From positions 1-38,299 of the forward strand of contig CALGNK010000043.1 in assembly GCA_937958695.1 (NCBI GenBank): a stretch of 38,299 nucleotides of DNA. Reading direction: 5' to 3'. A program made the position numbers and the translations under genes. The notes beneath the pieces were generated by a model. It saw nothing but the letters and a program-made list of their open reading frames with translations. It had not been told where the DNA came from and did no database searches. Source of the DNA: an uncultured bacterium. Lineage in GTDB: Bacteria > DUMJ01. Shown one piece after another: positions 1-38,299 of the stretch. Position 1 is the stretch's first letter. Each line of letters opens with the position of its first letter.

Positions 1-16
1 TGAGGAGGGAAATTTT

Positions 17-1213
17 ATGGATAGAATGGCATGGTGGAGAAATGCAAAGTTTGGGATGTTTATACACTGGGGAGTTTATAGTATACCCGGTAGGGGAGAA
101 TGGGTAATGTTCCAAGAACGAATTCCAAAAGAGGAATACAAAAAATTAGCAGATAGATTTAATCCTGAGAGGTATAATCCTGAAGAATGGGTTAAATTAG
201 CCCAGAAAGCTGGAATGAAGTACATGGTTCTAACCACAAGACATCACGATGGATTCTCACTATTTGATAGTAAAGTAAGCGATTTTACTGCTACTAAAAG
301 TTCTGCCAAGAGAGACCTTATAAAGGAATATGTGGAAGCCTGTAGAAAAAACAATATGAGAATAGGTTTCTACTATTCTCTACTAGACTGGAGATATGAT
401 GCTTACTTTAAAGGTCCTAAGAATGATCCTAATGGGTGGAAGAATCTTGTAGAGTATATTCATACTCAGGTAGAAGAGCTTATGACTAACTATGGAAAGA
501 TTGATATCCTTTGGTATGATGGTGGCTGGCCTTATACAGCAGAGGACTGGCAGTCTCAGAAGCTAAATGAGATGGTAAGAAGACTTCAGCCAGATATCAT
601 TATAAATAATAGAAGCCAACTTCCGGAGGATTTTGACACGCCTGAGCAGTATATACCTGGACACTTTCCCGCTCCTAATGCACCTCAAAGAGACTGGGAA
701 TCCTGTATGACTTTAAATGACCACTGGGGATATTGTAAGGGAGATAACAACTGGAAGACGCCTCAGGAGGTTATCTGGAATCTAGCGAGGTGTGCTTCTG
801 GTGGTGGCAATTACCTATTGAATGTTGGGCCAAAACCAGACGGAACAATTCCAGAGGAATCGGTTAAGATACTAGAAGAGGTTGGAAAATGGATGGATGT
901 AAACGGTGAGAGTATATATGGAACGGTAAGAACTAAAGTAGGATTTCCCCATGGAGTAACAACACTGAAGGGTAATAAACTTTATATTCATGTCTTCTAC
1001 TGGAATAAAGAGTTTGCATTAGCTCCCTGTAAGATTGACGTAAAAAATACATATTTCTTGAGGAATAAAGAAGAGGTAAAGTTTACCATAAAGGGGGAAA
1101 GAATCATATTTTCCAATCTGCCAGAGAAGGCTCCTGATCCATTAGATACAGTAATAGTTTTAGAATTTGAAGGAGATATAACTGCCCTAGATCCCTTTAG
1201 ACCATTTGAATAG
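17..1213 (+). CDS. Alpha-L-fucosidase, GH29 family
   Basis: Predicted retaining exo-alpha-L-fucosidase that removes terminal L-fucose from oligosaccharides. Seen: a (beta/alpha)8-barrel start with FGMFIHWG (residues 12-19), TTRHHDGF (73-80) and ILWYDGGW (164-171); D168 of the last motif is the expected nucleophile of GH29. A C-terminal beta-rich part follows the barrel from about residue 300. At 398 aa it is a little shorter than many GH29 enzymes (440-500). There is no signal peptide, so it is probably cytoplasmic. The ATG at 17 has GAGGAGG 8 nt upstream. A TGA at 1-3 may be the stop of an upstream gene, so the operon probably begins outside the window. It lies 14 nt before an SDR gene and shares the operon with a second putative fucosidase and a fucose isomerase-like gene. 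Family assignment is secure; substrate linkage is inferred. Confidence 0.93.
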   Translation: MDRMAWWRNAKFGMFIHWGVYSIPGRGEWVMFQERIPKEEYKKLADRFNPERYNPEEWVKLAQKAGMKYMVLTTRHHDGFSLFDSKVSDFTATKSSAKRDLIKEYVEACRKNNMRIGFYYSLLDWRYDAYFKGPKNDPNGWKNLVEYIHTQVEELMTNYGKIDILWYDGGWPYTAEDWQSQKLNEMVRRLQPDIIINNRSQLPEDFDTPEQYIPGHFPAPNAPQRDWESCMTLNDHWGYCKGDNNWKTPQEVIWNLARCASGGGNYLLNVGPKPDGTIPEESVKILEEVGKWMDVNGESIYGTVRTKVGFPHGVTTLKGNKLYIHVFYWNKEFALAPCKIDVKNTYFLRNKEEVKFTIKGERIIFSNLPEKAPDPLDTVIVLEFEGDITALDPFRPFE

Positions 1214-1227
1214 GGGTGAATCTTGAG

Positions 1228-2004
1228 ATGGGAGTTTTAGATCTTTTTAAGTTAGATGGTAAGAATGCTATAGTTACTGGTTCTGCACAAGGATTAGGTA
1301 AAGCTATGGCTAAAGCTTTAGGAGAGGCTGGGGCTAATGTTGCTATTGTTGATATTAATATAGACCTGGCTAGACAAACTGCAGAGGAGTTTTCAGAGAA
1401 GTTAGGGAGAAAATTTGTAGCAATTCAGGCAGATGTTACTAAGGAAGATGATGTGAAGCTTATGGTAGAGAAAGTTATATCGAGCCTTGGTAATATAGAT
1501 ATCTTAGTGAATAATGCAGGGATTGTAAGACATGCCCCAGCAGAGGATATGAGTAAGAAGGATTGGGATGATGTAATAGCTGTAAATCTTACTGGAGTAT
1601 TTTTATGCTCCCAAGCCGTTGGAAGACATATGATAGAGCGTAAACAGGGTAAAATCATAAATATTGCATCTATGTCTGGACTTATAGTAAATTACCCACA
1701 GCCACAGGTAGCATACAATGCATCTAAGGCAGGAGTTATTATGCTTACAAAGTCTCTTGCTGTAGAATGGTCTAAATATAACATAAATGTAAACGCTATT
1801 GCCCCTGGCTATATGAAAACCTCTATGACTGCTCCATTCTTTGAAAAAGAAGAATATAGAAGATTATGGATTGAACCTACGCCTATGAAGAGGCCTGGAG
1901 AAGCAGAAGAGCTTGGAGGTGCTGTAGTTTATCTTGCTTCAGATGCTTCTAGTTTTATGACAGGACAAGTATTAGTGATTGATGGAGGATACACATTGTT
2001 ATGA
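1228..2004 (+). CDS. SDR-family NAD(P)-dependent oxidoreductase
   Basis: Classical short-chain dehydrogenase of about 258 aa. Seen: cofactor motif TGSAQGLG (17-24), an Asp at the end of beta-2 (D42) favouring NAD, NNAG (95-98), catalytic S150, Y163 and K167 (YNASK), and a C-terminal IDGGY typical of the family. Start: a GTG at 1216 would extend it by four residues but has no ribosome-binding site; the ATG at 1228 has GGGGTG 9 nt upstream and is preferred. The stop overlaps the next ATG (ATGA), so translation is probably coupled. Its place between a fucosidase and other sugar genes suggests oxidation or reduction of a sugar or polyol. L-fucose dehydrogenase is possible, but no lactonase or dehydratase of that route lies in the window. 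Confidence 0.9.
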   Translation: MGVLDLFKLDGKNAIVTGSAQGLGKAMAKALGEAGANVAIVDINIDLARQTAEEFSEKLGRKFVAIQADVTKEDDVKLMVEKVISSLGNIDILVNNAGIVRHAPAEDMSKKDWDDVIAVNLTGVFLCSQAVGRHMIERKQGKIINIASMSGLIVNYPQPQVAYNASKAGVIMLTKSLAVEWSKYNINVNAIAPGYMKTSMTAPFFEKEEYRRLWIEPTPMKRPGEAEELGGAVVYLASDASSFMTGQVLVIDGGYTLL

Positions 2005-3053
2005 GTAGAGAGATTGCTTTAGATACTATATATCTTAAAGAGACCCCTAGGATTGCCCATACTGAGTATAGCTTGAATTACCATACTAATTATATCTTAA
2101 AGAAGACACAAGCTACAGAGATAAATCTAGAGACAACTAGGAAGTTTTTTGATATCTGGATGATAGACTTTCTTTGGAATACAGACGATGGACTTCATGG
2201 GGATTGGGAAAAGTTTGGACGTGCTACAGATATGGGACATGCAGAGTACGCTATAAATGGAAGTGATAAGAGAGCCTCAAAAGAGTGTCCCTTTAAATCA
2301 TTAGAGGAAGTTTGGACTTTTGATACAGTGGCTGAGTATGGATTGCCAGATTTTGATGAACAGGTTCAGGCTTATGAGAATAATATAAAGAGGCTTAGAG
2401 AGGACTTTCCAGACCAGCTAGTTACAGGAGGTTACTATAAGACTATAGTATCTGGTGCTATACAGGCATTTGGATGGGAGATGTTTCTTATGGCTCTCTC
2501 TGATATTAATAAGATGGAGAAGGTTTTTGATAGTTTCTTTAGGTTTACCCTCTTTCATATGAAAGCTTGGGCTGAGACTAGCGCAGAGGTTATTATTCAG
2601 CATGATGACTTTGTTTGGGCTAGTGGACCATTTATGAAACCAGAAATCTATAGAAAAGTAATAATACCTAGATATGCTGAGCTATGGAAGCCTCTTCATA
2701 AAGCCGGTAAAAAGGTTCTATTCTGTTCTGATGGTAACTTTATGGAATTTGCAGAGGACATAGTTAATGCTGGAGCAGACGGCCTTGTCTTTGAGCCCTG
2801 CAACGATTTTGGATTTATGACGGAGAGATTTGGAGGCTCTACTGTTTTAATAGGAAGTTATGTTGACTGTAGGGACTTAACTCTAGGTAAGTGGGATATA
2901 GTTAAGGATTGTATAGATAAGACTGTTGATTTGGCTAGAAAATATAGAGGAATTATGTTTGCTGTTGGAAATCACCTTCCGCCAAATATACCTGAGTGGA
3001 TGATGGAGAGATATATAGAGTATTTGAGGAAAAGACTTGCTTTTCTTCTATAA
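2001..3053 (+). CDS. Uroporphyrinogen decarboxylase (UroD/MtaA)-like protein
   Basis: A 350-aa member of the UroD superfamily, the fold shared by HemE and by methyltransferases of the MtaA/MtbA type that move methyl groups between corrinoid and thiol carriers. Seen: the motif IIQHDDFVWASGPFMKP (198-214), the downstream Pro-Arg-Tyr-rich helix (IIPRYAELWKPLHKAGK) and FCSDGN (241-246), which occupies the place of the usual HxCGN metal site but lacks the His. It is not HemE: the haem context and N-terminal substrate-binding arginine pattern are absent. The ATG overlaps the SDR stop by 4 nt. The partner or substrate is unknown. A sugar-operon context for this superfamily suggests a catabolic or methyl-transfer role, but that is inference. 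See the second copy at 3735. Confidence 0.8.
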   Translation: MSREIALDTIYLKETPRIAHTEYSLNYHTNYILKKTQATEINLETTRKFFDIWMIDFLWNTDDGLHGDWEKFGRATDMGHAEYAINGSDKRASKECPFKSLEEVWTFDTVAEYGLPDFDEQVQAYENNIKRLREDFPDQLVTGGYYKTIVSGAIQAFGWEMFLMALSDINKMEKVFDSFFRFTLFHMKAWAETSAEVIIQHDDFVWASGPFMKPEIYRKVIIPRYAELWKPLHKAGKKVLFCSDGNFMEFAEDIVNAGADGLVFEPCNDFGFMTERFGGSTVLIGSYVDCRDLTLGKWDIVKDCIDKTVDLARKYRGIMFAVGNHLPPNIPEWMMERYIEYLRKRLAFLL

Positions 3054-3076
3054 AGTAGCTATATTATAGCTACTTT
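3052..3076. promoter_or_regulatory. Perfect 11-bp palindrome before the antitoxin gene
   Basis: The two 11-nt arms (3052-3062 and 3066-3076, outer bases AAAGTAGC) are perfect inverted repeats with a 3-nt centre. The palindrome covers the stop codon of the UroD-like gene and ends one base before the ribosome-binding site of the antitoxin gene (GGAGG from 3077). Known: Phd/YefM antitoxins repress their own operons by binding palindromes at this position. It could also act as an RNA hairpin hiding the Shine-Dalgarno region or as a weak attenuator, since only three T residues follow. Confidence 0.6.
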
Positions 3077-3088
3077 GGAGGTGATAAA

Positions 3089-3316
3089 ATGAAGACGAGG
3101 GTTGTTAATATTAAAGAATTTAAGGACAAAGCGACTCAGTTGCTTAGAGAAAAAAGAGAGATTATAGTTACTAGGAGAGGAATCCCCATTGCTAGAGTTG
3201 AGCCCTTAGATGAGTTAAAAGGCCTAATGATAAAAGCCAGACTGGAGATGGAAAAGGCTAATATAACAGAGGAAGAAGCAATTGAAATCCTTAAAGAAGC
3301 CCAAAAAGAGATATAG
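3089..3316 (+). CDS. Phd/YefM-family antitoxin
   Basis: A 75-aa protein with the Phd/YefM N-terminal DNA-binding fold: VNIKEFKDKATQLL (6-19) is followed by the beta-hairpin IIVTRRGIPIARVEPL (25-40), the family signature. The C-terminal helix (about 45-75) is charged and would wrap the toxin. It probably neutralises the PIN protein encoded next and represses the pair through the palindrome just upstream. GGAGGTG lies 7 nt before the ATG at 3089. The pair is inserted between two UroD-like genes of the fucose operon in the same orientation, so it can be co-transcribed with them. Its codon usage looks like its neighbours, giving no sign of very recent arrival. Confidence 0.85.
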   Translation: MKTRVVNIKEFKDKATQLLREKREIIVTRRGIPIARVEPLDELKGLMIKARLEMEKANITEEEAIEILKEAQKEI

Positions 3317-3716
3317 AATTGTAATTGATGCTAATGTAATAGCGTCTTCAATTTTTGGGGGATATCCAGCAAAGGTTATGGAGATCGCTAAATCTCATAT
3401 ACTCTTTGCCCCTACAAGGTTAAAGAAGGGGTTAGAAACCTTTCTTGAGAAGGTTAGAAAAAGAGGAGATTTTACTGAATTAGTAAATTATTTCAGTTAT
3501 ATACTTTACCGCATAAAGTTTATTAATATAGAAGATCCTAAACACGTCTCTAGGGATAGGGCTGACGATTTCTATATAGCTGTAGCTTTACAGGAGAATG
3601 TAGATTTTCTTATTAATGGCGATAAAGATATACTCTCTTGTAGAGAGATAAGAAACTGGTCCTTTAAAATACTTACTCCTAAAGAGTTTGTGGAAATGAT
3701 TGAAGGTAAACTTTGA
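3282..3716 (+). CDS. PIN-domain toxin (VapC-like ribonuclease)
   Basis: A 144-aa PIN-domain protein, predicted Mg-dependent endoribonuclease. Seen: VIDANVIASSIF near the N-terminus gives the first catalytic Asp, RADDFYIAVAL carries the next acidic pair, and INGDKDIL the last Asp. The start is TTG at 3282, inside the antitoxin gene (35-nt overlap). It is supported by GAGGAAG at 3269-3275, 6 nt upstream, and by the absence of any ATG before the first catalytic residue. An ATT at 3318 is the only other position that keeps the PIN core. The long overlap would couple toxin translation to antitoxin translation. The target RNA is unknown. Confidence 0.82.
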   Translation: MKSLKKPKKRYRIVIDANVIASSIFGGYPAKVMEIAKSHILFAPTRLKKGLETFLEKVRKRGDFTELVNYFSYILYRIKFINIEDPKHVSRDRADDFYIAVALQENVDFLINGDKDILSCREIRNWSFKILTPKEFVEMIEGKL

Positions 3717-3734
3717 TCTTTTGAGGGAGGTTCT

Positions 3735-4829
3735 ATGAATAGATTCAGAGTTCCTTTTGAGAAACCAGAACCAGACTTTTATAGGTTTAAAGATGTGATT
3801 TTGGGTAAGAAGTCAGCTGAAAGGGTTCACTTTGTAGAGTTATTTCAGGATGTAGAGATTGTTTATTATATTACTGAAAATATCCTGGGCAATAGAGTAG
3901 TTAGGTCAATAGAAGAGGATTTCCAGGGCTTCTGGAGACAGCAGATAACATTCTGGTATAGGATGGGATATGATTATATTAGGGTTTCTGGAGGATTAAA
4001 TTTTATTGGGCAGAAAAGAAGGGTTACATCTGATACCGCTATACTTTCTAGAGGACAGAGAAGCTGGATAGAAGAATCCATTGGAATAATAAACTCTTGG
4101 AAAGATTTCGAAGAGTATCCTTGGCCTAAGCCAGAATCTTTTGACTATTCTAACTATGAGTTTGTCTCTAAAAATCTACCAGATGGTATGAAGATGATGG
4201 TCTGTCCATCTAGCGGAGTCTTTGAGATCAGTAGCGAATCCCTTTTAGGCTTTGAAGGTATGAGCTATCTTTTATATGAAGACTACGATTTGGTAAAGGC
4301 AGTTTTTAACAGGGTGGGGGAAACAATCTATAAGTTTTATGAAAATCTCATCACCTTAGATAATGTAGAGGGAATATTTCAAGGGGATGACCTCGGTTTT
4401 AAAACAAGCACTATAATATCACCTAAATTTTTGAGAGAACTGGTTCTACCTTGGCATAAGAAATATGCCGAATTAGCACATAAGCATAATAAGATGTACT
4501 GGTTCCACTGCTGTGGTAACATCCTGGAGATAATTGAAGACCTGATCGAAGATGTTAAAGTAGATGCTGTTCACTCTTTCCAAGATACTATAATCCCGGT
4601 TACAGAATTCAAAAAGAGATACGGTGATAGAGTGGCTGCTCTAGGAGGGGTAGATGTAGATAAACTATGTAGATTAGAAGAAAGAGAATTAAGGGCTTAT
4701 GTAAGAGATATTTTGGACAAATGTATGCCTATTAGATATGCCCTTGGTTCTGGCAATACAGTAACGAATTATGTCCCAGTAGAAAATTATCTAATAATGC
4801 TAGATGAAGGGGTGAGATACTATGATTGA
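3735..4829 (+). CDS. UroD/MtaA-like methyltransferase-type protein with HCCGN site
   Basis: A 364-aa UroD-superfamily protein. Seen: FQGDDLGFKT (215-224), a helix beginning ISPKFLRELVLPWHKKYAE (228-246), and FHCCGN (257-262). The His and Cys of the last correspond to the HxCG zinc site of MtaA/MtbA-type methylcobalamin:thiol methyltransferases. C312 and the terminal LGSGNTVTNYVP (337-348) could complete the site. It differs clearly from the copy at 2001, so the two are paralogues rather than a recent duplication. The ATG at 3735 has GAGGGAGG 6 nt upstream. The stop overlaps the GH151-like gene by 8 nt. No corrinoid protein gene is in the window. The true reaction is unknown; methyl transfer is inferred from the metal motif. 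Confidence 0.82.
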   Translation: MNRFRVPFEKPEPDFYRFKDVILGKKSAERVHFVELFQDVEIVYYITENILGNRVVRSIEEDFQGFWRQQITFWYRMGYDYIRVSGGLNFIGQKRRVTSDTAILSRGQRSWIEESIGIINSWKDFEEYPWPKPESFDYSNYEFVSKNLPDGMKMMVCPSSGVFEISSESLLGFEGMSYLLYEDYDLVKAVFNRVGETIYKFYENLITLDNVEGIFQGDDLGFKTSTIISPKFLRELVLPWHKKYAELAHKHNKMYWFHCCGNILEIIEDLIEDVKVDAVHSFQDTIIPVTEFKKRYGDRVAALGGVDVDKLCRLEERELRAYVRDILDKCMPIRYALGSGNTVTNYVPVENYLIMLDEGVRYYD

Positions 4830-6810
4830 ATTGCCATTCAGACAAGTCCATCTTGATTTCCATACATCTCCATTGATACCAGATGTAGGAATAGACTTTG
4901 ATCCCGAAGAATTTGCCAAGACATTAAAATCTGCCTATGTCAATTCTATTACAGTCTTTGCTAAATGTCATCATGGGATGTCTTATTATCCAACAAAAGT
5001 TGGAGTGACACATCCCAGCTTAAAGAGAGATCTTTTAGGTGAGATGGTAGAAGCTTGTCACAGAGAAGGTATAAGGGTCTGCGCCTATATCAGTGTGGTT
5101 TGGGATGAGTACTCTGCCAGTAATCATGGTGATTGGTTACAGGTAAATAAGGATGGGACCTTGGCAGGGAGACCTCCTTTTGGTAATAGAGGTTGGAGAT
5201 TCTTATGTATGAATTCACCCTATGTAGATTATGTAGCAGAACAGACAGAAGAGGTACTTAAACTTTACGATATAGACGGTGTATTCTTTGATATAGTTAT
5301 GCAAACATTTCCTGGATGCGTATGTAATCACTGTATAAAGAGCATGAAGAATCTAGGGCTTGATCCAACAAGTGATGTGGACCTATATAGACACTCTCAA
5401 ATCATAGGTAGAAACTTTATGGCTAGGATGGATAAACTAGTCAAAGATATAAGACCTGATATCAGTATATTTTATAATTCTAGGCTAAAGCTTGAGAGTG
5501 ATTATGAGTTAGGTATGAGACAAGAGTCAGATTATTTCACCCACTTTGAGATAGAATCTTTACCCTCTGGAGGTTGGGGTTATAATCACTTCCCTTTATT
5601 TGTTCGTTATTATCGGACTCTTGGTAAGGATCTCCTTGGTATGACAGGAAGATTTCATAAAAGTTGGGCTGATTTTGGAGGATTCAAGAATACACCTGCC
5701 TTAGAGTATGAGTGTTTTACAATGTTGGCTCTAGGGGCAAAGTGTTCTGTTGGAGACCAGCTACATCCTCGTGGAAGGCTAGATAAGACTGTTTATAGCC
5801 TAATTGGTAGTGTTTATAAGAAGGTTGCTGAAAGGGAAGAGTGGTGTAAGAATGGCAAGCCTCTCTCTGATATAGGGGTTCTTATCTCTAACTCCTTCTA
5901 CAACGACTGGAAGACAGATTCTGATGAAGGAGCTATGAGGATCCTCTCTGAATCTCACTATCAGTTTTCATTTATAGATTCTTGTGAGGATCTAAATAAG
6001 TACAAACTTATTATTGCTCCGGATAGAGTTAATATAGATGAGAAACTTGCTAAGAAGTTAAGGGATTATCTAGATAATGGTGGAAAGCTGATATTAAGTT
6101 ATAAATCAGGCCTAAACGGTGAAAGATTTATCCTTGATGAACTTGGCATTGAGTACCTTGGTGATAGTGACTATTCCCCTGATTACTTTAAGGTTTTGGC
6201 TCCTATAGATAAAGGCATAGAACCTGCAGAGTATGTAATGTACGAAAAGGGGACAAAGGTTCTCCCTAAAGATGGGACTCAAGTTTTAGCAGAGATTTAT
6301 CAGCCTTACTTTAATAGAACCTGGGAGCATTTCTCGTCTCATGCACAGACTCCTCCGGAGAAGAAAAGCCCTTATCCAGCAGTAACCAGGAATGGTAATA
6401 TAATTTATATCTCTTATCCCATATTCAGGGCATACATACTCCACGGGAATCTAGTTTATAAGAAGTTAGTGAAAAACTGTATAGACCTTCTCTTGGATAA
6501 ACCGCTAGTCTTAGGCGAATTGCCTTCGACTGCTAGGATAACTGTAAATCTACAAAAAATTGACAACAAAACTAGAACCATAATCCATTTACTCCACTAT
6601 ATACCTGAGAGAAGGTGTAAGAGTATAGATGTTATAGAAGATGTGATACCTCTTTACAATGTAAAGTTAAAATTAAGGCTCGAGAATCTTCCGTCTCGAT
6701 GTTATCTTGCACCAGAGATGAAAGATTTAGAGTTTGTAGTATATAATAATGAGTATGTAGAATTTAATGTTCCAGAGGTTAATGGTTATCAGATTGTAGT
6801 TTTAGAATAA
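4822..6810 (+). CDS. Putative alpha-L-fucosidase, GH151/GHL6 type
   Basis: A 662-aa, three-part glycoside hydrolase-like protein. Seen: an N-terminal (beta/alpha)8 barrel (about 1-340) with HLDFHTSP (10-17), IDGVFFDIVM (151-160, D157 a candidate nucleophile) and a CVCNHC motif (166-171). A Rossmann/flavodoxin-like domain resembling the GH42 trimerisation domain follows (about 350-450, DIGVLISNSFYN and LIIAPDRV), then a beta-rich C-terminal part. Known: the hypothetical glycosyl hydrolase 6 domain plus this middle domain is the architecture of GH151 alpha-L-fucosidases. That fits the GH29 gene and fucose isomerase-like gene in the same operon. No signal peptide, so cytoplasmic. ATG at 4822 with AAGGGGTGAG upstream. 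Substrate inferred; a family of other specificity with the same fold cannot be excluded. Confidence 0.75.
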   Translation: MIELPFRQVHLDFHTSPLIPDVGIDFDPEEFAKTLKSAYVNSITVFAKCHHGMSYYPTKVGVTHPSLKRDLLGEMVEACHREGIRVCAYISVVWDEYSASNHGDWLQVNKDGTLAGRPPFGNRGWRFLCMNSPYVDYVAEQTEEVLKLYDIDGVFFDIVMQTFPGCVCNHCIKSMKNLGLDPTSDVDLYRHSQIIGRNFMARMDKLVKDIRPDISIFYNSRLKLESDYELGMRQESDYFTHFEIESLPSGGWGYNHFPLFVRYYRTLGKDLLGMTGRFHKSWADFGGFKNTPALEYECFTMLALGAKCSVGDQLHPRGRLDKTVYSLIGSVYKKVAEREEWCKNGKPLSDIGVLISNSFYNDWKTDSDEGAMRILSESHYQFSFIDSCEDLNKYKLIIAPDRVNIDEKLAKKLRDYLDNGGKLILSYKSGLNGERFILDELGIEYLGDSDYSPDYFKVLAPIDKGIEPAEYVMYEKGTKVLPKDGTQVLAEIYQPYFNRTWEHFSSHAQTPPEKKSPYPAVTRNGNIIYISYPIFRAYILHGNLVYKKLVKNCIDLLLDKPLVLGELPSTARITVNLQKIDNKTRTIIHLLHYIPERRCKSIDVIEDVIPLYNVKLKLRLENLPSRCYLAPEMKDLEFVVYNNEYVEFNVPEVNGYQIVVLE

Positions 6811-6825
6811 GAAAGGAGTGAGAAA

Positions 6826-8322
6826 ATGAGATCAACACCGATTGGCATTGTTATGCTAAATGATGGAAGACCTCATGTTTACTCAGCCAATGAGCAGGAA
6901 AATATGCAGGTTGTTAGAAGATGGGCTGAGGTCATAAGAAAAAATCTAAAAAATATAGATGGTTCTTCTCCAGAGGTTGTTATAGCTTCAGAGACTATTA
7001 AGAGTGTAAGGACTGCTCAAAAGATAGCAGAAGAGCTTACAAAGGCTAACTGTAAACAGATAGTAATGTGTTATAATGTTTGGGACTTTCCTTATCTCGC
7101 CTGGCCCTTTATAAATTCTTTAGATAGTAACATTCCTATTTTAAGTCTCTCCAATAATAATGCACAGTATCCAGGAAATGTTGGACTTCTTGCTACAGAT
7201 GGGGAGATAAGGCAAGCTGGAAGAAGGACCCATAGGATTGTCGGAGATATAGATGACCCTAAAGTCCAAGAGAAGGTTATTAAGTGGTTGAGAGCTTCAC
7301 AGGCAGTAACTAGTATGAGGGGAGAAGTCTATGGTCTCTATGGTGGACATTCTATGGGAATGGAGACCGGATACTTTCATCTTGTTCCAAATATAAAGAC
7401 ATTTGGAATTACTACTTATCAGATAGACCAACTTCTTCTAGTAAAGGCTATGGAAGAAATAGATGATAAAGAGGTAGAGAAAGGTTTCCAGTGGTTTACA
7501 GAACTTTTAGGAGATAGAATCCTTTACGATGGAAAGATGCTTACACCTCAGACTTTAAAGACGCAGATCAGGTTATATTTGGCAATGAAAAAGGTTAATG
7601 AGGAGAATGGTTTTGACTTCTGTGGACTTAAAGGACAGCGTGAATTGACTGAATACGTGTGTCTTGGTGATATACCAGAGATGGTTATGAACGATCCGTA
7701 TGACTGGTATGGATTTAAGGAGCCGACTGTATGTGCTACTGAGGCAGATTCATTTGCTGCTATAACTATGGAAATACTTAAATACATAAGCGGAGGTCTT
7801 CCCGTTCTCTTTATGGATGTAAGGATATACTATCCTGATAAGGATATCTGGGACTTCTGTAACTCTGGAAATCACGCAAGTTATTACGCCTCTCTGAGTC
7901 TGGATCCTAAAGAAAACTTTAAGAAGGTTACATTACATCCAGCCCTTGAATACTACTTTAAAGCTGGTGGAGCTTCTGTATCATTTGATGCTGCTCCTAC
8001 AAAAATGACTTTTGCTAGACTTGGCTTATACAATGACAAGGTATATATGGTTATAGTCCCTGGAGAAAGCCTAGAGCTTCCTGAGGAAGAGAGGAAGGCT
8101 ATTAATAATCTTTCTAATCCAACCTGGCCACATGTCCATGCAAGATTAGAATGTTCTTTTGATGAGTTCTTAAATGTATTTCCAGCCAACCATATACAGG
8201 CTATCCCTGGGGATTGTGTAGATACCCTTGTATATTACTGTGAGATACTTGGCATAAAGCCGATAGTTCTTGGTCCAAGAGGAAAAGAGAGGCTTATTCC
8301 TCTTTGGGAGATTTTAGGATAA
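6826..8322 (+). CDS. L-fucose/L-arabinose isomerase family protein
   Basis: A 498-aa aldose-ketose isomerase, probably converting L-fucose to L-fuculose with Mn2+. Seen: VMCYNVWDFPYLAWP (80-94), the GxxGxxxMG-like GLYGGHSMGMETGY (170-183), GLKGQRELTE (267-276), and acidic or His residues E306, D331, H350 and H456. From memory of E. coli AraA (E306/E333/H350/H450) and FucI (E337/D361/H528), these are at the right order and spacing for metal ligands. It is shorter than E. coli FucI (591 aa), as is usual in the broader family. It is last in the operon, with AAGGAG before the ATG and a strong terminator right after. Fucose rather than arabinose is inferred from the two fucosidase-like neighbours. 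Confidence 0.82.
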   Translation: MRSTPIGIVMLNDGRPHVYSANEQENMQVVRRWAEVIRKNLKNIDGSSPEVVIASETIKSVRTAQKIAEELTKANCKQIVMCYNVWDFPYLAWPFINSLDSNIPILSLSNNNAQYPGNVGLLATDGEIRQAGRRTHRIVGDIDDPKVQEKVIKWLRASQAVTSMRGEVYGLYGGHSMGMETGYFHLVPNIKTFGITTYQIDQLLLVKAMEEIDDKEVEKGFQWFTELLGDRILYDGKMLTPQTLKTQIRLYLAMKKVNEENGFDFCGLKGQRELTEYVCLGDIPEMVMNDPYDWYGFKEPTVCATEADSFAAITMEILKYISGGLPVLFMDVRIYYPDKDIWDFCNSGNHASYYASLSLDPKENFKKVTLHPALEYYFKAGGASVSFDAAPTKMTFARLGLYNDKVYMVIVPGESLELPEEERKAINNLSNPTWPHVHARLECSFDEFLNVFPANHIQAIPGDCVDTLVYYCEILGIKPIVLGPRGKERLIPLWEILG

Positions 8323-8326
8323 ACTA

Positions 8327-8354
8327 GGGCGCCTCTCGGCGCCCCTTTTATTTA
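8327..8354 (+). terminator. Intrinsic terminator of the fucose operon
   Basis: A GC-only 7-bp stem (GGGCGCC at 8327-8333 with GGCGCCC at 8338-8344) closes a TCTC loop and is followed by CTTTTATTTA. It stands out sharply from the AT-rich surroundings and lies 5 nt after the isomerase stop. It separates region A from the lacI-headed operon. Confidence 0.88.
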
Positions 8355-8360
8355 ATAAAT

Positions 8361-8390
8361 TCTTAACATTTTCTTAACAAAATCTTAATA
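8361..8390 (+). promoter_or_regulatory. Three 11-bp-phased TCTTAAYA repeats
   Basis: TCTTAACA at 8361-8368, TCTTAACA at 8372-8379 and TCTTAATA at 8383-8390 are spaced exactly 11 bp apart, directly upstream of the predicted -35 element at 8399. Direct repeats of about 11 bp are the usual binding pattern of OmpR/PhoB-family response regulators, and TTAACA repeats at this spacing match the PhoP box known from Bacillus. No response regulator gene is in the window. Function is inferred from pattern only. Confidence 0.45.
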
Positions 8391-8398
8391 TTAACCTC

Positions 8399-8427
8399 TT
8401 TACTTTATATTAATCTTGATTTATAAT
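8399..8427 (+). promoter_or_regulatory. Predicted sigma-70-type promoter of the lacI operon
   Basis: TTTACT (8399-8404) and a perfect TATAAT (8422-8427) are separated by 17 nt. Transcription would start near 8434, giving a leader of about 54 nt before the lacI ATG at 8488. A half-symmetric TTGGAAAACGTTATTAA (8438-8454), centred on AACGTT, would fall in the early transcribed region and has the central CG typical of LacI-family operators, which suggests autoregulation. Confidence 0.45.
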
Positions 8428-8487
8428 AAAATCGATTTTGGAAAACGTTATTAAAAAACGATATTATAAAATGAGAAAGAGGATATA

Positions 8488-9498
8488 ATGGTAAGAATAA
8501 TTGACATAGCAGAAAAAGCCAATGTATCACCTGGGACAGTCTCTAAAATACTGAAGGGGACTTATACGGGCTCCTCTGAGACAAAGGATAGAGTATTAAA
8601 GATAGCTAAAGAATTAGGATATAAACCTAATCTTTTAGCTAGTAGTTTAAGGAGTAAAAAAAGTAAGATCATAGCCCTTATTGTTCCAGAAATTACTGTT
8701 CCATTTTTCCCTGAGCTGAGTAGAGGAGTAGAAGATGAGGCAAGAGAAAATGATTATAATGTGATCCTATGTAGTAGTAATAATGACCCTGTTCTGGAGG
8801 CTAAATATCTTGAGTCCTTAGAAAGAAGATGGGTAGATGGAATAATATTTTCTAGAATTACTGGAGATACCTTTAAAGAAAGAATTCCTCGTCTTTTAGC
8901 TAATAAAATGAAAATGGTCTTTGTAGACCGTGTTCCCTCTGAAAATGACTTACCTATTGCAAGAGTTGAGATAAATAATGAGAAGGAAGCCTATAAAGCT
9001 ACTGAATTCCTTATAAGATTAGGGCATCGAGATATAGCTTGTATAACAGGACCTTTGAATACTCGCATAGCCCAACAGAGATTAGAAGGATATAGAAAAG
9101 CTCTTAAGGATAATAATCTTCCTATCCGAGGGGAGTTTATTGTAGAGGGGACTTTTAAGCTAGACTCAGGATTTAAAGCTGTTAATATCCTTTTGGATAG
9201 AAATATACCCTTTACTGCTATTTTTGCCTGCAATGACCTTATGGCAATAGGAGCAATAAAAGCATTGAGGAAGAGAAACTTACGAATACCAGAAGACATC
9301 TCTATAGTAGGATTTGACGGAATTCCTCTTAGTGAGTATATAGAGCCGTCTCTTACTACTGTAGTTCAGCCAATATATGAGATGGGAAGGACTGCAGCTA
9401 AGTTGCTCTTAGAAGGCATTAAGAGTGGCGTTGAGCCTAAAGATCATATCATTTTAGAGGCTAAGGTAGAAGTAAGAGAATCGACAAAGGAGTTGTGA
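8488..9498 (+). CDS. LacI-family transcriptional regulator
   Basis: A 336-aa repressor-type regulator. Seen: an N-terminal helix-turn-helix and hinge helix (IDIAEKANVSPGTVSKIL at 5-22, continuing to NLLASSLRS), followed by a periplasmic-binding-protein-like sensor domain (about 60-330) with IIALIVPEITVPFFPEL, CNDLMAIGAI and ISIVGFDGI motifs. It should sense a sugar or sugar phosphate and control the downstream glycosidase and transport genes, and perhaps the fucose operon. GAAAGAGG lies 5 nt before the ATG. It heads its operon, and its TGA overlaps the next gene's GTG. The candidate operator at 8438 suggests self-control; the ligand is unknown. Confidence 0.93.
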   Translation: MVRIIDIAEKANVSPGTVSKILKGTYTGSSETKDRVLKIAKELGYKPNLLASSLRSKKSKIIALIVPEITVPFFPELSRGVEDEARENDYNVILCSSNNDPVLEAKYLESLERRWVDGIIFSRITGDTFKERIPRLLANKMKMVFVDRVPSENDLPIARVEINNEKEAYKATEFLIRLGHRDIACITGPLNTRIAQQRLEGYRKALKDNNLPIRGEFIVEGTFKLDSGFKAVNILLDRNIPFTAIFACNDLMAIGAIKALRKRNLRIPEDISIVGFDGIPLSEYIEPSLTTVVQPIYEMGRTAAKLLLEGIKSGVEPKDHIILEAKVEVRESTKEL

Positions 9499-11534
9499 TA
9501 CTGGTGGAGATTCTAGAGTTAAATTCTAACAAGTTGAAGGTTCTTTTTGATGAGAAAACAGGAGCTATTAGGCAGATAGAGAATCTAGAAAAGAATGTTA
9601 AAGGGATAGATGCAGAAGAGATGGCTGAAAATTGGAGGCTATCTATTCCTTTGAAGGAAGACTGGACATATATGGTTTATGGTAAAGATGTAGAGGTATC
9701 TAATAAAAAGTTTGAACGGAATTCGATTATTTTTGAATGGAATAATATTGAGATAGAAGGTAATATCCAGCCTATAAAGATAATAGTACAATTTGAAGTG
9801 AAGGATGAAGATTTATACTGCTCTATGAGTATAGAGAACAATTCTAGATATCAAATCGACTATGTTTGGTTTCCTATCATATCTGGAGTGACAAATCTTT
9901 ATCCTGGAGAAAGAGATGACTTATGTGTTCCGACCTCCTTCCAAGACGATATTAAGAAAGGTATCTTTTCAATAGACTGGCCAGATTATAGGAATAGATA
10001 TTGGTATCAGGCTAGAGAAGTTCTATATTACGGTTATCCCTTTAGTGGGCTTATAATGCAATGGATAGATTTGTTTAATTCCAATTCTAGATGTGGGTTA
10101 TTTTTTAGTTCAGAGGATACTGAGAAGTTCTGTACTTTATTTATTATTGAACATGAAAGAGCCAAAAGTCCAATGAGTTTTTCAATTGTTAAGGCTCCAT
10201 TTATAAAAGAATATGAAACTATAACTTTACCAAAAGGAGTAGTTTCTCTTCACAGCGATGATTGGCATAGAGGAGCAGAAAAGTATAGAGGCTGGATAAA
10301 TTCTTGGTTTAAACGTAAAAAACAGGCTGAATGGGTTAGGAATTTAGATGGATGGCTAGCCTTCCAGGGGCATGCGGGTGACCATCATATAGCTGTGTCG
10401 TATAAAGATTATCCTAATTGGTTAGATAAGGCAAAATTGGTAGGCCTTAATACTATCCATGTTCATTGTGGTGTTCATGAACAGGGTATAGAAGGCGGAT
10501 TTCCTTATTGGAATAATTGGAGTAAACGTATGGGAGGGAGAGAGAAGCTGATTTCAGTTATAGAGGAAATACATAAAAGAGGAGGACATATAGTTACTTT
10601 TGCAAAGGATAATAAAGTAAATCTAGGTTTACCAGAATTTTTTGAGAGATTCTACAGATACACAATAAAGGCAAGAGATGGGGGATTCCCGCAAGTACAT
10701 TATCCTATAGGAACAGTTGATATGCAATTTGCTCAAGTATTTTTAGCCAACATGTGTAGAGCAGACAAATCTTGGCATGAGTTTATAGTACCTATTTTTG
10801 AGGATTTAGCAAAAACTGGCCTAGATGGAGTAATGATTGATGAATGGTGCAGTGGGCATCATTTCTGTTTTGATAATAACCATCCTCACTCTAAACCTTC
10901 AAACCAGTGGATTGGCCAGCTAGAGTTAGGTAGGAAGATAGCTTTAGTATGGTATCAGCAAAATCCAAATCATTTGTTAGCTGGTGAAGAGGTTTGGGAT
11001 GCCTCTTATGAGTTTATGGATCTCTCATTTGCTAGAGGTTCTTCAAATCGTTCATATCAGATATATAGGTATACTTTACCGTGGATACAGAGAACAGCCG
11101 AAATATTAGAAAATCAATATGATCATCTCAACCATGCTTTTGCTTGTGGGCATATCTTTGCACTCTGTTTTGATTATTATCATAGTGGACCTGAATCTTA
11201 CCCTAAATTTTCTAGCTACCTTAAAGAAGTGATAAGAATAAGAAGCGAAGTAAGACCATATTTTTTAGATGGTGAATTTCTTGATAACCTATGCCATTCT
11301 ATAGACTCAGATGGAGAGGTAGAATATAGGTGTTATAGATTAGGGAATGATGAATTAATTATAGTATATAATCGCACTTCTAATAAAGCCTCATTTAGGA
11401 TTAAGTTTGATTGGAAACCGAAGGCTTTTGTAATTCGAGCTCCTAGGGAGAAGAATCTAGTTAAAGAAGGAAGAGTTTTATTTGGAGGGGATTTAGAGGG
11501 ATATCAGATGCTTGCTTTAGAGTTGAAGTGCTAG
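9495..11534 (+). CDS. DUF6259-type putative glycoside hydrolase
   Basis: A 679-aa protein with a beta-sandwich N-terminal half (about 1-260), a (beta/alpha)8-like domain (about 280-600) and a beta-rich tail, the layout of DUF6259 proteins. Seen: NTIHVHCGVHEQG (319-331), GLDGVMIDEWCSG (442-454), where D449 is at a typical nucleophile position after a barrel strand, and LAGEEVWDAS (495-504) with E498/E499 as a possible acid/base pair. No signal peptide. The substrate is unknown. GTG at 9495 overlaps the lacI stop, but AAGGAG ends only 2 nt before it; GTG at 9504 (11 nt spacing) is an alternative start, giving a protein three residues shorter. It lies 22 nt before the cupin gene and probably forms one catabolic unit with it. 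Confidence 0.72.
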   Translation: MILVEILELNSNKLKVLFDEKTGAIRQIENLEKNVKGIDAEEMAENWRLSIPLKEDWTYMVYGKDVEVSNKKFERNSIIFEWNNIEIEGNIQPIKIIVQFEVKDEDLYCSMSIENNSRYQIDYVWFPIISGVTNLYPGERDDLCVPTSFQDDIKKGIFSIDWPDYRNRYWYQAREVLYYGYPFSGLIMQWIDLFNSNSRCGLFFSSEDTEKFCTLFIIEHERAKSPMSFSIVKAPFIKEYETITLPKGVVSLHSDDWHRGAEKYRGWINSWFKRKKQAEWVRNLDGWLAFQGHAGDHHIAVSYKDYPNWLDKAKLVGLNTIHVHCGVHEQGIEGGFPYWNNWSKRMGGREKLISVIEEIHKRGGHIVTFAKDNKVNLGLPEFFERFYRYTIKARDGGFPQVHYPIGTVDMQFAQVFLANMCRADKSWHEFIVPIFEDLAKTGLDGVMIDEWCSGHHFCFDNNHPHSKPSNQWIGQLELGRKIALVWYQQNPNHLLAGEEVWDASYEFMDLSFARGSSNRSYQIYRYTLPWIQRTAEILENQYDHLNHAFACGHIFALCFDYYHSGPESYPKFSSYLKEVIRIRSEVRPYFLDGEFLDNLCHSIDSDGEVEYRCYRLGNDELIIVYNRTSNKASFRIKFDWKPKAFVIRAPREKNLVKEGRVLFGGDLEGYQMLALELKC

Positions 11535-11556
11535 TTAGGTATATAAGGGAGGATAT

Positions 11557-12765
11557 ATGAATATTCAAAGAAAAAAGGATTTATTAAATAAAGAATTAAT
11601 TCGAAATGGAGGTATTTTTAGATTAGCCCCCTGTTGGGTACCCAGAGCATTTATGATTCCAGGTGGAAGACTTAAATTAAGAGAAAAAGATTTATATGCT
11701 TTGGGAACTCATAGGGGTGGAATAGATGAGAGATGGCTTGCTTCCACTACAAAAGCAGATAATGGACCAGGTACACCTGAAGACGAAGGACTAAGTTATA
11801 TAGCCATATTGGAAGATGAAAAGGGAGAAAAGATTCTTCTAAAAGAGGCTATTGATATAATGGGAGATATTATTCTTGGTGAAGAAGTAATGAAGAAATT
11901 TGGAGGATGGATGGTATTGACTAAGTTTTTCGATAATCAAGGACCTATCCCATTCCATGTTCACCTTATGGATGAGCATGCACAGAAGGTTGGTATGTTA
12001 GGTAAGGATGAGGCATACTATTTCCCACCACAGCTCAATAACAGATTTAATAATTTCCCTTATACCTTTTTTGGATTAGAGCCTGGTACTACTAAAGAAG
12101 ATATAAAGAGATGTTTGCAAAATTGGAATAAAGGAGATAATGGTATTCTTTACTATTCAAAGGCGTATAAATTGAAGCCAGGAACGGGTTGGAGGGTTCC
12201 TGCAGGTGTATTGCATGCGCCTGGTTCTTTAGTGACTTATGAGGTTCAGAAGCCATACGATCTGTATAGCATGTTTCAGTCTTTAGTGGAAGATAGACCT
12301 GTTTCTAGAGATTTGTTAGTAAAAGATATACCTAATGAATTTCATTATGACTTTGATTATCTTGTGAGTGTATTAAATTGGGAAGAGAATACAGATCCAG
12401 AGTTTGTAAGACACCATTATGTAGAGCCTAAACCAGTTAAAGAAGAAAAAGAGATGGTAGAAGAAGGATATATAGAAAAATGGGTAGTCTATGGATGGAA
12501 AGATTTTAGTGCTAAGGAATTAACAGTACTTCCTGGAAGAACCGTAGTTATAATAGATAATTCTGCTTATGGAGCTATTGTAGTCCAAGGTAGAGGTGTA
12601 GTAAATAATCTGGTAGTGGAATCTCCTACATTGATAAGATATGGAGAAATGACCCAGGATGAATTCTTTGTTACTATAGATTCTGCTCGAAATGGAGTGA
12701 AGATTACAAATGTAAGTCAAACTGAGGATTTAGTGATACTTAAACATTTTGGTCCAGAGGTGTAG
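11557..12765 (+). CDS. Cupin sugar-isomerase-like metalloprotein
   Basis: A 402-aa protein whose metal site resembles class I mannose-6-phosphate isomerase. Seen: PFHVHLMDEH (132-141) gives H134 and H136, GKDEAYYFPP (149-158) gives E152, and RVPAGVLHAPG (213-223) gives H220, an arrangement of His-x-His, Glu and distant His as in cupin isomerases. Overall similarity to true ManA is not obvious to me: the N-terminus (WVPRAFMIPGG, THRGGIDERW) is unfamiliar. It is therefore annotated by fold and site only. The ATG at 11557 has GGGAGG upstream. It sits between a putative glycosidase and an SDR, so it probably acts on the sugar released. Sugar and reaction are unknown. Confidence 0.68.
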   Translation: MNIQRKKDLLNKELIRNGGIFRLAPCWVPRAFMIPGGRLKLREKDLYALGTHRGGIDERWLASTTKADNGPGTPEDEGLSYIAILEDEKGEKILLKEAIDIMGDIILGEEVMKKFGGWMVLTKFFDNQGPIPFHVHLMDEHAQKVGMLGKDEAYYFPPQLNNRFNNFPYTFFGLEPGTTKEDIKRCLQNWNKGDNGILYYSKAYKLKPGTGWRVPAGVLHAPGSLVTYEVQKPYDLYSMFQSLVEDRPVSRDLLVKDIPNEFHYDFDYLVSVLNWEENTDPEFVRHHYVEPKPVKEEKEMVEEGYIEKWVVYGWKDFSAKELTVLPGRTVVIIDNSAYGAIVVQGRGVVNNLVVESPTLIRYGEMTQDEFFVTIDSARNGVKITNVSQTEDLVILKHFGPEV

Positions 12766-12775
12766 AGGAAGAGTT

Positions 12776-13540
12776 ATGATTTTCCCAGAATTTGATATGT
12801 CAGATAAAATAGCCTTAGTTACTGGAGCAAGTAAAGGGATAGGAAGAAGTATTGCCCTAACCTTAGCAAAAGCTGGGGCAGATATAATAGTTACTGCTAG
12901 AACTGAAGAAGAACTTAAAAAACTAGTTTCTGAGATAGAAGGTTTTGGAAGAAGAGCAGAATATATTGTAGCTGATCTTAGCAATACTAAAGAAGCCATT
13001 AATATGGCAAATAGGGCATTAGAAGTCTTTGGAAGAGTTGATATTCTTGTTAATAATGCTGGAGTAAGCTTTCCTCAATCTGCTTTAGAAGTTACTGAAG
13101 AAGCATGGGATACCACTATGAACATAAATTTAAAGTCACTATTCTTTATAACACAAATTATAGGGAAAGGTATGATAGAACAGAAAAGGGGTAAGATTAT
13201 AAACATATCCTCTCAAGCAGGATTAGTGGGATTAGAAGACCACTCTGTTTATTGTGCTTCTAAAGCAGGAATAATTTTACTTACTAAAGTTCTTGCTATA
13301 GAGTGGGGGAAATATGGGATAAATGTAAACGCTTTAGCCCCGACTGTTATATTAACCCCAATGGGTGAAAGAGCTTGGGCAGATTCTGCTAAGAGGCTTA
13401 AGATGCTAGAACAAATTCCAATAGGAAGATTTGGTTATCCAGAGGATGTAGCAGGAGCAGTCCTTTTTCTTGCTTCTAAAGCATCTGACCTTGTTACAGG
13501 AGCAGTTATTCCTGTAGACGGCGGATATACCGCTAGATAG
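12776..13540 (+). CDS. SDR-family oxidoreductase
   Basis: A 254-aa classical SDR. Seen: VTGASKGIGRSI with the TGxxxGxG cofactor motif, NNAG (DILVNNAGV), INISSQAG with the catalytic Ser, YCASK with Tyr and Lys, and a terminal PVDGGYTAR. The residue after beta-2 is not acidic (TARTEEE), so NADP is more likely than for the SDR at 1228. A TTG at 12749 would add nine residues; the ATG at 12776, with GAGGAAG about 6 nt upstream, is preferred. It begins 10 nt after the cupin gene and is followed by a 148-nt gap before the transporter genes. Probably a sugar or keto-sugar acid dehydrogenase; the substrate cannot be named. Confidence 0.9.
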   Translation: MIFPEFDMSDKIALVTGASKGIGRSIALTLAKAGADIIVTARTEEELKKLVSEIEGFGRRAEYIVADLSNTKEAINMANRALEVFGRVDILVNNAGVSFPQSALEVTEEAWDTTMNINLKSLFFITQIIGKGMIEQKRGKIINISSQAGLVGLEDHSVYCASKAGIILLTKVLAIEWGKYGINVNALAPTVILTPMGERAWADSAKRLKMLEQIPIGRFGYPEDVAGAVLFLASKASDLVTGAVIPVDGGYTAR

Positions 13541-13610
13541 GGGGGTGATAATAGAAGAAATGCAAAATTGAGTATTTAAGCATATTTTAAAGTATTAGTA
13601 GTCAAGTAAA

Positions 13611-13633
13611 CCTAAAAAGGGTTAGTTTTTAGG
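13611..13633 (+). promoter_or_regulatory. Inverted repeat in the leader of the transporter genes
   Basis: CCTAAAAA (13611-13618) and TTTTTAGG (13626-13633) form a perfect 8-bp inverted repeat with a 7-nt centre, within the 148-nt gap between the SDR and the solute-binding protein gene. It could be an operator or a weak RNA hairpin. A TTGAGT at 13568 may be a -35 element, but no good -10 sits at 17 nt, so a promoter here is not established. The rest of the gap shows nothing recognisable except the strong GGAGG at 13677. Confidence 0.35.
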
Positions 13634-13688
13634 AGAGATCATGTAAAACTTTTAGAATTTTTAAATAACTATAGAAGGAGGTTTTAAA

Positions 13689-15587
13689 ATGATGAGTAAA
13701 ATGATGAGAAGAATTTTGATGGGTTTGTTAATATTGAGTTTAGTATTTAGTATTTTTATAACTTCTAGTAGTGTTTCTCTTGCTCAGAAAAAGTATAACG
13801 AAGCTCCTATGTTAGCTGAATTAGTTAAACAAGGAAAGCTTCCTCCAGTTGAACAAAGATTGCCCAAAGTCCCATATGTTGTAAAAACTATTGATGGGGC
13901 AAAGAATGCTAGGTATGGTGGGACTATAAGATTTGTGCGTACAGACCCGTATTATGATGCTGATGGGGGTATCAGTAATATCGCTCAAATAGTGCACATC
14001 CCAGGAGAGGGAGGTACGTTTAGACAAACTGGAAGTAAGATGATTCCAGATATAGTATATAGTTATGAAGTTAGTGAAGATAATAGGGTGTTTACTTTCC
14101 ATTTAAGAGAAGGTTTACGTTGGTCTGATGGGTATCCAGTTACTACAGAGGATGTGCAGTTTGCCTATGAAGATGTCCTATTAAATGATAAACTTACACC
14201 TGTATTTCCCAAAAATCTTACAGTCGCTGGAGAACCATGTAAAGTGGAGGTTATAGACAGGTATACTTTTAAGGTGCGATTTTCGAAGAGTTATGGTGGA
14301 TTCCTTGGAGTATTAGGACGGCGTATGATGGGTTACAGCTGGTTTTTATTACCAAAGCATTATCTAAGAAATTTCCATCCTAAATACACGCCATTAGAAA
14401 AGTTAGAACCTCTTATTAAAGAAGCAGGTTTTGAAAAAGGGCAATGGTGGAATCTGTTTAATAGAAAGATAGATCCTTATAGAGGGGATGTAGGATGCCC
14501 TACTCTCACCCCTTGGGTAATAGTGGAGTCTAATCCTAAGACAGGGGTGATTAGATGGGAAAGAAATCCATATTATTATAAGGTAGATGAGTTAGGTAAT
14601 CAACTTCCTTATATAGATAGGAGGGAATCTTACCTTTTAAAAGACCCAAAGATGGTTCCTATGAAAGTAATATCTGGAGAAGTAGACTTTATGCGACAAT
14701 TTGGAGAACTTAAGGATCTTCCACTTTATAAACAGTATGAAGAGAAAGGTTTATATAAAGTCCTTCTGTTTCAGAAAGACGTAGAAACAGGATATATCTG
14801 TCTTAATCAGAGCTATGAAGATCCGATATGGCGTAAGATTGTAGGAGATGTCCGTTTTAGAAAGGCTTTAAGTATGGCAATAAATAGAAAGGAGATAATT
14901 GATGCTATCTATCTCGGTCTTGCTATCCCTGCAACTCTGGTACCTAGTACTTATGATCCGGCCAAGGCAAGTCAAATTCTTGATCAAATAGGATTAAATA
15001 AAAGAGACGCAGAAGGTTGGCGATTAGGACCAGATGGTAAAAGATTTGAGATCCCATTTGAAGTTCCTCAACTTATGGGTTTTGAAGCTCCAATGACTGA
15101 GATGGTTATAGACTTTTTAAAGAAGGTAGGAATTTATGCGACTATGAAGACAGTAAGCTTTGAACTATGGGATCAATTAGGGGCTTCGAATAAGATTAAA
15201 GCTTCTATTCATTGGGGACAAGCTCCTGCTACTTGGAAAAAGGCTCCACAATCATCTTATGATGAATTTTTACCTGATAGATATAGAAGTTGGGGGGCAG
15301 GTTATCGTCAGTGGTATGATTCGGATGGAAAGACGGGTATAGAACCTCCCTCAGTAGTAAAAAAATTATTTGAATTAAAAGAGAAAGTACATACTGGCTC
15401 TCCTGAAGAGGCTAAGAAAGCAGCATTAGAAATAGCTAGGTTACATTATACTAATTTCTTTATAATAGCTTTAACCTGGCCTAAACATCCAATAGTGTTT
15501 TCAGCGAAACTAGGTGGTCTTCCTCCTGAGGGTGGTGATTCTTACGTGCCCTATACTATGATGATACAATTCTATTTTAAACAATAA
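13689..15587 (+). CDS. ABC transporter solute-binding protein, family 5 (Opp/Dpp type)
   Basis: A 632-aa extracytoplasmic binding protein for uptake. Seen: a Sec signal peptide (basic MMSKMMRRI, then a hydrophobic stretch to about residue 28, cleavage probably after SLA) without a lipobox Cys. The family 5 signature TFHLREGLRWSDGYPVTTED follows at about 135-155, then the usual long two-lobed domain. Although many relatives bind peptides, family 5 proteins in saccharolytic thermophiles often bind oligosaccharides, and this one sits among glycosidase genes. GAAGGAGG precedes the ATG at 13689; a second ATG at 13692 is equally usable. A strong hairpin follows the stop, before the permease genes. 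The ligand is inferred to be an oligosaccharide. Confidence 0.92.
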   Translation: MMSKMMRRILMGLLILSLVFSIFITSSSVSLAQKKYNEAPMLAELVKQGKLPPVEQRLPKVPYVVKTIDGAKNARYGGTIRFVRTDPYYDADGGISNIAQIVHIPGEGGTFRQTGSKMIPDIVYSYEVSEDNRVFTFHLREGLRWSDGYPVTTEDVQFAYEDVLLNDKLTPVFPKNLTVAGEPCKVEVIDRYTFKVRFSKSYGGFLGVLGRRMMGYSWFLLPKHYLRNFHPKYTPLEKLEPLIKEAGFEKGQWWNLFNRKIDPYRGDVGCPTLTPWVIVESNPKTGVIRWERNPYYYKVDELGNQLPYIDRRESYLLKDPKMVPMKVISGEVDFMRQFGELKDLPLYKQYEEKGLYKVLLFQKDVETGYICLNQSYEDPIWRKIVGDVRFRKALSMAINRKEIIDAIYLGLAIPATLVPSTYDPAKASQILDQIGLNKRDAEGWRLGPDGKRFEIPFEVPQLMGFEAPMTEMVIDFLKKVGIYATMKTVSFELWDQLGASNKIKASIHWGQAPATWKKAPQSSYDEFLPDRYRSWGAGYRQWYDSDGKTGIEPPSVVKKLFELKEKVHTGSPEEAKKAALEIARLHYTNFFIIALTWPKHPIVFSAKLGGLPPEGGDSYVPYTMMIQFYFKQ

Positions 15588-15601
15588 ACTTAACATATAG
15601 G

Positions 15602-15654
15602 TTGATTGGCGTTTCCTAGAGATATTTAGTTAATTTCTAGGAAACGCCAATTTT
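15602..15654 (+). terminator. Long hairpin between binding-protein and permease genes
   Basis: ATTGGCGTTTCCTAGA (15605-15620) and its exact reverse complement (15636-15651) form a 16-bp perfect stem, which extends by one G-U and two A-T pairs to 19 bp with a 9-nt loop; a TTTT run follows. Such hairpins after a binding-protein gene typically stop part of the transcription or shield the 3' end of the binding-protein mRNA, so that it is made in excess over the permeases. The short T run suggests a partial terminator. Confidence 0.75.
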
Positions 15655-15684
15655 GACCTTCTAGACAAAAAAGGAGGTATTTGA

Positions 15685-16683
15685 ATGTTGTATTATATAA
15701 TACGGCGTATTATCATAATAATTCCTTTGTTGTTTATCCTTTCTATAGTATCTTTTGTTATTATTCAGCTTCCTCCAGGAAGTTTTTTAGAAACTTATGT
15801 AAGCACTTTAAAACTATCTGGAACCGAAGTATCAGATGCTGAAATTGCTCGTCTTATAAAACTATACGACCTAGATAAGCCTCTGTATGTACAATATTTC
15901 ACATGGATAAAAAATATAGTATTTCATGGAGATTTTGGTAGATCTTTCCAATGGAACCGTCCAGTAAGTCAACTTATTGGTGATAGAATAGGATTAACTA
16001 TGCTAATCTCTATTTTAACAATACTTTTTACATGGATTATAGCAATTCCGATTGGAATATATTCTGCCCTCCATCAGTACTCTATATTTGATTACCTTTT
16101 TACTTTTTTAGGTTTTATTGGACTTGCATTACCTAGTTTTTTAGTAGCTCTCATAGTTGTATGGGGAGCATTTTCAACCTTTGGAATTAGTGTAACTGGA
16201 CTTTTTTCGGCTAAATTTATAAATGCCCCATGGAGTTGGGCTAAAATAATAGATATGCTTAAACATATCTGGGTTCCCATGGTAATAATTGGCATCTCTG
16301 GAACGGCAGGACTTATTCGTACTATGAGAGCTAATCTGCTTGATGAACTACGAAAGCAGTATGTTATTACTGCACGCGCAAAAGGTCTTCCTGAAAAATG
16401 TCTTATATTTAAGTACCCTGTTCGTATAGCAGTTAACCCTCTAGTAAGTACTATGGGATGGATGCTTCCTGGCGTTGTTGGAGGAGAGGTTATAGTTTCA
16501 ATTGTCTTAAATATTCCTACTACTGGCCCATTACTTTATAGTGCATTACAATCACAAGATATGTATCTTGCAGGAAGCTTTATAATGATATTAAGCACTT
16601 TAACAGTAATAGGGACATTAATTTCTGACATCTTATTAGCGTGGTTAGACCCTAGAGTTCGCTATGGAGGGGTAGAAAAATGA
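15685..16683 (+). CDS. ABC transporter permease, OppB/DppB type
   Basis: A 332-aa inner-membrane permease. Seen: the characteristic N-terminus MLYYIIRRIIIIIPLLF with TM1, a large extracytoplasmic loop with DLDKPLYVQYFTWIKN, about five further TM segments, and the EAA-like cytoplasmic loop QYVITARAKGLPEKCLIFKY before VNPLVSTMGW. It would form the transmembrane channel with the next gene's product for the substrate delivered by the binding protein at 13689. The ATG at 15685 has AAAGGAGG 8 nt upstream. The stop overlaps the next ATG (ATGA), so the two permeases are translationally coupled. No ATPase gene follows. Confidence 0.93.
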   Translation: MLYYIIRRIIIIIPLLFILSIVSFVIIQLPPGSFLETYVSTLKLSGTEVSDAEIARLIKLYDLDKPLYVQYFTWIKNIVFHGDFGRSFQWNRPVSQLIGDRIGLTMLISILTILFTWIIAIPIGIYSALHQYSIFDYLFTFLGFIGLALPSFLVALIVVWGAFSTFGISVTGLFSAKFINAPWSWAKIIDMLKHIWVPMVIIGISGTAGLIRTMRANLLDELRKQYVITARAKGLPEKCLIFKYPVRIAVNPLVSTMGWMLPGVVGGEVIVSIVLNIPTTGPLLYSALQSQDMYLAGSFIMILSTLTVIGTLISDILLAWLDPRVRYGGVEK

Positions 16684-17816
16684 GTGAATCCAATAATTTT
16701 TTAGAGTATGAAGAAACAAAAGAGGTAGAAAAAGAAGAAAAATTTTATCTTGCCTCTCAAAGCCAGCTTATATGGTGGAAATTTAAAAGACACAAGTTAG
16801 CAATGATTTCATTTCCTCTGCTGATATTTCTCTATATATTGGCTATATTCGCTGATTTTTTTGCTCCTTATAATCCAGAGACACGTTTTCCAGCTTATTT
16901 GAATGTCCCTCCCACAAGGATTCATTTCTTCTCTAGAGAAGTGGGATTTCGGCGTCCATTTATCTATAACTTAAAAAGGGAATTAAATCCTAATTCCTTT
17001 CAGTTTATATTTATAGAGGATCATATGAAAAAGTACCCTATTAGATTCTTTGTAAAAGGGGAATCTTATAAATTTTTAGGATTCTTTACTAGTAATATTC
17101 ATCTATTTGGTACAGAGGAAGTTCCCATTTTCCTTTTCGGTACGGATAAATTAGGAAGAGATTTATTTTCTAGAACCATATATGGAGCACGTATTTCATT
17201 ATCTATAGGATTAGTAGGAGTTTTTCTAAGTTTTATTCTTGGAGTAATTTTAGGTGGTATTTCTGGATATTTTGGGGGGACAGTTGATGAAATTATTCAG
17301 CGAACAATCGACTTCCTTATTTCTATTCCGGGGATTCCACTTTGGATGGCGCTATCAGCATCTTTACCAAGAGATTGGTCGGTGGTAAGGACATACTTTG
17401 CTATTACTATAATTCTTTCTCTTGTTGGTTGGTGTGGTTTAGCAAGGGTGGTAAGAGGGAAATTATTGTCTCTTAGAGAAGAAGATTTTGTTATGGCTGC
17501 GAGATTGGCAGGAGCTAGCGAGTGGCGTATAATTACTAGACATCTTCTACCATCTTTTGCGAGTCATCTTATAGTATCCATAACTCTCTCTATACCTAGC
17601 ATGATATTAGGCGAAACTGCTTTAAGCTTTTTAGGCTTAGGAATGAGGCCTCCTGCAATCAGTTGGGGGGTATTATTGCAGGAGGCTCAAGAAGTAATTG
17701 TTGTAGCTCAGCGTCCTTGGCAGCTTATGCCTGCTTTTTTTGTAATCATTACTGTATTATTATTTAATTTTCTAGGAGACGGTTTACGTGATGCGGTTGA
17801 TCCTTATGCAAGATAA
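16680..17816 (+). CDS. ABC transporter permease, OppC/DppC type, with enlarged loop
   Basis: A 378-aa second permease subunit. Seen: a charged cytoplasmic N-terminus, TM1 (about 42-60), then the family signature FGTDKLGRDLFSRTIYGARI (153-172), four or five more TM segments, and the EAA loop EEDFVMAARLAGASEWRI. The loop between TM1 and the signature (about 63-152) is about 60 residues longer than in common DppC proteins; enlarged loops occur in subfamilies such as YejE. The ATG overlaps the OppB-type stop by 4 nt. It pairs with that protein; the ATPase subunits must be encoded elsewhere, and the - strand ATPase at the right edge is one candidate. Confidence 0.92.
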   Translation: MSESNNFLEYEETKEVEKEEKFYLASQSQLIWWKFKRHKLAMISFPLLIFLYILAIFADFFAPYNPETRFPAYLNVPPTRIHFFSREVGFRRPFIYNLKRELNPNSFQFIFIEDHMKKYPIRFFVKGESYKFLGFFTSNIHLFGTEEVPIFLFGTDKLGRDLFSRTIYGARISLSIGLVGVFLSFILGVILGGISGYFGGTVDEIIQRTIDFLISIPGIPLWMALSASLPRDWSVVRTYFAITIILSLVGWCGLARVVRGKLLSLREEDFVMAARLAGASEWRIITRHLLPSFASHLIVSITLSIPSMILGETALSFLGLGMRPPAISWGVLLQEAQEVIVVAQRPWQLMPAFFVIITVLLFNFLGDGLRDAVDPYAR

Positions 17817-17845
17817 TAGATATAAACTATAAGGGGGTAAGTATT

Positions 17846-17914
17846 TTGAAAGTAAATCTTATTAAAATTTTAGAAGGAGGAAAAGTATATTATGTTTACT
17901 TACGATGGTATTAA
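17846..17914 (+). other. Possible leader ORF before the GH63-like gene
   Basis: A TTG at 17846, preceded by AGGGGG about 8 nt upstream, opens a 22-codon frame that runs through the ribosome-binding site of the GH63-like gene and ends at 17914, beyond that gene's ATG at 17892. Its translation would pass over the downstream start in another frame and could affect its initiation. No peptide family is recognisable. It may be chance. Confidence 0.25.
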
Positions 17915-19172
17915 AGATGCTATTATAAATATTAGAGAACTGATGGTTAAAGATGGAATCAGATATCATGAGCGATCTAAAAGATATTTTTATTCTGGTT
18001 ATGGCAACAACTTATTTGATTGGGAAGTATATTTTGATAGCATTGTTTTAGGATACTTCAGCGCTGAAGATTATATAATTAACTCCCTTCGTATCTTTTT
18101 AGATTTTCAGAAAGAAAATGGGTTTATTCCGAGACACATTTATACGGGAGAAGAGCAGGAAGATGTCACTAGCGCTTGGCGACTATTTGAAAATGAAGAG
18201 CACTGTAAGCCATTTTTATGTCAGATTGCACTTCTTATATCGAAAATAAAGGGAGATATTTCCTGGCTTTCTCTAGAAGAAGTAAAAAAAATGATAAGGT
18301 ATATAAATTACTGGATTTCAGGCTGTGATAGAGATGGGAATGGCTTAAGTGAATGGAGTAGTGCTCCACATAGCGGAGCAGATACTCAGTTCGAAAGAGT
18401 AGGAGTTTGGCGCTCTTGCTTCTGTGAAGGTGTGGACTTGAATTGTTATCTTTATAGGGAATGTTTAGCCGCTGCAGAGCTCTGTAAAAATTTTGAACTT
18501 AAGGAATATGTTAATTTCTTTTATAAAGAGGCAGAAAAAAAGAAAAATAAGATTCAAGAATTATTATGGGATGCTCATGATACCTTTTTTTATGATAGAG
18601 ATATTAGAACGGGAAGAAATATTAGAGTGAAGTCAGCATCTGCATTTATTCCTCTCTGGGCTGGTATAGCTACTGAGGAACAGGCACATCTTTTGGTTGA
18701 GAAACATCTTAAGAATATTAATGAATTTTGGACAAAATTCCCAATTCCTAGCTATGGAATTTCTGAACATTCCTATTCACAATTTTATACCCCTGCTCCA
18801 GGAACAGACTCTACTTATACTCTAAGAAAAGGGCATTGTAATTGGTGCGGAGGGATGTGGCCACACTGGGAATATTTCATCGCTCATGGTTTAGAGAATT
18901 ATGGTTATCACGAGGAAGCTTTATATATAGCTAATAAATTCTATGAGGTAAGTATCAATAATCCATCTCTTTATGAATGGTATAATGCAGAGACTGGAGA
19001 AGGAGAAGGACAGCATCCTTTTTGTGCAGGAGCTTCTATACTTGGAATTTTCCTTCCTTTAGAGATAGGATTAGGCTTAGATCCTACGGAGATATCAGAG
19101 ATTAGTAAAAAATTGGATATTTCGCCAGTAAAAGAAAGACTAGAGTTAGAGTCGTTACCTGTTTATTACTAG
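17892..19172 (+). CDS. GH63/MGH1-like (alpha/alpha)6 glycosidase
   Basis: A 426-aa, mostly helical glycoside hydrolase-like protein related to clan GH-G (GH63, GH37) and to mannosylglycerate hydrolase-type enzymes. Seen: NLFDWEVYFDSIVLGYF (40-56), DGNGLSEWSSAPHSGADTQF (148-167) with D164 as candidate acid, NWCGGMWPHWEY (317-328) and YEWYNAETGEGEG (361-373) with E362/E367 as candidate base, the usual three-motif pattern of the clan. No signal peptide; cytoplasmic. Probably an alpha-glycosidase on an imported oligosaccharide; the sugar is unknown. GAAGGAGG is 11 nt before the ATG. It begins 75 nt after the permease gene and is the last sugar gene of this operon. Confidence 0.75.
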   Translation: MFTYDGIKDAIINIRELMVKDGIRYHERSKRYFYSGYGNNLFDWEVYFDSIVLGYFSAEDYIINSLRIFLDFQKENGFIPRHIYTGEEQEDVTSAWRLFENEEHCKPFLCQIALLISKIKGDISWLSLEEVKKMIRYINYWISGCDRDGNGLSEWSSAPHSGADTQFERVGVWRSCFCEGVDLNCYLYRECLAAAELCKNFELKEYVNFFYKEAEKKKNKIQELLWDAHDTFFYDRDIRTGRNIRVKSASAFIPLWAGIATEEQAHLLVEKHLKNINEFWTKFPIPSYGISEHSYSQFYTPAPGTDSTYTLRKGHCNWCGGMWPHWEYFIAHGLENYGYHEEALYIANKFYEVSINNPSLYEWYNAETGEGEGQHPFCAGASILGIFLPLEIGLGLDPTEISEISKKLDISPVKERLELESLPVYY

Positions 19173-19182
19173 GAGGTAGATT

Positions 19183-19431
19183 ATGCCAAGGACAACGAAG
19201 ATTTTAAATTTCTCCATACCTCCAGACCTTTTCTCAGAAATAGAAAGGATATCCAAAGAAAAAGGGACATCAAGAAGCCAACTTTTAAAAGAGGCATTAG
19301 AGATGTATATAGCTTCCCAAAATAGATGGAAAAGGATAAGGAGCTGGGGAGAAGAGACTAGGAAAAAGCTCGGGATAGAAGAAAGTGATATAGATATTTT
19401 AATACATGAATTTCGTAAGGAGAACTATTGA
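19183..19431 (+). CDS. Ribbon-helix-helix antitoxin
   Basis: An 82-aa protein with an N-terminal RHH/CopG fold: TTKILNFSIPPDLFSEIERI (4-23) gives the DNA-binding beta-strand and first helix, and GTSRSQLLKEALEMYI (28-43) the second helix. The C-terminal part is helical and charged, fit for binding the toxin encoded next. It probably represses its own gene pair, although I see no clear palindrome in the 10-nt gap after the glycosidase gene, so it may depend on the upstream promoter. GGAGGT precedes the ATG. The TGA stop overlaps the toxin's TTG start. Confidence 0.87.
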   Translation: MPRTTKILNFSIPPDLFSEIERISKEKGTSRSQLLKEALEMYIASQNRWKRIRSWGEETRKKLGIEESDIDILIHEFRKENY

Positions 19432-19853
19432 TAAGAATAGTTCTTGATATTAATGTCTGTATCTCTGCTATTCTTTTTGGAGGAAAACCGGAAGTTATTA
19501 TAGATTTGGCTAGAAGAGGAAAGATAGAAGTTATAATCTCAGAATTTATTATAGGGGAGATTGCAGATATCCTAAGGAGAAAATTTGAATGGGGAAATTG
19601 GCAGATATTAGAAGCTCTTGAGGAGTTAAGAGAATTTACTAATCTGGTTATCCCTAGGGAAAGAGTTTCTATAATCAGCGAAGACCCGATAGATAATCGT
19701 ATCTTAGAATGTGCCCTGGAAGGAAAGGCTGATTATATTGTTTCAGGAGATAAGAGTCACCTTTTGCCGTTAAAAGAATTTAAAGGGATAAAGATCATCT
19801 CAGTTAGTGATTTCTTAGAAGGTTTATCAGAAAACTTGCTTCCTGAGCCTTGA
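19428..19853 (+). CDS. PIN-domain toxin (VapC-like)
   Basis: A 141-aa PIN-domain protein, predicted ribonuclease. Seen: IVLDINVCISAIL with the first Asp, IIGEIADIL with the conserved Glu, EDPIDNRILECAL with the third acidic residue, and IVSGDKSHLL with the last Asp, so the catalytic set is complete. The start is TTG at 19428 in a TTGA overlap with the antitoxin stop; AAGGAG lies 5 nt upstream, which supports it. It is only distantly similar to the PIN protein at 3282, and its partner belongs to a different antitoxin family, so the two modules were acquired separately. Confidence 0.87.
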   Translation: MIRIVLDINVCISAILFGGKPEVIIDLARRGKIEVIISEFIIGEIADILRRKFEWGNWQILEALEELREFTNLVIPRERVSIISEDPIDNRILECALEGKADYIVSGDKSHLLPLKEFKGIKIISVSDFLEGLSENLLPEP

Positions 19854-20097
19854 TCAAAATAGACCCTCAAGAGAAACCTGTCTTATCCAAACAATTCTGT
19901 GGATAACTCAAAAACTTTTAGGGTTGTCTACAGCCTAAGACTTTTCCATCAATTGTTTTCCACAGTTATCGGGGAATTGGCAACAAAAAGATTTCCGAAC
20001 TCCTGTCCGAATTTCAGGTCCATCATCTTTCTCTTTTCACAGAACTATATGTTATAATGAACTCTGTAGAATATTTTTTAAGAAGGAGGAATTTACT
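19854..20097. promoter_or_regulatory. Gene-free stretch with a cluster of DnaA-box-like 9-mers
   Basis: This 244-nt gap holds TTATCCAAA (19883-19891), TGTGGATAA (19898-19906, a perfect DnaA box on the - strand), TTGTCTACA (19924-19932), TTTTCCATC (19942-19950), TTTTCCACA (19956-19964, fits TTWTNCACA) and CTTTTCACA (20033-20041, one mismatch to that consensus). A weak hairpin (TTAGG 19918-19922 with CCTAA at 19934-19938) may end the toxin transcript. The promoter of gcvH lies at the right end. No glycine-riboswitch core is visible. Function as a DnaA-binding site is inferred from the boxes only. Confidence 0.5.
20050..20058 (+). promoter_or_regulatory. Extended -10 promoter of the gcv operon
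   Basis: TGTTATAAT is a perfect TATAAT (20053-20058) preceded by the TGn of an extended -10 element. No good -35 is seen at 17 nt, which extended -10 promoters can tolerate. Transcription would begin near 20065, about 33 nt before gcvH. A DnaA-box-like sequence at 20033-20041 lies where -35 contacts would be. Confidence 0.5.
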
Positions 20098-20475
20098 ATG
20101 GTTCCAGAGGAACTTAAATATACTGATACACATGAGTGGCTTAGGATAGATGGTGAGTATGGAATTGTGGGTGTTACCCAATATGGGTTTGAAAAACTTG
20201 GAGATGTTGTTTATGTGGAACTTCCAGATGTGGGAAGTAAAGTAAAACAGGGAGAAGCCTTTGGTGTTATAGAATCTGTAAAGGCAGCAGTAGACCTTAT
20301 AGCCCCTATTTCTGGTACTGTAGAAGAAGTGAATGAGTCTGCAAAGAAGTCTCCAGAAAATCTTCCCAAGGATCCATATGGAGAAAGTTGGCTTATAAAG
20401 GTTAGGATTGAGAATCCTTCTGAGATAGAAAAATTGCTTACTAATAACGCTTATGAGGAATTGATTAAGGAGTAG
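20098..20475 (+). CDS. gcvH: Glycine cleavage system H protein
   Basis: The lipoyl carrier protein of the glycine cleavage complex: it takes the aminomethyl group from the P protein and passes it to T and L proteins. Seen: a 125-aa barrel-type lipoyl domain with HEWLRIDGEYGIVGVTQYG (12-30) and GVIESVKAAVDLIAP (57-71), where K62 is the lipoylation site; the SPENLPKDPYGESWL segment is also typical. Length is normal for the family (about 125-130). GAAGGAGG precedes the ATG at 20098. It heads gcvH-gcvPA-gcvPB, with only 5 nt to the next gene. Confidence 0.97.
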   Translation: MVPEELKYTDTHEWLRIDGEYGIVGVTQYGFEKLGDVVYVELPDVGSKVKQGEAFGVIESVKAAVDLIAPISGTVEEVNESAKKSPENLPKDPYGESWLIKVRIENPSEIEKLLTNNAYEELIKE

Positions 20476-20480
20476 TTATT

Positions 20481-21821
20481 ATGGACTATATCCCTCATAC
20501 TAAAGAAGATATAAGGTATATGCTTGATGTCCTAGGATTAGATTCTATAGATGAACTCTTTGAGGATATACCCAGTAACATAAGGCTTGATAGAGAACTT
20601 TATATCCCAAGTGGAATTACAGAGATAGAATTAACGAGGATTTTAAAAGAGATAGCTAAACTAAACTCTACTTCTAGTAGATTCTTATGGTTTTTAGGTG
20701 GTGGATGCTATAGACATTTTATTCCACAGGCCTTAAATGAAGTGATTCATAGAGAGGAGTTTTATACTTCATATATTCCCTATCAGGCAGAATTGAGTCA
20801 AGGAACATTGCAGGTTTTATTTGAATTTCAGACATTAATATGTAATCTTTTAGGTATGGATGTCGTTAATGATTCTATGTACGATGGTGCCACTGCATCT
20901 GCAGAGGCAATGTTTATGGCCTGTGATATTACAAAGAGAAATAGGATCTTAGTAGCTAAGTCCTTACACCCTGAGTATAGAATGGTCATTAAAACATATG
21001 CTGAAGCCAAAGGGATTGAGGTTATAGATGTCCCGTTTGATAAAGATTCTGGTATGTTAGATATAGAGACAGTGAATAGATTTGCTGATACTTCAGCAGG
21101 TTTGATCTTTCAGAACCCAAATTTCTTTGGGGTCATAGAAGAACCAGAGTCTTTTGAACCTTTAATTCATAATGCCAAAGCCTTAGTTATTCCAGTTATC
21201 GTAGAACCTTTTTCTTTAGCCATAATAAAACCGCCAGGTGAATATAATGCGGATATTGTATCTGGAGAGTTGCAGTCATTTGGTTTAGGGATGAGATATG
21301 GGGGGCCATCTGCTGGTTTTATATCTACAAAGATGGAATATGTAAGAAGATTGCCTGGTAGAATTGTTGGTATGACAAATGATGCTGAGGGTAAAATTGC
21401 ATATGCGTTTGTCTTACAGACAAGGGAACAGCATATAAGAAGAGCATCTGCAACTTCTAATATTTGCTCTAACGAAGCCTTATGTGCAATGAAGGTTGCT
21501 ATATATCTTTCACTACTTGGAGAAAAGGGGTTAAAAGATATAGCTTTGACCTGTTACAAATTAGCTAGTATAGCTCGGAAGGAATTAGGTTCATACTTTA
21601 GTGGTTTTTCTTTTAATGAATTTCTAGTCCCATTAAACAGAAAGGGTTCAGAGGTTAGGGATATATTAAAGGATAAAGGAATTCTTGTCCTTGATCCTTC
21701 TAGATGGTATTCAGAGCTTAGTGATTCTATACTTGTTACTTTTACAGAGATGAATAAGGAGGAAGAGGTTTATAAACTTATTGAGGAGACAAAACGGTAT
21801 GTTAGAGGGTTCACTTTTTGA
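20481..21821 (+). CDS. gcvPA: Glycine dehydrogenase (decarboxylating) subunit 1
   Basis: The N-terminal half-subunit of the two-part P protein, which with GcvPB decarboxylates glycine using PLP and loads GcvH. Seen: YIPHTKEDIRYML (3-15), FLGGGCYRHFIP, FYTSYIPYQAELSQGTLQ and MYDGATASAEA in order, all strong GcvPA signatures, at a usual length of 446 aa. Like other GcvPA proteins it has a PLP-enzyme fold but no PLP-binding lysine. AAGGAG lies just before the gcvH stop, 8 nt upstream of the ATG. The 3' end overlaps gcvPB. The split (not fused) P protein is typical of Gram-positive and many thermophilic bacteria. Confidence 0.97.
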   Translation: MDYIPHTKEDIRYMLDVLGLDSIDELFEDIPSNIRLDRELYIPSGITEIELTRILKEIAKLNSTSSRFLWFLGGGCYRHFIPQALNEVIHREEFYTSYIPYQAELSQGTLQVLFEFQTLICNLLGMDVVNDSMYDGATASAEAMFMACDITKRNRILVAKSLHPEYRMVIKTYAEAKGIEVIDVPFDKDSGMLDIETVNRFADTSAGLIFQNPNFFGVIEEPESFEPLIHNAKALVIPVIVEPFSLAIIKPPGEYNADIVSGELQSFGLGMRYGGPSAGFISTKMEYVRRLPGRIVGMTNDAEGKIAYAFVLQTREQHIRRASATSNICSNEALCAMKVAIYLSLLGEKGLKDIALTCYKLASIARKELGSYFSGFSFNEFLVPLNRKGSEVRDILKDKGILVLDPSRWYSELSDSILVTFTEMNKEEEVYKLIEETKRYVRGFTF

Positions 21822-23223
21822 TAAGAAAAGATCTAAGGTTACAGGTTATATTGATACTCCTGAAGTTGAACTAGAAATTCCTGAAAAATTCTTGAGGAGG
21901 AGTTCTTTATCAGCATTTCCTAGTTTGAGTGAACTAGAGGTAGTTAGACATTTTACTAATCTATCCCGACTTAATTATGGGATAGATAATAATATATACC
22001 CTTTGGGTTCTTGTTCTATGAAGTATAATCCAAAGATAAATGAATTCTTGGCTGAAATGGAAGAGTTTTTAGATATCCATCCATATATGGATGAAGAATA
22101 TGTACAGGGGGCTCTAAAGATTATCTACGAATTAGAAAGATTTCTCTGTGAGATAACAGGAATGGACGGATTTACTCTTCAACCCTCTGCTGGTGCCCAT
22201 GGAGAATTAACAGGACTTCTTATAGCTAAGGCGTATTTTGAAGATAGAAAAGAAGATAGAGACTTAGTTATAGTTCCAGATTCTGCTCACGGGACAAACC
22301 CAGCTAGTGCGGTTATGGCTGGTTTTAGAGTTGTAGAAGTAAAATCAGATGGGAGAGGTTTAGTTTCTCCTTCTGCTATTAAACCTTTCCTAAATGATAG
22401 AATTGCTCTTATTATGCTTACAAACCCGAACACCCTAGGCCTATTCGAGGAAGATATATATGATATTGCACAACTTATTCATGATGCTGGAGGGTTATTG
22501 TACTATGATGGAGCTAACCTTAATGGTATAATAGGTATTACAAGACCAGGTGATATGGGATTCGATATTGTTCATCTAAATCTCCATAAGACCTTTTCTG
22601 CTCCTCATGGAGGTGGTGGACCAGGTTCTGGCCCTTTGGGGGTAAAAGATTTTCTAGTTCCATTTTTGCCAGTCCCTAGAGTATTATTTAATGGTAATTT
22701 CTATTCTTTAAATTATGATTTTCCAAAATCGATAGGAAAGGTAAAGTGTTTCTATGGTAACTTTACCGTTTTAATCAAGGCGTATTGCTATATAAGATTA
22801 CTAGGTAAAGAAGGGCTAAAGTCTATAGCAGAGATATCAACCTTAAATGCTAATTATCTCCAGAAGAGGATAGGAGAATTTTTAGAAGTCCCATACAAGA
22901 GATTATGTAAGCATGAGTTTGTGGCATCTCTGAGGTCTTTTAGAAATAAAGGATTTAGAGCCTTAGATATTGCTAAGAGGCTTATAGATAAAGGAGTTCA
23001 TCCGCCAACTGTGTATTTCCCTCTTATAGTAGAAGAGGCTTTTATGATAGAACCTACAGAGACGGAGTCTCTAGATAGCTTGGATAGGTTTGTTGAAGCT
23101 TTGAAAGAGGTTGTTGAGGAAGCTAGTAATAGTCCAGATATTGTAAGAGAAGCTCCTAAAGAGCATATTATAAAGAGAATAGATGAAGCTAAGGCTTCTA
23201 GGATGTTAAGAGTTAAATGGTAG
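21799..23223 (+). CDS. gcvPB: Glycine dehydrogenase (decarboxylating) subunit 2
   Basis: The C-terminal, PLP-carrying half of the split P protein. Seen: NYGIDNNIYPLGSCSMKYNP (59-78), LQPSAGAHGELTGLL (127-141), DSAHGTNPASA (161-171), and HLNLHKTFSAPHGGGGPGSG (259-278), where K264 is the expected Schiff-base lysine. Length is 474 aa from the ATG at 21799, which has GAGGAG 10 nt upstream; a TTG at 21781 would add six residues but has poor context. It overlaps gcvPA by 23 nt. The T and L proteins of the system (gcvT, lpd) are not in the window and must be encoded elsewhere if the cycle is complete. Confidence 0.97.
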   Translation: MLEGSLFDKKRSKVTGYIDTPEVELEIPEKFLRRSSLSAFPSLSELEVVRHFTNLSRLNYGIDNNIYPLGSCSMKYNPKINEFLAEMEEFLDIHPYMDEEYVQGALKIIYELERFLCEITGMDGFTLQPSAGAHGELTGLLIAKAYFEDRKEDRDLVIVPDSAHGTNPASAVMAGFRVVEVKSDGRGLVSPSAIKPFLNDRIALIMLTNPNTLGLFEEDIYDIAQLIHDAGGLLYYDGANLNGIIGITRPGDMGFDIVHLNLHKTFSAPHGGGGPGSGPLGVKDFLVPFLPVPRVLFNGNFYSLNYDFPKSIGKVKCFYGNFTVLIKAYCYIRLLGKEGLKSIAEISTLNANYLQKRIGEFLEVPYKRLCKHEFVASLRSFRNKGFRALDIAKRLIDKGVHPPTVYFPLIVEEAFMIEPTETESLDSLDRFVEALKEVVEEASNSPDIVREAPKEHIIKRIDEAKASRMLRVKW

Positions 23224-23227
23224 TAGG

Positions 23228-25051
23228 ATGAGGGTATTAAAGACAATAATCTTATCTTTGGTAACTCTTTTATTAATCATTATAATTGCTGGTTCCATAT
23301 TTACCTTGATAGTTTTACTTGAGTATATACCTAAATTACCCGATCCTTCATTACTTTTACAGTATAATCCCCCTACGAAGACGACTATATATGATGCTAA
23401 AGGTCTGCCATTAGCAGAGCTATATGCAGAAAAGAGAATCATTATTCCTATAAAAGATATTCCCCAACACTTAAAGGATGCTGTAGTTGCTATAGAGGAT
23501 GAGAGATTTTATTCACATGTAGGTGTAGATCTTAGAGGTATAGCTAGGGCATTATACAGAGGCTTAAAGAGTGGAGAACTTAAAGAGGGCGGTAGTACTA
23601 TTACTCAGCAGTTGGCTAGAAATGTTTTCCTTACATTAGAGAGAACACCCTCACGTAAGATAATGGAGATGCTATTAGCCCTGCGTATAGAGACTACCCT
23701 ATCTAAGGAGGAGATACTCCATCTGTATCTGAATATCATATATTTTGGTGAAGGTTGTTACGGTGTAGAATCTGCTTCTAGGACATACTTTGGTAAATCT
23801 GCTAAAAACCTTAACCTTGCAGAGAGTGCTCTCTTGGCAGGTATCATTAGGTCTCCTGAAAATTACTCTCCATTTAAAAACAGGGATTTAGCTATAGCTA
23901 GACAAAGATTGGTATTAGGAAAGATGTTAGAACTTGGCTTTATAGATCGAAAGGAGTATGAATCCGCTTTAAATACAGAACTAAAGTTTTCTATTGGGAA
24001 GAGCGGATTTTGGAAGGCGCCATATTTTGTAGATTATGTTTTGAACATACTAAAGAATGACCTTGGCTTTAGAGATATAGAAAAAAGTGGGTTGAATGTA
24101 TATACCACATTAGATCTAGATATACAAAAGATAGCAGAAGAGACTTTGCTCGAGGGCCTTAAAAAGGCTAAGGATTATAATGTCTCTCAAGGGGCTTTAG
24201 TACTGATAGAGAATGGTAATGGTTATATAAGGGCGATGGTTGGAGGGAGGGATTACAGGGAGAGTCAGTTTAATAGGGCTTTTCAAGCATATAGACAGCC
24301 TGGTTCTGCATTTAAGCCATTTGTTTATACAGTTGCCATACGAGAAGGATGGAAACCTGAGGATACTATAGTTGATGAAAAGATAAGCTTTAAGGTAGGG
24401 AATAAATTGTGGGAGCCTCAGAATTATGACAAAAGATTTAGAGGAACGATTACTCTGAGAGATGCTCTGGCTTATTCTATTAATATTCCAGCAGTAAAAC
24501 TCCTTTATGAGGTTGGGGTTGATAAGGTATTAGAACTTGCTATAAAAATGGGATTATCTTTGGATTATAGTTTAGATAGAAATCTAGCTATAGCTTTAGG
24601 TGGTATTACTCATGGGGTGACTCCCCTTCAACTAGCTCAAGCCTTTTCTGTATGGGCGAATAGAGGAGTCTTAGTGACGCCTATAGCAATAAAAATTATT
24701 AAGGATAAGGAAGGAAGAGTTCTATATAGTTCTGAGGTGAAAAATATTAGGATCCTAGATGAGGATGTTGCAAAAACTATTACAGAGATGTTGGAAAATG
24801 TTATAAAATATGGAACTGGGAAAAGGGCTAATTGTGGTCATCCCTGTGCAGGGAAGACTGGTACTACAAGTGATTATCGTGATGCTTGGTTTGTTGGTTT
24901 TACAAGACAATATACCACCTGTGTTTGGATGGGAAATGATGATAATACCCCTATGAAGGGGGTAACTGGTGGTATGTTCCCCGCCGAGGTTTGGGGAAAC
25001 TTTATGAGACGTGTCATGTCTAATAGTCTGCCTTTGCCTCTTTTTGATTAA
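23228..25051 (+). CDS. Class A penicillin-binding protein (PBP1A type)
   Basis: A bifunctional peptidoglycan synthase anchored in the cytoplasmic membrane. Seen: an N-terminal TM helix (about 5-32), a GT51 glycosyltransferase domain (about 55-225) with AIEDERFYSHVGVDLRGI (88-105, catalytic E90) and GGSTITQQLARN (121-132), then a transpeptidase domain with the SxxK motif GSAFK (S360, K363), SIN (417-419) and KTGTT (543-547). At 607 aa it is compact: there is no long C-terminal linker or OB insertion of the kind seen in E. coli PBP1A. It starts 4 nt after gcvPB, apparently in the same transcript, an unusual pairing. Its ribosome-binding site is weak (GTAGTAGG), so coupling to gcvPB translation is likely. 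Confidence 0.95.
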   Translation: MRVLKTIILSLVTLLLIIIIAGSIFTLIVLLEYIPKLPDPSLLLQYNPPTKTTIYDAKGLPLAELYAEKRIIIPIKDIPQHLKDAVVAIEDERFYSHVGVDLRGIARALYRGLKSGELKEGGSTITQQLARNVFLTLERTPSRKIMEMLLALRIETTLSKEEILHLYLNIIYFGEGCYGVESASRTYFGKSAKNLNLAESALLAGIIRSPENYSPFKNRDLAIARQRLVLGKMLELGFIDRKEYESALNTELKFSIGKSGFWKAPYFVDYVLNILKNDLGFRDIEKSGLNVYTTLDLDIQKIAEETLLEGLKKAKDYNVSQGALVLIENGNGYIRAMVGGRDYRESQFNRAFQAYRQPGSAFKPFVYTVAIREGWKPEDTIVDEKISFKVGNKLWEPQNYDKRFRGTITLRDALAYSINIPAVKLLYEVGVDKVLELAIKMGLSLDYSLDRNLAIALGGITHGVTPLQLAQAFSVWANRGVLVTPIAIKIIKDKEGRVLYSSEVKNIRILDEDVAKTITEMLENVIKYGTGKRANCGHPCAGKTGTTSDYRDAWFVGFTRQYTTCVWMGNDDNTPMKGVTGGMFPAEVWGNFMRRVMSNSLPLPLFD

Positions 25052-25068
25052 GTTTTTGAGCATCTCTA

Positions 25069-25077
25069 TGGTATAAT
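25069..25077 (+). promoter_or_regulatory. Extended -10 promoter predicting a leaderless mRNA
   Basis: TGGTATAAT is a TGn-extended perfect TATAAT (25072-25077). The start codon of the RNase H gene lies at 25085, 7 nt after the element, exactly where transcription should begin. Only a weak TTAGG precedes the ATG, so the message would have essentially no 5' leader. The left part of the 33-nt gap after the penicillin-binding protein gene has no GC-rich terminator. Confidence 0.45.
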
Positions 25078-25084
25078 TATTAGG

Positions 25085-26008
25085 ATGAATAAGCTAAGAA
25101 GTTATAGTTGGAGAAACTTAAAGGTTGACCTTGGGAAGAAGATAGAAGAATTGCTTTTGAATAATGGGTGGATTAAGGAAGAGAATAAGTCTTCTATAGA
25201 ACTTTGGAGGATGAGATTAGATAGTTCTACCTGTATATTCTATAAAAGTGGAACACTTTATATCTCTTATCCTGATTATAAAGAAGAGAAATTTAAAGAA
25301 CTAAGAGAATTAATAAATAGTTATGTAGGGACAAGATATATAGTTCCTTCAAAGGAGTTTTTGATTGGACTTGATGAGGTTGGTAAGGGAGAGGTTATAG
25401 GAAGTATTATTTTGGCTGGGGTAAGGTTTCCTAGAGAACTTTTTGATGATTTGGATATTATAGTTGATAATGTAGATACTAAGCATAATCATCGTATAGA
25501 ATATTGGGAAGAAATATACAGGAAGTTAGAGAAGTCTAAAGATAAAGGCCTTTGTTTCTTAATAGAAAAGATTTCACCTAGAGAGATTGATAGTAAAAAA
25601 AGTATAAATAAGGTTTTAGACCAAAGGTATAAGAAGTTATTAGAAGGCTTAATAGAAGGCCTTGATATTAGTAAGGCTAGGATAGTTATAGATGATTATG
25701 GTGTTGGAAGTATACTAAGTGAAAATCTGGATAAGCTAAAGAGTCAAGGTGCGGAAGTATTGGTAGTTGATAAGTCAGAGGATAATTATCTAGAGACTAG
25801 AGTAGCCTCTATCATGGCAAAATATGAGAGATACTTAGAAATAAGAGATATTGGAATGCCTCTTGGTTCTGGAAATGTTAGTGATGAAAAAACTATAGAG
25901 TGGTTAGAAGGATGGTATAAAAATCATAGGGAATGGCCTTGGTTTGTAAAAAGGTCTTTTAAGACAATAAAAAATATAGAGAGACGTATGGATAATGAAG
26001 GAAGGTGA
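25085..26008 (+). CDS. Ribonuclease HII/HIII-family protein
   Basis: A type 2 ribonuclease H of 307 aa, expected to cleave RNA in RNA-DNA hybrids. Seen: an N-terminal domain of about 90 residues, as in RNase HIII, followed by the catalytic core LIGLDEVGKGEVIG (93-106; D97, E98), RIVIDDYG (199-206; D203 or D204) and KSEDNYLETRVASIMAKY (230-247), then GSGNVSDEKT and WPWFVKRSFKTI (284-295). The active site has the DEvGkGe form rather than the usual HIII GSDEVGTGD, and the TBP-like identity of the N-terminal domain is not proven here. Hence HII and HIII cannot be separated. Promoter and ATG suggest leaderless translation. It overlaps no upstream gene and is 5 nt from the dehydrogenase gene. Confidence 0.83.
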   Translation: MNKLRSYSWRNLKVDLGKKIEELLLNNGWIKEENKSSIELWRMRLDSSTCIFYKSGTLYISYPDYKEEKFKELRELINSYVGTRYIVPSKEFLIGLDEVGKGEVIGSIILAGVRFPRELFDDLDIIVDNVDTKHNHRIEYWEEIYRKLEKSKDKGLCFLIEKISPREIDSKKSINKVLDQRYKKLLEGLIEGLDISKARIVIDDYGVGSILSENLDKLKSQGAEVLVVDKSEDNYLETRVASIMAKYERYLEIRDIGMPLGSGNVSDEKTIEWLEGWYKNHREWPWFVKRSFKTIKNIERRMDNEGR

Positions 26009-26013
26009 ATTTT

Positions 26014-27051
26014 ATGAAGGCACAGGTATTTTATGGACCGCAGGATATGAGGTTTGAAGAGATTCCAACTCCAATTCCAAAGGATGGAGAGATATTAATC
26101 AAAGTTGAATCCTGCGCTATCTGTGGAACCGATGTAAGGATCTATTATTCTGGGCACCATAATGTAAAGCCTCCTCAGGTAATAGGTCATGAAATTACTG
26201 GTACTATAGCAGAGATAGGAAAGGGGGTAGAAGGTTATAATATTGGAGAAAAGGTAACTATAGTAACACCAGTCGGTTGTGGACATTGTAAATATTGTGT
26301 GGCAGGAAAGATTAACCTCTGTACTAATTTTAGGGCTATAGGCTACAACTTTCCTGGCGGATTTGCAGAGTATATGATAATACCTCAGGAGGCTGTTAAA
26401 CAAGGAAATACATTAAAATTGCCGTCTAATGCTGATTTAGATACATCTGCATTGATAGAGCCACTCTCCTGTGTTTTAAATGGTCAGAGATATCTAAATA
26501 TAGGATTTACCGATACTGTTGTAGTGATAGGTTCAGGACCTATAGGGTGTATGCATACGGCAGTTTCTAGGGCTAAAGGTGCAAGTAAAATTATTTTGGC
26601 AGATATACAGGAAAAGAGACTTAAAATGGCAGAACCTTTTGGGGCAGATATTTTTGTAGATTCTTCTAGAGAAGACCTCGTAGAGATAGTAAAGAGAGAA
26701 ACCGATGGTCTTGGGGCTGATGTTATCATAATAGCTGCTCCTTCTGGGCAGGCTCAGGAACAGGCACTACAGATGATTGCTAAAGGCGGAAGGATAAGTT
26801 TCTTTGGCGGATTACCTGGAGATAAGGCTAATATTACATTGAATAGTAATATTGTTCACTATAATGAGGTATCTATCTTTGGTGCATATGCTTCTACTCA
26901 CTATGATTACTATGAAGCTGCTAAGCTACTTGCCAGCGGAAGGGTAAATCTAGAGAAACTTATTACACATACTTTACCCTTAGAGGATTTGGTCAATGGG
27001 ATTGAACTTGTAAGACAAGGAGGTGCCTTAAAAGTTCTTATAAAGCCTTAA
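26014..27051 (+). CDS. Zinc-dependent alcohol/polyol dehydrogenase (MDR family)
   Basis: A 345-aa medium-chain dehydrogenase of the sorbitol/threonine dehydrogenase group. Seen: catalytic zinc residues C37 (CAICGTD) and H59-E60 (GHE), structural zinc cysteines C89, C92, C95 and C103 (CGHCKYC...C), and the cofactor motif VVIGSGPIG. All ligands are present, so it should be active with NAD(P). GTG at 26005 would add three residues; ATG at 26014 with GGAAGGTG upstream is preferred. It is 15 nt before a fuculose-phosphate-aldolase-like gene, so it might handle lactaldehyde, a polyol or a related product of sugar breakdown. The substrate cannot be read from the sequence. Confidence 0.9.
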   Translation: MKAQVFYGPQDMRFEEIPTPIPKDGEILIKVESCAICGTDVRIYYSGHHNVKPPQVIGHEITGTIAEIGKGVEGYNIGEKVTIVTPVGCGHCKYCVAGKINLCTNFRAIGYNFPGGFAEYMIIPQEAVKQGNTLKLPSNADLDTSALIEPLSCVLNGQRYLNIGFTDTVVVIGSGPIGCMHTAVSRAKGASKIILADIQEKRLKMAEPFGADIFVDSSREDLVEIVKRETDGLGADVIIIAAPSGQAQEQALQMIAKGGRISFFGGLPGDKANITLNSNIVHYNEVSIFGAYASTHYDYYEAAKLLASGRVNLEKLITHTLPLEDLVNGIELVRQGGALKVLIKP

Positions 27052-27066
27052 GAAAGGAGAATAAAG

Positions 27067-27738
27067 ATGGATGATGTTGTTGATATAAGAGCTCAGTTAG
27101 TAAAGTGGGGTAGAAGACTGGTAGAGAAAGGATTAGTAGTAGCAGCTGGTGGTAATATCAGTGCGAGGGTAGGGGATACTATGTTTATATCTCCTAGTGG
27201 ATACTCTATATCTGAAGCTACAGAAGAAGATTACGTTCCAGTTGAGATAAGTACAGGTAAGATATTAGATGATTTTCCTATAAAGCCATCCTCTGAGGTA
27301 TTGATGCATCTTAGATGTTATAGGGCCAGACCTGATATAAGGGCTATAGTTCATGTTCATCCACCCCTTCTAGTAGGAGTTATTAGTGCAGGAGAGATGG
27401 TAGTACCATTTACTCCTGATGCTGTTGCTCTTTTAGGTAAACCGGCAATAATTGAATACATACTTCCTACAACAGATGAATTGGCAAAGGCGGTAGAAGA
27501 GAAGGTAAAAAATGCGGATGTGATCTTCTTAAGAAATCATGGTGTAGTTACTGTTGGTGCAAATCTTAGAGAGGCTTGTTACAAAGCAGAAGTTGCTGAA
27601 GATACAGCCAAATCCTTCTTGGCTGCTAAAATAAGTGGGATTTTAAGACTCTTCAGCGAAGACGAATTAGAGGCTATTAAGGGCTTAAGTTCTGAGCAGT
27701 ATAGACTCGAGATAATGAGAAAGATGCAGGAGACTTAA
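27067..27738 (+). CDS. Class II aldolase, L-fuculose-1-phosphate aldolase-like
   Basis: A 223-aa zinc aldolase of the AraD/FucA family, which cleaves sugar 1-phosphates to DHAP and an aldehyde (L-lactaldehyde for fuculose-1-phosphate). Seen: GGNIS (28-32), SPSGY (42-46), KPSSEVLMH with catalytic E77, HVHPP with zinc ligands H96 and H98, and NHG with H158; this is the complete FucA set (E73, H92, H94, H155 in E. coli). Length matches FucA (215 aa). AAGGAG is 7 nt before the ATG. With the isomerase at 6826 it would leave only the kinase step missing from the window. Related epimerases carry the same zinc motif, and methylthioribulose-1-P dehydratase is another possibility given mtnP/mtnA 9 kb downstream. 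Confidence 0.82.
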   Translation: MDDVVDIRAQLVKWGRRLVEKGLVVAAGGNISARVGDTMFISPSGYSISEATEEDYVPVEISTGKILDDFPIKPSSEVLMHLRCYRARPDIRAIVHVHPPLLVGVISAGEMVVPFTPDAVALLGKPAIIEYILPTTDELAKAVEEKVKNADVIFLRNHGVVTVGANLREACYKAEVAEDTAKSFLAAKISGILRLFSEDELEAIKGLSSEQYRLEIMRKMQET

Positions 27739-27745
27739 AAATTGC

Positions 27746-27774
27746 TTGAAAAGTTCTTTGCTCTATTGTATATT
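27746..27774 (+). promoter_or_regulatory. Predicted promoter of the ABC exporter-rpsI-acc operon
   Basis: TTGAAA (27746-27751) and TATATT (27769-27774) are separated by exactly 17 nt in the 65-nt gap after the aldolase gene. The start would fall near 27781, about 22 nt before the ATPase ATG, leaving room for the GGAGGAAGGGG ribosome-binding site. No terminator hairpin is seen in the gap, so upstream read-through is also possible. Confidence 0.6.
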
Positions 27775-27803
27775 TATCTAGTCTAGAGGAAAGGAGGAAG
27801 GGG

Positions 27804-28751
27804 ATGATTAAGACAGAGCATCTATATAAGAGATATGAAAAGGTTGAAGCTGTAAAGGACCTCAATATATCAGTAGAACCTGGAGAGATATATGGGTTTT
27901 TAGGACCTAATGGTGCAGGTAAGACAACTACTATTATGATGATATTAGGTATTTTAAAGCCAACCAGCGGGAAGATACTGATATTCAATAAGGATCTGTA
28001 CAGTGATTACTTTGGTATAAAAAGAAGGATAGGGGTAGTCTCAGAGGTGCAATACCTTTATGAAGATATGACCGCTTATGAGTATCTTTCTTTCTTCTGT
28101 GATCTCTATGGGGTAAAAAATAAGGATAGAAAGATAGAAGAGTTATTACATAGGGTAAACCTATACGATAGAAAAGATGACCTTTTAGGCCACTATTCTA
28201 GAGGTATGCAGCAGAAGATAGGTTTTGTAAGGGCTTTATTAAACGATCCTGAATTACTTATACTAGATGAGCCAGTTTCGGGATTAGACCCCACAGGGAT
28301 AAGAGAGATAAGAGATTTAATCTTAGAAGAGAATAGGCAAGGTAGGACGGTCTTTATGTCCTCCCATATTCTTTCAGAGGTAGAGCGTATTTCTCATAGG
28401 GTAGGAATACTTAATAAAGGTAGATTAGTAGCTGAAGATAATATGGAAAACCTAAGGAAAAAGCTTACTAGTGAAGTGGAGATAGAATTGGAGATAGATA
28501 ACTTTGATGCGGAGGCAGAGAAGAGATTAGAGACTTTGCCTTTTGTTAATAGCCTTACTAAAGAGGATGGGAAATATCTAGTAAGGGTAAAGGCTGATAA
28601 GGATTATCGTGGAGATCTAGTAAGTTTTGTCTCTTCTATTGGTGGAAATCTTAAGGAGATAAGAAGAAGAGAGATGAGTCTAGAGGATGCCTTTATTACT
28701 ATTACAGAGAAGAATATATCATTATTCTCCTCTGAGGAGGTAACAGAATGA
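27804..28751 (+). CDS. ABC transporter ATP-binding protein (ABC-2 exporter)
   Basis: A 315-aa ATPase of the CcmA/NatA-like exporter group. Seen: Walker A GPNGAGKTT (34-42), signature YSRGMQQKI, Walker B LLILDEP followed by VSGLDP, and the switch region FMSSHIL; a C-terminal extension of about 90 residues (from about 225) is usual in this group. It should energise the membrane protein encoded next. GGAGGAAGGGG precedes the ATG at 27804. It overlaps the permease ATG by 4 nt. The substrate is unknown. It is not the missing ATPase of the Opp-type importer, whose ATPases have a different C-terminal domain. Confidence 0.93.
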   Translation: MIKTEHLYKRYEKVEAVKDLNISVEPGEIYGFLGPNGAGKTTTIMMILGILKPTSGKILIFNKDLYSDYFGIKRRIGVVSEVQYLYEDMTAYEYLSFFCDLYGVKNKDRKIEELLHRVNLYDRKDDLLGHYSRGMQQKIGFVRALLNDPELLILDEPVSGLDPTGIREIRDLILEENRQGRTVFMSSHILSEVERISHRVGILNKGRLVAEDNMENLRKKLTSEVEIELEIDNFDAEAEKRLETLPFVNSLTKEDGKYLVRVKADKDYRGDLVSFVSSIGGNLKEIRRREMSLEDAFITITEKNISLFSSEEVTE

Positions 28752-29572
28752 GTTATAGATGGGTTGCTATAAAATCTATAATAAAGAGAGAAGCAAGGTC
28801 TAGTTTCTTTGGTTTAGGTCTTTATATAGCTAGTACATTAGCATGTTTTGTGTCTGCCTTTATTTTCAATAGTTATATAAATACAGTAGAGGGTAATAAT
28901 ATTATGGTTATGGCTTCCCCCCTGAATATGCCTCTATTCTATGCTGTTATAGTATCTGCTTTATATACCGCTATATCTTCTTCTACTGCGCTGTCTAGAG
29001 AAAAAGATAAGGGAACTTTGGAGGTATTGTTTTATGGTCCTGTTGATCATCTCTCCGTTATATTAGCTAAATTCTTTGAAGATATTGTAAGTTTTCTGAT
29101 AATAATGGTTCTTGTAACTCTCTATTTTGTATATACTGCTATTGTTACTAATCTTGGTTTTTCTATATCTTATCTTTATGCAGTTATACTTTCTATATTT
29201 ATCGCAGGTAGTATGTCTTCATTTGGATTGTGGCTTTCTTCTCTTACTGCTCGTATTAGGACATCGGTGCTATTACTTATACTTATAATGGGAGGACTTT
29301 TGGGACTTCAATTCCTTCATAACTACATACTTACCTTAAAACCAGAAAATCTTTCGCTCTCTATGGTTTATATTATGGGAATCCTTTCTAACGTCCTAAG
29401 AATCATTAGATGGGCTTCCCCCTTTAGTTATCTGATGAATGGAATAAATGCTGTAGCATTAGGGAGTACTAGTATGTACATAGAAAATATGTTAGGTGCA
29501 TTTGCTTATACAATTGTTCTACTTACTCTTTCTGTCTACACACTAAAATGGAAGGGGGTAAGAAAGTTATGA
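28748..29572 (+). CDS. ABC-2 type transporter permease
   Basis: A 274-aa membrane protein with about six hydrophobic segments (around 25-45, 60-80, 105-130, 138-160, 170-190 and 245-265). Seen: the ABC-2 feature ALSREKDKGTLEVLFYGPVD (81-100) just after the second segment, which is the usual coupling-helix region of this family. It pairs with the ATPase encoded before it and overlaps the next gene's ATG by 4 nt, giving a three-gene translationally coupled unit. Size and arrangement recall GldF-like exporter subunits, but no Gld partner is present. Confidence 0.88.
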   Translation: MSYRWVAIKSIIKREARSSFFGLGLYIASTLACFVSAFIFNSYINTVEGNNIMVMASPLNMPLFYAVIVSALYTAISSSTALSREKDKGTLEVLFYGPVDHLSVILAKFFEDIVSFLIIMVLVTLYFVYTAIVTNLGFSISYLYAVILSIFIAGSMSSFGLWLSSLTARIRTSVLLLILIMGGLLGLQFLHNYILTLKPENLSLSMVYIMGILSNVLRIIRWASPFSYLMNGINAVALGSTSMYIENMLGAFAYTIVLLTLSVYTLKWKGVRKL

Positions 29573-30852
29573 AGAAGTATCTAGTATTTTGTCTTCTATT
29601 ATTATCCTTACTGGTCTTTTCTTTGGAAGTATTTGGAGCTGCACCGCCAAAGAAGAGAGAGATTGTTTATAGTTTAAATGTTTGGGATGGAAAAGACTAC
29701 GCCGCTCCTTTCTATCCAGCTTCTTTGAGTACTATATATGTAATGGCAGATTTTGAGAACGTTTACTCTGTAAAGGAAACTTTAGTATACTACTGGCCTA
29801 TTACTAGAGAATATATGGCAGATTGGGATGGACTCAATAAAGATGTTGGTGAGACATTGGAGGTGCTAAAGGGTAATCAGGTTATAGGAGAGTATAAAAA
29901 GGTGGACTATGTGTTTTATTATCCCAAAGGCTACTGGGGTGGAGGGACACAGTTATTTACCGGCGAAAAGGCTAGGGAAAAGAAGAAGGAATATGATAAG
30001 GCTGTAGATAAATATTGGAAAGAGGTGGATAAATATTATAAGGATTACTACGAGTATAACAAGAAATTACAAGAGTTCTATCGAAAGATTCAGGAGGGTA
30101 AACCTGCAGGACAGATACCAAAAGAGCCAAAACAACCGAGAGCTCCTACCTTTTATGTGACAGATGTATCTAAAGCTTATGTATTCAGCCTTCCAGTAGG
30201 AAAGTATACTATAAGGGCTAAGGATAAGAATGGTAATATTATACCAGGAACGGTCAAGACCCTTATAGCCTTCTCTCATAGAAGAGAAGGGATAGGATAC
30301 AATATAATACCTGAGAGTAAGTGGACATATCCAGAAACAGCAAATGATTCTAGTGATATTATATACCAGTATAGAGAGGGGACTCTTTATTTCCAGCCAT
30401 ATAAAGAGTGGGAGTTTAATGAACTAGAATATAATAAGCTTTCTAAACCACAATCTTCTGGCAGACCCGATAGATGGATATGGGTTCATATGGATAGGGC
30501 TTCCAAGATAAAGCTTAATATACTTAGCAAGAATAATCTTATTGCTCAGATAAGAGAAAGGCCTTATTATGTGGAGCAGATACCTGGTTCTGCATTGGGT
30601 TACAATATAAAGCTTCTTGACCGGAAGGAATATCCATATGCTACGGCGGATTTTACTGCTTTTAAGTTTAGTGTTCCTCCTACTGGAGACTATAAACTTG
30701 TAGCCGTTAATGAGAATAATGATATAATAGAAAATAGTGATAGATATATAAGACCTGTTACAGTTACAGATGCTAGGAATATATTTATAGCTAGTTTAGC
30801 ACCATTAATTATTGGTATAATAATCTTTATTATCAGAAGAATAGGAAGGTGA
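29569..30852 (+). CDS. Unrecognised exported protein with C-terminal membrane anchor
   Basis: I do not recognise this 427-aa protein. Seen: a signal peptide (MKKYLVF and a Leu-rich core, cleavage near residue 22), a beta-rich region, then a Tyr/Lys-rich helical, possibly coiled-coil segment (about 134-176), a Pro/Lys linker, a second beta-rich region (about 190-395, two segments ending in GKYTIRAKDKNGN and GDYKLVAVNENND that look like repeated beta-sandwich domains), and a single TM helix with a basic tail (about 404-427). Topology: outside with a C-terminal anchor. ATG at 29569 with AAGGGGG upstream is preferred over ATG 29548, which would break the signal peptide. It is coupled to the ABC-2 permease and may be its accessory or cargo-binding part. 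Confidence 0.75.
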   Translation: MKKYLVFCLLLLSLLVFSLEVFGAAPPKKREIVYSLNVWDGKDYAAPFYPASLSTIYVMADFENVYSVKETLVYYWPITREYMADWDGLNKDVGETLEVLKGNQVIGEYKKVDYVFYYPKGYWGGGTQLFTGEKAREKKKEYDKAVDKYWKEVDKYYKDYYEYNKKLQEFYRKIQEGKPAGQIPKEPKQPRAPTFYVTDVSKAYVFSLPVGKYTIRAKDKNGNIIPGTVKTLIAFSHRREGIGYNIIPESKWTYPETANDSSDIIYQYREGTLYFQPYKEWEFNELEYNKLSKPQSSGRPDRWIWVHMDRASKIKLNILSKNNLIAQIRERPYYVEQIPGSALGYNIKLLDRKEYPYATADFTAFKFSVPPTGDYKLVAVNENNDIIENSDRYIRPVTVTDARNIFIASLAPLIIGIIIFIIRRIGR

Positions 30853-30860
30853 TGTAAGAA

Positions 30861-31253
30861 TTGATTGGTAGTTATTATTGGGGAACAGGAAGAAGAAAAG
30901 AAGCAGTAGCACGAGTGAGAATAACAGAGGGAAGCGGAAGAATAATTATAAATGATAGAGATTTGGAGACGTATTTTCCTCTAGATAGATGGCGGATACA
31001 GATTCTTTCTCCATTTAGGGTTACGGGAACGGAAGGTAAATTTGACTGCTATGCCAATGTTACTGGCGGAGGAGTTAATGGACAGGCTGAATCGGTAAGA
31101 CTTGGTATAGCTAGAGCATTAGTAGAGTACAATCCTGAATTCCGTCCAATCCTTAAAGAATATGGACTCCTCACTCGTGACCCAAGGATGAAAGAGAGAA
31201 AGAAGTATGGACTCAAGAGAGCAAGAAAAGCACCTCAATTCTCCAAGAGATAA
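30861..31253 (+). CDS. rpsI: 30S ribosomal protein S9
   Basis: S9 of the small ribosomal subunit, whose basic C-terminal tail reaches the P-site tRNA. Seen: [14 protein letters not shown] (9-22) at the N-terminus, [19 protein letters not shown] (69-87), and the C-terminal [17 protein letters not shown], all diagnostic; 130 aa is the normal length. The start is TTG at 30861, supported by GGAAGGTGAT 7 nt upstream and by family length. Unusually, rplM (L13), normally just upstream, is absent: the preceding gene is the unknown exported protein. It overlaps or abuts aroQ depending on the aroQ start. Confidence 0.97.
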
Positions 31254-31254
31254 G

Positions 31255-31698
31255 TTGAGAATTTTAGTGATAAATGGCCCTAACCTTAATAGGTTAGGGC
31301 TTAGAGAACCTGATATCTATGGGAGGTTTACACTAGCAGATTTAGAAACAATTCTTCGGAAAGAGGGAGAAATTCTGGGTGTAGATTTAGATTTTTTTCA
31401 GTCCAATAGCGAGGGTGCAATAGTTGATGCTATTCAGCAAGCTAAAGATAAATATGATGGACTTATAATAAATCCAGGAGCTTATACGCACTATAGCATC
31501 GCTATAAGAGATGCTATAGCAGGAGAAGGGATACCGACAGTTGAGGTTCATATATCCAATATATATAGAAGAGAAGAGTTTAGACACCATTCTTTTATAG
31601 CACCCGTTGCTATAGGACAGATAACAGGATTTGGAATCTATGGTTATATATTAGCCTTATGTGGTTTAAATAACTATTTGAGAGGCAATTATGCTTAG
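31255..31698 (+). CDS. aroQ: 3-Dehydroquinate dehydratase, type II
   Basis: Dehydrates 3-dehydroquinate to 3-dehydroshikimate in the shikimate pathway, as a dodecamer. Seen: ILVINGPNLNRLG (3-15), REPDIYGRFTL (17-27) with catalytic Y22, FFQSNSEGAIVDAI (47-60), INPGAYTHYSIAIRDAI (72-88), VEVHISNIYRREEFRHHSFI (96-115) and QITGFGIYGY (122-131). From TTG at 31255 the protein is 147 aa, the family norm, and begins directly with the first strand. ATG at 31207 would add 16 unlike residues and overlap rpsI by 47 nt. Both have weak ribosome-binding sites, so the start is not certain. A perfect hairpin sits at 31277-31300 inside the gene. Confidence 0.95.
   Translation: MRILVINGPNLNRLGLREPDIYGRFTLADLETILRKEGEILGVDLDFFQSNSEGAIVDAIQQAKDKYDGLIINPGAYTHYSIAIRDAIAGEGIPTVEVHISNIYRREEFRHHSFIAPVAIGQITGFGIYGYILALCGLNNYLRGNYA
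31277..31300 (+). promoter_or_regulatory. 10-bp perfect hairpin at the start of aroQ
   Basis: GCCCTAACCT (31277-31286) and AGGTTAGGGC (31291-31300) form a perfect stem with a TAAT loop, 24 nt after the rpsI stop and 22 nt after the likely aroQ start. It encodes the conserved NGPNLNRLG segment, so it may be a by-product of codon choice. As RNA it could slow ribosomes or modulate expression between rpsI and aroQ. Confidence 0.35.
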
Positions 31699-32767
31699 AA
31701 TAGATAGATTAAATAAACTCAGAGAGAAGATTAAAGGAAATTTTGATGCCTTTATTACTTTAAACCCAGTAAATCTAAGATATCTTTTAGGTTATAGAGG
31801 GGAAGGGTCTATACTTTTGGTAACTGAAGAGAAGGTCTTATTATATGTAAATGAGATGTATTTAGAACAGGCTCAGGAAGATTGTGGTGACATAGAGATT
31901 ATTCCTGTTAAAAAAGATTGGGAAGGAATACTAGTTAGAGCACTTAAAAAGGAAAGGGTGAAGAGATTAGCCTTTGAATCTGATATAACTTTTTCTACCT
32001 ACAAGAAGATAAGTTCTCTTATAAATGGAATAGAGCTTATACCTGTAGAAAATTTTTTAGATTCTATCAGGGCTATAAAGGATGAGGAAGAGATAAGTCT
32101 TATTAAAAAATCAGCAGAGATTGCAGATCTGGCTTTTATGCATCTAAAGTCTATTATAAAGCCTGGTATTAAAGAACAAGACCTTGTAGCTGAGTTTAAT
32201 TATTTTGTAAGGAAAAGAGGAGCTACAGTTAGTTTTGAACCAATTATTCTGTATGGAGAGGTATCTAGTCTTCCTCATGGGATACCTGCCTCGAGAGATA
32301 TAAAGCCTGATGGCATATTATTAATAGATTATGGAGCAAAGTATAATGGCTATTGTTCTGATGCTACTAGGACGTTCTTTCTTGGGAAACCTCCTAAGGA
32401 GTACTCTAAGATATATAATGTGGTTTTAAAGGCTCAGGAATCTGCAGAATCTATAATAAAGCCCGGAGTACCTGCCTCTGAAGTGGACAGAGTTGCAAGA
32501 GAAGTGATAAATAAAGAGGGATTTGGAGACAAATTTATCCACAGTACTGGCCATGGGGTTGGTTTGGAGATACATGAGTATCCTAGGTTGGCGGAAGGTA
32601 ATGGTGCTTTGATTGAAAAAGGAATGGTACTAACGGTAGAACCAGGGATATATATAAAGGGTTTTGGTGGTATAAGGATAGAAGATTTAGTAGTTGTTAC
32701 TGATTCCGGTATAGAGGTTTTGACGAGGATAAGTAAAGACTTTGAGTTTAAAGGAGGGAACATATGA
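31691..32767 (+). CDS. pepQ: Xaa-Pro dipeptidase/aminopeptidase, M24B family
   Basis: A 358-aa metallopeptidase that removes residues before proline in short peptides. Seen: a creatinase-like N-terminal domain (1-125) and a pita-bread catalytic domain with all five metal ligands, D213 ([11 protein letters not shown]), D224 (CSDATRTFF), H288 ([12 protein letters not shown]), E317 (VEPGIY) and E331 (IRIEDLVVV). Cytoplasmic. The ATG overlaps the aroQ stop by 8 nt, and its own stop overlaps the efp ATG (ATGA). Linkage of pepQ with efp is common and may reflect shared concern with proline-rich peptides. Dipeptidase versus aminopeptidase specificity cannot be settled. Confidence 0.94.
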
Positions 32768-33327
32768 TCTCTACGAATGACTTTCGTCCCGGGATGACAA
32801 TAGAGATAGAAGGAGAGATTTATGAGGTTGTTGAATTTCTACATGTTAAGCCAGGTAAAGGCTCGGCATTTGTTAGGACGAAGTTGAGAAATATAAAGAC
32901 TCAGTCCGTTATAGAGAGAAACTTTAAAGCTGGAGAAAAATTCCCTAGAGCTATATTGGAGAGAAGGGAGATGCAGTATCTCTATAATCAAGATGATGTA
33001 TATCATTTTATGGATACTACAACTTATGAGCAAGTTAGTCTTTCTAAAGAGGCTATAGGAGAAGGAGTTAAGTTTCTAAAAGAAAACACGCTGGTATATG
33101 TAATATTCCATAATGGTACCCCTATAGGAGTGGAATTACCAATAACTGTAGAGTTAGAGGTTGTTAATACAGAGCCTGGTTTTAGAGGGGATACAGTAAC
33201 CGGAGGTAGTAAACCCGCAACACTAGAGACAGGCGCAGTCATTCAGGTTCCACTGTTTGTCAATGTTGGGGATATTGTCAAGATAGATACAAGAACTGGT
33301 GAATACCTAGAACGAGTAAATAAATAG
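32764..33327 (+). CDS. efp: Translation elongation factor P
   Basis: EF-P relieves ribosome stalling at polyproline stretches. Seen: 187 aa with the three beta-barrel domains, N-terminal tip [14 protein letters not shown] (27-40), where K32 is the tip residue that may be modified, and the C-terminal signature [19 protein letters not shown]. The Pro-Gly-Lys-Gly tip is the common form. No modification enzyme (EpmA/B, EarP or YmfI) is in the window. GGAGGG lies 5 nt before the ATG. The gene overlaps pepQ by 4 nt. Confidence 0.97.
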
Positions 33328-33335
33328 GAGGATTA

Positions 33336-33692
33336 TTGATTGATATGAGTAGTTTAATGGATAAGCTTGACTTACTTAAGTCTTTGGGTGATAGTGCTAC
33401 CCTTTCTGATGTTGTTAAAGCACTAGAGGCAATAGCTGAGGAGATTAATTCTATAAAGCTTACACTTAACAACCTTAAGGAAAGGATTGATGCGATAGAT
33501 TCAGATCTATCAAGCCTTGAAAATGCGGTTTATGGTGAGATAGAGATAGAGTGCCCAAGTTGTAATGTAACATTTACTATCCCTATAGAAGAAGTTCCAG
33601 AGAGTGGAATTTTAGATGTGGAATGTCCCAATTGTCATAGTATTTTTACTATAAACCTTGAAAATTGGGGGCCAGAAGAAACAGATGATTGA
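33336..33692 (+). CDS. Coiled-coil zinc-ribbon protein (CD1247-like)
   Basis: A 118-aa small protein of unknown function. Seen: a helical N-terminal part with heptad-like hydrophobics (about 15-65, including [18 protein letters not shown]), then a zinc ribbon made of CPSC and CPNC knuckles about 25 residues apart, and a short acidic tail. Small proteins of this plan lie between efp and accB in many Clostridia, and this gene sits in that very position. The start is TTG at 33336 or ATG at 33345; AGGAGG is 4 and 13 nt upstream respectively, so neither spacing is ideal. It overlaps accB if the longer accB start is used. Confidence 0.75.
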
Positions 33693-34146
33693 TGTAGATC
33701 TGATAAAGAAACTGGTAGATATAGTAAGTCGCTCTAACATAGACGAGCTAAGGGTAGGAGATAAAGATATAAAGATTACTATAAAAAAATCTACTAAGCC
33801 TTACAAGTTTCAAGAGATTCCTCAGGAGATCGAAGAAGTTCAGGAGTTATCTTCTGAAAATAAAGAAGATAAAGAAGACTTATTTGTAATCTCCCCTATA
33901 GTAGGGACATTTTACAGGGCTCCAAAACCTAATGCCCCTCCTTTTGTAGAGGTTGGCGATGAAGTAAAGGTTGGACAAACGTTATGTATTATTGAGGCGA
34001 TGAAACTTATGAACGAAATAAAATCTGATTATAACGGGATAGTAAAGCAGATTTTAGTAGAGAACGGAGAACCAGTAGAGTATGGACAGCCTCTTTTTGT
34101 CATTGAGCCTGTGGGTGAGAATAGCGGATGTTCCGTAAAATTTTGA
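33685..34146 (+). CDS. accB: Acetyl-CoA carboxylase biotin carboxyl carrier protein
   Basis: Carries the biotin that is carboxylated by AccC in the first step of fatty-acid synthesis. Seen: an N-terminal helical part (1-35), a Lys/Glu-rich linker (about 36-64), and a C-terminal biotinyl domain with [14 protein letters not shown] (67-80), [18 protein letters not shown], where K107 is biotinylated, and [20 protein letters not shown]. Length is 153 aa from ATG at 33685; a TTG at 33658 would add nine residues and overlap the zinc-ribbon gene further. Its 3' end overlaps accC by 19 nt, keeping the subunits coupled. The carboxyltransferase genes accA/accD are not in the window. Confidence 0.95.
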
Positions 34147-35486
34147 TAGCGAATAGAGGAGAAATAGCTTTAAGGATACTAAGGACTTGTAGGAGTCTTG
34201 GTATAAAGACGGTTTTAGTTTTCTCAGAAGCTGATAGATATTCTTTAGGGGTTAAATATGCTGATGAAGCTTTCTGTATAGGACCTCCGCAGGCAAGTAA
34301 GAGTTATCTAAATATACCGAATATAATAGCTGCTGCTGAGATATCTGGAGCAGATGCAATTCATCCAGGCTATGGTTTTCTAGCAGAAAATGCAGATTTT
34401 GCTGAAGTATGTGAAAGTTGTGGTATCAAATTTATAGGTCCCTCTTCTAAGGTCATATCTCTTATGGGGGATAAGATTGCTGCCAGAAAAGTAATGTATG
34501 AGGTAGGGGTTCCAGTTATACCTGGTACTTTTGAACCTGTAGAGGATGAAAAAAAGGCTATCTCTATAGCTAAAGATTTTGGTTTTCCTCTCATTATAAA
34601 GGCTGCCGGTGGTGGGGGAGGAAGAGGGATGAGGATAGTAAGGGATATGGATGATTTAAAGGGAGCGCTAATGGTTGCTAGAAGTGAAGCTGAGGCTGCA
34701 TTTAACAATGGAGCGATCTATATAGAAAAATATATAGAGGGCGCTAGACATATCGAGGTTCAGATACTTGGTGATGGAAATGGTAATGTTGTCCATTTTT
34801 ATGAAAGAGATTGCTCTATACAACGGAGACACCAGAAGCTTATTGAGGAAAGTCCGGCAGTCGGCATTCCTAGGGATGTAAAAGAGAAGCTTTTAGAATC
34901 TGCAGTAAGAGGCGCTAGAGCTATAAATTATGAAGGAGTTGGAACTTTAGAGTTTCTCTTGGACAAGGATAACAACTTCTATTTTATGGAGATGAATACG
35001 AGAATTCAGGTTGAACATCCGGTGACAGAGGTAGTAACTGGTCATGACCTTGTTAAGTATCAGATCCTCGTAGCAAGTGGTGAAGGAATGCCTGTGAGGC
35101 AGGAAGATATAGTTCAGAGAGGGCATGCTATTGAGTGTCGTATAAACGCAGAAGATCCTTTTAATAATTTCTTACCGAGTACTGGTACTTTGAAAATCTT
35201 TTCTCTCCCTGGAGGCCCAGGGATAAGATTAGATACCGCTATCTATAATAATATTGAGATTTTACCATACTATGATTCTCTTATTGCGAAGCTTATCTCT
35301 TGGGGGTTAGATAGAAAAGAGGCTATATCTCGTATGAAAAATGCTCTAGAAGAATTTTTGATAGAGGGGATTAAAACGACTATCCCTCTATATCTTAAAA
35401 TAATGGAAGATGAAAATTATGTAAGTGGTAATATATCTATTAATTTTCTTGACGAAAGGGGATTTTTAAATGGAGAGAGGAGTTAA
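34128..35486 (+). CDS. accC: Acetyl-CoA carboxylase biotin carboxylase
   Basis: ATP-grasp enzyme that carboxylates the biotin on AccB. Seen: [17 protein letters not shown] (4-20), [22 protein letters not shown] with the ATP-binding glycine loop, [16 protein letters not shown], and [16 protein letters not shown], the full signature set, at the usual length of 452 aa. All regions are intact. The ATG at 34128 lies inside the end of accB, with GTGGGTGAG upstream. It overlaps the Asp23 gene by 17 nt. Pyruvate carboxylase subunit A is similar in sequence, but the adjacent accB makes acetyl-CoA carboxylase the better call. Confidence 0.96.
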
Positions 35487-35817
35487 TGTGGAGATATCTC
35501 CTAATGTCATAATGTCCATTGCTAGTAGGTCTGCTTTGGAGGTTAAGGGTGTATATAGTTTAGAAGTTCCTGCTAATGTTTCCTTTTGGAGAAAAGCTCA
35601 GCAACACGGAGTAAAGGTAAATATAGTAGATAACAACAAAGTTAGATTAGAGGTTTATGTGATAGCAGAGGAAGGATATTATCTTCCAGAGGTAGGACTT
35701 AATCTACAAGAACATATAAAAGAGGAGATAGAAAGAGTTACAGGAATGACTGTAGATAGAATAGATATCTATATACAGGGGATACACTTTTCTAAATCAG
35801 AAGAAACAGAGAGGTAA
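35470..35817 (+). CDS. Asp23/Gls24-family protein
   Basis: A 115-aa Asp23/Gls24-family protein; the family is linked to envelope stress in Gram-positive bacteria and to a small gene between accC and nusB in Clostridia. Seen: ISPNVIMSIASRSALEVKGV (9-28), a central VRLEVYVIAEEGYYLPEVG, and EEIERVTGMTVDRIDIYIQGI near the end, the characteristic pattern. No TM helix. Start is ATG 35470 (AAAGGGG upstream) or GTG 35488 (GAGAGGAG 5 nt upstream), which would give 109 aa. Position beside acc genes matches Clostridia-like gene order; the molecular role is unknown. Confidence 0.9.
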   Translation: MERGVNVEISPNVIMSIASRSALEVKGVYSLEVPANVSFWRKAQQHGVKVNIVDNNKVRLEVYVIAEEGYYLPEVGLNLQEHIKEEIERVTGMTVDRIDIYIQGIHFSKSEETER

Positions 35818-35823
35818 TGTATT

Positions 35824-36288
35824 ATGGAATATAAGTTTAGAAAAGCTAGGATGTATGATGTTCCTGAAATTCAGCAGTTAATAAATGTTTATGCCAAAGA
35901 AGGTAAGATGTTACCTAGGTCTCTTAATGAACTCTATGAGAATATTAGGGATTATTGGGTTGTTACGCTAGATGATGCCGAGGTAGTTGGATGTTGTGCA
36001 TTACATCCTGTATGGGAGGATATTGGAGAGGTAAGGTCTTTGGCTATAAAAGAAGAACATACTGGAAAGGGTTTAGGTAAAAAGCTGGTAGAGATCTGTC
36101 TAAAGGAGGCAAGTGAGCTTTCACTAAAAAGGGTCTTTGCCCTTACTTATATACCAGAATTTTTTGCTAAATTGGGATTTATTCAGGTTCCTAAAGATGA
36201 GCTTCCTCATAAGGTTTGGAATGACTGTATAAGATGTATATATTTCCCAAACTGTAATGAAGTAGCTGTTGTACACGAGGTAAAATAA
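35824..36288 (+). CDS. GNAT acetyltransferase, ArgA-like
   Basis: A 154-aa acetyl-CoA-dependent N-acetyltransferase. Seen: RKARMYDVPEIQQLI (6-20), MLPRSLNELYENIRDYWV (29-46), CCALHPVWEDIGEVRSLAI (57-75), the acetyl-CoA loop TGKGLGKKLV (80-89), and ALTYIPEFFAKLGF (106-119) with PHKVWNDCIRCIYFPNC (128-144). These last segments match the short N-acetylglutamate synthase-like (ArgA) group, so the probable role is the first step of arginine synthesis. No amino-acid-kinase domain is attached, unlike in the E. coli enzyme. It is 6 nt after the Asp23 gene and 12 nt before mtnP. No other arginine gene is near. Confidence 0.83.
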   Translation: MEYKFRKARMYDVPEIQQLINVYAKEGKMLPRSLNELYENIRDYWVVTLDDAEVVGCCALHPVWEDIGEVRSLAIKEEHTGKGLGKKLVEICLKEASELSLKRVFALTYIPEFFAKLGFIQVPKDELPHKVWNDCIRCIYFPNCNEVAVVHEVK

Positions 36289-36300
36289 GGAGGGATTTCT

Positions 36301-37101
36301 ATGGAGCTTCCTCAAGTAGATATAGGTATATTTGGTGGATCTGGATTTTATTCCTTTTTAGAAAATCTCAAGCCTTACAAGATAGAAACCCCGTATGGTC
36401 CTCCGAGTTCGCAGGTGATGATTGGAGAACTCTATGGCAAAAGGATAGCTTTTATACCGAGACATGGAGAGCAGCATCAGTATCCTCCACATATGGTAAA
36501 TTATAGAGCTAATCTTTATGCTTTCAAATTACTAGGTGTAAAGAGAGTTATTGGCCCTTGTGCAGCCGGAAGTTTAAAGCCAGAGATAAAGCCAGGCGAT
36601 TTTGTGATCTGTGACCAGTATGTTAACCTTACAAGCGGAAGAAAAGATACCTTTTATGATGGTCCTATTACTACCCATATAAGTTCTGCAGACCCTTATT
36701 GTCCACAGTTAAGAGAGATAGCTATAGAATGTTGTAGAAAGCTAGATCTCCCTTTTCATCCTAAGGGAACTGTTGTTGTAATTCAAGGCCCAAGGTTTAG
36801 TACTAAGGCAGAGAGTAAATGGTTTAGAAGTTTAGGTTGGGAAGTAATTAATATGACCCAATATCCAGAAGTTACGCTGGCTAGAGAGCTGGAGATGTGT
36901 TATGTTAATATCTCTTTAATTACCGATTATGACACTGGACTAGAAGGAGACCCAAATATAAAGCCAGTTACGCATGAAGAGGTTATGAAAATATTTCAGG
37001 AGAATATTGATAAGCTTAAATCTCTTATTATAGAGATGATTAAGTCTATTCCAGAAGAGAGAACTTGTCCTTGTCCTAATATTTTGAAAGGAGCAAGATG
37101 A
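36301..37101 (+). CDS. mtnP: S-methyl-5'-thioadenosine phosphorylase
   Basis: Cleaves methylthioadenosine with phosphate to adenine and methylthioribose-1-phosphate in methionine salvage. Seen: IGIFGGSGFYSF (8-19) with the phosphate loop, IPRHGEQHQYPPHMVNYRAN (52-71), GPCAAGSL (85-92), VINMTQYPEV and ITDYDTGL, typical of the MTAP group rather than purine nucleoside phosphorylase (NMT in place of NMS). Length 266 aa is normal. A C-terminal C256-P-C258 motif resembles the CxC disulphide motif of a hyperthermophile MTAP. The ATG at 36301 has AAGGAGG upstream. It overlaps mtnA by 4 nt, so the two consecutive steps are coupled. Confidence 0.95.
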   Translation: MELPQVDIGIFGGSGFYSFLENLKPYKIETPYGPPSSQVMIGELYGKRIAFIPRHGEQHQYPPHMVNYRANLYAFKLLGVKRVIGPCAAGSLKPEIKPGDFVICDQYVNLTSGRKDTFYDGPITTHISSADPYCPQLREIAIECCRKLDLPFHPKGTVVVIQGPRFSTKAESKWFRSLGWEVINMTQYPEVTLARELEMCYVNISLITDYDTGLEGDPNIKPVTHEEVMKIFQENIDKLKSLIIEMIKSIPEERTCPCPNILKGAR

Positions 37102-38072
37102 AACCTGTCTGGTGGGAAGATAACTATCTGTGCTTTATAGACCAGAGAAGGCTTCCTCTGAATTTAGTTATAGAAAAGACGAGAGATTATAGAGTCGTAG
37201 CTGAAGCTATTAAAGAACTTGCTATAAGGGGAGCTCCTGCCATAGGGATAGCTAGCGCTTATGCGCTAACTTTAGCTCTCCTTCAAAATGAAGACTTAGA
37301 TGAAGCAGTAAAAATATTGAGAAGTACTAGACCTACTGCAGTTAATCTCTTTTGGGCTATAGATAGGATGATGAGTCTTCCAGTGAAAGATTTTGAGGCC
37401 TTTCTAGAAGAGGCTAGAAACATAGAAAGAGAAGACGAAGAGATGAACCTTGATATAGCTATTCTAGGGGCTAGCCTCATACCATATAACAGTGTTATTC
37501 TTACCCATTGTAATGCTGGTGGATTGGCTACTAGTGGGTATGGAACAGCTGTTGGGGTAATAAGAAAGGCATGGGAAGAGGGCAAGGTTATAGAGGTGTT
37601 AGTAGATGAAACTCGTCCACTTTTACAAGGGGCAAGGTTAACGGCATGGGAACTTCAAGAAGCTGTTATCCCATACAGAATAATAACAGATAACTCTGCA
37701 GGTTTTATGATGGAATTAGGTAGGGTTTCGGCGGTAGTTGTTGGGGCTGATAGGATAGCTAGTAATGGGGATGTAGCCAATAAAATAGGAACATGTAGTT
37801 TGGCTATGTTGTCTAATAGGTTTGACATACCGTTTATAGTTGCTGCCCCAACTAGCAGTTTTGATTGGAGTATCAAGTCTGGTAAAGATATACCTATAGA
37901 GGAAAGGAAAGAAGAGGAAGTCTTAAGTTTTGGAGGAGCAAGAATAGCACCATTAGGAGCTAAGGCTGTAAATTTTGCCTTTGATGTAACCCCTGCGGAA
38001 TTTATAACCGCTATTGTCTGTGAGGTTGGTATACTTAAGCCTCCATTTTTTACAGAACTTTCTATTCTTTGA
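37098..38072 (+). CDS. mtnA: S-methyl-5-thioribose-1-phosphate isomerase
   Basis: Converts methylthioribose-1-phosphate to methylthioribulose-1-phosphate, using the product of mtnP. Seen: LAIRGAPAIGIASAYAL (41-57), LTHCNAGGLATSGYGTA (135-151) with C138, and VVGADRIASNGDVANKIGT (214-232) with D218. The Cys and Asp correspond to the catalytic pair C160/D240 of the B. subtilis enzyme, at a constant offset of 22. At 324 aa it is slightly shorter than usual (340-350). The related eIF2B subunits lack this pair, so the call is firm. No mtnB, C or D genes follow. The ATG overlaps the mtnP stop; AAAGGAG lies 6 nt upstream. A terminator follows. Confidence 0.96.
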   Translation: MKPVWWEDNYLCFIDQRRLPLNLVIEKTRDYRVVAEAIKELAIRGAPAIGIASAYALTLALLQNEDLDEAVKILRSTRPTAVNLFWAIDRMMSLPVKDFEAFLEEARNIEREDEEMNLDIAILGASLIPYNSVILTHCNAGGLATSGYGTAVGVIRKAWEEGKVIEVLVDETRPLLQGARLTAWELQEAVIPYRIITDNSAGFMMELGRVSAVVVGADRIASNGDVANKIGTCSLAMLSNRFDIPFIVAAPTSSFDWSIKSGKDIPIEERKEEEVLSFGGARIAPLGAKAVNFAFDVTPAEFITAIVCEVGILKPPFFTELSIL

Positions 38073-38110
38073 GTTTATTGACCACCGAATAATAAATAAT
38101 CCCATCTAAT

Positions 38111-38150
38111 AATAAAAAAGACCCCTATTATGGGGTCTTCTAATTTTTAG
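38111..38150. terminator. Bidirectional intrinsic terminator
   Basis: AAGACCCC (38118-38125) and GGGGTCTT (38132-38139) form an 8-bp stem with a TATTAT loop. Read on the - strand it is followed by TTTTTATTATT, a strong signal for the truncated ATPase gene whose stop is at 38187. Read on the + strand the tail is CTAATTTTTA, weaker but adequate to end the mtnA transcript. Confidence 0.85.
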
Positions 38151-38184
38151 GCTTTATATTACAAGTTGTATGTTCTATTCTTTT

Positions 38185-38299
38185 TTACTCAATCCCTACT
38201 AGACTGAGTTTTTCCGCAAAGTGACAGGCAACAAAGTGGTCATTACCCAGATTTCTTAATTGTGGATGCTCCTCTTTGCATATGTCTTGTACATATGGA
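38185..38299 (-). CDS. Opp/Dpp-type ABC ATPase, C-terminal fragment (runs off the window)
   Basis: The last 37 codons and TAA stop of a - strand gene; the rest lies beyond the right edge. Seen: the translated tail has Cys followed by Lys-Glu-Glu-His-Pro-x-Leu, then NDHFVACHFAEK. The Cys-x-Glu-x-x-Pro-x-Leu and HxVACH pattern is the well-known C-terminal domain of oligopeptide/dipeptide importer ATPases (OppD/F, DppD/F), which carries a [4Fe-4S] cluster or metal in some members. It converges on mtnA and is served by the terminator at 38111. It is a candidate ATPase for the importer at 13689-17816, which has none of its own. Strand and family are firm; which subunit it is cannot be seen. Confidence 0.85.
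   Translation of the reverse strand, partial: PYVQDICKEEHPQLRNLGNDHFVACHFAEKLSLVGIE

Follow-up and report, generated by a model that had tools for sequence, protein, structure and literature searches.

A Pho-box-like array of 11-bp repeats upstream of a lacI-headed sugar operon in an uncultured bacterium recurs at phosphate genes and at three candidate small RNAs

The PhoP box of Bacillus is made up of TTAACA-like words with a spacing of 4 to 6 bp. Pho boxes in general consist of tandem 11-nt units, two of which form the E. coli PhoB box (PMC4415409), and PhoB-type promoters carry the box 10 bp from the -10 element (PMC1906773). The cyanobacterial SphR Pho box, CTTAACCT, occurs in at least three copies with a 3-bp linker, for example as CTTAATTCtatCTTAATTTcgaCTTAATCA at pstS2 (PMC1906773). 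An 11-bp direct repeat located 10 bp upstream of the -10 element is also typical of the streptococcal csRNA promoters that are controlled by CiaR (PMC3091779).

The array described here lies on the plus strand of a 38,299-nucleotide stretch of DNA from an uncultured bacterium (the window), in the interval that separates a fucose isomerase gene, with its terminator, from a lacI-family gene. It consists of four words that fit YTTAAY within positions 8351 to 8390 (TTTAAT at 8351, CTTAAC at 8362, CTTAAC at 8373 and CTTAAT at 8384). Read as TTAAYA, the same array gives TTAATA at 8352, TTAACA at 8363, TTAACA at 8374 and TTAATA at 8385, in steps of exactly 11 bp. The first-pass annotation had noted three copies 11 bp apart; these are real and correspond to the last three of the four, for which CTTAAY-N5 (starts at 8362, 8373 and 8384) is the best notation. 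The first copy is located inside the T-rich tail of the preceding intrinsic terminator (GGGCGCC-TCTC-GGCGCCC plus tail, 8327 to 8350, plus strand). Since word, period (8 + 3 = 11 bp) and copy number all equal those of the SphR Pho box, the array is best filed with Pho boxes of the PhoB/PhoP/SphR class. A likeness to the Bacillus PhoP box had been proposed for it; the word CTTAAY is SphR-like and not specifically that of the Bacillus box. Unlike in the SphR box, the units vary after CTTAAY, and the nearest searched relatives outside the genus share only the domain with this bacterium.

Downstream of the array, a putative lacI promoter could be assigned by eye, with the -35 element TTTACT at 8399 to 8404 and, after a 17-bp spacer, the -10 element TATAAT at 8422 to 8427. 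The array had been said to abut the -35 element, which is roughly right, but a gap of 8 bp separates 8390 from 8399. Between the -10 element and the lacI start, two putative LacI operators, CGATTTTGGAAAACG and CGTTATTAAAAAACG (8429 to 8464, plus strand), both have the form CG-N11-CG and are conserved in the alignment with a sister species (G002), which suggests autoregulation of lacI. The LacI-family regulator (8488 to 9498; Pfam PF00356 and PF13377) is the first gene of an operon on the plus strand, its stop overlapped by the start of a DUF6259 (glycosidase-like) protein gene (9495 to 11534). The operon continues with a protein without a Pfam match (11557-12765), a short-chain dehydrogenase (12749-13540), an ABC transporter (13689 to 17816; SBP_bac_5 binding protein at 13689, permeases at 15685 and 16680) and a trehalase/MGH1-like glycoside hydrolase (17892 to 19172).

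We compared the genome studied (G000) with two sister species (G001 and G002). Among 40 genomes searched, these two alone are related to it more closely than at the level of the domain. Array loci were collected through pattern searches and from selected genome stretches, with shuffles, spacing counts and reversed-pattern searches as controls for chance. When three TTAAY words were allowed any period from 8 to 14 in the three congeneric genomes, the spacing pair (11,11) gave 13 matches (overlapping ones, with 7 distinct loci behind them), compared to at most 4 for any other pair. Four TTAAY words at a period of 11 are expected about 0.0005 times per genome under an order-2 model. In the whole window, no exact TTAAYA-N5-TTAAYA pair was found outside the array. 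The lacI array is kept at the same position in G002, where 36 of 39 positions are identical, compared to 30 of 44 in the promoter DNA that follows, and an equivalent terminator hairpin is found at the corresponding place. No close lacI orthologue was found in G001, and conservation at lacI therefore rests on two species. Among 42 collected units, C occupies the first position in 38, with TTAA nearly fixed and the linkers variable, a purity that is partly built into a profile made from selected arrays. Such a strong preference for the preceding C distinguishes these units from the PhoP and PhoB boxes.

The first-pass annotation had pointed to pst/pho genes as the place to look for further arrays, and these were indeed found upstream of phoA-pstS and pstCAB-phoU in the same genome, as with the 11-bp tandem direct repeats of Bacillus PhoP and E. 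coli PhoB and with the targets (pst, phoA) of the SphR box. At pstCAB-phoU, a two-copy 11-bp array, CTTAACAATTTCTTAAA, is present in all three species, and its distance to the TAAAAT -10 element is exactly 43 bp in each, even though the intervening DNA has diverged. Six looser units at the 11-bp period precede phoA-pstS on contig C26, where the alkaline phosphatase gene (PF00245, 1.3e-82) adjoins pstS, and in G001 an 11-bp array precedes a 5'-nucleotidase gene. No clear box was seen in the DNA surrounding a second pstS gene (C4). The lacI, pstC and RNA boxes (see below for the latter) share one orientation relative to their own promoters. Outside the genus, a pattern search of 38 genomes, each from a different family, yielded 15 loci, 3 of which lie directly upstream of pstC (G029 and G005) or pstS (G017), with the pst identity confirmed by NCBIfam. 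Because the pattern was chosen without pst in mind and pst genes are few in each genome, this search is the least biased test.

Several further observations were made at these loci. The six-unit promoter region before phoA-pstS (L224, about 6060-6190) has a near-identical duplicate, also with six TTAA units at 11 bp, before an SBP_bac_5 gene on C3 (L185, 8052-8130). Directly before a DUF4032-like gene stands a further series of six TTAA words with a period of exactly 11 bp (C8:18561-18621; L187, 6562-6625), which scores weakly against the unit profile, and an FMN riboswitch (RF00050) is located at L187, 4944-5078.

The strongest of the other arrays precede three protein-free, terminator-ended putative transcripts that are conserved across the genus, with loci at about 9085-9190 of L188 (minus strand), about 5952-6045 of L186 (minus strand) and about 6320-6443 of L185 (plus strand). 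RNA A (C37) lies near rpmB and points away from it, RNA B (C13) lies upstream of leuD and likewise points away, and the modelled part of RNA C spans C3:75377-75443. With transcript starts and promoters assigned by eye, the box is in each case found 10 to 11 bp from a -10-like word (TATACT or similar), followed by a short transcript and a strong terminator. Across the three species, the 3' parts of RNAs A and B show near or full identity, with variable flanks. RNA C was initially found in G000 only; a covariance model then detected copies in G001 (E value, 9e-8) and G002 (4e-7), both with upstream 11-bp arrays that the pattern search had missed. RNAs A and B have AGGTAACCTC and a C-rich stretch in common, and RNAs A and C share TAGCAGTCTAG. 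In RNA B, the reverse complement of CTCATAACCCACCTCCC is GGGAGGTGGGTTATGAG, a Shine-Dalgarno word shortly before ATG, and the csRNA-like architecture, with a putative anti-Shine-Dalgarno stretch and a terminator, is clearest here. The preference for pairing with start regions rather than with coding DNA was matched by 2 of 100 shuffles for each of RNAs B and C and by 14 of 100 for RNA A, and a duplex scan of 140 start regions revealed a general tendency and no nameable target mRNA. Probably, the C-rich anti-Shine-Dalgarno stretch of the RNAs blocks translation of target mRNAs.

Short terminator-ended RNAs with an anti-Shine-Dalgarno stretch, in several related copies, are found among the streptococcal CiaR csRNAs (PMC3091779), an architecture that the three candidates appear to have. 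Unlike in that system, the same box here also stands at pst/phoA, and none of the three RNAs matched an Rfam family at the gathering score. The Listeria LhrC RNAs, small RNAs that are present in several copies and controlled by the two-component system LisRK, would be a further parallel, but the signal there is cell envelope stress (PMC4132741).

The genome encodes two OmpR-family regulators, G000:C19:8472-9152 and G000:C37:7996-8670, and only the C19 regulator is present in all three species. A regulator of the PhoB/PhoP type, on which the first-pass reading depended, is thus available, together with a PnpS/PhoR-like kinase that is encoded directly downstream and is likewise shared by the three species. 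The C19 regulator securely belongs to the PhoB/PhoP/RegX3 class. It scores highest with the WalR, MtrA and PhoB models, all below cut-off, the best NCBIfam score being that of YycF/WalR; the top score of the kinase, with PnpS, is also below cut-off, and neither protein reached the NCBIfam equivalog cut-off for PhoB, WalR, PhoR or PnpS. Among solved structures, the regulator is best matched by RegX3, which takes part in the phosphate response of mycobacteria. Its naming as PhoB or PhoP would be derived from its apparent target genes. In contrast to the PhoP/PhoB boxes, none was seen at the regulator's own gene, the upstream DNA of which carries no clear box.

The second regulator was at first favored as the array binder, due to a CiaR-like recognition helix and an array of its own, and was dropped because it is absent from the sister species. 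Its upstream region (L189, 7160-7290, minus strand) carries CTTAGT, TTTAAT, CTTAGA and CTTAGA at 11 bp, located 10 bp from TATAAT, and it is probably autoregulated through this related but distinct box.

Among the other explanations, an OmpR-family site that serves a signal other than phosphate, such as cell envelope or carbohydrate stress, with a WalR- or CiaR-like regulator and the pst genes incidental, deserves the most attention. The YycF/WalR score of the C19 regulator, albeit below cut-off, would fit it, as would the csRNA-like RNAs behind the strongest arrays, reminiscent of CiaR and LisR, and the fact that the reverse complement of CTTAAY, RTTAAG, is the CiaR half-site. However, the CiaR csRNA family is defined by NTTAAG-N5-TTTAAG on the promoter strand together with a CiaR orthologue, and the half-sites here are on the opposite strand, so that their direction with respect to the promoter is reversed. 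The C19 regulator scores as WalR/MtrA/PhoB-like, and arrays that precede phoA-pstS, pstCAB-phoU, a 5'-nucleotidase gene and the pst genes of three unrelated families would be hard to reconcile with incidental pst targets. We therefore regard a non-phosphate signal as unlikely.

Binding of the array by the C37 regulator appears very improbable. It is the sole other OmpR-family regulator in the genome and has its own 11-bp array 10 bp from TATAAT, but its word, CTTAGA, is a different one, and G001 and G002, which retain both arrays and RNAs, yielded no orthologue of it. Still less credible is phased AT-rich curvature or an UP element that involves no specific protein: AT-rich words one turn apart beside promoters would suit it, yet the period is exactly 11 bp rather than 10 to 10.5, the association with pst/pho genes extends across families, and the leading C and near-fixed TTAA next to variable linkers, although partly a product of selection, also speak against it. 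Finally, looser versions of the word do arise by chance in the AT-rich intergenic DNA, as the control counts showed, but the spacing preference, the very low expectation and the lack of a second exact pair in the window, along with conservation in G002 and recurrence at Pho genes, leave a chance repeat as the least probable explanation of all.

The assignment to the OmpR/PhoB family and to Pho control is supported in silico by the pst/pho arrays and by the class of the C19 regulator. We consider it quite likely that the array is a Pho box for this regulator, activating lacI in phosphate scarcity, with LacI adding a sugar requirement, and that it is shared with phoA-pstS, pstCAB-phoU and the three RNAs. 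Under phosphate scarcity, the regulator, in its phosphorylated form, would occupy the four 11-bp units in head-to-tail order, with one monomer bound per helical turn along the same side of the double helix, and would bring RNA polymerase to the promoter of lacI. Through the operator-like words downstream of the -10 element, LacI would add the sugar requirement by autorepression, which would last until its sugar is present, and related boxes would drive phoA-pstS, pstCAB-phoU and the small RNAs. We infer activation rather than repression, and do so with less certainty at lacI, since its last CTTAAT lies 32 bp (33 in G002) from the -10 element, about two turns further than at the RNA promoters, with their PhoB-like 10 to 11 bp; at this distance, contact with RNA polymerase would have to differ from that at the RNA promoters.

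Altogether, the genus seems to possess a small Pho regulon, with regulatory RNAs and a glycosidase/transport operon headed by lacI among its members, and probably one phosphate signal drives the phosphate-uptake genes, the three RNAs and the sugar-use operon together. The unusual feature is the company of the box, namely csRNA-like RNAs together with a sugar operon headed by lacI, which sets it apart from the SphR box. Judged by sequence, the CTTAAY Pho box of cyanobacteria would also be present in this genus and at pst genes in three further, unrelated families. The array would tie phosphate sensing to a lacI-headed sugar operon, and the related arrays hint at a family of regulatory RNAs that is under Pho control and has no match in Rfam. 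We see an even chance that, in this isolated lineage, a PhoB-type regulator directly drives pst/phoA, a family of three csRNA-like RNAs with anti-Shine-Dalgarno stretches and a glycoside-use operon gated by LacI. If this is true, phosphate starvation would throttle translation of chosen mRNAs and alter sugar uptake, and a readable box of fixed geometry would allow Pho regulons to be predicted from sequence in uncultured lineages.
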